The notes under the pieces are model-generated. The model was not told where the DNA came from. It saw nothing but the letters and a program-made list of their open reading frames with translations, and made no database searches. From the NCBI GenBank assembly GCA_028279655.1, contig JANQNH010000021.1:18938-82937 (forward strand): a DNA stretch of 64,000 nt, given 5' to 3'. The stretch is from Candidatus Nanoarchaeia archaeon. Its GTDB lineage: Archaea; Nanobdellota; Nanobdellia; Woesearchaeales; JACPBV01. The number at the start of each line of letters is the position of its first letter. Within the stretch, counting starts at the first letter, position 1. Both the position numbers and the translations under genes were made by a program. Shown here piece after piece: positions 1 through 64,000 of this stretch.

Positions 1-271
1 TTATATCTATCTCTGGTTTGTTAAGCAAGATTGTTTTTGTCTCTTCGCTTAGTTCTATCTGTTCTACCTCTGAAGGGAAATAGTCAAAGCTTAGCCGCTG
101 GTTGTTTATTGTAGTAAACCATTGGGTCTGTGTTCTTGTAAACTTGAAGTCTTTGTATTTAAAGGAATCTGTCTCCCCACTATATATGAAGCCCACTATT
201 GAGCTTACAAAAATGAAAACTATGAAGAAAACAACAAATGCTCCGAACTTTGATTTTTTTTCCTTTCTCAT
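1..271 (-). CDS. Partial membrane-anchored hypothetical protein (MRKEKKSKFGAFVVFFIVFIFVSS...), continues beyond window start
   Basis: Open minus-strand frame from the ATG at 271 to the window edge; N-terminal TM segment. Confidence 0.6.
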   Translation of the reverse strand, partial: MRKEKKSKFGAFVVFFIVFIFVSSIVGFIYSGETDSFKYKDFKFTRTQTQWFTTINNQRLSFDYFPSEVEQIELSEETKTILLNKPEIDI

Positions 272-414
272 ATCTTATTGATTTAATAGTTAATATATAA
301 AGGTTTTTCTTCATTCTGGTTGGTTTTTTTATTTGTATATATTAATTTATATATAAATTGATATATATTTAAATAGTAATATTTAAATATATGTTATAGG
401 TAATTCTAATTATA

Positions 415-576
415 ATGTCTAATAAGTCAATCCTTCAATTTCCTAACAAGCAACAGTTCATAGTCACTATACCTAAGGGTTTGGTTTTGGCTAAAGGCTG
501 GAAACAAGGGGATAAACTGGAATTCATTATCGATAATAACGGGGAGATCATGATTAAGAAGGAGCGTAAACTTTAA
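415..576 (+). CDS. Small AbrB/SpoVT-like swapped-hairpin protein (53 aa, MSNKSILQFPNKQQFIVTIPKGLVLAKGWKQGDKLEF...)
   Basis: ATG to TAA ORF; AbrB-type 'TIPKGLVLAKGWKQGDKLEF' pattern. Confidence 0.65.
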   Translation: MSNKSILQFPNKQQFIVTIPKGLVLAKGWKQGDKLEFIIDNNGEIMIKKERKL

Positions 577-640
577 ATATAAGTTGATTTTATAACTTTT
601 AATAAATATTAAAAGTTGTGAAAAACAAAATGTGATTGAA

Positions 641-1120
641 ATGGAAGGTTTTGAAAAAAAGATCATAGAACTCTTTTATGAGATGGGTAAAGGTCAGGGA
701 ATGCAGGATCAGCTGATGATGACCTTGTTTGCCAAACTATATATCGCTCCTGAACCTGTTGCAATGGATGACCTAGCTAAGGAAACAGGCTATAGTCTGG
801 CTTCTGTAAGCAACAAGGTTAAGATGTTTGGCCCAATGTGGCAGGTAAAGAGGATTAGGAAGCCAGGATCAAAGAAACTTTTCTTGTATATGGAGAAAGA
901 CATCCTTAAGATATGGAAGGATGCTTTGATCAAGAAGGAAGAACATGTCATAAGCAGATTAAAAGAGAAGCTGCCCCCTATAGTAAAAGAATATAGGGGT
1001 AAGGTAAAGTCTGATATTGACAAGAAGAAACTCAAGATAATAGAGGAATACTATAACCAGATATTGAAATTTGAAGGAGTGTTGAAGAAGATCATCAAAG
1101 AACTTGAAAAGGTACAATGA
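641..1120 (+). CDS. GbsR/MarR-like winged-helix transcriptional regulator
   Basis: ORF 632-1120; internal ATG at 641 (MEGFEKK) is the likely start; wHTH pattern; directly upstream of the ABC operon. Confidence 0.65.
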   Translation: MEGFEKKIIELFYEMGKGQGMQDQLMMTLFAKLYIAPEPVAMDDLAKETGYSLASVSNKVKMFGPMWQVKRIRKPGSKKLFLYMEKDILKIWKDALIKKEEHVISRLKEKLPPIVKEYRGKVKSDIDKKKLKIIEEYYNQILKFEGVLKKIIKELEKVQ

Positions 1121-1809
1121 AGGATGTAACGATAAAACTGGATAATGTATGGAAGATCTATAAGATGGGTGAGGTGGAGGTCCCTGCATTGAAAGGGATA
1201 AACCTTGAGGTAAAGCAAGGGGAGTTTCTGGCTGTGATGGGTCCATCTGGAAGCGGTAAAAGTACTGCAATGAATATGATTGGGGTATTGGATATACCTA
1301 CCAGAGGGAAGATATCCCTGAAGGGACAGGATATCTCAAAGCTGTCTGAGTCAGACCTGGCTCAGATAAGGGGAAAAACAATAGGATTTATCTTCCAGCA
1401 ATTCAACCTGATATCCACTTTAAGTGCACTGGAGAATGTTACATTACCCATGATATTCCAGAATATGCCCAAAGATGAAAGGGTCGAGAGGGCGCTAAAG
1501 CTTTTGGAGATGGTCGGATTAAGAGAAAGGATAGATCATAAACCAGGAGAGATGAGCGGCGGGCAGCAACAGAGGGTTGCGATAGCCAGATCATTGATAA
1601 ATGATCCTGAAGTCATACTTGCAGACGAACCTACAGGGAACCTTGATTCAGAATCAGGGCATAAGGTAATTGATTTTCTTCAGGATCTTCATAAAAAAGA
1701 GAAGAAAACAATCGTTATGGTCACTCATGATGAAGATATAGCAAAATTTGCTGGGAGGACTGAATACCTGCATGATGGACAAATTGTCAGAGGAAGAAAA
1801 AGATTTTAA
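1117..1809 (+). CDS. ABC transporter ATPase, MacB/LolD-like
   Basis: Walker A GPSGSGKST, signature MSGGQQQRVAIARSL, Walker B VILADEPTGNLDS. Confidence 0.95.
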   Translation: MKDVTIKLDNVWKIYKMGEVEVPALKGINLEVKQGEFLAVMGPSGSGKSTAMNMIGVLDIPTRGKISLKGQDISKLSESDLAQIRGKTIGFIFQQFNLISTLSALENVTLPMIFQNMPKDERVERALKLLEMVGLRERIDHKPGEMSGGQQQRVAIARSLINDPEVILADEPTGNLDSESGHKVIDFLQDLHKKEKKTIVMVTHDEDIAKFAGRTEYLHDGQIVRGRKRF

Positions 1810-1822
1810 CGAGGTGTTTTAA

Positions 1823-3121
1823 ATGAACAAAAAAATATTAATCGGAATTTTGGTTTTGAGCATGATAGTTTGCAGTTCTGGTGTTTTTGGAGCATCAACT
1901 TCTGCAACTGGGAGGACACAACTGTATTTTCATGATGTAGATGTAACTATGGTAAATCATGATCCTGATCCTGCGGAGGCTGGCAGGTATGTCACTGTAA
2001 GGTTTAAGGTTGAGAATACAGGGGCGGAGACTGCCAAGGATATAGTCCTTGAGATATTGCCTAAGTATCCTTTTTCCCTGGATCCTGGGGAGAGTGCAAT
2101 CAAGAGCATAGGTTCTGTTAGAAGCAGACAGATTGGAGATACGGGGGTTATTGAGGATTATAGGCTAAGGATCGATGAGAATGCTATTGAAGGGGATAAT
2201 GAGATTGAGTTAAGGTACAACATTGACGGTGGATCTTGGATCAAATTAGAGCCTTTTGATATTGAGGTTAACCCTCATGATATAATCCTAAGCATAGCCA
2301 GTGTGGAATCACCAAGCATGATTAATCCTGGTGAGGTTAGCAGGATCGATATTAATCTTGAGAATCTTGCCTTGAGTTTCCTAAAGGAGGTGAAGGTAAA
2401 ACTAAATATAGATGATATACCCTTTGCTACAATAGGTTCCACAAACAGGAAGATAATAAAGCAGATAGAAGCAGATTCTACGGCTATGGTGAGCTTTAAC
2501 ATAATGGCTGAACCGGATGCAGAATCACAATTATACAAGGTTCCTATTGAACTTGAGTATAACGACAGGTTGGGTGTAAAATATAATAAGACAGAGATTG
2601 TTGGATTGATAGTTGGGGCAGAACCTGACCTGAGCGTGATAATTGATGACTCTGAGATCTATAACAGTGGAGGTACTGGGGAAGTCTCGATAAAATTAAC
2701 TAACAAAGGAGTCACTGACATCAAGTTCGTGAATTTAATGTTGCTGGATGGGGAGTATACCATCCTCTCTCCGGAAGAGGTGTATGTAGGGAATATTGAT
2801 TCTGATGATTATGAGACTGCAGATTTTAATCTGAAGCTGGATAAATTAAAGACAGAAGAGGTTGCATTGCCTCTTATTTTAGAGTATAAGGATGCTAATA
2901 ACAACGAATACAAGGAAGAGATCAGATTACCGTTGAAGCTTTATTCGTCATCAGATGCCAAAGCAATAGGAGTTAAAAAAGGAAACAGCACTGTGGGAAT
3001 AGTAATTGTGTTGATTATTGTTGTAGGTGGGTTCTTTATCTATAGAAGGTGGAGGAAGAAGAAAAAGGGACAAAAGATGGACGGATTTGGTACTAAAGTC
3101 CCTTTCTTAGGGAAGAAATAG
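1823..3121 (+). CDS. Secreted S-layer/CARDB-like protein with signal peptide and C-terminal TM, associated with the ABC exporter
   Basis: N-terminal signal, repeated Ig-like NEW3/CARDB-type repeats, C-terminal TM plus basic tail; in operon. Confidence 0.7.
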   Translation: MNKKILIGILVLSMIVCSSGVFGASTSATGRTQLYFHDVDVTMVNHDPDPAEAGRYVTVRFKVENTGAETAKDIVLEILPKYPFSLDPGESAIKSIGSVRSRQIGDTGVIEDYRLRIDENAIEGDNEIELRYNIDGGSWIKLEPFDIEVNPHDIILSIASVESPSMINPGEVSRIDINLENLALSFLKEVKVKLNIDDIPFATIGSTNRKIIKQIEADSTAMVSFNIMAEPDAESQLYKVPIELEYNDRLGVKYNKTEIVGLIVGAEPDLSVIIDDSEIYNSGGTGEVSIKLTNKGVTDIKFVNLMLLDGEYTILSPEEVYVGNIDSDDYETADFNLKLDKLKTEEVALPLILEYKDANNNEYKEEIRLPLKLYSSSDAKAIGVKKGNSTVGIVIVLIIVVGGFFIYRRWRKKKKGQKMDGFGTKVPFLGKK

Positions 3122-3146
3122 AACAGGCTTGAAGTAAGGAGGCAAT

Positions 3147-4370
3147 ATGCTAAAGGATTATTTCCTTTTCTCTTTTAATAATCTGAAGTCCAGGAAATTA
3201 AGAAGCTGGCTGACTATGTTAGGTATATTTATAGGTATAGCTTCAGTTGTTGCTCTTATCGGCCTGGGAGAAGGGCTTAGGAATGCTATCAATGCACAAT
3301 TTGGTTTTCTCGGTTCGGATATAATCAGTGTTACTGCTTCTGGGGGTTTTGGACCTCCGGGAACGGGTGTTGTTGATCCCTTGACTGATGAGGAGATAAA
3401 GGCTATAGAGAATATTCCTGGGATCGAGGAATCTGCAGGGAGGATACTTGAATCTGGAAAGCTGGCTTTTAACAATAAGGTTGCTTTTGGTTATGCTGCA
3501 AGCATGCCTGATGGTGATGATAGGGATCTTATGGAGCATATCTTTAACCTGAAGGCTGAGAGGGGGAGGCCTTTGCAGGATGGAGAGAGCGGGTCTGTAT
3601 TTTTGGGGTATTCCTTTATAGAAGAGGACAATCCTTTTGGGAAGCCTATCCTTCCAGGAACCAAGGTCGAGGTATTAGATGAGGAGTTCAAGGTTGTCGG
3701 GATAATGGAGAAGAAAGGAAATTTCCAGCTGGATGGTATTGTTCTTATGAATGAGGATGATCTCAGGGGGCTGGTGGATAGGCCTGGAGATGATTATGAT
3801 GTTATTGGTGTAAGGTTTAATGAGGATGCTGATGTTGCAAGAGTAAAGAGTGATATCGAGAAGAAACTTAGGAAGATAAGGGATGTTGACGAAGGAGAGG
3901 AGGATTTTTCTGTACAGACTCCTGAGCAGGTTCTGGAAACAGTAAATTCAACCATACTTGCTGTTCAGATATTTGTGTATATAATCGCAGGAATCTCCCT
4001 TTTGGTAGGGGGGATCGGGATAATGAACACTATGTATACCTCTGTTGTAGAGAGGACAAAAGAGATTGGGATAATGAAATCTATAGGGGCCAGGAACTCT
4101 GCTATTTTTACCCTATTTTTTGTCGAGTCTGGATTATTGGGATCTGTAGGGGGAGCTATAGGAGCAACGCTTGGTTTTTTATTAGCAAAAGGTGTGGCTT
4201 TTATCGGAAAATTAGCACTGGGTTCTGACCTGATATCTGCAGATATCGGTTTTGGCCTGATATTTGGATCTTTGGCATTCTCATTTATAATCGGTTCTTT
4301 TTTCGGAACATTGCCTGCTTTGCAGGCTTCAAAGCTTAATCCTGTTGATGCCTTAAGGTACACGAAATGA
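3147..4370 (+). CDS. MacB-like ABC transporter permease (FtsX domain)
   Basis: N-terminal TM, periplasmic domain, 'NTMYTSVVERTKEIGIMKSIGA' motif. Confidence 0.92.
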   Translation: MLKDYFLFSFNNLKSRKLRSWLTMLGIFIGIASVVALIGLGEGLRNAINAQFGFLGSDIISVTASGGFGPPGTGVVDPLTDEEIKAIENIPGIEESAGRILESGKLAFNNKVAFGYAASMPDGDDRDLMEHIFNLKAERGRPLQDGESGSVFLGYSFIEEDNPFGKPILPGTKVEVLDEEFKVVGIMEKKGNFQLDGIVLMNEDDLRGLVDRPGDDYDVIGVRFNEDADVARVKSDIEKKLRKIRDVDEGEEDFSVQTPEQVLETVNSTILAVQIFVYIIAGISLLVGGIGIMNTMYTSVVERTKEIGIMKSIGARNSAIFTLFFVESGLLGSVGGAIGATLGFLLAKGVAFIGKLALGSDLISADIGFGLIFGSLAFSFIIGSFFGTLPALQASKLNPVDALRYTK

Positions 4371-5587
4371 AACTAGACCTATTGAAATACTCGGTATCAA
4401 ACCTGTGGAGCAGGAAGATGAGAAGTTTCCTTACAATACTTTCTATACTCATAGGGATAACTTCCATATATGCATTGATAAGCTTTGGACAGGGTATCAA
4501 CAAATATATGGAGGATTTTGCGCAGGAGATGGGCTCGGATAAGGTATTCCTGATGCCTGGAGGGGGGCTTTCAAACGCTCCTGGAACCAGCAATATAATG
4601 TTTTCAGAGGATGATCTGGATTTCATCAGCAAAAGCAGAGGTATCAGTGAAACAACGGCGATGATGATCGACTTTGGGAAGGTGGAGTTCAAGGATTTCA
4701 GAGAGAAATACCCTTATGTGATGGGGCTTTCTACAGAAAGCGGTGAGAAGAGACTTATAGAAGAGATGTTTGGCGGAATAGGGGTTATGGAAGGGAGAGG
4801 TTTAAAGAAAGGGGATGTGCTGAAAGCAGCTGTAGGCTACTCTTATACCATACCCAACAGGATGTTCAAGAAGGCTATGTCTGTGGGGGATAAGATAGAG
4901 ATAAACGATGTAAAGGTTGAGGTGATTGGGTTTTATGAAGAGATTGGGAACCCCGGGGATGATTCAAATATCTACTTATCTCAAGAAGGCTTTAAAGAGA
5001 TATTTGATACAGAGGAGTTTGAATATATCTACATGAGGGTCGCTCCTGGTGAGGATCCCTCTGATATTGCTGAAAGGGTAAAGGAGAGGTTCAGAAAAAG
5101 AAGGGGACAGAAAGAAGGGGAAGAGGATTTCACTATACAGACATTTGAGGATGTTATGGCAACATTCACAAATATGATAATGATCCTTAACGGGGTTTTG
5201 GTTATGATCGCGCTTATATCTCTTGTTGTTGCTGCTGTCAATATAATGAACACAATGTATACATCTGTACTTGAAAGGACAAAGGAGATTGGGATAATGA
5301 AGGCTATCGGTTCAAGAAACAGGCAGATACTGAATGTTTTTTTGGTAGAATCTGGAATTCTTGGACTGGTTGGTGGTGGTTTGGGTATCTTATTAGGGTA
5401 TAGTATCGCAAAGATGGGACAAGCTGCTGCAAGGGCTGCTGGCCTAACTTTCCTTAAGCCCCATTTCCCACTATGGTTGACTATTGGTAGCTTATTGTTT
5501 GCTTTTTTGATTGGTGCTCTTTCAGGGACCTTGCCTGCTATCAGAGCTTCAAAGCAGAAGCCTGTGGATGCATTGAGGTATGAGTAG
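4367..5587 (+). CDS. MacB-like ABC transporter permease (FtsX domain), paralogue of the previous gene
   Basis: Same 'MNTMYTSVLERTKEIGIMKAIGS' motif; 4-bp overlap with upstream gene. Confidence 0.92.
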   Translation: MKLDLLKYSVSNLWSRKMRSFLTILSILIGITSIYALISFGQGINKYMEDFAQEMGSDKVFLMPGGGLSNAPGTSNIMFSEDDLDFISKSRGISETTAMMIDFGKVEFKDFREKYPYVMGLSTESGEKRLIEEMFGGIGVMEGRGLKKGDVLKAAVGYSYTIPNRMFKKAMSVGDKIEINDVKVEVIGFYEEIGNPGDDSNIYLSQEGFKEIFDTEEFEYIYMRVAPGEDPSDIAERVKERFRKRRGQKEGEEDFTIQTFEDVMATFTNMIMILNGVLVMIALISLVVAAVNIMNTMYTSVLERTKEIGIMKAIGSRNRQILNVFLVESGILGLVGGGLGILLGYSIAKMGQAAARAAGLTFLKPHFPLWLTIGSLLFAFLIGALSGTLPAIRASKQKPVDALRYE

Positions 5588-5607
5588 TATATTTAATTTT
5601 AAAGAAT

Positions 5608-5713
5608 AAACCACCACCAACATAGGCACCTACGGACAAAGCTTCGCTTTGTCCTACTCGGCACCCCGAAGGGGGCAACCCCCACCTCGTCGGTACCATT
5701 GTTGGTGGTTTTT
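5608..5713. repeat. Structured intergenic repeat, copy A: outer stem plus internal hairpins
   Basis: AACCACCACCAACATAGG ... CCATTGTTGGTGGTT outer arms; internal GGACAAAG-CTTCG-CTTTGTCC and GC-rich hairpin(s). Confidence 0.7.
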
Positions 5714-5753
5714 CCATTAACTTAATAAATGGATGCTATCCTCTTTCTTTTTT

Positions 5754-7103
5754 ATGAGAAAGGATCTGACTATTGGTGGGATAACGAAAACCATATTGGT
5801 TACAGCTATGCCTATGGTATTTGCTCTTCTATTGCATACCGGATTCAATATTGTTGATGCAATTTATGTAGGTCGTATCAGTGCAGAGGCTATTGCTGCT
5901 GTTTCACTGGCATTTCCTATAATGTTCTTTGTGTATGCTCTTGCTGGAGGGGTTGGTGTTGGGGCAACTTCTTTGATTTCCAGATATGTTGGCGCTAAGG
6001 AGATTGAAAAGGCAGATAATGTTGCTGAGCATGCTTTATTGATAGGTGTTGTTTTAGGGCTTTTGTTAACTGTTTTGGGGCTGGTATTTGGAAGGGGGCT
6101 GTTGATGTTAATGGGTGCTGATTCTTTGGTTGATCTGGCCTTGAGTTACCTGAATGTAATCTTTCTAGGAACTGTATTTATGATGATATTCGTCGTTGGG
6201 AACAATATCTTTAGAGGAGAGGGAGATATGAAGACACCCATGGTATTCATGACTGTTGCTACGATTGTCAACATAATACTGGATCCAATATTTATCTTTG
6301 TACTTGGGATGGGGGTCAGGGGTGCTGCTATTGCAACAATCATATCCAATTCTATCGGATGTGTTGCTGTAGTATTGGGTTTTGTTATTGGCAAGTCTTC
6401 TGTGAAGATAAGGCCTAAATGTTTTAGGTTTGATCCTGGTATTGTGAAGAAGATTTTCCAGATCGGTGTTCCTTCTTCTTTGTCGCAGGTTAGCATGTCT
6501 GTAAGCTTGTTTGTGCTTACAAGGATAGTTGCTACATTCGGACCTTATGCTATCGCTGCTTTTGGAATTGGTTTCAGGCTGGATTCTATTGCTATCCTTC
6601 CTACGTTGGGATTAATGATGGCTTTGATACCTATTGTCGGACAGAATATCGGGGCCAAGAAGATTGAAAGGGCTGAGAAGAGCGCATATGCTGCTGCTGT
6701 ACTAGCTGCTGCTTTTACAGGCTTTGTTGGCCTTATTTTTATCCTGTTCCCTTCGTTTTTTGTCTCTCTTTTTAACAGCCAGCCAGAGGTTCTAAGGAGT
6801 GGAGCTTTGTACCTTAGGATTGTTGGGTTGAGCTATCTTTTTGCTGGCATCGGGATTTCTATGAGCGGTGCTTTTTTAGGAGCTGGAGATGCTTTTCCTG
6901 CTCTAATGTTGACTCTGCTTAGGGTGATTATCCTGTCTATCCCTCTTGCCCTGGTATTTGCCTTTTCTTTAGGCTGGGGTTTGAAAGGGGTGTGGTGGGC
7001 TATCAGTTTCTCTAGCATTATCTCATCTATTGTTGGTTTGATCTGGTTTAGGAAAGGCGGGTGGAAGAAGAAGCATGCTAGGATGGAGATGGTTGTTGGT
7101 TAA
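5754..7103 (+). CDS. MATE family multidrug/Na+ efflux protein
   Basis: 12-TM MATE pattern; ORF 5733-7103, start probably MRKDLTIGG at 5754. Confidence 0.92.
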   Translation: MRKDLTIGGITKTILVTAMPMVFALLLHTGFNIVDAIYVGRISAEAIAAVSLAFPIMFFVYALAGGVGVGATSLISRYVGAKEIEKADNVAEHALLIGVVLGLLLTVLGLVFGRGLLMLMGADSLVDLALSYLNVIFLGTVFMMIFVVGNNIFRGEGDMKTPMVFMTVATIVNIILDPIFIFVLGMGVRGAAIATIISNSIGCVAVVLGFVIGKSSVKIRPKCFRFDPGIVKKIFQIGVPSSLSQVSMSVSLFVLTRIVATFGPYAIAAFGIGFRLDSIAILPTLGLMMALIPIVGQNIGAKKIERAEKSAYAAAVLAAAFTGFVGLIFILFPSFFVSLFNSQPEVLRSGALYLRIVGLSYLFAGIGISMSGAFLGAGDAFPALMLTLLRVIILSIPLALVFAFSLGWGLKGVWWAISFSSIISSIVGLIWFRKGGWKKKHARMEMVVG

Positions 7104-8014
7104 TTATTTTTCATCCTTTTCAGATATTTTTCTAGCTGGATTTTTATTTTTTTATCTAGGTCCTTAGTATTTATCTTCGGAACCTTTGTTAGTGTTCCTA
7201 TGAATTTCCTGTTTGCTAATTTTGCTTCTTTTTCAATGGTTTTTGCGTATTTTGTGTTGAACTTTCTTATTGATGGGAATTTTGTGATTGTGTCTGCCCC
7301 TGCGTTAAGAAGCAGGTGTATCTCGTCTAGATGCGTTAACCATGAGCCTACGACTATCTTTATTTTTGGGAACTCTTTTCTTGTAAGATTGATCCATTCT
7401 CTGTAGTATTTTGATGCTATTGGTTTCTTTTTTTCAAAGAATGTATTTTTTTGTGGTTTTAATCTGTAGAATGTTATTCTTTGTAGGTTGTGTTTCTTTA
7501 TGAAGGATTTTAGGTATTTGAAGTCCTGTATTGTTTCTCCTAGGCCCAGGATTAATGTTATTGTTTTCTTAAGATTAAGTTTGGTTGCTGTTTTGAACAT
7601 GTCTTCGATTTCTTTTAGCGGCTTACTTGGGCATATCTTGTCTCTTAGTCTTGGTGTTATGCATTCTACTGTTCCGCATATGCCTTCTGTGTATGGTTTG
7701 AAAAGTTTTAGTTGTTTTTCATTCAGTATTCCTAGGTTAAGCCATTGTTTCTGCCTGGTTATATTATGAATGTGTTTTATTATGTTTAGAAGTTCTTTGT
7801 CTGTGTAGGTGTCGCATCCTCCGGAGATGAATTCTACCTTCCAGCTGCAGGCTTTGCAGATTATTGCTTCTGCTAGTATTGATGGTAAGGAGCGTCTGTC
7901 TTTTATCGGATCTTGTTTTGTGTTCTTTCTGCTACTTAAGTAACAGAACTTGCAGTCTCTTTTTGAGCAGTACCAGCTAATGAATATTGCTCGCTCGAAT
8001 TGGGTTGATTTCAT
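7100..8014 (-). CDS. Radical SAM family protein with CX4CX2C cluster motif
   Basis: WYCSKRDCKFCYLSSRK; downstream GGCDTY and barrel-like segments. Confidence 0.7.
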   Translation of the reverse strand: MKSTQFERAIFISWYCSKRDCKFCYLSSRKNTKQDPIKDRRSLPSILAEAIICKACSWKVEFISGGCDTYTDKELLNIIKHIHNITRQKQWLNLGILNEKQLKLFKPYTEGICGTVECITPRLRDKICPSKPLKEIEDMFKTATKLNLKKTITLILGLGETIQDFKYLKSFIKKHNLQRITFYRLKPQKNTFFEKKKPIASKYYREWINLTRKEFPKIKIVVGSWLTHLDEIHLLLNAGADTITKFPSIRKFNTKYAKTIEKEAKLANRKFIGTLTKVPKINTKDLDKKIKIQLEKYLKRMKNN

Positions 8015-8024
8015 CTTAAAAAAA

Positions 8025-8111
8025 AGCCCCCGGGGAGAGTTGCACTCCCGACCTGCAGATCTCCTGCCTTAGGATACGAGTCTGCCGCAATAGCTACTAT
8101 GCTACGGAGGC
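8025..8111 (-). tRNA. tRNA-Thr(CGT) with predicted 14-nt intron at 37/38 (8061-8074)
   Basis: Acceptor GCCTCCG/CGGGGGC, D-arm, anticodon stem GCAGA/TCTGC around a 21-nt loop, T-stem GGGAG/CTCCC. Confidence 0.85.
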
Positions 8112-8134
8112 GTATTAAGAGAGAAACAGTGGAG

Positions 8135-8278
8135 CTATTTAAGATTTTTCAATAGCTCTTCTTTGGTCGTGTATTTCTTTTGGCATTCTGGGCAGACTGG
8201 TTTTTTTCCTACATAGGTACCTAGGATCTTTCCAAGAAAGGTTGTTTCTATCTTGTTGCTGCAGATTGCGCATTTCAT
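8135..8278 (-). CDS. Small zinc-ribbon-like protein (MKCAICSNKIETTFLGKILGTYVGKKPVCPECQKKY...)
   Basis: 47-aa ORF with two CxxC pairs. Confidence 0.55.
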   Translation of the reverse strand: MKCAICSNKIETTFLGKILGTYVGKKPVCPECQKKYTTKEELLKNLK

Positions 8279-8279
8279 T

Positions 8280-8651
8280 TTAGATACCTCTAGCAGAAGC
8301 AGGCATAGCGACTGGAGCAGAACCTGAATAATCTGTTTTTTCTTCTTTGATTCCTAGGTGCTTATCAACTTCTTCGTTGACAACAGACCAAAAAAAATCA
8401 ATAAATTTCTGTACTTTTTTGCTTTTCAGATTTAGTTTATACATCTGTGCCTTTCCTACTTTTCTCGTTAGAATTATCCATTTATCCCTGATTAATTCTT
8501 TTTTTAGCTGTTTCATGCAAGGGTAGCTTATCTCTGAGTATTTAGCAATATCCTTAAGTGAATAATCAAAGTCTTGTGCAACTATTAAAAAATCAAGTAC
8601 TTTATTCTTTGGTGTAAAACCTTCTTTCTTTAAAAACACTGATTTTTCCAT
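8280..8651 (-). CDS. Helix-turn-helix domain protein
   Basis: wHTH-like 'YSLKDIAKYSEISYPCMKQLKKELIRDKWIILTRKVGKAQMYKLN'. Confidence 0.6.
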   Translation of the reverse strand: MEKSVFLKKEGFTPKNKVLDFLIVAQDFDYSLKDIAKYSEISYPCMKQLKKELIRDKWIILTRKVGKAQMYKLNLKSKKVQKFIDFFWSVVNEEVDKHLGIKEEKTDYSGSAPVAMPASARGI

Positions 8652-8765
8652 TGTAATTTATAGAAAAACCTAGTTATATTTAAAGATTTCTATTTATACC
8701 ATAAGGGATATATTTGTATACCTAAAAAGGAAAGGTATTTAAAAAGAGTTGTATTAACAGCAAGT

Positions 8766-9062
8766 ATGAAAATCCATAAAGGCGAGTATATCAAATACAG
8801 CAGGTTCATAGTAAAAAAGCTTCATAAAACAACGTGCTATGGTGCTGGATCAATGTATGAGGATAATGTTTTGAAAGGATTATATGATAAAGGGATTGGC
8901 AAGAAAATTTTAGAGGCCTTAACAAAACAAAAAATCTGTTTAAAAAAGAAAAAGGAACATGGCTGGAAATATTATCTAAATATTGAAAGATTGGATAAAA
9001 TAAAAGAAATTATAAAGGAGAAAGGAAATAGATCAATAATCCCTGTTTTATTGATGTTATAA
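8766..9062 (+). CDS. Hypothetical basic protein
   Basis: ORF with ATG, directly upstream of the ABCE1 gene. Confidence 0.5.
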   Translation: MKIHKGEYIKYSRFIVKKLHKTTCYGAGSMYEDNVLKGLYDKGIGKKILEALTKQKICLKKKKEHGWKYYLNIERLDKIKEIIKEKGNRSIIPVLLML

Positions 9063-9063
9063 A

Positions 9064-10821
9064 ATGTCAAGAATAGCCGTTATCCAAAAGGAGAAATGTA
9101 ACCCTATGGGGTGTGGAGGATATCTTTGTATTAGGGTGTGCCCTGTCAATAAGATGGGAGAGGAGTGCATAGTAGAAGATGATGACAAGAAGCCTAAGAT
9201 AAATGAGGAGGTATGCACAGGATGCGGCATATGTCAGAATAGATGTCCTTTTGGAGCTATATCGATAATTAAATTACCTGAAGAATTGGACAAACCACCT
9301 ATCCATCAGTATGGCAAGAATGGTTTTCATCTCTATAGCCTGCCTACACCCATTTTTGGAAAGGTTGTGGGGGTTGTTGGGGTTAATGGTATTGGTAAAT
9401 CGACTGCTATAAAGATATTAGCTGGTGTATTAGAACCGAATTTGGGGAAATTAGATGGGAATCTAGACTATAAGGAACTGATTAATTATTTTAAGGGAAC
9501 TGAGGCTCAGGTTTTTTTTGAGAAGGTAAGGGATAAGAAGATTAAGATTAGTTACAAACCACAGCATGTTGACCTTATACCTAAGCAGGTTAAAGGTAAG
9601 GTGAAAGAGCTGCTTAAGAAGGTTGATGAGAAGAAGAAGCTAAAGGAGGTTGTTAAGGAGCTACAGATTGAGAATATACTGGATAATGATATCGGTAAGA
9701 TCTCTGGAGGGGAGCTGCAGAGGGTTGCTATTGCAGCTGCTGTTCTGAAGAAAGCGGACCTGTATATCTTTGATGAGCCAAGTTCGTATCTGGATATTAA
9801 ACAGAGGCTTCGTATTGCTAAGTTTATCAAGAATCTAGCGGATGATAAGACCTCAATCGTGGTGATTGAGCATGATCTGATCGTGATGGATTATATGGCT
9901 GATCTTGTGCATATAATGTATGGTAAGGAAGGATGTTATGGTATTGTAAGTCAATTAAAGGCTGCAAAGGCTGGGATCAACGCGTATCTTGAGGGTTTTA
10001 TCAAGGAGGATAACATCAGGTTTAGGGATCATAAGATCAAATTTGAAACTAAGCCTGCTGTTAAGAAAGGAAAAGAGTATATGTTGACAGAATGGCCTGA
10101 GATGAAGAAGAAATTAGGGAAATTTAAGTTAACTGTTGATTCTGGAAGTGTTAATAAGCATGAAACTATTGGGATAATTGGAGAGAATGGTATAGGAAAA
10201 ACGTCTTTTGTTAAGTTACTTGCTGGAGTGGAGAAGGCTGATTCTGGCGAAGTGGATGATAAGGTAGAGGTTTCATATAAACCGCAGAAACTGGAAGCAG
10301 ATTCTGATGAGTTGGTTGTTAATGTCTTGAGTGATGCAATAAAGAAGCACACCAAGGATATAATCAATCCTTTGAATATTAAGGACCTATATATGAAGAA
10401 ATTGAGCGAGTTAAGCGGAGGGGAGCTACAACGGGTTTCTATTGCCCTCGCTTTGTCTAAGAAATGTAAATTATGTTTACTAGATGAACCTTCAGCTTAT
10501 CTGGATGTTGAGCAGCGTTTGCTTGTGAGCAAGGTCATTAAGAATGTTGCTGAGCACAGCGGGCTTTCTGTTATGGTTGTTGATCATGATCTTTTGTTTA
10601 TTGACTATCTATCTGATAGGTTGATTGTCTTTGAGGGTGAACCTGCCATAAATGGTGTTGAGAAGGGGCCTTTTACAATGGAGGAAGGGATGAATTCTCT
10701 TCTTACTGATGTTGAGATTTCTTTGAGACGTGATGATGCTTCCGGAAGGCCAAGGATTAATAAGCCTGGGAGTGTTAAGGACAGGGAGCAGAAGAGTAAA
10801 GGGAAGTATTATTATGGATAA
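9064..10821 (+). CDS. rli1: ABCE1/Rli1 ribosome recycling ATPase (Fe-S ferredoxin domain plus two ABC domains)
   Basis: N-terminal two 4Fe-4S motifs (VCTGCGICQNRCPFGAI), two Walker A/LSGGELQRV signatures. Confidence 0.97.
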   Translation: MSRIAVIQKEKCNPMGCGGYLCIRVCPVNKMGEECIVEDDDKKPKINEEVCTGCGICQNRCPFGAISIIKLPEELDKPPIHQYGKNGFHLYSLPTPIFGKVVGVVGVNGIGKSTAIKILAGVLEPNLGKLDGNLDYKELINYFKGTEAQVFFEKVRDKKIKISYKPQHVDLIPKQVKGKVKELLKKVDEKKKLKEVVKELQIENILDNDIGKISGGELQRVAIAAAVLKKADLYIFDEPSSYLDIKQRLRIAKFIKNLADDKTSIVVIEHDLIVMDYMADLVHIMYGKEGCYGIVSQLKAAKAGINAYLEGFIKEDNIRFRDHKIKFETKPAVKKGKEYMLTEWPEMKKKLGKFKLTVDSGSVNKHETIGIIGENGIGKTSFVKLLAGVEKADSGEVDDKVEVSYKPQKLEADSDELVVNVLSDAIKKHTKDIINPLNIKDLYMKKLSELSGGELQRVSIALALSKKCKLCLLDEPSAYLDVEQRLLVSKVIKNVAEHSGLSVMVVDHDLLFIDYLSDRLIVFEGEPAINGVEKGPFTMEEGMNSLLTDVEISLRRDDASGRPRINKPGSVKDREQKSKGKYYYG

Positions 10822-10883
10822 TATAGTTCTCATTATAGAGTAGATAATATAGTTAAGTTTAAATACCCTGTAGGATTTCTTAG

Positions 10884-11321
10884 GTGAAAATGGCTATACC
10901 TAGAACAAATAAAACAACAAGACAACATATAGTTGATCTTCTTTATGCAGGTCTTGGATTTACGGAAAGACAAAAGGAGATAGCAGCAGCGATCTCTAAT
11001 ATAAATAAGTTAGTTCCAGGTAGTCTTGAAGTAGTTGCTTCTTTACCAAATGAACAAGGAGTACGGATTCCTGATATTAACGATAGTTATAATTCCCAAC
11101 TTCCTTTACAAGCAAGAATTCAGAGGAGATATTTTAATGCAAAAAATCTGGGATTGCTGCTTGAAAGGGAAGGTTTAAGTCAATTTCAAAGAGGGTCAAT
11201 TGACCAATCAGATTATCCTAATAGTCTAGGTGTTCAATTTGATGCAGGTAGGGGTCCTGGTAGAAGAAGTAAACAATATACAGTTTATTTAAGTGTTAAG
11301 CCAAAGCCCAAAAGTAGATAA
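10884..11321 (+). CDS. Hypothetical protein
   Basis: 145-aa ORF in its own intergenic context. Confidence 0.45.
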   Translation: MKMAIPRTNKTTRQHIVDLLYAGLGFTERQKEIAAAISNINKLVPGSLEVVASLPNEQGVRIPDINDSYNSQLPLQARIQRRYFNAKNLGLLLEREGLSQFQRGSIDQSDYPNSLGVQFDAGRGPGRRSKQYTVYLSVKPKPKSR

Positions 11322-11487
11322 ATTCTTTGTGAAAAAATATTTACCATAACATTTATAAATAGGTTAATCATCCTAACTTTAGTATCCAGTTAAAAATCAT
11401 CTTCTTAGGGGGAACCCTTTCTCTACCGTCGTGAAATGACTTCTTGAGTATAGAAAAGTATATTAATAGGTTGGTATCATATATAAT

Positions 11488-11596
11488 TCTTGATATGGTC
11501 AGAAATAAAATTTCTGAGCATGTTCAAGAATCTATGATTCTTGACATGAAGTATAATATCAAGATTGCAAAATTCTTCTTTTGTAAGTCAATCTTG
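11488..11596 (+). promoter_or_regulatory. Structured carA 5' leader: candidate three-way junction with a mutually exclusive terminator-like hairpin
   Basis: TCTTGATAT(11488-11496)/ATATCAAGA(11556-11564) closing stem; AGAAAT-aaa-ATTTCT (11501-11515) and TCAAGAATC-tat-GATTCTTGA (11524-11544) internal hairpins; competing CAAGATTG(11560-11567)/CAATCTTG(11589-11596) followed by TTTTGTT. Confidence 0.5.
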
Positions 11597-11607
11597 TTTT
11601 GTTCAAA

Positions 11608-12717
11608 ATGAAAGCAGTACTGGCGCTAAAAGATGGAACGGTGTTTTCCGGAAAGGGATTTGGAGCAGAGAAAGAGATAGGAGGGGAGGTGGTTTTTAAT
11701 ACCTCTTTGGTTGGTTATGAAGAGAGCCTTACTGATCCCAGCTATAAAGGGCAGATTTTGACTCTGACTTATCCTTTGATTGGGAATTATGGAGTAAGGA
11801 AGGATAGTTTTGAGTCTGATGGGATCCAGGTAGAGGGTTTTGTGGTAAGGGAGCACCAGGATTTCTATTCACATCGTGGTGCTGTTAAGGGTGTTAGTGA
11901 TTTTCTTAAGGATTTTGATATCCCAGGGATATCCGGGATCGATACAAGGATGCTTACAAAGAAGATAAGAGAGCATGGTGTGATAAATGGCTCTTTGGTA
12001 ACTTCTAAGGATAAGATCGATGTTGAGTCTGTTGTTGAGAAGGCAAAGAAGCTGGAGGATTATTCCAGTTTTGACCTATTGCCGAAGGTTTCTGTTAAAG
12101 AGAAGGAGTTTATCGATGCTAAGGGTATTGTGCCCAATAGTTCAAGCAAAGCTCGAACTGATAAGACAATAGCGATGATCGATACTGGTGTTAAATTAAG
12201 CATTGTCCGTAATTTTATCAAAAGAGGGGTTAATGTTTATAGGCTGCCATATAATGTGAAGCCGGATGAGATTAAGGACCTAAAGGTTAATGGTTTGTTT
12301 GTTGCTAATGGTCCTGGTGATCCTGAAAGGGCTGTTGATGCTATAAATGCTGTAAGAGAATTGCAGTCTGAATTACCCATAACAGGAATCTGTTTTGGGA
12401 ACCAGATTATTGGGCTTGCCCTGGGAGGGAAAACCTATAAGCTAAAGTTCGGGCATAGAGGGACTAATCAGCCCGTAAAGAATATTTCTGAGAATAAAGT
12501 ATATATTACATCACAGAACCACGGATTTGCTGTTGATAAAGACAGTTTAGATGGAACAGGGCTTAATGTTTCACACATTAATCTTAATGATGGTTCGGTT
12601 GAGGGATTGAAGCATGAAAGATTGCCGATACAATGTGTTCAGCACCATCCGGAGAGTAATCCTGGTCCGTGGGATACTGAGCATACGTTTGATGACTTTG
12701 TTAGGGAGTTGAAATGA
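11608..12717 (+). CDS. carA: Carbamoyl-phosphate synthase small subunit
   Basis: Conserved GLFVANGPGDPE, ITGICFGNQI, QHHPESNPGP; ATG at 11608 is the likely start. Confidence 0.95.
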   Translation: MKAVLALKDGTVFSGKGFGAEKEIGGEVVFNTSLVGYEESLTDPSYKGQILTLTYPLIGNYGVRKDSFESDGIQVEGFVVREHQDFYSHRGAVKGVSDFLKDFDIPGISGIDTRMLTKKIREHGVINGSLVTSKDKIDVESVVEKAKKLEDYSSFDLLPKVSVKEKEFIDAKGIVPNSSSKARTDKTIAMIDTGVKLSIVRNFIKRGVNVYRLPYNVKPDEIKDLKVNGLFVANGPGDPERAVDAINAVRELQSELPITGICFGNQIIGLALGGKTYKLKFGHRGTNQPVKNISENKVYITSQNHGFAVDKDSLDGTGLNVSHINLNDGSVEGLKHERLPIQCVQHHPESNPGPWDTEHTFDDFVRELK

Positions 12718-13805
12718 TAGCTACTACTCCGAAAAATACAGGGCATTCATCATTTGATTATGATTTTCAAAAGCTTATCATTCCAGAAAAGAGTGATTTT
12801 ATGAATAATAAACAAAAATCAAATAAAATTGAAATGAAAGTGCATTTTTGGGAGTTACCAGATACAATCAAAATTAGATTAAATAGTGTCTACTCTAAGA
12901 AGTTATTTAGTAGGTTACTAATTAAATTTAATTCAAAACTAATCTCCAAGAAATTAGGTGTATCTAGATCACATTTTTACCACTTAAAAAATCAAAGATA
13001 CTCAATTAAACCTTCTCAATTAGTTAAGATATCTATGCTTTTAGATGAGGATTTAAATGTCATTGAAAAAAACATTGAATATATTAATTCTACTCGTGGA
13101 GGGGTTTCAAGATTCAAATTTCCATTAGTTGGCGATGAGAATTTATCTTCACTAATAGGACATTGCTTTGGTGATGGAAGTATTTTTACTAAAAAACCAC
13201 AATTTAAGTTTTGTAACTTTAACCAATATTCTCTGGATGAAGTAGAATCAATTATTGAAAAACAATTTAAAAGTCCAAATATTGGTAAGACTAAAACTAC
13301 AATAGCTTATTCCTCACTAATTGGAGAAATTCTTCACCACTTTGGTGCACATAGAGGCCATAAGCTGAAATTGAATGTTGAATTACCTAATTGGATTAAA
13401 GCTGGAAGCGATAAAATAAAATCTAGGTTCTTAAGAGCATTATTTGATGACGATGGTTCTGTGTCTTCTTCAGGAAAAAATAAGAATATTAATCTTCATC
13501 AAACTGTTTTATGTGAATATAATTCTTACTCGAAAGATTTTCTTAAATCTGTAGCTGGTATGCTAAAAGACTTCAATATCAGAGTACATGGCCCTTATTT
13601 ATCCAGAACTTATAGTGTAGATGGAAAAAGGAGAAACGTTAATTATATAATAATAACTGATTGGAAGAGTATGGAAAACTTTTCTAATAGAATAAATTTC
13701 TATCATTCTGAGAAGAAAGAAAATTTGAAGAGGGTCTTAGATAGGAAAGAGTACTCAAAGAATTTTGAGGAGGTGAAAACAAATCCCAAAACGCAAAGAT
13801 ATTGA
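12714..13805 (+). CDS. LAGLIDADG-type homing endonuclease lying between carA and carB
   Basis: Two LAGLIDADG-like motifs ([25 protein letters not shown]); HTH-like N-terminal region; 4-bp overlap with carA stop. Confidence 0.85.
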
Positions 13806-16800
13806 AAAAATAATGGTAATAGGTAGTGGGCCAATTATTATCGGACAAGCCGCTGAATATAAGCAATAAGCTTTATCAGAGTCGACTATTCCGGTACTCA
13901 GGCCTGCAAAGCCTTAAGAGAAGAAGGATATAAAGTAGTTTTAGTCAATTCTAATCCTGCAACAATAATGACTGATCCTGATATGGCTGATGCAATATAT
14001 ATCGAGCCTTTAAATCCTGAGATCCTATGTGAGATTATCCGTAAGGAGAGGCCTGATGGTCTTTTGCCTACAATCGGAGGGCAGACAGGATTAAATCTGG
14101 CGGTTGCTGTTGCTAAAACAGGAGTATTGGAGGAATGCAATGTTGAGGTTTTAGGGACATCTATAGAATCTATCGAGGAAGGAGAAGATAGAGAGCTTTT
14201 TAAGAAGCTGATGATAGAGATTAAGGAACCTATCCCTAAGAGCAAGACTGTGAATACTGTTTCTGAGGCTAAGGAGTTTGTCAAACAGATCGGGCTGCCG
14301 GCTGTGATAAGGCCAGCTTACACTTTAGGCGGAACAGGAGGGGGGATTGCTTTTACTGATGCTGAGCTTGAAAAGATTACACAGCATGGACTTAATCTAA
14401 GTCCTATAACACAGGTGTTAATAGAACAGGCAATATTAGGGACAGCAGGATGGGGGGAGTTTGAGTTAGAGGTTATGAGGGATAAGAACGACAATTGTAT
14501 CATAATCTGTCCTATGGAGAATTTTGATCCTATGGGTATACATACTGGAGAGAGCATAGTGACTGCTCCAACGCAGACATTAAATGATCATGATTTTCAG
14601 ACCTTACGTACCTCTGCTATCAAGATTATCAGGGCATTAAAGGTCAAAGGGGGATGCAATATCCAGTTTGCTCTTAATTATAACACTGGAGAGTATGTGA
14701 TAATCGAGGTCAATCCGAGAGTGAGCAGATCATCTGCACTTGCATCCAAAGCTACTGGTTATCCTATTGCCAGGATAGCTGCAAAGATAGCTATAGGTAT
14801 GACACTTGATGAGATACCCAATGATGTAACTAAAGAAACGAAAGCTTGTTTTGAGCCAACAATCGACTATGTGGTTGTGAAGATACCCAGATGGCCTTTT
14901 GACAAGTTTGAAACTGCAGACAAAAGAATTGGAACACAGATGAAATCTACAGGGGAGACTATGGCTATCGGCAGAACCTTTGAAGAGTCTTTGCAGAAGG
15001 CTATCAGAAGCCTGGAGGTAGGTAGATTTGGATTAGGGCATGACCCTAAGGATAAGGTATGTTCAGATAATGAAGAGATCATCAGTAATTTGAAGGTTGC
15101 TACGCATAAAAGGATGATGTATGTCCGGGATGCAATAAAGTGTGGGATCAGCCCTTCTGAGATACATGAGATAAGCGGAATAAACCAATGGTTTCTGGAG
15201 AAGGTAAAAAATATCTATGATATCGGAGAGAAGATAGAGTTAACCAAGGAATCTATTCTTTTGGCTAAAAGGAACGGATTTTCTGATGTTCAGATTGGTA
15301 CTGTTGTAGGGAAGAGTGAGAAAGAAGTGAGGCAGTTTAGGATTTCAAATGGAGTAATACCAACTTATAAGATGGTGGATACATGTGCTGCTGAGTTTAA
15401 GGCATATACCCCCTATATGTATTCAACTTACGAGAGAGAGGATGAATCAAATCCTACTGACAATGATAAAAAGGTTATTATTGTTGGTGGGGGGCCTATT
15501 AGAATAGGGCAAGGGATTGAGTTTGACTATGCTTGTGTACATTCGGTCTTTGCTTTGAGGGAACTTGGATATGAGGCCTTGATAATAAATAATAATCCTG
15601 AAACGGTTTCGACTGATTTTGATACATCTGATAAATTATATTTTGAGCCTTTAACGTATGAGGATGTTCTTAATATCATCGAGAGGGAGAAGCCTTATGG
15701 TGTGATATTGCAGTTTGGAGGACAGACCCCTATCAATATGGCTATGAAACTAGAAGAAGCAGGGGTTAATATATTGGGAACACAGCCTTCAAGCATAGAT
15801 ACTGCAGAGAACAGGAATAAGTTTGGTGCAATCCTTGACAGATTAGGTATTCCCTCTGCTGATTGGGGGACTGCTTTTTCGTTTGAAGAGGCTCTAAAAA
15901 CAGCAAACAAGATTGGCTACCCTGTTTTGGTTAGGCCATCTTATGTTTTGGGTGGAAGAGCAATGCAGATTGTGGATAATGATGAGGAATTAAAAGGTTA
16001 TATGAAGGAGGCTGTTAATGTCAGTCCTGAACATCCTGTTTTGATTGATAAGTATCTTGCGAATGCTATTGAACTTGATGTAGATGCTCTTTGTGATGGG
16101 GATTCGGTCTTTGTTGCTGCGATAATGGAACATATCGAGGAGGCAGGGGTTCACTCTGGAGATAGTGCCTGCGTAATACCTCCCCAGAATATTTCTGATT
16201 CTATCAAAGATAAGGTAATTGAATACACTAAGAAATTGGCTGTTGAGCTAGGTACTGTTGGGCTGATAAATATGCAGATGGCTGTAAAGGATGATGTAGT
16301 CTATATTCTTGAGGCAAATCCCAGGGCTTCCAGAACTGTGCCTTATGTGAGTAAATCTGTAGGTGTTCCTCTGGCTAAGATGGCTACAAAGATCATGCTA
16401 GGAAAGAAACTCTCTGAGCTGGGGCTTAAGGAGTATAAGGAGCCTAAGTTTGCATCTGTTAAAGAGGTCGTGTTTCCTTTCTTGAAGCTGCAGGGAGTGA
16501 TTCCAGAGTTAGGGCCAGAGATGAAATCTACCGGAGAGGTAATGGGTATTGATTCCAACTTTGACAGGGCTTTTTTTAAGGCGCAGGCTGCTGCAGGTGT
16601 TGAACTTCCTTCAAAAGGTAATGTTCTTATGGCTATCGGCAAGGACAAACATAAGATAGAAGCAATACCTCTGGCTAAGGAGATTATCGAGATGGGATTC
16701 AAGCTTTATTGTACAAGGAGTACTGCAGATATCTTCAAGGAAAATGGTGTTGAGTCTGTGAAGGTCCCTAAGATAAGGGATGATCCTCTGGTTCTGGAGA

Positions 16801-17024
16801 TGATGAAGAAAAAGGAAATACAATTAGTGATAAATATCCATAGAGGAAGCCATCCTAAGAGCGATTCTTCTACTATAAGGAGGGCTTGTGTTGAGCTGGA
16901 TATTCCATGTATAACCAGGATGAGCTCAACAAAAGCTGCCATCAGGGCAATAAAGGCATTGACTAATGATAAGATTTCTGTTAATTCTTTGGAAGAGTAT
17001 TACAAGGAATTTAATAATATATAA
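13783..17024 (+). CDS. carB: Carbamoyl-phosphate synthase large subunit, interrupted by a predicted 23-nt BHB intron (exons 13783-13858 and 13882-17024)
   Basis: Exon 1 (I/M)[24 protein letters not shown] plus exon 2 [44 protein letters not shown]... matches CarB; perfect SD GGAGGTGA at 13769-13776; no AUG at the conserved N-terminus. Confidence 0.9.
13859..13881 (+). other. Predicted BHB (archaeal tRNA-type) intron in carB mRNA
   Basis: CUGA(exon)/UCAG(intron) central helix, bulges AU|A and AG|U, splicing gives GAA TTC GAC (E F D) and restores the frame. Confidence 0.8.
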
Positions 17025-17145
17025 GGTAAAGATTTATAAATGCTAAAGTATTCACTACTATATAATTAATAATACTTAGAGATATTAGATATTTTCTTAG
17101 GTGTTTAGACAGAGATTGATTGCTAGATAGTTTAAAGGTAAGAGT

Positions 17146-18510
17146 GTGGTTGGAAGAAGAATGAAGCATATAAACAGACGCCAATTATTGAAGTTAGGTA
17201 TAGATTCAGTTAAAGTGGGTTTTGGGGCTAGTATTGGTTTGGGTGTAGGTTATACTCTATTTAACACCCCAACTGAAAAATATGTCAGGCCTGAGAAAGC
17301 TGAATTTAATCCAGAACCACCCGGGATAAATCCTTACAAGCAGTGGACGCTGGAGAAGGTATTAGATGATGGGTCTGTGGAATTGGAAGATATAACCTCC
17401 ATCATTACTGAAAGATTAAAAGAATTGGAAGCACTACTAAAAGGAACAGATGTTAATTTTAAGCCAGAAAGGTATGTTGACAGGCACCATCATGATGCTG
17501 TTATAAGCAGTAATGGCTCATACTTTGCTACAAAGTGGATTAGGACTACTTATAATGATAATGAACCTGTATTAAGATTACTCCATGAGCATGATAATAG
17601 CATAGAGGCATGGAGAGAGGGCATCATTGAAACATATTGCCTGATTGACTCGAATGCAGAAAAGATATTCTTACTTCCTAAGTTCTTGCCTGAACTTGAA
17701 GAGAGAGGGTATAGTGGACCTATTGATATTAAGGTTCTTGGTGTGAGTGATAATGGCATTTGTTCGTATGTTTTGCATCCTAGAGGCAAACCAGAGGAAC
17801 CTATTGCAGGAGTTTTTGCAGACCTTCCAAATGGGAGGATCCAGCCTTTTTTTCAAGAGGATCAAGGTGTAGAATGGGATTTTAGCAATTTTTGGATCTC
17901 TTCGGATGGGGAATTAGCTAGAATCATGCCTGATGGACATGTACTTTATTTTAATACAAATGATGGTTCTCTTGTTCCAGGAGGGTATGGTGTTTTGGAG
18001 GCGCTTAGTGAAGATAAACAAGTAGCTATCTTTAGGCGTGATAGTGTTCCGGGAAGTAATAGCCGTTTTAAATCCAATTATGTTGTTTTTGATCCAAGAA
18101 TGGTAGATGGGCATTATGACATGCGGAAGAATTTTGTTACCCGTCACAAGAGCACTAGTAACGGAGGTTTAGATTATCGAATCAGTCCCAACGGAGATGC
18201 TTATATGTCTATACACCATGTAAAAAGGAGTAGAAAGATGGGTCTTAGATGGCGTGATTTGGTGGGTCTCTTTAGAGGTAGCCCTAAAGAGTACTATAGG
18301 TTGATTGTCAATAGAAGAAATGGGATAAGGTATGAGATGTCAAGACCTGAGGTACCTCGTGACAAACCTTTGCATAATCCTTATATTATTCTGCCTGGTG
18401 ATATGGGCCAACCACATATTGCAGATAATGGAGAGGTTATTGTTGGAAGAAAGAGAATTCCGTTTTTTTCAAGAAAGGTACCTCAACCAGTAGGACAACG
18501 GCCGTTATAG
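17146..18510 (+). CDS. Hypothetical secreted protein with Tat-like N-terminus (NRRQLLKLG)
   Basis: Twin-arginine plus hydrophobic stretch; beta-propeller-like remainder. Confidence 0.5.
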   Translation: MVGRRMKHINRRQLLKLGIDSVKVGFGASIGLGVGYTLFNTPTEKYVRPEKAEFNPEPPGINPYKQWTLEKVLDDGSVELEDITSIITERLKELEALLKGTDVNFKPERYVDRHHHDAVISSNGSYFATKWIRTTYNDNEPVLRLLHEHDNSIEAWREGIIETYCLIDSNAEKIFLLPKFLPELEERGYSGPIDIKVLGVSDNGICSYVLHPRGKPEEPIAGVFADLPNGRIQPFFQEDQGVEWDFSNFWISSDGELARIMPDGHVLYFNTNDGSLVPGGYGVLEALSEDKQVAIFRRDSVPGSNSRFKSNYVVFDPRMVDGHYDMRKNFVTRHKSTSNGGLDYRISPNGDAYMSIHHVKRSRKMGLRWRDLVGLFRGSPKEYYRLIVNRRNGIRYEMSRPEVPRDKPLHNPYIILPGDMGQPHIADNGEVIVGRKRIPFFSRKVPQPVGQRPL

Positions 18511-18585
18511 TAAAGAATCCTTTTTTATCGGTACAATGTTCCACAAACTTTATATATACACCCAAATCCTTCTAAATTGAGAAAA

Positions 18586-20931
18586 ATGGGTGGCGTTGAT
18601 GTTAAGACAATTCCAATTATTTCTATGTCTGATAAAGATATCTCTGCGTTCATAAAGAAGAATTCTCTTGCATTAAAGGTTGATGAATGCAGGAAGATTA
18701 CTGAGCTTATCGGCAGAGATCCTACGCTTACTGAGCTACATATGTTCAATATTGAGTGGAGCGAGCACTGCAGCTATAAGTCAAGCAGAGAGGTCCTTAA
18801 GATGTTGCCTACTTCTGGGCCCACTGTAATCCAAGGGCCTAAGGAGGATGCAGGGATAATTAAATTCGCTAAGGTTGATGGGGAGCAGTATGGGATTGTA
18901 ATTGCTCATGAAAGCCACAATCATCCATCACAGGTTGTCCCCTATGAAGGTGCGGCTACTGGAGTAGGAGGTATTGTAAGGGATGTTCTTTGCATGGGGG
19001 CTAGGGTTATAGCAACTGCTGACCCTTTGCGTTTTGGTGATGTTAGTGGGAAAAAGAAGAACTATGTGAAATATGTGGCAAATGCTGTTGTTGATGGTAT
19101 TGCTGGTTATGGTAATCCATTAGGCGTTCCAAATATTGCAGGGGATGTTTATTTTAATTCAAGCTTTGATGATAATTGTCTGGTGAATGTTGTTAGTTTA
19201 GGGCTGATAAAGGAGAAGGAGATCATACATTCAGCTGCTCCTTCTGATGCAGAAGGATATGATATTATCGTTGTAGGAAAAGCAACTGATAACTCTGGTT
19301 TTGGGGGAGCTGCTTTTGCTTCGCTTGTTTTGGATGAGGAAGAAGAGGAGTATAACAAAGGTGCTGTCCAGGTTCCTGATCCTTTTTTGAAGAATATATT
19401 GTTCAGGGCAACTGAGGAAGTCTTTAGGGTTGCTAGAGAGAAAGGAATCAAATTGGGTTTTAAGGACATGGGTGCTGGTGGTATTATGTGTGCCAGCTCT
19501 GAATTGTGTGAATCTGGTGGGTTCGGTGCTGATATTGATGTTGATAAGATACATATATCTATGAAGGATCTTCCTCCGTATGTTATTGCATGCGGGGAGA
19601 CACAGGAAAGGTTTACATGGATCAGCCCCCCTTCATTTACTCCAACAATCCTGAAGATATACAATAAGGACTTTGAGCTGCCTATGGTGGCTGAAGGAGC
19701 GCAGGCAAAGATCATTGGCCAGGTAACAAAGTCCACTGACTACATATTGAGGTGTGATGGAGAGATCGTATGCAATGTTGATGTTAATGTACTCACTAAA
19801 GGTATACTGTATGATAGAGAGAAGAAGGAGAATAAGAGGGGCTTTAAGGAACCAAGTCTTAAGGAGCCTTCTGATTATAGTAAGATTGGTTTGAGGATCT
19901 TAAACCATCCGAATATCGCTTCTAAGGCCAAGATCTACAAACATTATGATACTGAGGTTCAGGGCCTCGCTGTTATCCGTCCTGGGGAAGCAGATGCTGG
20001 TATACAAGCACCAATCCCTGGATGTAAAGCAGGATATGCCCTTTCTGTTGATCATAATCCCAAATATTCCCGTATTGATCCTTATATGGGTGCTGTCAAC
20101 GGTGTTGCTGAAGCTATGAGGAATGTTGCTGCTGTCGGCGCAATCCCTTATGGGATGACTGACTGTCTGAATTTTGGAAATCCTGAGGTAGCTGAAGCGT
20201 TTAATGATTTTGTGTTGAGTGTTGAAGGGCTTAGGGATGCTGCAACAAAGATATGCTGGAAGGGTGATGGTAAAAGTGCAGTCCCTTTTGTGTCTGGAAA
20301 TGTAAGTTTCTATAACGAAAGTGTTACTGGGAAGCAGGTCGATCCATCTCCTGTTATTGCCTGTATGGGTTATATGGATGATTATAGAAAGGCTATCACT
20401 ATGAAGCTAAAGGAAGAGGGTTCTTCGCTTTTTTTAGCTGGAGATAGGAAGGATGAGCTTGGTGGTTCGGTCTATTATGAGGTTAATGGTGAGATCGGTG
20501 CGAATGTCCCTAAGGTTGATTTCTCTAAAGAGAAGAATATGATCTATGGTGTTATTGATTGTATCGATAAAGGGCTTTTGTTGAGCTGTCATGATATATC
20601 TGATGGTGGTTTTTTTGCTTGTGTTTCGGAGATGATATTAGGAGGGGAAGCAGACGGTGTGATTGGGGCTTCTGTTAATCTTGATTCATCTTTAAGAGCT
20701 GATAAGTTATTGTTTTCAGAGTCGTCTGGGTTTGTTTTTGAGGCCAATGAAAAAAATATCAATAAAATAAAGTCCATATTTAATGAGTATGGTCTGGAGA
20801 TAATCAATATAGGAAAAACCACTAAAAATAAATCGTTAATAATCAATAATAATGATAAAAAGATAGTAGATCTATCAATTGATGAACTTAAAGAAGCCTG
20901 GACAAATGGTCTGGTGGAGGCATTAGAATGA
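18586..20931 (+). CDS. purL: Phosphoribosylformylglycinamidine synthase large subunit
   Basis: EWSEHCSYKSSR, HNHPSQVVPYEGAATGVGGIVRDV motifs. Confidence 0.96.
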   Translation: MGGVDVKTIPIISMSDKDISAFIKKNSLALKVDECRKITELIGRDPTLTELHMFNIEWSEHCSYKSSREVLKMLPTSGPTVIQGPKEDAGIIKFAKVDGEQYGIVIAHESHNHPSQVVPYEGAATGVGGIVRDVLCMGARVIATADPLRFGDVSGKKKNYVKYVANAVVDGIAGYGNPLGVPNIAGDVYFNSSFDDNCLVNVVSLGLIKEKEIIHSAAPSDAEGYDIIVVGKATDNSGFGGAAFASLVLDEEEEEYNKGAVQVPDPFLKNILFRATEEVFRVAREKGIKLGFKDMGAGGIMCASSELCESGGFGADIDVDKIHISMKDLPPYVIACGETQERFTWISPPSFTPTILKIYNKDFELPMVAEGAQAKIIGQVTKSTDYILRCDGEIVCNVDVNVLTKGILYDREKKENKRGFKEPSLKEPSDYSKIGLRILNHPNIASKAKIYKHYDTEVQGLAVIRPGEADAGIQAPIPGCKAGYALSVDHNPKYSRIDPYMGAVNGVAEAMRNVAAVGAIPYGMTDCLNFGNPEVAEAFNDFVLSVEGLRDAATKICWKGDGKSAVPFVSGNVSFYNESVTGKQVDPSPVIACMGYMDDYRKAITMKLKEEGSSLFLAGDRKDELGGSVYYEVNGEIGANVPKVDFSKEKNMIYGVIDCIDKGLLLSCHDISDGGFFACVSEMILGGEADGVIGASVNLDSSLRADKLLFSESSGFVFEANEKNINKIKSIFNEYGLEIINIGKTTKNKSLIINNNDKKIVDLSIDELKEAWTNGLVEALE

Positions 20932-21317
20932 GCCTTTATCTGTTATTAGTTGACGATAGGGAGAATGAGGTTGATGCCTGGGAAGGTTGTTTAGAAAGAG
21001 TGGAAGCAATAATGAACATGGGAATAAAATTTTTAAAAGCTTATGATGGGAAAAGTGCATTAGAATTGATTGATTCTCATTCAAATGATATATGTGGTGT
21101 TGTTACGGATTTAGGTGTAACCTCTGCTATAGATGGAATAGATGGGATAAAGATTATTGAGCATGCACGAGATAGGGTGAGTGATTTACCTGGATTACTA
21201 ATAACATCAAGAAGTCCACCAGCAGGATATATTGGAGTTACTGGTAATTTTTATGTAGCTAAACCAGTAGAGATTGCATTGCTAAGGCAAGTGGCAAGAG
21301 AGATGCTAAGTTTATGA
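20928..21317 (+). CDS. Stand-alone response-regulator receiver (REC) domain protein
   Basis: LLLVDDRE, VVTDLG, LLITSR, VAKPVE: acidic pair, phospho-Asp, Thr/Ser, Lys; overlaps purL stop by 4 bp. Confidence 0.8.
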   Translation: MSLYLLLVDDRENEVDAWEGCLERVEAIMNMGIKFLKAYDGKSALELIDSHSNDICGVVTDLGVTSAIDGIDGIKIIEHARDRVSDLPGLLITSRSPPAGYIGVTGNFYVAKPVEIALLRQVAREMLSL

Positions 21318-21327
21318 AGTATGTAAA

Positions 21328-22089
21328 ATGAAAAAAATCGCTGTGATAATGTTTCCAGGGAACAATTGTGAGAATGAGACAGCTAGAGCTATAATAGATG
21401 CTGGGATGAAAGCAAAGGTTGTAAGATGGAATGAAACTACTGGTCTTTCTGATTATGATGGTTATGTGCTTCCAGGTGGATGGAGCTATGAGGATAGGAT
21501 AAGGGCAGGAGTGATATCTGCCAAGGATCCTGTGATGGAGGTTATTAAGAGAGAAGTGGATTCTGGGAAGGTGGTTCTGGGTATATGCAACGGTTGCCAA
21601 ATACTGGTAGAGTCTGGGATTATACCTGGGCTAAAGGATAAGATACAGATGGCTCTTGCTCCAAACATCAACCCTTTTATCAATGGTTATTATTGTACCT
21701 GGATCAGGATCAAGAATAGCTGTAAAAGAACTACGGCCTTTAACATTACTATGGATGAAGATGAGACCATTCCTATTCCTATTGCACATGGAGAAGGAAG
21801 ATTTGCAACTAAGGATAATGATCTGATGGGGCAGTTGATCTCTAATGATCAATTGTTGTTCAGATATTGTGATGATATGGGGAATATTGCTGATAAGTTT
21901 CCTGTTAATCCAAATGGTTCACTAATCAATATTGCAGGAATTTGCAACAAGAAAGGGAATGTAGCTGCTATGATGCCTCATCCTGAAAGAGCAACATGGA
22001 TGCACCAGGTTCCTGGGATGCACATTAAAGGAGAAGAGTTTGGTCCTGGGATGAAGATATTTAAGTCAATTAAGGAGTATCTAAAATGA
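21328..22089 (+). CDS. purQ: Phosphoribosylformylglycinamidine synthase, glutaminase subunit
   Basis: FPGNNCENETARA, GICNGCQIL, PHPERA. Confidence 0.95.
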   Translation: MKKIAVIMFPGNNCENETARAIIDAGMKAKVVRWNETTGLSDYDGYVLPGGWSYEDRIRAGVISAKDPVMEVIKREVDSGKVVLGICNGCQILVESGIIPGLKDKIQMALAPNINPFINGYYCTWIRIKNSCKRTTAFNITMDEDETIPIPIAHGEGRFATKDNDLMGQLISNDQLLFRYCDDMGNIADKFPVNPNGSLINIAGICNKKGNVAAMMPHPERATWMHQVPGMHIKGEEFGPGMKIFKSIKEYLK

Positions 22090-22520
22090 CCAATGTAGAA
22101 TTGTTTGTTGGATTAAAGATCCCTGATACAACAGCTATAACTACTTTTCACACTATTGAAAGAATGGGTATTGGGGTTAATAAGGTTAAGAGGGAGATCT
22201 ACTATAGGTTTGATATTGAGGGGGATGCTTCCAGGTTTTCTGATAAGGTGAGTAAGATTGATGTTTTGGTGAATGCAAATAAGAACAAGTTTTCTCTTAA
22301 GTTGGATAAGGAAGAAGGTGTTTTTTACATATTGGTCAAAGAGAGTGATGATAAATGTTCTGGATTGTTGAAGACATTGCATAAGTTGGGGCTTAGCGAG
22401 ATAAAGAGTATGGAGAAAGGGGTTTTGTGGTCTTTATATGTTGATTCTTTGGATATTGCCAAAGAGATTGCTTCAAAATTGCTGTTTAACGAGAACTATC
22501 AGGATATTGAGGTTTTGTAG
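22086..22520 (+). CDS. purS: PurS-like protein with C-terminal extension
   Basis: Position after purQ; PurS-like N-terminal region. Confidence 0.6.
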   Translation: MTNVELFVGLKIPDTTAITTFHTIERMGIGVNKVKREIYYRFDIEGDASRFSDKVSKIDVLVNANKNKFSLKLDKEEGVFYILVKESDDKCSGLLKTLHKLGLSEIKSMEKGVLWSLYVDSLDIAKEIASKLLFNENYQDIEVL

Positions 22521-22584
22521 GGCTTTCTGTATATGACTACTAAACAATAGAAATATTTTAATATTTGATAATATTCCCTTACTT

Positions 22585-23259
22585 ATGGATGATCTCATAA
22601 AGGGTTTAAGGAATCAAATAATCGGTTATTTAAAACATAGTCTGGTAAGAGACTATAATGAATTAACTTCCTTTCTCAAGGCACAGATTATAGAATTATT
22701 GCATTCTAAGTATGGAGCCGAACCAGTAGAGAATGATCCCTCTCATGTTGCTTTTTCTCAAATTGGGGAAATACATGGGGAGCATTATCCTGTGAGGGAA
22801 AAGGATTATTCTGCCTGGGTTGCTAACTCAATGGTTGTACCTATCTATTCTAGGTATGGATTACATACCTTGGAAGAGGTAATGGGTTTAAGGCAGAGAG
22901 AAGTGGATCATGCCAGGGAAACAGGAACTAGAATAACAAGGGATTTGACTGTGATTTTCTCACCCAATACATGGTATCTTGTTGAGGATAGTGGTGAAGC
23001 CGAGCCTTCAGAATTTGAAAATTTTGTAAACAATGCCAGTAAGGACATTATGCAACTGATGTGGGGGATAGCAGAAAGAAAAGATGCTTTTGAGTTTTGT
23101 CCAGATATATTTGATCCAAATCCAGATTTATCCCTAAGGATAAATGATGATATAATAAGAAGCATTTATAATGGCAAAGATGCTTCGCCTTTAACAAAAA
23201 AGATCATGCAGGATTATAAACCTGAAAAACCAAATGGAATTAGTAATGTTGCAGCTTAA
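22585..23259 (+). CDS. Hypothetical protein
   Basis: 224-aa ORF. Confidence 0.45.
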   Translation: MDDLIKGLRNQIIGYLKHSLVRDYNELTSFLKAQIIELLHSKYGAEPVENDPSHVAFSQIGEIHGEHYPVREKDYSAWVANSMVVPIYSRYGLHTLEEVMGLRQREVDHARETGTRITRDLTVIFSPNTWYLVEDSGEAEPSEFENFVNNASKDIMQLMWGIAERKDAFEFCPDIFDPNPDLSLRINDDIIRSIYNGKDASPLTKKIMQDYKPEKPNGISNVAA

Positions 23260-23334
23260 TTCTTAATAATTCCATAATTTTTCAATTATTACCAATAACA
23301 AAATATTTAAAAAGAGAACGGCATTTCCTTCTAT

Positions 23335-24867
23335 ATGCTGGTGGTTATTAATTTCGGTTCTCAACTGGCCCATTTGATAGCAAGAAGAGTGAGAGACCTG
23401 GGCGTTTATTCTGAAATTGTTCCTTATGACATTTCTGCTGATAAGATAAAGGAGATGGGCCCTTCTGGGATTATATTATCTGGCGGGCCTTCATCTGTGC
23501 ATGAGAAAGGGGCTCCTTTGATTGATGAGAAGATATTTGAATTAGGTATCCCTGTTCTTGGCATATGTTATGGGCTTCAGCTTATCGGAAAGGTGTTTGG
23601 GAAGGTAGAAGAGCACCAGATAAAAGAGTATGGAAAAAAGATCATTGAAGTTAATAAAAATGGTAAGCTATTGAATGGGCTTTCAAAGAAAGAACAGGTA
23701 TGGATGAGCCATGGTGATTCTATAACTGCTCTTCCTGGATTTGATATTCTTGCAGATACTGGTTTCTGCAAGGTTGCTGCTGCCGAGAATAATGAAAAGA
23801 AGATCTATGGTGTCCAGTTCCATCCAGAGGTTGTGCATACATTAAAAGGAAACCATATCATTAAGAACTTTATCTTTGATATATGCAAAGCAAAGAAGGA
23901 TTTTAACATCAAGGATATGGCAAAGAAGCTTATTGAAGAGATAAAAGAGACAGTTGGAGAGGATTCTGTTTTGATGGGGACTTCCGGAGGAGTAGACAGC
24001 ACTGTTGCTGCTGTATTGCTTCATAAGGCTATCGGAGACAGATTACATTGCATATTCATCGATCATGGGCTTGTGAGGAAGAATGAAAGAGAAGAGGTAG
24101 AAAATTCTTTTAAGAAGCATTTTCGATTTGAGAATTTCTATTCTGTTGATGCCTCTTCATTATTTTTAAAGAAGCTAAAAGGAGTTATTGATCCTGAAGA
24201 GAAGAGGAAGATAATAGGGCATACATTTATAGAGGTTTTTGAGAAAAAGGCCAAGGAGCTTGAAAAATCCAACCCCAAAATCAGGTTTTTGGGCCAGGGA
24301 ACTATTTATCCGGATAGGATTGAATCTGCCCAGCCTTCGAAGCAGGCTTCAAAGATCAAATCCCATCATAACCTTACTTTGCCTGAGAAGATGCATCTAA
24401 AGGTGATTGAGCCTTTAAAGGACCTGTATAAGGATGGTGTAAGAAAGCTAGGTAAGGAGTTAGGAGTTGATGATGAACTTTTGAACAGACATCCTTTTCC
24501 TGGACCAGGGCTAGGAATAAGGATATTAGGAGAGGTTACTTCAGATAGATTAGACATACTTAGGGAAGCAGATAATATATTTATAGAAGAATTGCGGTCG
24601 TCTGGATATTATAATAAAGTATGGCAGACACTTGCTGCTTTATTTCCTGTCAAGGCAGTGGGGGTCATGGGAGATGCCCGTACTTATGAATATGTCATAA
24701 GTCTTCGTGCTGTTACTTCTGTTGATGCTATGACTGCTGACTGGGCAAAGATACCCAATGATGTTCTTGAGCGTATTTCTTCCAGGATTGTTAATGAGGT
24801 CAAGGGAGTAAATAGGGTTGTCTATGATATCACTCAGAAGCCACCAGGAACAATCGAGTATGAATGA
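23335..24867 (+). CDS. guaA: GMP synthase (fused glutaminase plus synthetase)
   Basis: GICYGLQ, SGGVDSTVAA, RHPFPGPGLGIRILG, C-terminal KPPGTIEYE. Confidence 0.97.
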   Translation: MLVVINFGSQLAHLIARRVRDLGVYSEIVPYDISADKIKEMGPSGIILSGGPSSVHEKGAPLIDEKIFELGIPVLGICYGLQLIGKVFGKVEEHQIKEYGKKIIEVNKNGKLLNGLSKKEQVWMSHGDSITALPGFDILADTGFCKVAAAENNEKKIYGVQFHPEVVHTLKGNHIIKNFIFDICKAKKDFNIKDMAKKLIEEIKETVGEDSVLMGTSGGVDSTVAAVLLHKAIGDRLHCIFIDHGLVRKNEREEVENSFKKHFRFENFYSVDASSLFLKKLKGVIDPEEKRKIIGHTFIEVFEKKAKELEKSNPKIRFLGQGTIYPDRIESAQPSKQASKIKSHHNLTLPEKMHLKVIEPLKDLYKDGVRKLGKELGVDDELLNRHPFPGPGLGIRILGEVTSDRLDILREADNIFIEELRSSGYYNKVWQTLAALFPVKAVGVMGDARTYEYVISLRAVTSVDAMTADWAKIPNDVLERISSRIVNEVKGVNRVVYDITQKPPGTIEYE

Positions 24868-25596
24868 TCAGGTTGTGGGAATTGTCTTTCTTATTTGTGC
24901 AGCGGTTATGTAATCTTCTCCCTTTAATGCAATCATCACATCAGTATGTTTGCGGAGTGTTCTTCCTTTTACAGTTCCTCCGAGTATCTCACTACATAAA
25001 TTACTAGAGTAGTCTGCAAAGCGTGAACCCCCGCTAAATCTATGTAAATCGTCAGCAAGGACCTGGAACTCTCTTGGTTTTCCTCTTGCACGCATTAGGG
25101 GTATCAAGTATTCTCTTAAGATATAGCGCTTGAGATCTGCATCTGAGTAGTCTTTATATGTTCTCTTTCTTGTATCTTCTGGTAGGACCTTACGGTTACC
25201 GTCTTGCTGGTCTAAATAACGCAGAGCATAATATTGTGAGGCCAAAAGAATTGCATGTTTACATCTATCAGGACTAGAAAATTCGTTTGGAACATAGAGG
25301 ATATCACATTCTTTAGGTAAGGCATTCTCATGGGAGATATTATGAAGAAAAGCATGATGAAATTTTTGAGGGGCTCTCTTTTGTTCTTTGGTCTGTCTCC
25401 CCATTATGATAGTCCTTGCAGTATGCAGTTCCTCCACAGACATATTTACTTTTCTTAGAAAATCTTCTGTGTTACATGAAGTATATGCGGCAATTATTAT
25501 TGGGTCTGCTGTTACTTCAGGCTGAAATATAGAATAAACTACGGCTCTTCCTTCAAGAGCCTCCCAATCTCCCTGTTTTAATATCATCTCTAACAT
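24868..25596 (-). CDS. Hypothetical protein
   Basis: 242-aa ORF. Confidence 0.45.
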   Translation of the reverse strand: MLEMILKQGDWEALEGRAVVYSIFQPEVTADPIIIAAYTSCNTEDFLRKVNMSVEELHTARTIIMGRQTKEQKRAPQKFHHAFLHNISHENALPKECDILYVPNEFSSPDRCKHAILLASQYYALRYLDQQDGNRKVLPEDTRKRTYKDYSDADLKRYILREYLIPLMRARGKPREFQVLADDLHRFSGGSRFADYSSNLCSEILGGTVKGRTLRKHTDVMIALKGEDYITAAQIRKTIPTT

Positions 25597-25684
25597 TCTG
25601 GTTATAGGTAGTCTAAATGTACTTATTAATCTTTCTATTTTTGCTACTTACTGATAGTTACATATAGAATTAATCTGTTTTGTG

Positions 25685-26284
25685 TTATGCTTGACCTTTA
25701 GATTCTCCTGTTACGACTCCACCTGCTATGAGATGAGATACTCTAATTGGCTCGGGTATTAGTGATCTCGTGCAGGTTAGCTTTAGAATCTCTTTTGCTT
25801 TCTTTTTTGTTATGCCTTTTCTTTGGATATAGATCTGGTTTATTTTTTCAACTGGTCCTGCTTTTTGCATCAGTTTGAATTTGCTTTGTTTTTTTAGTTT
25901 CTTTAGGGTATCTTCTATCTTCTTGAAGTTTGGATATTTTCTTATTACAACCATTACTGGGATCTTGGTTTGTTTGTTTAGTTCATGTATATCTATTACG
26001 TTGAATCCTGCCAAGGCAATTCCGTTAATAAGTATGCATCTTAATTGTACTTTGTATTTGCTCTTGTTGATCATCTCTATGAGTTTTTTTGTTGAGTTGT
26101 TGCCATCTATAGATACTTTTGTTGTTAGTATCCCGTCCAATAAGGTTCCACCCCTAAAGACTGTCCCTATGACTATAACGTTTCCTTTTTTGAACTTCTT
26201 GAATGGAGAATCGTCAATTCCTATTGTACGTATCTCTTTTTTGTACATTTTAAGATTAATGAAGCCTGTAGAGGCCTTCTGCAA
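25685..26284 (-). CDS. DUF99 family (endonuclease V-like fold) protein
   Basis: GIDDSPF, VVGTVFRGG-like, LINGIALAGFNVIDI. Confidence 0.8.
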   Translation of the reverse strand: MQKASTGFINLKMYKKEIRTIGIDDSPFKKFKKGNVIVIGTVFRGGTLLDGILTTKVSIDGNNSTKKLIEMINKSKYKVQLRCILINGIALAGFNVIDIHELNKQTKIPVMVVIRKYPNFKKIEDTLKKLKKQSKFKLMQKAGPVEKINQIYIQRKGITKKKAKEILKLTCTRSLIPEPIRVSHLIAGGVVTGESKGQA

Positions 26285-26585
26285 CCATTAGAGCAGCTGT
26301 AACTAAAGGGGCGGTTGAGGAAACTGCTTCTGGGAGAAATGTTTTTACGAAGTATAATGCTGCTATTATAATGAATATCAGAGGTACACCTATTCCTATT
26401 ATCTTATTTGTCCCTCCTGTTATATTTCCTACAATGGCGAATGCTTCATGTGCAATGAAAATAACTATGCCTATTACCACTAGGTTATAATCTAGAAAGG
26501 TATCTGGGATTATCTCAAAATAGGTCAGACCTATAAAGATACCGAAGAGGATAAGCACTATCCCTGTGATTCTAGCTAATACCAT
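26256..26585 (-). CDS. Small membrane protein
   Basis: Multiple hydrophobic segments. Confidence 0.5.
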   Translation of the reverse strand: MVLARITGIVLILFGIFIGLTYFEIIPDTFLDYNLVVIGIVIFIAHEAFAIVGNITGGTNKIIGIGVPLIFIIIAALYFVKTFLPEAVSSTAPLVTAALMVAEGLYRLH

Positions 26586-26632
26586 TTTAATTCATAATGC
26601 TTATAAAGACATTATCGATTCCTCTATATAAA

Positions 26633-28459
26633 ATGTGTGGTATTGTTGGGTATATTGGGGGTAGGCAAGCCAGTGGAATTTTATTAAACTCAATCAAAAG
26701 ATTAGAGTATAGAGGGTATGATTCAGCTGGTATAGCGACCACTATTGGAGGCAAGATTCTCCTTAAAAAGGATATTGGAAAGATAGACGAAGTAGATAAA
26801 AAAGTGAATTTTTCCGAATTAAAAGGTGATATCGGCATTGCACATACGAGATGGGCTACTTGCGGGAAGGTAACTAAAGATAATGCCCACCCACATACTG
26901 GCTGCGGTGGAAAGATTGCGATCATCCATAATGGAATCATCGAGAACCACTCTGAACTACATGAAGAGTTGGCTGAGAAAGGACATAGGTTTGTTTCTGA
27001 AACTGATACAGAGGTGATTGTACACCTTATTGAAGATAATTACAAGGGAGATCTCAAGGAAGCTGTATTGGTGGCTTTGAAGAAGCTGGAAGGATCTTAT
27101 GCGCTGGGTGTTATCCATTCTGATCATAATGAACTGGTAGCTGCCAGGAATGATAGCCCTTTGATCATTGGTGTTGGAGATGGAGAGAACTTTATCGCTT
27201 CTGACGTCCCTGCTATTTTAGACCATACAAAGAAGGTCATCTATCTTGATAACGAGGAAGTTGCAGTCCTGAAAAAAGATGGATTAGAGGTGTTTGGTCT
27301 TGATGGCAATAAAAGAGAGAAGGAGGTCCATGAGGTAGATTGGGATTCTACGCAGGCAGAGAAACAAGGATATAAACATTTTATGCTAAAGGAGATCTTT
27401 GAGCAGCCTCAAGCTGTTACCGAAGCCATAAAAGGCAGGGTGGAGGATTCTAACATAATGATAAAGGATGAGATTGGCCTTAGTGAAGAGCAGATTAAGA
27501 AGATTAACAGGATAATAATCGTTGCTTGTGGAACCTCGTGGCACGCTGGCCTGGTTGGGGAGTTTATGCTTGAGGAATTGGTGGATATACCTGTTGAAGT
27601 TGAGTATGCATCTGAATTTAGGTATAGGGACCCTATTGTTGATGAAAATACGCTTGTAATCGCAATCTCACAAAGTGGAGAAACTGCCGATACCTTGGCT
27701 GCCTTAAGGGAAGCGAAGAAAAAAGGAGCTAAGGTAGTTTCTATTGTCAACGTCAAAGGAAGCTCTATAGACAGGGAATCTGACAGCGTTATCTATACAT
27801 ATGCTGGTCCTGAGATAGGTGTTGCTTCTACAAAGGCATTCACTTCACAGTTGGTCGTTTTGTACCTCATCACTGTATATTTTGGAAAACTAAAGGGGTT
27901 GCTGCCTGAGGAACAGGTAAGAAACAGGGTTAGGGACCTTAGGAAGCTGCCTCTGCAGATGCAGTCTGTTTTAGAGGAGAAGGATTACATTAAGCTGCAT
28001 GCTGAAAAGTTCTATCAGAGGAAAAATGCATTGTATTTGGGGAGAGGGATTAACTACCCTATTGCTCTGGAGGGTGCCCTGAAGCTAAAGGAGATCTCTT
28101 ATATACATGCTGAGGGGTATCCTGCTGCTGAGATGAAACATGGTCCTATTGCCCTTATAGATAAGGATATGCCTGTTGTATTTATTGCCACCAAGGACGA
28201 CAGAACATATAAGAAGGTCCTAAGCAATATCGAGGAGGTCAAGTCCAGAGGGGGGGAGGTAATTGCCATCGAAAGCAAAGGGGATGACGATGTTAAGAAA
28301 ATAGTCGACCATAATTTTTATATTCCTGAGAATTCATATATATTGACACCAATATTGGCTGTGATTCCTCTGCAATTGTTGGCTTATTATATCGCTGATC
28401 TAAAAGGATGTAGCGTCGATAATCCCCGCAACCTCGCTAAAGCGGTAAGTGTGGAGTAA
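26633..28459 (+). CDS. glmS: Glutamine-fructose-6-phosphate aminotransferase
   Basis: MCGIVGYIG N-terminus (ATG at 26633), SIS domains, C-terminal DNPRNLAKAVSVE. Confidence 0.97.
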   Translation: MCGIVGYIGGRQASGILLNSIKRLEYRGYDSAGIATTIGGKILLKKDIGKIDEVDKKVNFSELKGDIGIAHTRWATCGKVTKDNAHPHTGCGGKIAIIHNGIIENHSELHEELAEKGHRFVSETDTEVIVHLIEDNYKGDLKEAVLVALKKLEGSYALGVIHSDHNELVAARNDSPLIIGVGDGENFIASDVPAILDHTKKVIYLDNEEVAVLKKDGLEVFGLDGNKREKEVHEVDWDSTQAEKQGYKHFMLKEIFEQPQAVTEAIKGRVEDSNIMIKDEIGLSEEQIKKINRIIIVACGTSWHAGLVGEFMLEELVDIPVEVEYASEFRYRDPIVDENTLVIAISQSGETADTLAALREAKKKGAKVVSIVNVKGSSIDRESDSVIYTYAGPEIGVASTKAFTSQLVVLYLITVYFGKLKGLLPEEQVRNRVRDLRKLPLQMQSVLEEKDYIKLHAEKFYQRKNALYLGRGINYPIALEGALKLKEISYIHAEGYPAAEMKHGPIALIDKDMPVVFIATKDDRTYKKVLSNIEEVKSRGGEVIAIESKGDDDVKKIVDHNFYIPENSYILTPILAVIPLQLLAYYIADLKGCSVDNPRNLAKAVSVE

Positions 28460-28535
28460 CCAATAAATCTTATTATTTCTGTTACAATAGAAAGATTTAA
28501 ATATTTTAGTTGTTTTCCAATAATAGGGCATTCTT

Positions 28536-30008
28536 ATGAAAACAACAAAATTCAAATCGATTGTAAAGAAAGGAAATAATAAAGGAGTTGGTTTTATCTC
28601 TATACCGCTCGAAAAAAGAAATCTTTTTTCTATAAATGATCAAATAAAGATAATTGTAAACTCAAGAATTGAATTTTTCTCCAGAGTGAAATTTCATGGC
28701 ACTAAGGGATTCTATGTTCCTTATAAAATTATGATTAAAAATAAATTATTGGATAAAGATGTTGATGTAGAAGTGGAAAAAATTGATGGGTTTTTTACAA
28801 CTATTGGAAATAGGGGTGGAATCTATATTCCCCAGAACATAGCTGAAAAATACTTTTTGAAATCTGGAGATATAGTAGAAATAGAATCTAAGATAAATAA
28901 TGAAAAGATTAAAAGATACTGTCTTATCCATCTTAGGGAAAGAGGAAAGACTAGAGAATATAGGTGTATGTTTGATCTCAAAATACCTAATCAAAAAGGA
29001 ATCTTCAAATTACTTAGAAAATTACCTAAGAAGTTACAGAATACTCATTTCCTGAAAGATATTTTAAAAAACTTTAATTTTGCTGAGATTGATAATGAAA
29101 GAATAATCAATTATTACGGCAATAGGGTGCCCATTATCATTAATTCTAAGATAGATATTGATAAAATTGCTTATTATCTTGGTTGTTATTTTGCAGATGG
29201 TACTAAAAGAGGAACTCATTGGGGAATCTGTGCCTCTACTTTTGAACAGGCAATATACTTTAAAAAAATGCATGAAAGATTAATCGGAGATTCAAGGATA
29301 GTTTTTAGTATAACTTATTGTGATCCTAAAAATATAGAACAAGATGCTCTTAAAGTGGATATTATTAATAGATGGGAAAGGAATACTAATATTAAGTTAA
29401 AAGGAATAAGTGTTAGAATAATCTCCACCAAATATGAAAATGCCGGAAATAGGAATCCATATGGCTCATTAATTTTTAAAGAAAACAGGGAATTAATAAG
29501 AATATATTATGTGATGTTATTATCCTTTTTGTTTTATAAAATTAAAAAAGACAATGACAAAAGAATTGCCCTAGATTTTATTTTAGGTGTATTAGAAGGG
29601 GATGGTTCTGTAAATGCAAAAAAGAAAGGGCATATAATAATCACATCTAACTTTAAAGAGTTAAAGATTCTTGAAGATTTATTTAAAATTGCAAATATTA
29701 ATTATGGGTTTTATATGGAAGACAAAAATAAGGGATATATAAGAATCGGGTCTCTAGAAGTAATTAGGAACATCTCAATCCTAAAAGACAGACTATTCAA
29801 ATATTATCCAAAAAGAAGAAGAATACTGAAAGAAAGATTAGCTCAAACTGGTTGTGCTAGGTTTTTACTAGGTGAGTCTAAAAGAACATCTAATTGGTTG
29901 ATTGGGCAATTAAATGATTATGGGATTTTAAATGGTAAGGGGAATTTAACAGAATTTGGGAAAAAAACACAAAAAGATTTAAAGGAATTCCTATTATCGA
30001 AGGATTAG
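28536..30008 (+). CDS. AbrB-like / LAGLIDADG homing endonuclease fusion protein
   Basis: Two AbrB-like segments (GVGFISIPLEKRNLFSINDQIKI; RGGIYIPQNIAEKYFLKSGDIVEIE), YLGCYFADGTKRG and FILGVLEGDGSVN motifs, C-terminal HTH-like tail. Confidence 0.8.
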   Translation: MKTTKFKSIVKKGNNKGVGFISIPLEKRNLFSINDQIKIIVNSRIEFFSRVKFHGTKGFYVPYKIMIKNKLLDKDVDVEVEKIDGFFTTIGNRGGIYIPQNIAEKYFLKSGDIVEIESKINNEKIKRYCLIHLRERGKTREYRCMFDLKIPNQKGIFKLLRKLPKKLQNTHFLKDILKNFNFAEIDNERIINYYGNRVPIIINSKIDIDKIAYYLGCYFADGTKRGTHWGICASTFEQAIYFKKMHERLIGDSRIVFSITYCDPKNIEQDALKVDIINRWERNTNIKLKGISVRIISTKYENAGNRNPYGSLIFKENRELIRIYYVMLLSFLFYKIKKDNDKRIALDFILGVLEGDGSVNAKKKGHIIITSNFKELKILEDLFKIANINYGFYMEDKNKGYIRIGSLEVIRNISILKDRLFKYYPKRRRILKERLAQTGCARFLLGESKRTSNWLIGQLNDYGILNGKGNLTEFGKKTQKDLKEFLLSKD

Positions 30009-30009
30009 A

Positions 30010-30477
30010 ATGAAATTCAGAAAAGCTAAAGGGAAGGATGCTGTCGGGATTGCTACTGTACTTAAGGAATGTTATAATATTTATTCTATACAGGAAGGAG
30101 TTAAGGTTTTTGAGGAAGAGGTTTCTAAAAGGTATAACTTTATTGTTGCGGATGATGATGGACGTATAGCTGGACTTACAACATGGCAGATGCATGGCCT
30201 TCCAAAGCATGGACTTTGTGAGCTGGATAGAATTGCGGTTTTGAAAGAATATAGGGGGAAAGACCTAGGGAAGGCTTTGTTTAGGGCTTTGGTGAAGGCT
30301 GCATCAGAGGCGTATAAGAAACAGGGTTTTAGGTTGCGTAAGTTGTATATATTGACCCATGCTGACAATAAGATAGCTCAGGCATTCTATAAAAAGATGG
30401 GCTGTAAGCATGAGACTACCCTAAAGAACCATTATTATAAAGGAAAAGACGAGTTTGTGTTTAGTCTATTCTTCTGA
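30010..30477 (+). CDS. GNAT family N-acetyltransferase
   Basis: LDRIAVLKEYRGKDLGKALFRALVKAA motif. Confidence 0.85.
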   Translation: MKFRKAKGKDAVGIATVLKECYNIYSIQEGVKVFEEEVSKRYNFIVADDDGRIAGLTTWQMHGLPKHGLCELDRIAVLKEYRGKDLGKALFRALVKAASEAYKKQGFRLRKLYILTHADNKIAQAFYKKMGCKHETTLKNHYYKGKDEFVFSLFF

Positions 30478-30478
30478 A

Positions 30479-31162
30479 CTATGCTGCCTGTAGTTGTGGC
30501 GAATATTGATTCGTTTGTTGAGTAGAGTAAGATTCATTTGGAACATCCTTCTTTGCCCTTCTTAGACCCACATAATCTACAAGAAAACCTATTACGGCTG
30601 CAATTGGTACGTGCAATACCGGACTAGCAAAGAAAACATTGAGTAGCATAAGGGGTGCTGTAAGATACATTCCTTTCATTATCTGAAGTATTGACCTAAA
30701 TGACCTGTATATCCCCTTTGTAGTTTGTTTTGTGGATAAGTGATCAGTTGGAGCAACATATGCACTACTAACTGCAGGATAAATTGCTCCGTTAACCAAT
30801 GCTCTGCTTGTTATTTTATCAACATCAAGTGTTCCTGTAGAAATTGTCTTTGGGATAGTATCAACAGGAAAATACTTGTTCATAAGTCCATAACTATAGT
30901 GGATATACGGGCTCACTAAAGCACCAAAGTACATTCCCTTGACTACTTCATCAAGATATCTTGGGTTTCTATTCTCTTTTTTTGCTTCATTCTTTTCCTT
31001 TACCATCTTTGAAGCAACCAGCGAACCAGTCAGGACAGCATGGTCTCTAACTGCTTCAGCTGTAAGTCCCATTAAACCTATGGAAGCAAAAGTTAGTGCT
31101 GATAGTAATGCTGTTCTTTTCATTACTCTAAATGTTTTTTTTACTATTTCTTCTAAAGCCAT
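30479..31162 (-). CDS. Membrane-associated hypothetical protein
   Basis: Several hydrophobic segments. Confidence 0.5.
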   Translation of the reverse strand: MALEEIVKKTFRVMKRTALLSALTFASIGLMGLTAEAVRDHAVLTGSLVASKMVKEKNEAKKENRNPRYLDEVVKGMYFGALVSPYIHYSYGLMNKYFPVDTIPKTISTGTLDVDKITSRALVNGAIYPAVSSAYVAPTDHLSTKQTTKGIYRSFRSILQIMKGMYLTAPLMLLNVFFASPVLHVPIAAVIGFLVDYVGLRRAKKDVPNESYSTQQTNQYSPQLQAA

Positions 31163-31260
31163 TAGTTTTATAAGTTAATGAAGTATATATAAAATATTTT
31201 TATAAAATTTTTACTAAAAGGGTAATATTTATATAGTAATTCCATTTTATGTAAATAATA

Positions 31261-32289
31261 ATGGTAAAAATTGATGTAAAGGATAAGAAGATACTCTACC
31301 AGTTAGAGTTAGATGCCATGCAAAGTTATAGCAGTATATCAAAGAAAGTTGGACTCTCCAGGGAAGTTGTTAACTATAGAATTAAGCGTCTGGAGAGATT
31401 AGGTGTTATAGACAGGTATGTAACAATCTTAAATACAAAAAAAGCAGGTTATAGTTCATTCAAATGGTATATCCAGTTTGAGAATGTTGATGATAGCAAA
31501 CTTAGGGAAATAATCAATGAGTTCAAAAAACACCCATATTGTGTATGGATACAGACCTGCACTGGTAGATGGGATTTAATCATTGTCCTTTTTGTTTTGT
31601 CCCCCACCCATTTTAAAGAGATTACTAGCTACTTTTTTGCTAGGTACAATAAATATATGAGGGAAACAAATTTCATTATAGAACTTGGTGTCTATCACTT
31701 TAAGAAGAAATATATATGGGGAGAAAAATCTTCACTTAAAAAAACACCTTATTTTGGGGGAGAACCTGAAAAAGTAAAGTTGGGTAAAGAAGAGATTAAG
31801 ATTCTTATCCAGCTTTGTGAAAATCCAAAGCAGAATATAGTCGATATCATGGGAAAGACTGACCTTTCTATTGATGTTATAAAGAATCGTCTAAAGAAAA
31901 TGAAGAATAATGGACTGATTCAAGGATCTAGAGTTGAGATTAATAATGCAAAATTGGGTTTTGAATCTTACAAAATACTACTGAAAACTAAATTCATAAG
32001 TAAAGAGAAAGAACAATTGTTTTTAAACTACTTAAATCATAATAAAAATGTATGTGATGTGATCCATTGTATTGGTAATTGGGACATGGAAATCAATATT
32101 GATGTCAGAAATAGTGTTGAATTCCATAATGTCATCATGGAAATGAAGAATGCTTTTTCTGAAATTATTAAAGGTTATGACCCAATCCAGTTATTTGAAA
32201 ATTATAAGACTAATTTCTTTCCAATGGGGGAATATCTACTAAAGAATTCAAATCTTCCTATAAAAACACATAGAAGTCCTCTTAATTAA
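31261..32289 (+). CDS. Lrp/AsnC family regulator, tandem HTH-RAM type
   Basis: Two HTH/Lrp-like halves (DKKILYQLELDAMQSYSSISKKVGLSREVVNYRIKRLE...; IQLCENPKQNIVDIMGKTDLSIDVIKNRLKKM). Confidence 0.85.
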   Translation: MVKIDVKDKKILYQLELDAMQSYSSISKKVGLSREVVNYRIKRLERLGVIDRYVTILNTKKAGYSSFKWYIQFENVDDSKLREIINEFKKHPYCVWIQTCTGRWDLIIVLFVLSPTHFKEITSYFFARYNKYMRETNFIIELGVYHFKKKYIWGEKSSLKKTPYFGGEPEKVKLGKEEIKILIQLCENPKQNIVDIMGKTDLSIDVIKNRLKKMKNNGLIQGSRVEINNAKLGFESYKILLKTKFISKEKEQLFLNYLNHNKNVCDVIHCIGNWDMEINIDVRNSVEFHNVIMEMKNAFSEIIKGYDPIQLFENYKTNFFPMGEYLLKNSNLPIKTHRSPLN

Positions 32290-32713
32290 AAGGATATTCC
32301 ATCCTAAAGTGTTCTATCTTTCCAAATAATGTATGGGATTTTGCTGTTTTTTTGTATCCTAGTTTTTTGTAGAATGGAACTGCTTCTTTTCTTGCATTCA
32401 GTACTATCTTATTAAGTTTTAATTCTCTTGCTTTCTCATGTATTTTGGATAATATTGTTTTTCCAATCCCTTGTTTCCTGTAATCTTGAGATACTGCCAT
32501 GAATCTTATCTGACCTTCTTCATCGCTATTCTTATGCAACCTACCAACCCCCACTAATTTATCATTATCAAAGGCGGCTATGTGATAGGCTTCTTCTTCT
32601 AGCTCGTCTTTTTCAGAGCCTTTTGGCTGATTCCATGGTTTTCTAAGAAGTTCCCACCTAAGCTGATAGTAAGAATCGAGTTCTTCTTTTTTTGGTTCTC
32701 TTATTCCTATCAT
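32282..32713 (-). CDS. GNAT family N-acetyltransferase
   Basis: RFMAVSQDYRKQGIGKTILSKI. Confidence 0.88.
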   Translation of the reverse strand: MIGIREPKKEELDSYYQLRWELLRKPWNQPKGSEKDELEEEAYHIAAFDNDKLVGVGRLHKNSDEEGQIRFMAVSQDYRKQGIGKTILSKIHEKARELKLNKIVLNARKEAVPFYKKLGYKKTAKSHTLFGKIEHFRMEYPFN

Positions 32714-33441
32714 ATTTTTCTAACAAAGCTTAAGAAACCAGTATGTACTGTCTGGGTTGTCTTTGGTCTTACCTTTCTATCTTCAATCTCCCATTCCCTT
32801 TGGATCAACTCTATTGTTTTAATATGGATGAGGTGTTTGTCCTTGTTTATCTTATTTACAAAATCCATAACTTGAGGTATTGTTGGTGAGTAATTAACCA
32901 GAAACCCTCCTGGTTTTAGTGCTTTCTTTGCTTTTTCTATTGCCTTCCATGGCTCTGGCAAGTCTAATGTGATTAAATCGATGTTTTTTTCATCTATTCC
33001 TTTGTATAAGTCTTTGTTCTTTATAGTCAGGTTTTTTAGATGCAGTAGTTCCTTGTTTTTCTTTACTATTTTTATGAAGTCTTTTCTTATCTCGTATGTT
33101 GTAACTTCCTTGCATATGTTTGCTAATAATATGGCCAGGGCTCCTGATCCTGCTCCTGCATCAACAACCTTGGAGTCTTTGTTTATACCTGTCTCTGCTA
33201 TAATCATTGCTGCATCCTTTCTTGTTATTATCTGTGGTGCTCTCTTTATCTTTTTGTAGGTGTCTATAAAAAAAGGTGTGAATAATGTCAATTCTTTCTT
33301 TGTGTTTGTCTTTATGATTGAACCATCCTTTTTCTTCAGGTCTTTTGCCTTGATAAGTCCGAACTGGCAGTGAAAGTCTTTAGAGATGTCTTTAATGTAG
33401 AATGATTTTCCTTCTGGTGTTACGAGTAGTTTTGGTGTCAT
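32710..33441 (-). CDS. trmI: tRNA (adenine-N1) methyltransferase, TrmI-like
   Basis: VVDAGAGSGALAI SAM motif, IDLITLDLPEPW. Confidence 0.85.
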   Translation of the reverse strand: MTPKLLVTPEGKSFYIKDISKDFHCQFGLIKAKDLKKKDGSIIKTNTKKELTLFTPFFIDTYKKIKRAPQIITRKDAAMIIAETGINKDSKVVDAGAGSGALAILLANICKEVTTYEIRKDFIKIVKKNKELLHLKNLTIKNKDLYKGIDEKNIDLITLDLPEPWKAIEKAKKALKPGGFLVNYSPTIPQVMDFVNKINKDKHLIHIKTIELIQREWEIEDRKVRPKTTQTVHTGFLSFVRKI

Positions 33442-33452
33442 TTTAAATAAAA

Positions 33453-33543
33453 TGGGCCTGGAAGGATTTGAACCCTCGACCTTTAGCTTAGAAGGCTTAC
33501 GGAGAATATCTTTACCGCTCTATCCAAGCTGAGCTACAGGCCC
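33453..33543 (-). tRNA. tRNA-Arg(TCT) with predicted non-canonical 16-nt intron at 29/30 (33497-33512)
   Basis: Acceptor GGGCCTG/CAGGCCC, D-arm GCTC/GAGC, loop CTTCTAA, T-arm GAGGG-TTCAAAT-CCTTC; 16 surplus nt 5' of the anticodon. Confidence 0.85.
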
Positions 33544-33586
33544 ATAAACCATTAGAATGAGTATTTCATTTATAAATGTTATTAAA

Positions 33587-33721
33587 TTACTGCAAAGGTA
33601 TCATCTGGTCGGCACTTTCAGCTTTTTGAGTGCATTCCTTCTTCTCTTCCCAGAATACCCAGCACTTCTTCCCGAACTGATCCCATTTCAAGCAGTCTTC
33701 ACAACATTTTGGAATTGCCAT
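33587..33721 (-). CDS. Small Cys-rich protein (MAIPKCCEDCLKWDQFGKKCWVFWEEKKECTQKAESADQMIPLQ)
   Basis: 44-aa ATG ORF with 5 Cys. Confidence 0.5.
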   Translation of the reverse strand: MAIPKCCEDCLKWDQFGKKCWVFWEEKKECTQKAESADQMIPLQ

Positions 33722-33764
33722 TCTGAATATGTAGATAGAAGTAGTATATATATTTTTTGAAAAA

Positions 33765-34850
33765 TCAAGGTAACCAGGTTTTGGAATCCTTTAGCTTGTT
33801 TGGGAGATATTTGTCTATAACATAGTTAAGACCCCATTTGGCCAATGCCTGCTGCTCTGCCCTTACTTTCATTCCTACCTGCTTCTTTATTGCTTTCTGC
33901 CACTGTCTATGGTGCTGTACAAAAGGATCGTTCTTAATTGCATCCTTTGCTCTTTTTATATCTACATCTTTCAATGGGTGTGTTGGAAGCTTGTAATCCT
34001 CAATATCCTGGGGGGTGACTCCAAGGAACTTAGCCTGAGGTACACAGAAATATTCATTTATGTGGGCTGCATTGCCTGATCCAACCTTAAGGGTCCTGTA
34101 TATATTAAAATAACCGTAAGGGTCTCCATCTGTGAATACATAAACAGGTAATTTCCTTGCATCTGCCAGTCGTCTTATGAATCTCCTACAGGCTCTTGTT
34201 GGTACTCCTCCCATAGAGACCAATATGCAGTTTGCCTTTTTCCAATATTTATGCTTAACTAATCTTTGAAACATACCTGCTGTCTCTATTGCAAGGATAA
34301 ACTTGGCCTTTGTCTCAAACTTAAGGTGTTCTACTGAGATTGGAATTGAGTATGCACCTGAACCGAACTTTGTACAATCTATCCTAAGATCCTTCTTTGT
34401 TTCTGGATCCCTATCTATCACAACCAATTGTCCTGCAATCTCTCCCCCCTTTTCTTCAGGTATAAATCCAAGCTGTTCCCTATTTACCATGAGCATTGCT
34501 TCTACATCATCCATCACAGCATCGGAATCCGGTTGCTGCTTGAACATGGCTTCCTTCCAATTCTTGGAGATGTAATATGCTTCTCTTTTTGATGCTATGT
34601 CGTCCTGCTCAATCAGCTGCTTGGAAAGGCCCATCATTCTAAGTGTCTGTGCAAATGTCTTAATTGTCCCTACTGTCAGTGTTCTTTCCTTTTTCTTTCC
34701 AAGAATCTCAAAATATCCATCTTTTTCATTGTATTTTACGTTTGATAGGGATCTTAAAGGGAGGTCTAGCTCTGGGGCTTTCTTTTTTAGGATTTTTTTA
34801 TATACGTTAGTTGCTTTTTCCTTTATTCCATCCAATACTTTGTTTTTCAT
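33765..34850 (-). CDS. top6A: DNA topoisomerase VI subunit A
   Basis: Spo11/Top6A pattern incl. Toprim VFTDGDPYGYFNIYRTLKVGS. Confidence 0.95.
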   Translation of the reverse strand: MKNKVLDGIKEKATNVYKKILKKKAPELDLPLRSLSNVKYNEKDGYFEILGKKKERTLTVGTIKTFAQTLRMMGLSKQLIEQDDIASKREAYYISKNWKEAMFKQQPDSDAVMDDVEAMLMVNREQLGFIPEEKGGEIAGQLVVIDRDPETKKDLRIDCTKFGSGAYSIPISVEHLKFETKAKFILAIETAGMFQRLVKHKYWKKANCILVSMGGVPTRACRRFIRRLADARKLPVYVFTDGDPYGYFNIYRTLKVGSGNAAHINEYFCVPQAKFLGVTPQDIEDYKLPTHPLKDVDIKRAKDAIKNDPFVQHHRQWQKAIKKQVGMKVRAEQQALAKWGLNYVIDKYLPNKLKDSKTWLP

Positions 34851-34860
34851 TTTAGTTCTT

Positions 34861-36582
34861 TTATTTTAGTTTTGTTTGTTGCTCTGGCTTTTTTGCTGAT
34901 TTTTTTGATTTTTCTTTTCCTTCTTTGATTTTTTCTTTGTTATCTTCATTTGGTTCTTCTTTTTTACCCATATTTGCCAATTCCTCATCATAATCAGGAT
35001 TATTTATCTCAATCTTCTCCAACTTGCCTCCTCTTTTATGCTCTAGGATCTGTTCCAATATGGTCTTTACCTTCTCTTCATCGGTCTTATTATAACCAAC
35101 CAGATCCTTTAATGCCTCTGCAACATGGGGTATGTATGTTTCTATGTAGCTTCTTTTTGCCCCTTCCATCTGGATCCGTTTCTTCTTATGTATAAATATG
35201 GAAAGTTTTCTTCCACATTCCTGAAGGGCTAATTTCAACTCCTTGATTATCTCAGGATAATGGGCAATTGCCTCTTTGCTTTCTGATGTGAATGGGACCC
35301 ATACGGAATTTATTGAAATAACGATTGTTGCTGGGCCTATGGGTAATGCTCCTTTGCTCTGGCTTAACCCATAGTTTCTCCAGGCAGTATTAATAGTAGA
35401 TTTTGTTATAGCACATGCCCCTTGCTGGAATAACAAAGGTACCCTGTTTGCGTACCTTAGCGCTTTCACAGAGCCTTCTGGATCCTGTTCTCCCCCATAT
35501 GCAATTCCTGCTTCAACTACAAAGGGGTTGCCCCTATATACTGCAGGGGGTCTTGTTGCTGCACAGTAGAACTCTGCATTTATCTCTTTTCTAAGTCCCT
35601 TTTCAAGCAGTTCTTCTCCTATGGGGCTTATACAGTTTGTTGGAGGGGCAATAATCTTTGTTTTGTTGATGCCCTCCAGCAGTTTCTCTGCCATCTCTCT
35701 ATTTATGTTTCTTGGTTTGGTAGCTGGTAGAAGGGCTGCATTCTCGCAGATATCTTTAGCAGTACCAGATCCTACTCTTGAAAATTCATTCATCAAAAAG
35801 GACTGAAGGGTTCTTGATTCGGAAATCTTAAGCATGCTAATCAGGACCCCAAGCTCTACGCCATAAGGATGAGGCTTTATCTCAACCGGTTTATGGGGCA
35901 GTTTATCGGTTGCCCTGGCAAATATGAACTGTTCTGCTTTTGGATTCGTGTATATTATTGTGACATGAGGGTTTGTGATTGCAGTCTGTTTTAGGTATTG
36001 ATCAATAGACTGGGAGCCTCCCTGATAGCTACCCTCCAACTCAAGTTCAACTTTGGTACCATGATCCTTTTTCCATTCTAGGATTTCTTCCTTTATTATA
36101 TGGGGTTTATTCTTCTGGGAATCTATCTTTAACTCATAATAGTGAGCATCATGTTTTCCAGATATCCTAGAAGTGATTTTAGCGGGTTTTCCTGTTGTTA
36201 GCTGTGAATAAAGGACAGAAGCAGATATTCCAATGCCCTGCTGGCCCCTAGATTGCGAAAGCTTGAAGAATTTTGAACCATATAGCAATCTCGCAAATAT
36301 ATGGGGGATCTGTTTTTTCACTATCCCTGGCCCGTTGTCCTCTATGATGACCCTAAAACGGTCACCACCCATGTCAATCAACTCAACACCTATCTCTGGA
36401 AGGATGTTTCCTTCTTCACAAGCATCTAAGGAATTGTCCACCGCTTCCTTGATTGTTGTCATAAGTGCTTTTCTCTTATTATCAAAACCAAGGAGGTGCC
36501 TGTTCCTAGCGAAGAACTCAGCTACTCCGATTTCCCTCTGTTTTTTTGCCAGTTCCAGTGCTATTGGTACATCTTCTGCCAT
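34861..36582 (-). CDS. top6B: DNA topoisomerase VI subunit B
   Basis: GHKL motifs [35 protein letters not shown]. Confidence 0.96.
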
Positions 36583-36655
36583 TTTTTGTGAAATTTTATT
36601 TGTTTTCTTAAAAAATTGAAGCCACTTATTATTAAACCTTTTGATTTAGTGAAAC

Positions 36656-37225
36656 TTATGATATCTTATCTGTTTTTAGATCTTCCCCCATCAATCTTGC
36701 CCGCTTCATCTCTCTTCTTTTTTTCTCCAAGAACCTGTAAACTCCTGAATGGGGGGATCCTTTCAGTAATTTCTCAACAGCTTCTCTCGCTACTGATGAT
36801 GATTCTGGCAACCCTATGATGCCAATTGTCTTTCCATATACGCAGATGTGGGCTTCAGTCAATTCTTCTATCAATCTTCTTGATTTTCCTTCTGCCCCAA
36901 TTACTCTTCCTTTAATCCTTAATAATGTATCTTTTGATTTGCCTGCCCATTCCTTTAGGTCTATCAACTCGAAACAGTAATCTGATTTGAGCAATAGTTT
37001 TGCTATATCTGGATTGAATCCTCTGCCTACGGCCCGGATAACTTCCCTACATGAGTATAATCCCAGGGCATCCTCACCAGAAATAAAAACATCTCCTTCT
37101 TTGCTGTCTACTTTTATCTTTGTTTTTGTCTCAAGTTCTATTTCTTTCTTTATCTTCCCTTCTTTTCCTATAAAGACAGCAATCCTATCCTTAGGTATCC
37201 TTAGTTCGTATAGATATTCAGTCAT
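36656..37225 (-). CDS. KH-domain protein, Dim2/Pno1-like
   Basis: Two KH-like domains (IAVFIGKEGKIKKEIE; GRVIGAEGKSRRLIEELT). Confidence 0.88.
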   Translation of the reverse strand: MTEYLYELRIPKDRIAVFIGKEGKIKKEIELETKTKIKVDSKEGDVFISGEDALGLYSCREVIRAVGRGFNPDIAKLLLKSDYCFELIDLKEWAGKSKDTLLRIKGRVIGAEGKSRRLIEELTEAHICVYGKTIGIIGLPESSSVAREAVEKLLKGSPHSGVYRFLEKKRREMKRARLMGEDLKTDKIS

Positions 37226-37253
37226 TTTGGAGGCGATTGTTTTCTTTTATTTC

Positions 37254-37964
37254 TTAAGATTCTTGTATCTTTTTTAAAACTTTTGTTTCGTCTGGTTTCA
37301 TACCTGTTTTTTTGAAGAATGTTGATATGTTTTTAATATCTCTTTTTAGATATTCTAGGGATCTTGAGGTTTTTATTGGGGTTGCTTGTGAGAAATCTAT
37401 AAAGACCGGCTGTTGGCTGCTGTTTAAGATGTTAAATGGAGAAAGATCTGCATGGACAAGGCCTGCCTTGTATAATCTTTTTATGTTGTTGATTATTTTA
37501 TTGAAGAACTGTTTTGGATCCTTTGGCTTGTCTACAGCCAACCTATGTGCTATGAGGTCTTTGCTTCCTATAAACTCCAGCACCAAGATGTTGTTCTTGA
37601 ATGTGATTGGGGTTGGAACATTAACCTCTGCTTCCCTTGCTTTTATCAGATTTCGATATTCTCTCTGTACCCAGAAGAAGATTATCTTTCTTTTTTTTCC
37701 TTTAATATCTGCATATCTTGGATCTTCCTTGATGTAATCGTACATCTTGTTAAAGTCGCATGATTCCAGCCTGTAAATCTTGACCATGACCCTGCTTTTG
37801 TCCTTTGTCTTTGCTGAGAAGATGTTTGCCTCTTTTCCAATGCTTATGGGTGATTCAAGGCCTTCAAAATATCCCTCTGATATTAGTTTGAATAGAGTCC
37901 TATTTGTGAATTCGTCAAATACATTGTGCATGGTCTTGAATTTTTCTTTAGACTTGTTTGGCAT
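37254..37964 (-). CDS. rio1: RIO1-type serine kinase
   Basis: ISIGKEANIF, LVHADLSPFNIL, PVFIDFSQA. Confidence 0.93.
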   Translation of the reverse strand: MPNKSKEKFKTMHNVFDEFTNRTLFKLISEGYFEGLESPISIGKEANIFSAKTKDKSRVMVKIYRLESCDFNKMYDYIKEDPRYADIKGKKRKIIFFWVQREYRNLIKAREAEVNVPTPITFKNNILVLEFIGSKDLIAHRLAVDKPKDPKQFFNKIINNIKRLYKAGLVHADLSPFNILNSSQQPVFIDFSQATPIKTSRSLEYLKRDIKNISTFFKKTGMKPDETKVLKKIQES

Positions 37965-37965
37965 T

Positions 37966-38709
37966 TTAGTTTCCTATAGACCACATATAATCAGCATATG
38001 CTTTTAAACCTTCTGATAGGTTTTTTGATTTTATCTGAATAAATAACTCATCTAAACCAATAGAGATCAATGTTTTGTCTTTGTATATTATGAAGACAAC
38101 AGGAGTGAATAGTTCTTTTTGGAGATATTTTATTTTTGTCAATGAAATAGGCGCTAATTTATTTCCAATCTCTTCTGCCAGCTCATTTACTATAATTTTA
38201 CACTTGATACCCTGTTTTGCTCTTTTTTTATGGAAATTAACAACAAATCTTTCAAAGTGTGGTGTAAATTTAGAGATCCCAAGAACATAGTATTCCTCTC
38301 CCTTGTTTAAGGTTTTAAGAATATCGTCAAAGCTTGTCTCTGCTCCTTTCATCCCTTTATAGACTATTGTCTCTGAACCTATCCCTGCCATGCTTCTTTT
38401 CAGTTCTAACTCAGGCAGTAGTTTTTCTATTTGTCCTTTTTGTTGTTTTAGTTTTGCTTCTTTTTCCTGCATATAATCCAGTATTCTGGAAGGAGGGGCA
38501 GACTCGAAATATTTAACTCCTGATTTGATAACATAAGATACTAGGCCTTTTTGTATAAGCTTTTCAAGAAGCTCATATATTTTACTAGAAGCTACCCCAG
38601 ACTTATCTACTATTGGCCCTTTTGTTGTTGATCCTAGATCTAACAAAGCAAGGTAAACCTTGGTTTCTGAATCTGTCAGGCCTATATTTCTAAAAAATTC
38701 TGTATTCAT
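37966..38709 (-). CDS. TrmB-family transcriptional regulator
   Basis: N-terminal wHTH 'LGSTTKGPIVDKSGVASSKIYELLEKLIQKGLV' followed by TrmB sensor-like domain. Confidence 0.85.
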   Translation of the reverse strand: MNTEFFRNIGLTDSETKVYLALLDLGSTTKGPIVDKSGVASSKIYELLEKLIQKGLVSYVIKSGVKYFESAPPSRILDYMQEKEAKLKQQKGQIEKLLPELELKRSMAGIGSETIVYKGMKGAETSFDDILKTLNKGEEYYVLGISKFTPHFERFVVNFHKKRAKQGIKCKIIVNELAEEIGNKLAPISLTKIKYLQKELFTPVVFIIYKDKTLISIGLDELFIQIKSKNLSEGLKAYADYMWSIGN

Positions 38710-38816
38710 GATATGGTTATGTGGGTTTAACTATATAAACTTTGTTATAAGTACCCCTATTGGGGGGCTTAATCTTTATATATCTAATCTATGGTTTTAT
38801 AATTGAGGTTGATAGA

Positions 38817-39200
38817 ATGGTTGAGAAAACAATTGACAATAAACTTGATAATAAAGAAGAAAAGGATGTAAGAGAGCTTGGAGTAGATGAAGGCCTTTTT
38901 GAAAAGCTAATGGATGCTTCTGGTGCTGCTGTTGGCGCTTCATCTGTAATTAAGGCAGTGGTATCTGGAGCTTCTTATGGTTCTGTAGGGCTTGCTTATT
39001 TAATCCCATATGGTATTTTTAAGGGAATCAAGTACATGTATAATGCTATAATGAAAAGTGAAGAGATGCTAAGTCTTGATGGAATAAGGTATATGGCAAA
39101 AGACGGATTAGGTAAGATCCTTCCATCTGGAGAGAGAAAACTGCCTGCTTTAGTCGGTGCTGTAGCTGGAAGTTATGGGTTAGCAAGTTCTTACATATAG
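38817..39200 (+). CDS. Hypothetical membrane-associated protein
   Basis: ATG at 38817 (MVEKTIDNKL...) within ORF 38760-39200. Confidence 0.45.
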   Translation: MVEKTIDNKLDNKEEKDVRELGVDEGLFEKLMDASGAAVGASSVIKAVVSGASYGSVGLAYLIPYGIFKGIKYMYNAIMKSEEMLSLDGIRYMAKDGLGKILPSGERKLPALVGAVAGSYGLASSYI

Positions 39201-39233
39201 TTAAAGAAAAAGCTATTTATGATGGTTTTCCAG

Positions 39234-39719
39234 TTATTTTTGTTCTCTAAGAAGTAATTCATAAGAGGCTATAATGCTAAGATATTTTTCTGGGATTCTT
39301 GCCAAACCTATAACCTCTATCGGTAGTTTAGTTGGTTCTTGATCTGCTTTATAAGCACTTATCTCTGAGGGGGTTATAATAATAAAATAGTTCAGACCTA
39401 AATCACCATATTCAAGCAAGCATTCACAATCTGATTTAATATCGTAATCTGTGCGTGGTATGAAGCAGGTAGGTAGTATTTCTATAGATGGATAGGTTTC
39501 TTTTAGTTTTAGGGATCCTTCAATTGTTTCCCTAGTTCTGGCAGCGGCACGTGGTCTATCGCCTTCTATCTTTCCAAGAATAGTAGATTGAATACAACAT
39601 ATACCACATTCCAATGTATCTGCCAAAGTAATCCCAATTTTAGGGGTGTCTTCCTCCCTCCATTTATTTGTGAAATGTTCTTCAATGTTTTTAGGTAGAA
39701 TTAATAGATCTGAGCCCAT
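39234..39719 (-). CDS. Hypothetical protein
   Basis: 161-aa ORF. Confidence 0.4.
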   Translation of the reverse strand: MGSDLLILPKNIEEHFTNKWREEDTPKIGITLADTLECGICCIQSTILGKIEGDRPRAAARTRETIEGSLKLKETYPSIEILPTCFIPRTDYDIKSDCECLLEYGDLGLNYFIIITPSEISAYKADQEPTKLPIEVIGLARIPEKYLSIIASYELLLREQK

Positions 39720-39796
39720 TATTCCTTTGAAAAACTTATGGGTGTTTATTAATCTTTTGTTGTATACTACTTTAAAATGGTTACAAAATAGAAAGG

Positions 39797-39804
39797 TTTA
39801 TATA
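39797..39804 (+). promoter_or_regulatory. Candidate archaeal TATA box for the dnaG-upstream structured RNA
   Basis: TTTATATA in a noncoding AT-rich context, ~30 nt upstream of the structured sequence. Confidence 0.4.
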
Positions 39805-39831
39805 GTAGTTCTACTATTGAATAGTAACAGT

Positions 39832-40029
39832 GAGAGGGGTGGTAGAATCCTCTTAAATTTACTATTAAATGCCAATATTACAACTAATATTGTCTAAACA
39901 CCTCTTTTCCCTTGCAAACGCTCCAAAAGAGCGCTTGCTTGGGTTTTAAACATCAAAAAGAGATCATAATCACCTCTTTTTCCCTAGCAAGGGTCTCGCA
40001 AGAGATTCTTGTTAGGGTTTTATGATTAT
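39832..40029 (+). ncRNA. Tandem hairpin RNA element (two modules each beginning CACCTCTTTT) with complementary GAGAGGGGTG upstream
   Basis: Hairpins 39909-39943 and 39982-40017, both followed by TTTT; GAGAGGGGTG (39832-39841) can pair all 10 nt with either CACCTCTTTT copy, allowing G-U. Confidence 0.5.
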
Positions 40030-40090
40030 ACCTACACATTTAAATAGTAGTTAATCATTACGATTAATATAGCTTTAATCAAGCTATGTG

Positions 40091-40167
40091 AGCCCGTCAC
40101 GAGAGTACTCAATGGAGCTTACGCTAAATGCAAGCAATGAGCTTGGGAGTTAGTGTTACGGGCTACA
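40091..40167 (+). ncRNA. Candidate H/ACA guide RNA
   Basis: AGCCCGT/ACGGGCT basal stem immediately followed by ACA; ACTC/GAGT upper stem; 14 nt from upper stem to ACA. Confidence 0.55.
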
Positions 40168-40205
40168 ATTATATTTACAGGCTTAATACGGTTAGAAAAG
40201 TAAAA

Positions 40206-40388
40206 ATAGAGCAAGTTTGTGCTTAATATTCATTTATTTCCGTTATTTCACTTAAAGAAGGAAAGAAAGAGCTTAATTTAGGCTAGACTTGTTCTATAAT
40301 TTAGAAGATTATACAGAAGGAGAAGATCAAAATCATTATCATCACTTCAATCAATGGTAGAAGTTTGATAGTAGGTAACTCCTTCTGT
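40206..40388 (+). ncRNA. Additional structured RNA/leader upstream of dnaG
   Basis: ATAGAGCAAGTTT/AGACTTGTTCTAT 13-bp pairing (40206-40218/40285-40297); ACAGAAGGAG/CTCCTTCTGT 10-bp pairing (40313-40322/40379-40388) with inner ACTTC/GAAGT. Confidence 0.4.
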
Positions 40389-40419
40389 AGATAGTAATTA
40401 AAGTTATGGAGTGATAAAA

Positions 40420-41682
40420 ATGGGAAAGATAAGTCCAGTTTCATCAAAGTATATTGTAAATTCATCTATAGAGATAGATGGGATTGTTGACAGACCGGAT
40501 GTTATAGGTGCAATTTTTGGCCAAACAGAGGGTCTGTTGGGAGCAGATCTGGAGCTTAGAGAGCTTCAAAGATCCGGAAGGATCGGAAGGATAGAGGTTA
40601 ATGTAGATACAAGAAGCGGAAAGACTAGCGGAACAATAACCATACCCTCTAGCCTGGACAAAGCAGAAACTTCAATAGTTGCTGCAGCTTTGGAGATCAT
40701 CCAAAGAATAGGCCCTTGTAATGCTAAGATAAAGGTCCAGAATATCGAAGATGTCAGAGTAACAAAGAGAAGCTTTGTGATAGAGAGAGCAAAGGAATTG
40801 CTTAAGACTATGATGGAAGGAGTTATTCCAGATTCACAGGAGCTAGCAGATGAGGTTGCATATTCTGTAAGGGTTATGGAAGTTCAGGAATATGGAAATG
40901 ATAGGTTATCTGCAGGTCCGGCAATAGATGAAAGTGATGAGATTATCGTAGTAGAGGGAAGAGCAGATGTTCTAAACCTGTTGAAACATGGTTTTAAGAA
41001 TGTCATATCCCTTAATGGCACTTCTGTCCCAGATACAATTATAGAATTAAGCAAGAAGAAAGTAATAACCGCTTTTGTCGATGGTGACAGAGGAGGGAGA
41101 TTAATAATAAAAGAGCTTACAAACAGAGCTGAGATCGACTATGTGGCTATGGCCCCAGATGGTAAAGAGGTAGAAGAGATAACTAAGAAAGAGATCCATA
41201 AGTCCTTGAGAGGCAGGGTTTCTGTAGAACAGGTGAAGTTAGAGCTCGGCAAGGAAGTGGAGAGGATAGATAAGCCACAGATGTATGAATCAAGAAGGCA
41301 GCCTCAACAGGGTTACAACAGACCTCAGAGATCATTCACACCAAGGTCTTCTGCTCCTCCAAGCAGGGCCTCCTCAAAGAAGAACGCTACTACAGAAGAG
41401 AAGAAGGTCTTCAAAGAGATGCTTGAGAATCTTGTCGGAACAAGGGGGGCACATATACTGGATGATAAGCTGAATATACTTGGAAAGGTGCCTATCTCTG
41501 AGCTTCAGACTACTATCAAGAGTTTGTCTTCAGGCGTATATGCTATTGTGTTTGATGGCAGTATTGACAAGGACCTCGTTAAGACAGCAGAAAGGGCTAA
41601 TATTACATTCCTTATTGGGATGGACCTTAAGATCAAAGCAGACGAAACCAATATTCGGATGCTGACTGTTAATGAATTGTAA
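40420..41682 (+). CDS. dnaG: Archaeal DnaG-like primase/exosome-associated protein
   Basis: Toprim [30 protein letters not shown] at 40420 preceded by GGAGTGAT. Confidence 0.93.
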
Positions 41683-41735
41683 TTATTTTTTGTTTCTTTT
41701 CTTATATTTTATTAGGCAAACTTAGGACTTATATT

Positions 41736-41834
41736 AACAATGCTGCGCTCCGTGCGAGTTAGGCATTGTCTTATGCAGCCAAGTACTTTCGCAAGGCAAA
41801 GTTATAAGCATGGACTTCGCTGGGCAGCATTGTT
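41736..41834. repeat. Structured intergenic element with perfect 11-bp terminal inverted repeat
   Basis: AACAATGCTGC (41736-41746) / GCAGCATTGTT (41824-41834). Confidence 0.5.
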
Positions 41835-41848
41835 ACTTAAGCTGACCA

Positions 41849-43180
41849 TTATATCCTAGAAAGCTCTTCCTTACATTCTTCAAAGGTGTTTACTTCACAG
41901 ATCTTTTCCTTTATTAGGTTTGCAGGAAGGATACCTCGAAACTTTACCTGGTTGTTAAGAAGGAAAGTAGGATATGTATTGATGTCCATCTCTTCTTCCA
42001 ACACCTTCTTTTGTCTCTCAGTAACCAGATGCTTATCAAAGGTTATCTTGCCGTTGAATAGGTCTGAAACTTCCTTCAGGTGCGGCTCTAGCTGCTGAGA
42101 TGAATCCGGAAGAAGATATATATCCATCTTATTCTTAATCATCGGTCTTCTAAAATAGTATATGGCTCCTGAAGCTGTGTTGGTCATAACATAATTATCT
42201 CCTCTTTGCGAAAGAGCACTATTGAAGTTAACAAAGTTTATTGCATCTTTTATGTTTGAATCAAAGATGTATGCTGGCAGAGCGTCTATCTTCAGTTTCT
42301 CTGTAAGGTTTTTTGCCTCTTTTGTACTGAAATCAATCTCTTTGATATCTATATTCGGGAAGATTGCTTTAACAATTGTTTTTGTGGTAGTTGAATCACA
42401 GGATTTACAGTTCTTGTCGTTGATTACTAAAAGGTTTGTTTCTACATCCTTTTGGAATTCGCACACTGATTCTTTAGTGTCTGGATTAGAACACGTACCA
42501 AAAGCCCCTTCCTGTTCACAATCTGAATCCGAAGAACAAACAGGGGTAATTTCCTCTAATAAGGTCTCTTCAGAAGGCATATCTTCTGTGTTGTCACACC
42601 CCCTTATGTAGAAAAACAGTATTAGTGCTAGGATAATAATCATGATCCCATATACCCACTTGGATATTGATTCTTCTTGTGGTTCAATAGATTCCTCTTT
42701 TTGCTCCTCTTGTTTCCCTTCTTGCTGTGGTTTTTGTGTATCTTCTGGTTTTTTCTCTGTTTCTTCTGGTATCTGCTGCCCTATTGGTTTTTTCTCTTTC
42801 TCTTCTGTCTTTTCTATCTGTGTATCTGGTGCCTTTTCTTGGGGCTCTGTGGTCTCTTCAGCACCAATGATCTTTGTCGGTTGTTCCTTTATTTCCTTTA
42901 TCTCTATCTGTGGCTCTTGCTGCTCCTGCACTTCTTCCTGAGGGGCTTCTTCTTTTGGCTGCTCTTCTGTCTGAGGTTCTGGTGTTTCTGCCTCTCTTGG
43001 TTCTTCCTTAATCTCCTCTGTTGGTGTTTCTTCTTCAGGTACCTCCTCTAGTTCCCTGATCTTTCTTTCTATCCTCTCCTTGCCTCGCTCAAATTCATCC
43101 TTAGATATAACCTCTGCCTCGAGGCTTTCCTCTAGGAATTTTAGTTCTTGCTCTAGTCTTTCTTTTTGTTGTTCATCCAT
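41849..43180 (-). CDS. Membrane-anchored thioredoxin-like protein with Glu/Pro/Gln-rich linker
   Basis: SHOCT-like N-terminus, low-complexity region, one TM, extracytoplasmic CKSC motif. Confidence 0.65.
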   Translation of the reverse strand: MDEQQKERLEQELKFLEESLEAEVISKDEFERGKERIERKIRELEEVPEEETPTEEIKEEPREAETPEPQTEEQPKEEAPQEEVQEQQEPQIEIKEIKEQPTKIIGAEETTEPQEKAPDTQIEKTEEKEKKPIGQQIPEETEKKPEDTQKPQQEGKQEEQKEESIEPQEESISKWVYGIMIIILALILFFYIRGCDNTEDMPSEETLLEEITPVCSSDSDCEQEGAFGTCSNPDTKESVCEFQKDVETNLLVINDKNCKSCDSTTTKTIVKAIFPNIDIKEIDFSTKEAKNLTEKLKIDALPAYIFDSNIKDAINFVNFNSALSQRGDNYVMTNTASGAIYYFRRPMIKNKMDIYLLPDSSQQLEPHLKEVSDLFNGKITFDKHLVTERQKKVLEEEMDINTYPTFLLNNQVKFRGILPANLIKEKICEVNTFEECKEELSRI

Positions 43181-43181
43181 T

Positions 43182-44303
43182 TTAAACCACTAGTTGTTCA
43201 ATAACTCTTTTGAATTCTGCCTCTTCATCCTCCAAGGAATCATAGGCGTTTCCTATTCGTACATATTTACATCCGAACACATAGGTGGGCACTGTATTTT
43301 TTGGATTATATTCCTGGAATATCTCTACTTCCTCCCTAGGAATTCCTTTCTCTACTGTGCTTGTCAATGTGTTGTCTCCTGTGTCTAGCTGCCAATGGTA
43401 GGCGACAATATCCCTGCCATATTGAGCTGCTAAATCATCAAATGTATCACTAATCCAGTTTGATGCTGAATTGCTTGTAGTTGAAAAGAACCTTACAATT
43501 ACCTTTCCGTCTTTTTTACATATCGGACCTTCTTTTTCCTCAAAAGTATCAACATCCTTTGGCTCCACTGTCTCTTCTTTCTCCTCTGGAGTGTCTCCTT
43601 TCTTGGTTATAACTGCATTGGACTTAAGCTGATTGATGTACAGTTCTATTGAATTGCCTGATATATCGCTGAGCAATATCTGTTTGATCTGATCTTTTGC
43701 GGCAATATAAGAGATATCGTTCTCTTTGAAGTATTCCTCGTTTGTCTGATAGTAGCTCTTTATCTGGGATTCTGATATCTCTATCTTTGAGATTACAGTT
43801 ATGTTAAGCAGCTTGTTAATCATCAGTTGCTCTCTCAGCTGCTCTTTTAATTGTTCTAGGTTGATGTTCTGTTGTTTTAACGCTTCCTCGAAAGCCTCGT
43901 CTGTAGGTGAGCTCTCTCTTATCAAGTTAACTTCTGATTCAATCTCTATTTCTGAAACTGCAATACCTTGTTTTTTGGCTTCCTGCAAAAGCAGTTTTAC
44001 ATTTATGATCTGGTCAAGGAAGGCGTCTTTGGTTATAAAAAGTTTATATTGGTCTGGAAGCTGGCTGTATTTCTGATCCAACTCCTGGTTCGTGATAACC
44101 TCGTCATTGACTGTTGCTACTGTCTGCTCTGGCCTTAAGGTCCTGAATGCGAAATACAAGACAACAGCCAGTATGGCAATCAGAATGATTATAGTAGTTA
44201 TCTTTTTTATTATGCTCTTCTTAACCTTTTTGGACTTTTTCTTTTTGGAATCCTTAGAACTATCTTGATCCTTTTTATTCTTCTCCTCATTTTTTTCTGG
44301 CAT
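43182..44303 (-). CDS. Membrane-anchored SurA-N-like / thioredoxin-fold fusion protein
   Basis: TM anchor, 'VATVNDEVITNQELDQKY...' SurA-like domain, C-terminal DsbA-like region 'VIVRFFSTTSNSASNWISDTFDDLAAQYG'. Confidence 0.65.
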   Translation of the reverse strand: MPEKNEEKNKKDQDSSKDSKKKKSKKVKKSIIKKITTIIILIAILAVVLYFAFRTLRPEQTVATVNDEVITNQELDQKYSQLPDQYKLFITKDAFLDQIINVKLLLQEAKKQGIAVSEIEIESEVNLIRESSPTDEAFEEALKQQNINLEQLKEQLREQLMINKLLNITVISKIEISESQIKSYYQTNEEYFKENDISYIAAKDQIKQILLSDISGNSIELYINQLKSNAVITKKGDTPEEKEETVEPKDVDTFEEKEGPICKKDGKVIVRFFSTTSNSASNWISDTFDDLAAQYGRDIVAYHWQLDTGDNTLTSTVEKGIPREEVEIFQEYNPKNTVPTYVFGCKYVRIGNAYDSLEDEEAEFKRVIEQLVV

Positions 44304-44481
44304 TTTAAATCACCCTGGGTATTTATATGATTAAAGTAACCTATTCAGAACCTCTTTTGAAATATAAAATAATGTATCTTATTTAAACCTTTTGATTTGA
44401 CGTTAATCATAATTCTTAAAAGTTCACCACCTATTAGTTTTGATAAACATTTATATTAATTCCGGCGTATATTGATGTCAG

Positions 44482-45801
44482 ATGTATGATATTGTAATCG
44501 GAAGAAATGAAAAAGATAGAGGTAAGTATGGAAAAGAAGGGACTATTTTTCTAGGAAAACATTATGTAAAGATGGGGCAGACAACATCTTTGTCTAATGA
44601 GATTTTTATGGATGTTACAAGAAGCCATGTTGTCTTTGTTTGCGGCAAAAGGGGGTCTGGAAAGTCATATACCATGGGGGTAATTGCTGAAGGTATGAGC
44701 AACCTGCCTGAAGAGATCAAAGGAAATATATCTGTTGTTATGCTTGATACCATGGGGATATACTGGACGATGAAGTATGCCAATGATAAGGAAGCAGGAT
44801 TGTTGAAGGAGTGGGGCCTAGAAGGTATGGGGCTTGATGTGAAGATCTATACTCCTGCCGGTTATTACAAAAAATATAAGGAAGAAGGGGTGCCTACTGA
44901 TTTTCCGTTTTCCATAAAACCTTCTGAATTAGACCCTTCTGACTGGTGTATGACTTTCAATATAGATGTTACAAGTCCGGAAGGCGTTATGATCGAAAGG
45001 ATGATAAATGAGCTGAAGGAGAAGAGTGATGACTATAGTGTTGAAGATATTATCAGCACAATAGAAAAGGATGAAAGGAGCAAACAGGAAACCAAGGATG
45101 CTATTGAAAACAGGTTCCTGGACAGTATGAGGTGGGGGATATTCAGCAAAGAAGGTACTCCGTTGAACGATCTCGTTAAGGGTGGACAGGTTACTGTTTT
45201 GGATGTAAGCTGTTATGCAACAACTCCTGGAACCCAAGGTCTGAGGGCTTTGGTCATAGGGTTAGTATCGGAGAAATTATTTGTACAGAGGATGATAGCA
45301 AGGAAGAATGAAGAGTTGAAATCCATAAAGGAGACCACACATTTCATGGGTGGACAGGCTGGAGGAAAACAGAAGGAACCGTTGGTGTGGCTGGTCATAG
45401 ATGAGGCCCATGAGTTTCTTCCTAACGAAGGAGAGACTGTGGCTACCCATCCTTTGGTCATCATCCTTAGAGAGGGCCGTCAACCAGGGATTTCATTGAT
45501 CCTGGCCTCTCAGCAGCCTGGAAGGATCCATACGGATGTTATGACCCAGTCAGATATCGTTATTGCGCATAGGATAACCGCAAGGGTGGATATAGAGGCT
45601 CTGGGGCAGTTGATGCAGAGCTACATGAGAGAAGGATTAGATAAACAACTTAATGTTTTGCCAAGGCTGAAAGGTTCAGCAATAGTTTTCGATGATACTA
45701 ATGAAAGGATGTACTCTATGAGGGTGAGGCCCAGGTTTACCTGGCATGGTGGTGAGGCTCCATCAGCTATGCATAAAGCTAAGAAGGTATTTGATTTTTG
45801 A
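44482..45801 (+). CDS. herA: HerA-like DNA translocase ATPase
   Basis: Walker A CGKRGSGKSYTMG, Walker B WLVIDEAHEFLP, SQQPGRIHTDVMTQSD. Confidence 0.88.
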   Translation: MYDIVIGRNEKDRGKYGKEGTIFLGKHYVKMGQTTSLSNEIFMDVTRSHVVFVCGKRGSGKSYTMGVIAEGMSNLPEEIKGNISVVMLDTMGIYWTMKYANDKEAGLLKEWGLEGMGLDVKIYTPAGYYKKYKEEGVPTDFPFSIKPSELDPSDWCMTFNIDVTSPEGVMIERMINELKEKSDDYSVEDIISTIEKDERSKQETKDAIENRFLDSMRWGIFSKEGTPLNDLVKGGQVTVLDVSCYATTPGTQGLRALVIGLVSEKLFVQRMIARKNEELKSIKETTHFMGGQAGGKQKEPLVWLVIDEAHEFLPNEGETVATHPLVIILREGRQPGISLILASQQPGRIHTDVMTQSDIVIAHRITARVDIEALGQLMQSYMREGLDKQLNVLPRLKGSAIVFDDTNERMYSMRVRPRFTWHGGEAPSAMHKAKKVFDF

Positions 45802-45848
45802 AGGGTTTTTAAAATAGGTTTATAAAGAAAATTGCATTCTTATAGGTT

Positions 45849-46880
45849 ATGAATGAACCTAGATTAAACAGGAGGGAGTTTATTAGGGTGGCTTCAGGAG
45901 CTAGCTTAGCTGCTTTGGTTTCTTCTAGTTGCAGAGAGGATAAATTAGGAGATTCCTTTTTGGACCATCCTCTTTTTGAGATAGCCAGAGTTGAAGCTAA
46001 ATTTAGGGGCCTTACGGATAGCCAGTTGGAGGATTATATAAGAGAACTAAGCGAGATTAGGGATGCTATGCTTAGAGACAAAGCCGGATCTTCAGAACAT
46101 CAGTTGGAGTTTATGCATAACGCTCTGCTTGAAAGGGGGTATGAGATATCTCATAGGAGAGTAGAATCTGTATTTTTTCTTTATGATGCTCTCAGAGAAA
46201 GATGTCTAGGTTGTAATCAGGTAAATGCCCTTATTGGAACAGTGGCTAGGGAAGATAGAGGAATGGACATTACGCCTTCTATGGCTATGAGCCCTGCTTT
46301 AAAATATTTTCATGCAGTATTAACAGTTAATGGAGAGGATGGATTTAGATTTGAACCACTAGTAGGGAAAAGATTAAGGGATGATAATTATGATGGTGAA
46401 TTCAGCTTAGAGGCTCCAGACTTATCATTCTATGATTTAAAGAAGGATGGTTTTCTTTTGTTGGCTTATAATGCTATCGGCACCCATTACTATAGAGAAC
46501 TATTTGATGCTGAAAAGATAAGGGATGGGAAAAAGATTAAGGATTGTATTCAGAAATCAAGAAGGGCTTTAGAATGGGTGGTTAAAACAGATCCTGATTT
46601 TCCTATTGGTCATTGGAATTTGGGAAGCTTATTCTTTAGGATGAGGAATTATGAAAAAGCCAGAGAAGAGTTTATGGCTGCTCTCCCGATGATGAACAAA
46701 TACCCTTACATACTTACACAGATTGGAGAATGTTGCGTGAAAAAAATGGAGTATACTAAGGCAAGAGAGTGGTTTGAAAAAGCTTTGGAATTATGCAACA
46801 AATATCAGGGAATATATATGGATAAGATCCCTAGATTGGAGCGGGCAATAAAGGTATTGGATCAAGCAGGAGTAAGATAG
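45849..46880 (+). CDS. Hypothetical protein with Tat-type/lipoprotein-like signal and TPR repeats
   Basis: NRREFIRVASGASLAALVSSSC; C-terminal TPR-like repeats. Confidence 0.6.
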   Translation: MNEPRLNRREFIRVASGASLAALVSSSCREDKLGDSFLDHPLFEIARVEAKFRGLTDSQLEDYIRELSEIRDAMLRDKAGSSEHQLEFMHNALLERGYEISHRRVESVFFLYDALRERCLGCNQVNALIGTVAREDRGMDITPSMAMSPALKYFHAVLTVNGEDGFRFEPLVGKRLRDDNYDGEFSLEAPDLSFYDLKKDGFLLLAYNAIGTHYYRELFDAEKIRDGKKIKDCIQKSRRALEWVVKTDPDFPIGHWNLGSLFFRMRNYEKAREEFMAALPMMNKYPYILTQIGECCVKKMEYTKAREWFEKALELCNKYQGIYMDKIPRLERAIKVLDQAGVR

Positions 46881-46937
46881 TAAATTGGGAAAATTATTTA
46901 AAGACTGGTTATATATGTAAAGAGGGAGGTGGGATAA

Positions 46938-47234
46938 ATGGCATTCTCTAAGTCGTTTCCAAGGACAGTAGATGGAAGTGCATACCCCAGATGGGAAGAG
47001 ATATTCTTAAGTGAAGATGAAGAAAGAGAGATGGAGCTCAGGGCAAGAGAGGATAACATAAAAATAATGAAGGAGTGTATTGATGACGCTAAGACTTTGA
47101 TTGAAGAGAAGGGATTTAAGGGTTTCAAGGAAGATATCCTGAAGGCAGCGATCCCATTGTTTGAAAAAAGGGCCTCCCATACTGTTTATTGGAAAGAAAG
47201 GAAATGTAAAGAGAAGTTTGATTCTAACAGATGA
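46938..47234 (+). CDS. Hypothetical protein
   Basis: 98-aa ORF preceded by GGGAGGTGG. Confidence 0.5.
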   Translation: MAFSKSFPRTVDGSAYPRWEEIFLSEDEEREMELRAREDNIKIMKECIDDAKTLIEEKGFKGFKEDILKAAIPLFEKRASHTVYWKERKCKEKFDSNR

Positions 47235-47235
47235 T

Positions 47236-47451
47236 TTATTTTTTCTTTAGTTTTTCATCCAATTCAGGCATCAGAGGGGAGTAGGTCATGGATATAATCG
47301 ATGATATAAACATCAGGATAAAGAACAGCATAAATGTGAATCCCCATGTCCTGTTATCAAGCTGCCTGTAAACATACAGGAAAGAAATTATGAACCCCAC
47401 CATAGATGTAACCATGAAAGAACCATGTAAAGGAACTACTTTTGATAGCAT
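47236..47451 (-). CDS. Small membrane protein
   Basis: Two hydrophobic segments. Confidence 0.5.
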   Translation of the reverse strand: MLSKVVPLHGSFMVTSMVGFIISFLYVYRQLDNRTWGFTFMLFFILMFISSIISMTYSPLMPELDEKLKKK

Positions 47452-47514
47452 ACGATCACCTCTCTTATGTAATTTTATTTTGATTATTTAAATGTTTTGG
47501 GAGTTTTATACCCC

Positions 47515-48603
47515 TCAGAGACATTTAAATTTTACTAAATTGATTTTTTCCTTTTTTGCCTTCTCTATACCCTTGTGCAGGTTGTCCATGAATTTTGTCA
47601 TCAACTTACAACAGTTCTGTTTGTCTTCTCCGCATAATATCTTCCCTTTCTTGCATTTGTTGTGAATATCCTGCAGCTCCTTATCATCTTCTATAAGGTG
47701 CTGCTTATAGAGCTCAAAGATTATGCAGTCTTCAGGAATCCCTCCAAGCTTCTTCTGCTCTTCTGTTGTCTTTCTTCCTCCTGTTTTTGCCCTCATTATC
47801 TTCTTGGTAACTTTCTTTATGTCTTCTGGCAGATCAATGCAGGATTCTGGCTTGGATTTTGACATCTTTATCTGCCCATCCAGTGAAGGCGTAAATTTAT
47901 GGTAGAGTCCTGATGGAAGGAAAAACTTTTTGTCCCTCATACGTCTTGCTGCGTCCCTGGTCAACCTTATATGGGGATCTTGGTCAGAACCTACAGGTAT
48001 TACGCCAGGCATCCTCTCTTTCAATTGAGGGTAAAGGATATCTCCTATCTGGGTAAGGGCTGATATTATACGTGGAGGATCTGCACTTCCATAAACTGCT
48101 CTGAATTCGTTGAGTGTGATCTTATTAGATGCCTGATATGCCAGTTTTATCACGTCTTTGTTCTCTGACTGGAAATAGAAGATTGTTTTTTTTGGATCCA
48201 GGCCTAGTGTGATATAAGCTGGTATCTGGAACTCCAATGCGTTCTTTCTTGCTTCTTCTAATGAGATATTTCTTGCTGCAGCTGCCTCTAGGTCTGCTAT
48301 GAGGCAGAAGGTTCTTGCACCTTGCTTTTGGAAGTAAGCAATGTTCTCCACAACCATTTTTGTTCCAAAATGAACCTTCTTAGCTGTTGGCATTATCCCT
48401 GAAAGAACATAGAATGGTTTTTTGTCTTTCATTGCTTTAAGGACCAGTTTCATGTCTCTTTCTGCAAAAACTACCCCTCTCCTCATCAATCTGTTCGGAT
48501 TAGGGTAGTTCTTAGGATTAAAACTATCCAAACCAAAATCCTTTATAATCTTTACATAATCCTCCACCAGTTCTGAGCCGTATGGGTCTATTATCTTTGT
48601 CAT
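47515..48603 (-). CDS. trpS: Tryptophanyl-tRNA synthetase
   Basis: Class I pattern: SGIMPTAKKVHFGTK, VGSDQDPHIRLTRD, KMSKSKPES. Confidence 0.93.
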   Translation of the reverse strand: MTKIIDPYGSELVEDYVKIIKDFGLDSFNPKNYPNPNRLMRRGVVFAERDMKLVLKAMKDKKPFYVLSGIMPTAKKVHFGTKMVVENIAYFQKQGARTFCLIADLEAAAARNISLEEARKNALEFQIPAYITLGLDPKKTIFYFQSENKDVIKLAYQASNKITLNEFRAVYGSADPPRIISALTQIGDILYPQLKERMPGVIPVGSDQDPHIRLTRDAARRMRDKKFFLPSGLYHKFTPSLDGQIKMSKSKPESCIDLPEDIKKVTKKIMRAKTGGRKTTEEQKKLGGIPEDCIIFELYKQHLIEDDKELQDIHNKCKKGKILCGEDKQNCCKLMTKFMDNLHKGIEKAKKEKINLVKFKCL

Positions 48604-48650
48604 AGTGTGAGAATTGGGGTTTTAGTATATAAATGTTATTGGAATGGGTT

Positions 48651-49634
48651 TTATTTTCCGAATAGCCCCTTTATCCATCCAAAAAAACCAATGCCCTTGC
48701 ATTTATTTTTCTTACATATGTTATTTAGGCATTCGTAATCAAAATCGCAGAATTCTTTCTTTGCCCTCAGTGATTCCATTATGCTGTCTTTGTTGCAGAA
48801 ACTTTCTTCTGTCCTTGTCCCTATGGAGATACATTTTCCTTCTAGATCACAACCTTGCGTAGTATTATGTCCGCATCTTTTTGGGGATCCAGAGCAGGAA
48901 TCAGAGGTGCATGCATTATCATCACTACAGTCTTCATGCTCTGTGCATTCGTCACAGTCTGCATCTGTATCCATGGTGCAATTTTTTGGACAGTAATCGT
49001 CTCCTTCTATACATTTTAAAGTCATGGTATTTTCACACCTATGAGTCTTGTTGTTGCAGACGTCTATTGTGGCTGATGTGTTATCATCACATTCAGAATT
49101 GTTTATACATTCAACCTGAACCGGCTTTCCACAGTCATTGTCGTTTTCTTCTGTGCATCTTGATTCAGGACAGCAGCCATCATCGTCCCTACACCAAAGG
49201 ATGAGCTTGTGGTGACAGAACAACGGATCCCCATCACATTCATCTATGGTGCATGTATTGTTATCTTTACAATCTAAGTTAGTGGTGCATGAACCACATC
49301 CAATACAGGATAGTCCTGAGTTGAAGCAAAATTGAGCAGTATCATTTGCGTTTCCTACACCCAAGGTTATAGTATTGATAGTTATCTCTGAAAGATCAGA
49401 GAATACGTATTTCATGGTTGTTTCCAGGTAGGTTGTTGCCACTTTATTCACTGTGAACTTAACAGACATGTCTCCTGATTCGTTCTTTATGGAATCGAAG
49501 GATATATTGTAGTCAGTGCCATCAGCAGTATACAGCTTGGTCTCTTTTTCATCCAAGGTGTCGGAGATATCACAAACCGCATAGGTCGTAATAGAAAGAA
49601 GAATAGCCATTATTAGGATTAATTCCTTCCTCAT
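48651..49634 (-). CDS. Secreted cysteine-rich repeat protein
   Basis: Signal peptide; repeated Cys-rich D/N/C modules (DCKDNNTCTIDECDGDP, DCSDDNACTSDSCSGSP). Confidence 0.7.
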   Translation of the reverse strand: MRKELILIMAILLSITTYAVCDISDTLDEKETKLYTADGTDYNISFDSIKNESGDMSVKFTVNKVATTYLETTMKYVFSDLSEITINTITLGVGNANDTAQFCFNSGLSCIGCGSCTTNLDCKDNNTCTIDECDGDPLFCHHKLILWCRDDDGCCPESRCTEENDNDCGKPVQVECINNSECDDNTSATIDVCNNKTHRCENTMTLKCIEGDDYCPKNCTMDTDADCDECTEHEDCSDDNACTSDSCSGSPKRCGHNTTQGCDLEGKCISIGTRTEESFCNKDSIMESLRAKKEFCDFDYECLNNICKKNKCKGIGFFGWIKGLFGK

Positions 49635-50428
49635 TTTGTAGCTTGCTTAAGGGACTCAACGTATGTTTTGATTTTGTTTATCATCAGTTTCTTATTATTT
49701 ATATTCTGTTCTATGATCTTTACTATGGCAGAACCCACTATTGCTCCATCTGCTCCTGCCTTACACACCGACTGGATGTGTTCTGGTCTTGAGATTCCAA
49801 ATCCCACGCATAAAGGAAGGTGAGTGTGTTTTTTTACTCTTTTTATCAGTTTTAATGTGCTTTCTTTCAGGTCTTCTTTTGCACCAGTAACTCCTAACCT
49901 TGACACGATGTAGATGAAACCCCTGCACTTCTTGGTGATTAGCTTAAGCCTTCTATTATCTGTCAATGGACTTACTAAAAATACTGTATCTATCTTATGT
50001 TTTCTTGCTGATTGAGTTATCTCTTCTGATTCTTCAACAGGTACGTCTGCTGCCAATACTGATGTTACGCCTGCCAGTTTGCAGTCATAGAAGAATTTCT
50101 TTGTTCCCCTCTGGTATATCAGGTTGTAATATACCAGCAATCCTATTGGGATATCTGTTATCTTTCTTACTTCTTTTATGAAATTAAAACATTTATCCGT
50201 GTCTATCTTGCTTTTTAAGGATCTTACGTCTGCTGCTTGGATAGTGGGGCCGTCTGCTATTGGATCTGAGAAGGGAAACCCTAATTCAAGTATGTCGGCT
50301 CCTGACTCAACTACTGTCTTAATTATCTTCAAGCTTGTACGATAGTCTGGATCTCCGATAACTATAAACGGTACTAATGCCTTTTCCTTGTTTTTTCTTA
50401 GTCTTCTGAAAGTCTTTGCGTAGGTCAT
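49631..50428 (-). CDS. trpA: Tryptophan synthase alpha subunit
   Basis: [39 protein letters not shown]. Confidence 0.96.
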
Positions 50429-51609
50429 TTGAATTTCAGCTCCTTGGCAATTGTCGTCATATCCTTATCTCCTCTACCTGATAGGTTGATTACCACGATG
50501 TCTTCCTTTTTCATCTTCTTTGATAATTTTATTGTGTGAGCAATAGCGTGAGCTGACTCTAAGGCAGGGATTATCCCTTCCTCCTGGCTTAGTAGCTGTA
50601 CTGCTTCCATTGTTTCCTTGTCTGTTGCAAACTCATACTGTGCTCTCTTAAGATCCCTCAGGTTTGAGTGTTCAGGTCCTATTGCACTATAATCCAGACC
50701 TGCTGAGATTGAATGGGTATTATAGATCTGTCCAAACTTATCTTGGAGTATATAAGTCATTGTTCCGTGGAGGATGCCCAACCTTCCTAGTTTTTCATCT
50801 GCGAACCTTGCTGCATGTTTTCCTGTTTTGATTCCTAAACCGCCAGCCTCTACTCCAATAAGATTAACTTCCTTGTCTTTAAGGAATTCTCGGAATATCC
50901 CTATTGCGTTGGAGCCACCCCCTACACAAGCTACTATTGCAGTTGGAAGCCTGTTCTCTATCTTTAGTATCTGTTCCCTTGTCTCTTTCCCTATTATTGA
51001 CTGGAAGTGAGCTACCATCTCTGGATAGGGATGTGGGCCTAATACGCTGCCCAGTAAGTAATGTGTTGTCTGCACATTTGCAGTCCAATCCCTTAATGCA
51101 TCGTTAATAGCGTCTTTCAGTGTCTTTCCCCCTGTGTTTACTGGATTGACTTTTGCCCCTAATAGCTGCATCCTGAAAACATTAAGCTTTTGTCTTTCTA
51201 TATCTATAGTTCCCATGTAGATTTCGCATTCCATCCCTAGTTTTGCTGCTGCTGTTGCTGTTGCAACTCCATGCTGTCCTGCTCCTGTCTCTGCTATTAT
51301 CCTGGTTTTTCCGATGTATTTTGCCAACAGTGCTTGTCCCAGGGCGTTGTTTATCTTATGGGCTCCTGTGTGAGCCAGGTCTTCTCTCTTTAGATAGATT
51401 TTGCAACCTAGTTTTTTTGACAATGAAGTACAAAATGTTAATGGTGTTGGTCTTCCAACATATTCTTTCAGCAGGTGATCTAGTTCTTTTTTGAACTTTT
51501 TGTTATTCTTGTATCTATTGAAAGCCTTTTCCAGTTCTTCAACAGCAGGCATGAGTGTTTCTGGAACGTAGATGCCTCCGTATCTTCCAAAACGTCCTTT
51601 GTCTTTCAT
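50425..51609 (-). CDS. trpB: Tryptophan synthase beta subunit
   Basis: [37 protein letters not shown]. Confidence 0.97.
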
Positions 51610-51618
51610 TTTTGTATC

Positions 51619-51957
51619 CTAAAAACTGGTGAATGGGGAGATTATAAGCAAGATCCCACCCAATATATAAGCATATTTCTGTACAGAGTAGATGAATGAT
51701 ACGAAAGGAATTGAGATCCCTATCAGGCTTAAGACTGCTGCCAGAGCATAGATTCCTATGATTATTCCTAAGACGAGGCTTGCTTTTCCCATGATCCCAC
51801 CTTTGGCTGAGTCCATCAATAGCAATGCTGCTGCTCCCACTATCGCTATCAGGCTTATTATCCCTGGAAGGGGGATTATTGGATATAGGCTGTTGTTCAA
51901 CAGAACTATCCCTATTATTATGCTCCCGATTTTTCTTGCGTTAAACATTCTTCTCAC
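51619..51957 (-). CDS. Small membrane protein within the trp operon
   Basis: Hydrophobic 112-aa ORF overlapping trpF end. Confidence 0.6.
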   Translation of the reverse strand: MRRMFNARKIGSIIIGIVLLNNSLYPIIPLPGIISLIAIVGAAALLLMDSAKGGIMGKASLVLGIIIGIYALAAVLSLIGISIPFVSFIYSVQKYAYILGGILLIISPFTSF

Positions 51958-52588
51958 CTGCCTTACGTATGAATGATTCTAGTTTTTTATAATCCTTTTT
52001 TCTCGGTTTTGACTTAACCCCTGAGTTCGTGTCTACTGCGTATGGCTTTACTTCTTTTATTGCTTGTTTCACATTGCCTGGATTTAGGCCACCTGCTAGG
52101 AATACCTTATTTTTTACTGATTTAACTATTTTTCTACTTATGCTCCAGTTGTGGGTTTTTCCTGTTCCACCTTTTCTTTTGCCTGATTTTGTGTCTAATA
52201 GTATGAAATCCACGTATTTCTCATATTTTTTTGCTTCATTAATTGAGTTTTCATCGATTACAGAGATTGATTTTGTTAATTTTATCTTTGGAAGTGCTTT
52301 TCTTATCTTTCCTATCTCCTCTATCGAGATGTCGTTGTGTAGTTGTATGATTGATGGATTTATCTCCTCTGCAATCTCTATTATTGGTCCTGCTTTTTGC
52401 AGGTATGTTACGAAAACAGGTGTTGTTTCTAAAGGCAGCTTTCTGATTATATCTTTTGCCTGTTTTCTGGTCACTTTGTCCTCTGCGAATCCTATCTCTA
52501 CAAGGAAACCTAAGTAGTTGGCTCCAAGTATGGCCGCCTTTAATGCATCTTCTTCGTTCGTTATTCCGCAGATCTTTACTTTGGTCAT
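51941..52588 (-). CDS. trpF: Phosphoribosylanthranilate isomerase
   Basis: KICGITNEEDALKA, LAGGLNPGNV, VDTNSGVKSKPRKKD. Confidence 0.93.
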   Translation of the reverse strand: MTKVKICGITNEEDALKAAILGANYLGFLVEIGFAEDKVTRKQAKDIIRKLPLETTPVFVTYLQKAGPIIEIAEEINPSIIQLHNDISIEEIGKIRKALPKIKLTKSISVIDENSINEAKKYEKYVDFILLDTKSGKRKGGTGKTHNWSISRKIVKSVKNKVFLAGGLNPGNVKQAIKEVKPYAVDTNSGVKSKPRKKDYKKLESFIRKAGEKNV

Positions 52589-52617
52589 TTTGTTGGTTTG
52601 ATTATTTTCTATGATGA

Positions 52618-52747
52618 GAAAAAACCAACAACATAGGGTTCAAACACGGTCATTTGCTTCGCAAATGCCCTATTCGTAAAGGAAAAATCAGAACTTCGTA
52701 GCTGATTTTTCCTCTACACTCATGTTTTCACCCATGTTGGTTTTTTC
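52618..52747. repeat. Structured intergenic repeat, copy B (same family as 5608-5713)
   Basis: AAACCAACAACATAGGG ... CCCATGTTGGTTTTTT outer arms; CATTTG-CTTCG-CAAATG and GGAAAAATCAG/CTGATTTTTCC internal hairpins. Confidence 0.7.
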
Positions 52748-52756
52748 TTTTGTTGA

Positions 52757-53545
52757 TTATATTTCCAGTGTATCACCTGCACATAGTTTTTTTATCTTGA
52801 ACTCCTGGTAAAATCTTGATAATGCTGGTAAACTTACACAGTGCATTGGGTATATGTTTTTGATCTTGTTTTCTTTTAGGTAATCTATTGTCTTTTCAAC
52901 TACTTCTTTGTCTTCTTTCAGATGAAAACCACCTATAACAATATGGATGTCTTCACATTTACATACCTCTTTTGCATGCTCTATTGTGTTGCATATTCCT
53001 GCATGCCCACAACCAGAGATCACTACTAACCCTTTTTTTGTTTTTATCGCCAATGCTGAATCATCAATGGTGAAATCGGGTTGTTTCTTATTGTCTTTCA
53101 TCATATAAAACTTGGTTTTCTTCGCCTCAAAGTTGTTTCTTCTAGGGATCTCCCCAAGAAATGTTATGTTATCTGTAATCTTGTATGGCTCCTTGGATGT
53201 TATTAATTTAAACTTTTTTTTCATCTCTTCTAGTTTGTAAGGCATCCCAATATACATTCCGGTTGCTCTGTGCCTATCGACAAATGCTTCTGGATGGATA
53301 AGAACCTTATTTTTTTTGAGATATTTCAAACCATCCACATGATCCCAATGGCCGTGGCTAAGCACTAGGATATCAATGTCATTTAGGTCTTTTTTTAGCT
53401 GTTTTGCATTTTTTAGGAATACGTCGCTATGGCCAACGTCAAATAGGATTTTTTTATCTTCTTCGATAAGTATGCTTAGACCGTGCTCTGCTAAAAAGTC
53501 AGGTTCCTTTACTGTTTCTTCCTCACATAAGATTGTAATCTTCAT
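52757..53545 (-). CDS. MBL-fold metallohydrolase (dihydropterin-RFAP synthase-like family)
   Basis: LSHGHWDHVDGL, VVISGCGHAGICN. Confidence 0.85.
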   Translation of the reverse strand: MKITILCEEETVKEPDFLAEHGLSILIEEDKKILFDVGHSDVFLKNAKQLKKDLNDIDILVLSHGHWDHVDGLKYLKKNKVLIHPEAFVDRHRATGMYIGMPYKLEEMKKKFKLITSKEPYKITDNITFLGEIPRRNNFEAKKTKFYMMKDNKKQPDFTIDDSALAIKTKKGLVVISGCGHAGICNTIEHAKEVCKCEDIHIVIGGFHLKEDKEVVEKTIDYLKENKIKNIYPMHCVSLPALSRFYQEFKIKKLCAGDTLEI

Positions 53546-54303
53546 TATTTCATCAACTCATTGATCTTTTTGTTTTTGTCTTTTGATTTCATTATTGATG
53601 TTCCTATAAGAACAGCGTTGGCCTTACTTTTTACTTTTTTTATGTCTTTGCTTGTGTTGAAACCGCTTTCGCTCACTGTGATTTTGTTCCTTGGAATCTT
53701 ATTTATTAGGTTTAATGTTGTGTTCAGGTCTATCTTTAGTGTGTCGAGGTTTCTGTTGTTGATTCCGATTATTTCCACGTTGGTAGGTAGTTTTTTTAGC
53801 TCTTTTTCATTATGGATCTCTACCAGACAGTCCATGTTGTATCTTTTTGCAATCTTTATGAATGATTCTATCTTTTGTTTTGTCAGTACTGATGCTATTA
53901 GTAATATTGCATCTGCACCAACCCTTCTGCTTTCATAAACCTGGTATTCGTCTATTATGAAGTCTTTTCTAAGCAAGGGTTTTTTTGTCAGTTTTCTCGC
54001 TTCTGTCAATGCGTGAGGGCCTGTGAAGAAGAAGTGAAGGTCTGTGAGTACGGATATTGCATTTACCTTTCTGTTCTTCTGGTATATCCTTGCTGTTTTT
54101 TCCAGACTGAAGTTCTTGTTAATCATCCCTTTTGATGGAGAACCTTTCTTGATCTCTGCGATTAAGCTAAGCGGTCTGCTTATGGCTTTTTTGAAGTTTC
54201 TATCTGACCTTTTTAGTCTGGATTTAAATCTAACCAGAGGGAGTACCTTTTTCCTCCTTCTTACTTCTCTTTCCTTATTTTTTATTATTTCATCTAGTAT
54301 CAT
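53545..54303 (-). CDS. trpC: Indole-3-glycerol phosphate synthase
   Basis: LIAEIKKGSPSKG, LRKDFI, IIGINNRNLDT, VSESGF. Confidence 0.94.
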   Translation of the reverse strand: MILDEIIKNKEREVRRRKKVLPLVRFKSRLKRSDRNFKKAISRPLSLIAEIKKGSPSKGMINKNFSLEKTARIYQKNRKVNAISVLTDLHFFFTGPHALTEARKLTKKPLLRKDFIIDEYQVYESRRVGADAILLIASVLTKQKIESFIKIAKRYNMDCLVEIHNEKELKKLPTNVEIIGINNRNLDTLKIDLNTTLNLINKIPRNKITVSESGFNTSKDIKKVKSKANAVLIGTSIMKSKDKNKKINELMK

Positions 54304-54336
54304 TTTCCTAATCCCCAGAATATTAATGAGGACATT

Positions 54337-55350
54337 CTACTTATTTGTCCAATCCTTCAGGTTATTAAGCTTTTCTAAAGCTTTGCCAGAATCAATAGAG
54401 TCTTTTGCTATCTCAATGCCTTCTTTTATGCTTGCTGCTTTGCCTGCTGCGTATATGGCTGCTGCAGCGTTAAGTACAACTATGTCTCTTTTTGGTCCTT
54501 TTTCTTTATTGTTTAGTATATCTAGAATTATTTTTGCATTATCTTCTGGAGAATTTCCTTGTACTTCTTTTAGTTCTGCCAGTTTTATTCCGAAGTCTGT
54601 TGGTTTTATCTCGTATGTTTCTACGTGCCCATCTTTGTATTCTGCTACTTTTGTCGGGCCATTAAGGCTTATCTCATCTAATCCGTTTCCGTGGATAACC
54701 AAGGCGTGTTTACATCCAAGTTTTCCTAAGACTTCTGATAGTGGTTCAACCAAGGATTCATCAAAAACGCCCATCAGTTCGTAGGGTGCTTCTGCCGGGT
54801 TTGTCAATGGTCCAAGGATGTTGAAAACAGTCCTTACTGCAAGTTCTTTTCTTGGGCCGATTGCATATTTCATTGCTGAGTGGAATTTAGGAGCGAACAT
54901 ATATCCAATTCCTACTTCGTCTATGCATTTCTCTACCTGTTTTGGATCCAGGTCTATCTTTATACCTAGAGATGCAAGAACATCTGCTGATCCTGACTTG
55001 CTCGATACACTCTTATTGCCATGTTTTGCAACAGGGATTCCTGCTCCTGCTGTTACAAATGCTGCTGCTGTTGAGATATTGAATGTGCCAGACTTGTCTC
55101 CCCCTGTCCCAACAACATCGATAAGCTCTTGTTGGTTGCTTGGCTTGATCCTTGAAGCTTTTTCTCTCATAACCTTAGCGCAAGCTGTAATCTCATCTAT
55201 TGTCTCTCCTTTTAACCTTAAAGATACTAGAAAGCCTGCTATCTGAGCATCTGTTGCATTACCTGACATTATCTCATTCATCACTTCTTCTGCCTCTTGT
55301 AATGTCAGGTCCTGCTTTTCAATCAGCTTGGAGATGGCTTCCTGAATCAT
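54337..55350 (-). CDS. trpD: Anthranilate phosphoribosyltransferase
   Basis: VGTGGDKSGTFNIST, KHGNKSVSSKSGSAD, GPLTNPA. Confidence 0.96.
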   Translation of the reverse strand: MIQEAISKLIEKQDLTLQEAEEVMNEIMSGNATDAQIAGFLVSLRLKGETIDEITACAKVMREKASRIKPSNQQELIDVVGTGGDKSGTFNISTAAAFVTAGAGIPVAKHGNKSVSSKSGSADVLASLGIKIDLDPKQVEKCIDEVGIGYMFAPKFHSAMKYAIGPRKELAVRTVFNILGPLTNPAEAPYELMGVFDESLVEPLSEVLGKLGCKHALVIHGNGLDEISLNGPTKVAEYKDGHVETYEIKPTDFGIKLAELKEVQGNSPEDNAKIILDILNNKEKGPKRDIVVLNAAAAIYAAGKAASIKEGIEIAKDSIDSGKALEKLNNLKDWTNK

Positions 55351-55964
55351 TTTGCCACCATCTTAATGATGTTTTCTATTATCAGTCCTCCAACTGGAGT
55401 TAGTATAGACTCTGGATGAAATTGTACTCCAATAACTGGAAATTCCTTATGCCTAACAGCCATTACAAGGTCTCTGTTTATAGTCCTTGCTGATATCTCA
55501 AAACAATAAGGTATGTCATATCCTACAAGGCTGTGATATCTGCCTGCCTGGAATGGGTTTTCAATGTCCTTAAATATCCCCTGAGAATCATGGGTAACCT
55601 TGGATGGTTTTCCATGGATTGTTTCAACTGCTTTGTCGATCCTGCCTCCGAAGCATTCTATGATGCACTGGTGGCCTAGGCATACTCCAAATATCGGAAT
55701 CTTTTCATGATAGTTCTCGATTATCTCTTTTGAGTTTCCTGCTCCTTTTGGGTTTCCAGGCCCTGGTGAAATAACTATCAGGTCTGGTTTAAACTTCTTT
55801 ATCGACTGATCTATTATTTTCATATCTATGTTGTTCCTGTAAACCAAGACTTCGCAGTTTCTTTTTTGGAATTCATCTACAAGGTTATAGGTAAATGAAT
55901 CAAAGTTGTCTATGAATAGGACTTTCATTTCAACCCTCCGGCAAGGGTAATTGCCTTTAGGCAT
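55347..55964 (-). CDS. trpG: Anthranilate synthase glutaminase subunit
   Basis: IDNFDSFTYNL, ISPGPGNP, GVCLGHQ, QFHPES; start likely MKVLFIDNFDSF. Confidence 0.95.
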   Translation of the reverse strand: MPKGNYPCRRVEMKVLFIDNFDSFTYNLVDEFQKRNCEVLVYRNNIDMKIIDQSIKKFKPDLIVISPGPGNPKGAGNSKEIIENYHEKIPIFGVCLGHQCIIECFGGRIDKAVETIHGKPSKVTHDSQGIFKDIENPFQAGRYHSLVGYDIPYCFEISARTINRDLVMAVRHKEFPVIGVQFHPESILTPVGGLIIENIIKMVAK

Positions 55965-57535
55965 GCCTTAGCTTTTTTCTCTGTCTCTAAGAATTCGTTT
56001 TTTGGAATGGAATCATATACTATCCCTGCTCCTGCCCTTACGTATGCTTTATTGTTTTTTAAGAACATGCTCCTTATTACGATTGTTGTGTCCATGTCTC
56101 CATTAGGGGTTATATAGCCTACGGCTCCACCATAAAACCCTCTTTTTGTCTTTTCATGCTGCCTTATCAGTTTCATAGCCTCAACCTTCGGAGCTCCTGT
56201 TAATGTTCCCATGTTCATTGTTGCCAAGTAAGCGTGAAGTGCATCAAGGCCTTTCTTAAGTGTCCCATTAACATTTGAGACTAGGTGTTGAACATGAGAG
56301 TATTTTTCAACTATGAACGGTTCATTACAGAATCTAGTGCCTGTCTCTGAGACCTTTGCCACGTCGTTTCTTGCAAGATCGATCAACATTGTGTGTTCTG
56401 CAAGTTCTTTTTCATCTATCTTTAATTCGGTCTCGTATCTAGAGTCCAGGTCTGGGTCTATCTGGTCGTTAATGATCCCTCTTGGCTTTGTCCCTGCTAT
56501 AGGCCTTATCTCTACTGTCTTTTCTTCGTCTCCCTGCACCCTCAGGGACATCTCAGGGGAGGCTCCCAGCAATATACCGTTGGACTGATTGATAAAGAAC
56601 ATGTATGGAGATGGATTAAGCTCCCTCAGTTTCTGATAGATATCCAAGGGCTCTGCATTGTAATCTGCAATTATTGTCCTGGAAGGAACAACCTGGAATA
56701 TATCTCCCTGAAGTATGTGGGTCTTCATCTTTGCAACTATGTCTTCGTATTCTTTTTGTGGAGTGTCTGTTTCTATCTCCTGTTTTTTTGGCCTTGCCTT
56801 TTTTGGTTTTGGCAGCTTTTTTACAAGCGCCTTTTCATATGTATCTATCTTTTTTATGCAATCTTTATATATCTCATTTGACTTGCTGTCTGTTATAAGG
56901 GCATTGGCTATAAGGTATGTTTTACCTTGCTTATGATCTATTAAGAAAAGATTATCAAGGAAGAATAATTCGTAGTCCGGATTCTTCAGAATGTCTTCTT
57001 CGTTTTCAGGAAGATCTTCGAATTGGTCGATAAAATCGTAAGAGATCGATCCGAAGAGTCCGCAGTAAGGGATGAATGGCTTTTCAGTTGGCTTGAACTT
57101 CATGGCAACTGTTCTGATAATGTCTATGTGGGTCTTTAATTTTAGTCGCTCATCTTCTGATACGTTTTTTCTTTTTGGTATCAGTTTTCCCTTTATTGAG
57201 TCTTGCTTATGTGTCAATTTGTCACAGAAGGATAGGTCTTTCTTGATTAGCTTAAGGATTTTTTTTCCTAACTGATTTAAGGCCTTGATCTCAAATTCTT
57301 CCTTTGATCCTGTTAGTTTTAGACAGGGGGAAACGCTTCCAATGCTTAATTCTCCGTATTTAGGGACAATATCTGCTGATTCCAGTAAAAGAGAGTTTTT
57401 TTTCCTCCCATAGTCTGAAAGCTTAGCAAAAAACTCTATAGAATCTATTGGGCCCTCTAATACTTTGTAAATAGGGATTATCTGCCCTAATTTCGCTTTT
57501 TTTACCTTATCTAGATAGTGTTCCAATTGGTCCAC
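55925..57535 (-). CDS. trpE: Anthranilate synthase component I
   Basis: GDIFQVVPSR, PYMFFI, RPIAGTKPRG, GAPKVEAM. Confidence 0.95.
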   Translation of the reverse strand: MDQLEHYLDKVKKAKLGQIIPIYKVLEGPIDSIEFFAKLSDYGRKKNSLLLESADIVPKYGELSIGSVSPCLKLTGSKEEFEIKALNQLGKKILKLIKKDLSFCDKLTHKQDSIKGKLIPKRKNVSEDERLKLKTHIDIIRTVAMKFKPTEKPFIPYCGLFGSISYDFIDQFEDLPENEEDILKNPDYELFFLDNLFLIDHKQGKTYLIANALITDSKSNEIYKDCIKKIDTYEKALVKKLPKPKKARPKKQEIETDTPQKEYEDIVAKMKTHILQGDIFQVVPSRTIIADYNAEPLDIYQKLRELNPSPYMFFINQSNGILLGASPEMSLRVQGDEEKTVEIRPIAGTKPRGIINDQIDPDLDSRYETELKIDEKELAEHTMLIDLARNDVAKVSETGTRFCNEPFIVEKYSHVQHLVSNVNGTLKKGLDALHAYLATMNMGTLTGAPKVEAMKLIRQHEKTKRGFYGGAVGYITPNGDMDTTIVIRSMFLKNNKAYVRAGAGIVYDSIPKNEFLETEKKAKACLKAITLAGGLK

Positions 57536-57599
57536 CCCACATATTTATTAGTCTGGTAAAGGTGATATTATATAAACTTTTTTCTTTAGTTCGAGGGAG

Positions 57600-57746
57600 T
57601 GAAAAGTGAATAAGGCTTATTAATGCTCTAAATAGCTTTTTAAAGGTATTTATCGCTTCTTTTTTATATATAAGGTTTAAAACTATCTTTATAACTATAT
57701 AGAACTCAAATATTCCTTTTTCCGAGCCACGGACAATCACTTTTCA
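57600..57746. promoter_or_regulatory. Perfect 10-nt inverted repeat flanking the region upstream of trpE
   Basis: TGAAAAGTGA (57600-57609) / TCACTTTTCA (57737-57746). Confidence 0.35.
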
Positions 57747-57801
57747 TTTTTTATTGTATTTTTTATTGTGGTTGGGTAGTATTTAATGGTTATGGATTTT
57801 T

Positions 57802-59409
57802 TTAAGGTGATCTGCTTGCCTGGTTTGTTCCTCCATAAGCACCAATATTTATCCTTCTTCCATTTGGCTCGGGCTCCTCTCCTATTGGTGAGGCAGGATC
57901 ACCAGCATCAATGCATGGACTTGTTACATCATCTATAGCCCAAGTTCCAGTTTCTGGATTGAATCTACCTCCTTTTGATAGTAGATGATAATCTCCATCA
58001 ACCCAAATATCGTCACTTCTATCACCCGGTGTCCCATTGTCATCAAAATGCCCAAAATATTTGAACATTGGATCATTACTGATGTTTCCTTCACCCGGAT
58101 AGCCACCTTGCACGCAACTGTAGGTTATATTAGGTTTATCGGTTAGGTCTATTATCTGTTCAAGCCCATTATTGTAAAAGATACTGTTCGTAATTATTGA
58201 GTCAGTTCCCTTATTTAGTATTCCTCCTCCAATAGATGTTGCAGAGTTATTGATTATAGCGCAGTTTACTAAGAGAACCTTGTATCCTTGACCATCCCCA
58301 TTATCACCAATCCTAGGGAGATTCAATGTTTCTTGGGTTTGGTTATTTTCCAAGTATAAACCCCCACCAATTGGGGCAAAATTCGATAGGACATTGCAGT
58401 TTTCTGCGATTAGATAGTGAGTTACTATGTACATTGCACCCCCATAATCTGCCATATTGTGTTTCATATTGCATTCGGTCATGGTTAAACTGCTGTCTAT
58501 GCTGGTAATGGCCCCTCCATATTCTCCGTGATTGTTGAGGAGATTACAGTTTATCATATAGGTGTTGCTATCTAGGTTGCGAACTGCACCTCCTAATCCT
58601 AGGTTATAGGTAAAATCGCAGTTAGAAAATTGAGGGTTGCTCAGATAGATATATACTGCGCTGCATCCTGAATTCCTTTCGGTTCTACAGTTTCTGATTG
58701 TGGGGCTGCTGTTTCTTATGAAGATTGCTGAACCATGTTCAGAATCATGGTCATAATCTCCACCTGAGATGGCATTAAAGGATTCACCACCAGTTATTGT
58801 AACCCCATCCAAAACCGCTGTTGGATCATCTCCTTGGGAGATTACTACATGGATACTATTGTCAGCACGAGAAGGATCTCCCAGCATTTTAAAGGGATAA
58901 TCAACTGGGACATCATTATTATTTAGGTCCCCACTAAGGATTGTTTCATATAACACCATATGCCTAGCATCAGGATCTGGATTGTTAATCCCTGCATATC
59001 CTCCTTTGATAGCAACTCCATTTTTAAGGGAGAAGGATGCTTCCTTGTCATGAGGTTTGTTATTGTTGCCTAAATCTGGAGTGTATTTGCCTTGGGCAAT
59101 TTTTATTGTATCGCCTGGTTGAGCATAAGCCAAGGCATCCTGCAGATGAATACATGCATTGAACCAGGAAGAGCCATCATTAGAGCCAAGGGCACTTCTA
59201 TCGACATGTATATCATTTGCCTTCAGATTATTAGCTCCAAGCAATAGAGCTATGGCAACTAAGCTTTTGTATGCTACTGATTTTAATTGTCTTGTCGTAG
59301 TTTGATGTTTTTTTCTTGCTAGACCAAAAAAATCACCAAAATGGCCTAATCTCTCAACTAAGGAACTCTTAGCCTTATTTTTCATAAGCAGAATTCTATC
59401 TATTGACAT
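57802..59409 (-). CDS. Secreted right-handed parallel beta-helix protein
   Basis: IHVDRSALGSNDGSSWFNACIHLQDALAYAQPGDTIKIAQGKYTPD plus repeated beta-helix segments; N-terminal hydrophobic stretch. Confidence 0.75.
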   Translation of the reverse strand: MSIDRILLMKNKAKSSLVERLGHFGDFFGLARKKHQTTTRQLKSVAYKSLVAIALLLGANNLKANDIHVDRSALGSNDGSSWFNACIHLQDALAYAQPGDTIKIAQGKYTPDLGNNNKPHDKEASFSLKNGVAIKGGYAGINNPDPDARHMVLYETILSGDLNNNDVPVDYPFKMLGDPSRADNSIHVVISQGDDPTAVLDGVTITGGESFNAISGGDYDHDSEHGSAIFIRNSSPTIRNCRTERNSGCSAVYIYLSNPQFSNCDFTYNLGLGGAVRNLDSNTYMINCNLLNNHGEYGGAITSIDSSLTMTECNMKHNMADYGGAMYIVTHYLIAENCNVLSNFAPIGGGLYLENNQTQETLNLPRIGDNGDGQGYKVLLVNCAIINNSATSIGGGILNKGTDSIITNSIFYNNGLEQIIDLTDKPNITYSCVQGGYPGEGNISNDPMFKYFGHFDDNGTPGDRSDDIWVDGDYHLLSKGGRFNPETGTWAIDDVTSPCIDAGDPASPIGEEPEPNGRRINIGAYGGTNQASRSP

Positions 59410-59504
59410 TTTAATGGGTATGAATATTATCCAATCATTTATCTAGAGAGATATAAAACTTTGTATTTCATTTAGATGTTTGGGTTCTTTGTAATTGTAT
59501 TAAT

Positions 59505-60467
59505 ATGTCTTCTTTGGATTTGAAGTTTTCAATTAACTTTATATACAAGTGGTCTTCAAATCTAGGTATGAAACATACTTTGAAGGTTACTTTATTCTTG
59601 GTTTCTCTTTTTTTTGTAGCTCAGGTTGTTGGTTTATTGGTTACTGTTGGTTATATGGATCAGGAGGCTGCTAGGGAAGCAGGAGAGATTAGGTTTGAGG
59701 AGCTTCCGTATGATATTGACAGGCCTCCTGTTGAGCAGAAGAGCTCTTTTATCTTCATATTTATAGCCATCCTGGTTGGAACCATCCTGGTTTTGCTTTT
59801 GATAAGGTTTAAGAAAACAATGTTATGGAGGCTCTGGTTCTTTTTGGCTGTTGTATTGTCATTATCCATAGCGTTCTCTGCTTTCATTAATCCATACATT
59901 GCCTTCTTGCTCAGCTTGATCCTTTCTGTGTTCAAGATATTCAAGCCGAATATCTATATACATAACATAACCGAGGTTTTTGTATATGGGGGATTGGCTG
60001 CTATATTTGTTCCTGTAATGAACCTGTTTGCGGTCTTTATCCTGTTGATGTTAATATCGATCTATGATTTTATTGCTGTATTCAAGATAAAACACATGGT
60101 GACTATGGCTAAGTTCCAGACAAAATCAAAGATGTTTGCAGGATTGCTGATCCCTTACAAAAGAGGCAAGATCGGAAATGGAAAGAAAGAGGGTATGGTA
60201 AAGAAAGTTGTAAAGACTGCAATTTTAGGAGGGGGGGATATTGGGTTTCCACTGTTGTTTTCTGGTGTTGTAATGAAAGGGATGATGGTCGATTATGGTA
60301 TGGTTGCTGGATTCTTGAGGACATTGATAATTCCGGTTATTGTCAGTGCTTTTCTGTTCTTGTTGTTTGTAAAGGGAAAGAAGGACAGGTTCTATCCTGC
60401 TATGCCTGTCTTGACAGCTGGTTGTTTTTTTGGGTATGGTGTTTTATTGTTGATTAATCTTATCTAG
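59505..60467 (+). CDS. Presenilin/signal-peptide-peptidase-like GxGD membrane aspartyl protease
   Basis: Multi-TM; ISIYDFIAVF and LGGGDIGFP catalytic-Asp motifs; start probably ATG 59568 (MKHTLKVTLF). Confidence 0.8.
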   Translation: MSSLDLKFSINFIYKWSSNLGMKHTLKVTLFLVSLFFVAQVVGLLVTVGYMDQEAAREAGEIRFEELPYDIDRPPVEQKSSFIFIFIAILVGTILVLLLIRFKKTMLWRLWFFLAVVLSLSIAFSAFINPYIAFLLSLILSVFKIFKPNIYIHNITEVFVYGGLAAIFVPVMNLFAVFILLMLISIYDFIAVFKIKHMVTMAKFQTKSKMFAGLLIPYKRGKIGNGKKEGMVKKVVKTAILGGGDIGFPLLFSGVVMKGMMVDYGMVAGFLRTLIIPVIVSAFLFLLFVKGKKDRFYPAMPVLTAGCFFGYGVLLLINLI

Positions 60468-61441
60468 AAGTTTTGAGGGAAGAAGTCTAACTTCATCTCA
60501 TTTGAGATTATAACTGATTCTATCTTTTTTATTATGTTTGGGAACCTGTTTCTTAATTCCTTGGTAAGCTTATGGATATATTCTAGATCTTCTGCTTCTA
60601 TCTCTAATTCCAGCTCCCAGGGACCTATTGTTTTCATCAGATGTATAACATTTGGCTTATTTTTGCAGAAGCTAAGCAATGATTCATATTCTTTCTTAGA
60701 TCTCTCTTGTACATAGATAAATATCTTAAAGTATTTTAATCCGATCTTGTTAAGATTGAAGAAAGTAGTATAACCTTCAATAAAGCCTATCTTATGAAAT
60801 TTCTTTATCTTATTCTGTACTGTTTTAACATCCACAGATAAATCCTTTGCTATGTCTAATAGGCGGAATCTTGCATTATTTGAGATTAAATGGATAAGTT
60901 TCTTATCTTTTTTGCTAAGTTCAATATTCTGGACCTTTCCTATGTAGAAGAGAAATTTTCTTTGGGTCTGTTTTTCTGGAATTAGGTAATCTCTATTGAA
61001 GAGGTATGCTTCATCGTTTACTAGCACAGAATAATCATGGACATACTTGCCATATTTCTCAAAGATAGAATTTTTTATCTTTGCAAATTCCCTGATTCCT
61101 ACTGCATAATGGCTTGTCATCAGGTCCCATCTTCCCTCACATTTTGCAACCCAGATTATATCCGGGTCTTCTACAAAGTCATTAAGCATCTTCGTCTCTT
61201 CTTCATCACTTAGGCCTTGGAACTGAAAGTAGATCTTATAGTTGAATATGTTTACTGTACCTAATGCAAAGACTGTAACAAATTTATTTATCACCCTGTT
61301 GTCCAATAGTTTGTTGAACCGGTAAGCGACTATATCTTTCTTAGACTTTATTTTTTTAGCAATTTCTTGATAGCTCAATCTTGCATTCTTGTCTAGTTCA
61401 TACATTATTGCTTTGTCAATCTTATCCAGTTTGTAGGTCAT
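60464..61441 (-). CDS. Lrp/AsnC family regulator, tandem type
   Basis: Two Lrp-like HTH halves; similar to 31261-32289. Confidence 0.85.
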   Translation of the reverse strand: MTYKLDKIDKAIMYELDKNARLSYQEIAKKIKSKKDIVAYRFNKLLDNRVINKFVTVFALGTVNIFNYKIYFQFQGLSDEEETKMLNDFVEDPDIIWVAKCEGRWDLMTSHYAVGIREFAKIKNSIFEKYGKYVHDYSVLVNDEAYLFNRDYLIPEKQTQRKFLFYIGKVQNIELSKKDKKLIHLISNNARFRLLDIAKDLSVDVKTVQNKIKKFHKIGFIEGYTTFFNLNKIGLKYFKIFIYVQERSKKEYESLLSFCKNKPNVIHLMKTIGPWELELEIEAEDLEYIHKLTKELRNRFPNIIKKIESVIISNEMKLDFFPQNF

Positions 61442-61569
61442 ATTCCAATGATAATGGAGATTTGTTTATTAATTTTACTCTTTTGTTTAAATATTCTGTG
61501 GAATTTCTTATATATTGGTATATAACTACCATAAAGTAATGAAAATGTATTTGATTAAGATTGGTGAGA

Positions 61570-61953
61570 GTAATGGATCTAGCTGAACTAGCTAAGAAGT
61601 ACTATGGGCTAGTAGATTCCTATAGAATATCAGAATCAGAAGTAGATGAATCAGTACTAGATCAACTACTAGACTTATTTGCAGAGGATGCTGTGTATCA
61701 AAGGTGTGAGAGAGAGTTTAAAGGAAGAAAAGAATTGGAGGATCTATATCGGAATCAGAGAACAATGATGGGAAGACATAAAATTAAGAATATGGTCATA
61801 GAAGGGCGACAGATAGGTATTGAGGGCACATTTTTTAAAAAAAACGGTTCAGAAGAAGGATTAAAATTTGCAGATTTCTTTGTTTATAATGCAGAGGGAT
61901 TGATCCAAAGAAGAGGGACATACTTAGGGGAGGGATTTAAAAAAACAGTGTAG
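61570..61953 (+). CDS. SnoaL/NTF2-like domain protein
   Basis: LLDLFAEDAVYQRCEREFKGRKELEDLYRNQRTMMGRHKIKNMVIEG pattern. Confidence 0.65.
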   Translation, partial: VMDLAELAKKYYGLVDSYRISESEVDESVLDQLLDLFAEDAVYQRCEREFKGRKELEDLYRNQRTMMGRHKIKNMVIEGRQIGIEGTFFKKNGSEEGLKFADFFVYNAEGLIQRRGTYLGEGFKKTV

Positions 61954-61963
61954 GTATGAAAGA

Positions 61964-63091
61964 TTAAGAACCTTCTCTAAGAATGTCTTTCAGTGCTTCT
62001 TTGCTCTCTAGTATGTTCTCTTCTTGTTTTTGTTCTTCTATGATTGGCTTAGGTTCTTCTATGGCCCCTGTAGCTTCCTGTTTTGGCCCTTCATCTTTTT
62101 GATCCAATGGTTTTTGTTCTTCTATGGTTTCTTGTGGTATCTCTTCGGTTATTTCTTTATCCTCTTCCTGAGCTGGTTGTTCTATCTGTTGTTGTTCTAT
62201 CTCCTGTTCCTCTACCGCAGGTTGTTCAGTTGCTTGTGGTTCCTTTACTATTGGGTGGTTTGGATCTTTCTCTTTAAGCTTCTGAAGGGATTGCAAGGTT
62301 CTCTGACCCTGATCAACAGAGTAGGATAGTGGATTTATGACCATGCCATCCTTTGCAAGTATTGTCTGAATTCCTGTTGCCTTCTGCATCTCCCTTATCT
62401 GATACAACAAATCTGCTTTTACCATCTCTATCCCAAAATGCTGAACTATAGCCAGCCTAGGGGCTACCTCTTTTATTATCTTTATTGCATCTTCTACACA
62501 TAGGTTATTCTTTGAGTCTTCCTTTTTTAGATGAGGTACGTTCAGAATCAGGATATTTGAATTCTTGTATTGTTCAATCAGTTCTGGGGAATATTTGGTG
62601 TCTGAGGAATAGGATAAAGTAAAGTAGGGTGTGAAAAACTTGAACCCAATCGCTTTCTCTGAATGCCTTGTTGTCAATGCCAGTATCTCTATCTCGTTTA
62701 TCCCTACTCTCTGTCCTGCTTCAAGAACTATGAACCTTTCCAAGAAGTCCCTGAAGTGAGGATTGAGGGGTGATTGATGATTCTCATTGCTATTGATTGT
62801 TTCTTTGTTTGCTACAAGTACTCCTTTTTTATCCAATCCAGAGTATGTCATTGCATCAATCACTGCATTAATATCGTTGGAATGGTTTATATGGGAATGG
62901 GATACTAGCAATGCTGTGGTTTCCCTGAGGTTTATTCCGTTTTTGGCTGCATTTTCCAAGGAGTTAGGGCCAGGATCTATATGGAATTGATTATCACTAA
63001 CCTGCAGAACGAATCCTCCTGAAGAAAGGATATTTCTACCAACTACAAAAGATCCTTGTCCTGTGCCTAGGAATATTATTGAAGCTTGAAT
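61964..63091 (-). CDS. MBL-fold metallohydrolase with Glu/Gln/Pro-rich C-terminal tail; N-terminus extends beyond the annotated TTG start
   Basis: Upstream in-frame IQASIIFLGTGQGSFVVGRNILSSGGFVLQVSDNQFHIDPGPNSLEN... followed by VSHSHINHSND. Confidence 0.7.
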   Translation of the reverse strand: MQASIIFLGTGQGSFVVGRNILSSGGFVLQVSDNQFHIDPGPNSLENAAKNGINLRETTALLVSHSHINHSNDINAVIDAMTYSGLDKKGVLVANKETINSNENHQSPLNPHFRDFLERFIVLEAGQRVGINEIEILALTTRHSEKAIGFKFFTPYFTLSYSSDTKYSPELIEQYKNSNILILNVPHLKKEDSKNNLCVEDAIKIIKEVAPRLAIVQHFGIEMVKADLLYQIREMQKATGIQTILAKDGMVINPLSYSVDQGQRTLQSLQKLKEKDPNHPIVKEPQATEQPAVEEQEIEQQQIEQPAQEEDKEITEEIPQETIEEQKPLDQKDEGPKQEATGAIEEPKPIIEEQKQEENILESKEALKDILREGS

Positions 63092-63158
63092 TTTTAACCC
63101 CCGAAGAATAGGTATGAAGTAAGGTTAATAAATTTTTCGTAATGTTGGAGTAATATAA

Positions 63159-63998
63159 TCAGATAGGGGCCTTGTTAGTATATGAAATCCCTAGGCTAGT
63201 AACTCTACCCTGTCTATTTATGTAGAATGTTTCAAACACGTTGCTTTTCTTATACTCGAATACTATTTCCGGACATTCTCTGTAGGATGCGGTTTGACTA
63301 TCTCCTGTGAACCTTAGATTACCCATTGATTCGGAATCTTCTAGGGTATGCAGGTGAAATCTGGAAAGGCAGTGGAGGGTGTAATCATCAGGGTCAGCTG
63401 AGTTTTTAAGCTGTTCAATTACTATAGGGGAACATAAAAGCGAGTTCTTTTTATCTTCTTCGCTTATTTTATATAATGGATTTTCCAGTATTTTTCTTAG
63501 AATCTCAATATCTTCTGTAAGTAAGGACCTTTGCTTATTTTTCAAAAAATCATATAGTTCCTGTGCATGTGAATAATCTCCCTTTGCCAATATATCATCT
63601 ATATATTGAAAGTATCTTGAAGTATCTTCAATCACATCTTCTTTTAATTCTATTCTGCCCCTATGAGTAGAGAGTCCTCCTGAAATCTCAGAATAGGTTA
63701 CCTCTTCTATATTCTTTCGTAGAAGTCGCATAACATCATCAATAAAAGATGAGTTCTGCAGGTTATCTTTTAGAATCTCCTTTCTTAATTGGTCCAGAGT
63801 GCTAATATCCTGTATATATCCTGGATGATTAGGATTAAAGAGTCTTTGTTGAAGTTTTTTGTTTTTCCTTATATAGTCCAGCAGATAAATATCATTGATG
63901 TGGAATTGGTAGTTCTTTGAATGGTTTTTGGGTCTGTTTCTTAGATTATCTGCAATGTCCAAGATGTCTCCCCTATTACGATTATGAGCAAGCGCCAC
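63159..63998 (-). CDS. Hypothetical protein, possibly truncated by window end
   Basis: 279-aa open frame; GTG near window edge so true start unknown. Confidence 0.45.
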   Translation of the reverse strand: MALAHNRNRGDILDIADNLRNRPKNHSKNYQFHINDIYLLDYIRKNKKLQQRLFNPNHPGYIQDISTLDQLRKEILKDNLQNSSFIDDVMRLLRKNIEEVTYSEISGGLSTHRGRIELKEDVIEDTSRYFQYIDDILAKGDYSHAQELYDFLKNKQRSLLTEDIEILRKILENPLYKISEEDKKNSLLCSPIVIEQLKNSADPDDYTLHCLSRFHLHTLEDSESMGNLRFTGDSQTASYRECPEIVFEYKKSNVFETFYINRQGRVTSLGISYTNKAPI

Positions 63999-64000
63999 TA

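Follow-up and report, generated by a model that had tools for sequence, protein, structure and literature searches.

The intergenic DNA 5' of dnaG in this Woesearchaeota genome (G000) holds a gene with its own TATA box, R1, and we put at about 0.6 the probability that it encodes a trans-acting anti-SD sRNA that masks SDs and has the 3'UTR of one conserved mRNA, that of gene X, as its two-point partner and likeliest sponge. In the proposed mechanism, two strands that imitate the anti-SD (AUCACCUC-UUUUU) would each be kept open ahead of a stable hairpin. The CACCUCUUUUU strands would pair with the SD sequences (AAAAGAGGUG) of leadered mRNAs, and this pairing would keep the 30S subunit off the mRNA. 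In Woesearchaeales, a G-rich element of R1 (the G-element) would kiss the C-rich hairpin loop (C-loop) of the gene X 3'UTR, and an R1 module would pair with GGGAAAAAGAGGUGA just 3' of the C-loop hairpin; titration of the sRNA by gene X mRNA would be the likeliest outcome. Two separate complementarities to one conserved mRNA 3' end suggest an RNA–RNA control circuit. The RNA family, its structure and its anti-SD identity, as well as the two complementarities with their conservation and co-variation, are read directly from the genomes. By the same comparison, the R1 modules represent a predicted, previously undescribed small RNA that is present in most sampled genomes of a whole class of tiny archaea.

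R1 is housed in a 700-nt intergenic stretch of the window (the whole 64,000-nt stretch of DNA that was analysed), with dnaG downstream at 40420-41682 and a gene divergent from R1 at 39234-39719. Its promoter, recognized from sequence at 39766-39804 on the plus strand, consists of an upstream element (ACTACTTTAAAATGGTT, 39766-39782), GAAAGG and the TATA box TTTATATA (39797-39804). The GAAAGG-TTTATATA core spans 39791-39804 on the same strand, and the promoter consensus over 52 relatives reads CTTAAAA..AAAA-CGAAA-TTTATATA. The usual archaeal spacing between TATA box and start places the R1 start near 39825-39829; the transcript probably begins there, about 30 nt past the TATA box at 39797, in which case the minimum-energy fold may include, in AATAGTA...TACTATT, a hairpin from outside the RNA. 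R1 is predicted to be an independently transcribed RNA of ~190-200 nt. The R1-type upstream promoter element recurs at other promoters of the same genome: a near-palindromic ACTACTTTAAAATAGTA-like element stands ~30 nt 5' of GAAA-TATA promoters at several genes (39766-39782 is one example), and it also precedes a TrmB-like regulator in one relative. The idea that ACTACTTTAAAATAGTA is an sRNA-specific operator was weakened, because other GAAA-TATA promoters of the genome score comparably.

The predicted 5' part of the RNA (39828-39849, plus strand, as are all R1 features) contains a GGGGUGG element, the G-element, near the predicted 5' end; GGGGTGGTAGAA (39836-39847) is fully complementary to the C-rich loop of the gene X 3'UTR. 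A linker hairpin, CAATATT/AATATTG, appears in the minimum-energy fold at 39873-39892 and is also found in the sister genome, G003. Two modules come next; each opens with the invariant, single-stranded (A/U)CACCUCUUUUUCC, continues with a covarying hairpin and closes with GGGUUUU. The original prediction had described two consecutive modules of CACCTCTTTT, hairpin and GGGTTTT, and the sequence bears this out: the CACCTCTTTT copies begin at 39899 and 39971, spaced by 72 nt, within a 17-nt repeat that is 88% identical. Module 1 (39899-39947) comprises the single strand CACCTCTTTT (39899-39908), which is the anti-SD seed, and the hairpin CCCTTGC...GGG with TTTT (39909-39947), the hairpin proper, CCCTTGCAA...GGG, occupying 39909-39943; a covariance model that has this sequence within its training set matches 39894-39948 with 57.5 bits (E 5e-14). 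Module 2 (39971-40021) has the seed strand CACCTCTTTTT (39971-39981) followed by the hairpin CCCTAGCAAGGGTCTC-GCAA-GAGATTCTTGTTAGGG with a GNRA loop and TTTT (39982-40021). Its hairpin proper, CCCTAGCAA...GGG, ends at 40017 and its stem covaries; the model match (39966-40022, 63.5 bits) again concerns a sequence from the training set.

The region 39820-40030 folds at -72 kcal/mol versus -40 kcal/mol in shuffles (z = -7.75), with none of 200 shuffles reaching the same value. Among 118 distinct modules, stem pairs 4-10 are paired in register in 83% of cases compared with 40-54% when the strands are slid by 1-3 positions; CACCUC is near-invariant in this set, and the inner stem pairs vary with compensation. 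In a 36-sequence module alignment CACCTCTTT is invariant and unpaired ahead of the hairpin. The module consensus is (UCUAAA or AUAAU)CACCUC-U(3-6)-CC(C), a 12-16 bp stem and GGG(G)UUUU, with loops that are mostly UUCG, GCAA or GAAA. With modules conserved across genera and a stem paired in register, the R1 element is beyond chance; the earlier claim of a duplicated RNA element is upheld. That the element belongs to no recognized family also stands: Rfam 15 at gathering threshold gave no match for R1 and only a tRNA in the window, and a permissive scan of 39700-40450 returned chance-level matches only. Neither scoring above threshold for a box C/D or H/ACA guide RNA in Rfam, R1 has modules that end in GGGUUUU and stems that are largely uninterrupted, which counts against both guide classes.

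A DNA search of the family's four other genera located the R1 element in each of them, there too 5' of dnaG. With DnaG as bait, 80 named loci were recovered, nearly all from Woesearchaeota/Nanoarchaeota assemblies, and about 25 of these carry one to three modules upstream of dnaG, so that the further module copies proposed as a check do exist; stand-alone one-module genes are found elsewhere too (for example, at G000:C35:61325). The covariance search, likewise proposed, detected the module in 128/145 genomes of the order and, at E <= 1e-4, in 204/279 genomes of the phylum, about 63 of these 204 belonging to other orders and generally having one match per genome. A lack of conservation between relatives had been set beforehand as grounds for refutation, and on this count the claim survives. 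Minimal members outside the order show a TATA box, ~27-30 nt and then AUUAUCACCUCUUUUUCCCC-hairpin-GGGUUUA, with AUUAUCACCUC about 30 nt past the TATA box. There the RNA would apparently be minimal, ~55 nt long, starting near AUCACCUC and with the seed at its 5' end; R1 enlarges this plan by a second module and a G-element in its 5' part. The sister genome has a second R1 copy (G003:C45) beside an integrase-like gene, which hints at mobility.

The seed copies the end of 16S rRNA. The 16S 3' ends of three family genomes read GGATCACCTCCTTTTTTT, CACCTC forms the core of the 16S 3' tail GGATCACCTCC, and the sRNA strand AUCACCUC-UUUUU is identical to this anti-SD tail over AUCACCUC and then has one C fewer. 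R1 therefore possesses the conserved single strand complementary to SDs that defines anti-SD (C-rich motif) sRNAs. GAGGTG-type SDs precede 40 of 959 genes (-20..-3) versus 2-3 in control intervals, with GGAGGTG in 5, and AAAAGAGGTG-N(2-14)-ATG occurs 18 times in the genome versus 2 for the reversed pattern. These excesses indicate that the sRNA strand is able to mask SDs. We infer from sequence that R1 is expressed, pairs in vivo and blocks translation by actual SD masking, as we do, tentatively, the direction of control between R1 and gene X. The AAAAGAGGTG sites may serve the ribosome as good SDs and nothing more, and a dedicated regulon of AAAAGAGGTG mRNAs did not emerge, these sites being indistinguishable from ordinary strong SDs. 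Outside Woesearchaeales a search for a dedicated long target usually gave none, the exact 15-nt complement usually being the sRNA gene itself. In one genome of another order, a tiny basic protein (MAARRKAKKSSSRKKRRR; G181:C1:117830) has the exact 15-nt seed complement as its SD. The 16S rRNA gene of the present genome (G000:C6:9611-10878) was recorded as two partial matches, to model positions 4-828 and 890-1286.

Gene X was found through one short extra match of R1. It encodes an uncharacterized 136-aa protein with the invariant motif SYNKRQFYDRI, which has no relative in Pfam, NCBIfam or the solved structures of the PDB and is possibly a transcription regulator. Within the order, 104/118 genomes have the gene, whereas none of 23 genomes sampled from other orders, all of which retain the sRNA, does; gene X is thus not the original reason for the seed. 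Its 3'UTR forms a hairpin, GGCUCCC...GGGAGCC, whose ~25-30 nt loop bears (A)CCACCCCC and whose stem covaries, 5/8 pairs being changed on both sides. A model of this C-loop hairpin finds matches in 61/135 of the order's genomes, usually 1-50 nt past the gene X stop. A GG(G)AAAAAGAGG site lies downstream of the hairpin at 11/17 gene X loci that have it, compared with 2/32 loci that do not (Fisher p 2e-5, with the hairpin at two of the 17 loci, L278 and L294, assigned by eye). Among gene X homologues, the 3' C-loop hairpin and a GGGG leader are mutually exclusive: a run of GGGG or more, 5-15 nt 5' of the start codon, is seen in 18/32 homologues without the hairpin versus 0/17 with it (p 4e-5; loci G000:C33:9044, L281-L298 and L352-L369). 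The leader of the second gene X copy in this genome (G000:C33) pairs with the C-loop too, at -14.9 kcal/mol.

Complementarity in trans was searched over 1.24 Mb of the 2.07-Mb genome, and statements on unique sites refer to that part. Within it, the longest trans match joins TCACCTCTTTTTCCC in module 2 to GGGAAAAAGAGGTGA in the gene X 3'UTR, the two being complementary at all 15 nt; this 3'UTR also bears GGGAAAAAGAGGUGA, an exact complement of module 2. For the G-element, the only 12-nt trans complement in the same 1.24 Mb is TTCTACCACCCC, again in the gene X 3'UTR, and the two complementary sites (15 nt and 12 nt) lie 48 nt apart behind the gene. In the five family genomes, no place other than such RNAs and the gene X 3'UTR has the exact 15-mer. 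A second RNA with sites complementary to the seeds, as expected for a sponge of the RoxS/RosA-like class, is accordingly found in the C-loop together with GGGAAAAAGAGGTGA.

Runs of GGGG or longer occur in 17/32 R1 5' regions of relatives versus 2.4 expected from shuffles. Duplexes between the G-element and the C-loop of the same genome are better than swapped ones (summed over 16 genomes, p 0.007, or 0.017 when the sister genome is left out). Perfect 12-bp pairings are made from different sequences in G000 (GGGGUGGUAGAA/UUCUACCACCCC), G057 (CAAUGUUGGGGG/CCCCCAACAUUG) and G135 (GGUUUGGGGGGU/ACCCCCCAAACC), and G010 has a 9-bp pairing (GGGGGUAGU/ACUACCCCC). In 11/16 genomes another partner scores above the own C-loop, and the contact is thus not equally specific everywhere. 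Because changes in the G-element follow the C-loop while CACCUC is invariant, the conserved partners of the G-element appear to lie in trans, and by this comparison its best-supported predicted partner is the C-rich hairpin loop of the gene X 3'UTR, not CACCUC within R1. The original prediction had the G-rich strand alternating between the two CACCUC copies with no other RNA involved. Its complementarity is real: GAGAGGGGTG (39832-39841) is complementary to CACCTCTTTT over all 10 nt, three pairs being G-U, and this duplex, at -11.9 kcal/mol, compares with -6.8 to -8.6 kcal/mol for the local hairpin with CCUCUU. The frequency of G-runs among relatives also suits such an internal switch. However, the G-element is found in single-module members too and is missing from about half of all R1 members, and its flanks, which differ between lineages (CAAUGUUGGGGG, GGUUUGGGGGGU, GGGGUGGUAGAA), fit the C-loop found in the same genome rather than CACCUC. 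The alternation between GAGAGGGGTG and both CACCTCTTTT copies is consequently not supported as proposed, and we regard it as quite improbable.

The most serious competitor keeps both RNAs and changes their roles: R1 would do the regulating, mainly of gene X mRNA, with binding in the 3'UTR stabilizing or destabilizing that mRNA and no titration involved. Both complementarities fit such a scheme equally, and archaeal sRNAs that act on transcription-factor mRNAs (sRNA162, PMC3510493) as well as 3'UTR binding in Sulfolobus (PMC5867862) have been reported. Nevertheless, the seed is conserved in orders without gene X, which makes a sponge likelier than a plain target, and the C-loop/GGAAAAAGAGG element sometimes occurs without gene X (G054:C27), as better fits a mobile sponge than a gene-specific target site. 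We judge gene X as main target unlikely, at clearly lower odds than the sponge.

Improbable, too, is a role for the modules as CsrB/CsrA-like decoys of a protein that binds the 16S 3' end (Pno1/Dim2, Nob1) or oligo-U (SmAP). The letter-by-letter copy of the 16S tail over AUCACCUC, the one to three modules per RNA and the nearby genes for a Pno1/KRR1-type KH protein and a RIO kinase (36656-37964) would all agree with it, but the exact 15-nt complement and the co-varying partnership of G-element and C-loop would be left unexplained. Moreover, the U-tract and CC that flank the seed are as conserved as CACCUC, yet they diverge from the 16S tail, where one more C is present. Least probable are ordinary tandem transcription terminators with no regulatory role. 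Both copies do have a GC-rich stem followed by U4, and it speaks against the anti-SD sRNA reading that the module hairpins with U4 would serve as terminators as well. A terminator has no need, however, for the invariant UCACCUCUUUUUCC ahead of the stem, and the exact 15-mer is confined to such RNAs and gene X 3'UTRs. Given this invariant 15-nt strand and a motif restricted to the sRNAs and their partner site, an assignment of R1 as an intrinsic terminator only was rejected.

To our knowledge, regulatory RNAs of uncultured DPANN archaea are essentially unknown, and a literature search for them found nothing on point. In the sources searched, neither the RNA family nor its spread through the class nor its partner in a 3'UTR is described; the kind of mechanism is known from bacteria. 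A variable number of near-identical hairpin modules, as in the R1 family, is typical of the protein-sequestering RNAs CsrB and RsmY, which carry GGA hairpins that bind CsrA, whereas R1 gave no sign of a protein partner. RoxS/FsrA with the sponge RosA in Bacillus subtilis and RsaE/RsaI in Staphylococcus use C-rich SD-masking strands, as proposed for R1; what neutralizes these sRNAs is an RNA that offers them G-rich complements in more than one stretch (PMC8216469). R1 differs in being archaeal and apparently unrelated in sequence, and in having a seed, CACCUCUUUUU, that copies the 16S tail; in most cases an mRNA 3'UTR is its partner, and complementarity runs crosswise, with a C-rich and a G-rich arm on both RNAs. 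Listeria LhrC resembles R1 in its repeated CU-rich sites: several redundant ones (CUCCC...UUUU) per sRNA, with multiple genomic copies and SD masking (PMC4132741). Those sites lie in the loops and linker of one RNA, whereas every site in R1 is a strand placed 5' of a hairpin of its own. The nearest archaeal functional likeness is with sRNA162, sRNA154 and sRNA41 of Methanosarcina mazei, intergenic sRNAs with an anti-RBS strand, among them sRNA162, which works through two domains and acts on the mRNA of a transcription factor (PMC3510493, PMC5867862). The descriptions consulted mention neither module repeats nor a copy of the 16S tail. Nothing in Rfam links R1 by descent to RoxS/RsaE, LhrC or sRNA162/154/41, and we do not assign it to any of them.

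R1 and gene X would thus be an archaeal counterpart, built from different sequence, of the bacterial pairs of C-rich sRNA and sponge. An RNA present in 204/279 genomes, with an anti-SD copy and an mRNA partner, offers concrete sites for tests of translational control in gene-poor episymbionts. Somewhat short of even odds, in our estimate, is the wider proposal that a class-wide DPANN sRNA (of the Nanoarchaeota class with Woesearchaeales, in the GTDB sense) acts by general imitation of the anti-SD tail and is controlled in Woesearchaeales by a two-point sponge that the 3'UTR of a conserved gene carries; this gene may encode a transcription regulator. The proposal, if true, would provide the first archaeal RNA sponge circuit and, for these organisms, the first family of regulatory RNAs.

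Two further elements lie between R1 and dnaG. R2 (40038-40177) is a second unrecognized RNA that is conserved more than R1, its ACGAGAGTA core being present in about 60 of the 80 dnaG loci. A 20-sequence alignment shows invariant CACGAGAGUAC, CAAGC, AUGA and GUUAGUG, and a closing stem, GCCCGU/ACGGGC, is followed by N-ACA; R2 is possibly an H/ACA-type guide RNA. Directly 5' of dnaG, a long hairpin (ACAGAAGGAG...CTCCTTCTGT) occupies 40313-40388, and a similar one is found in the sister genome.
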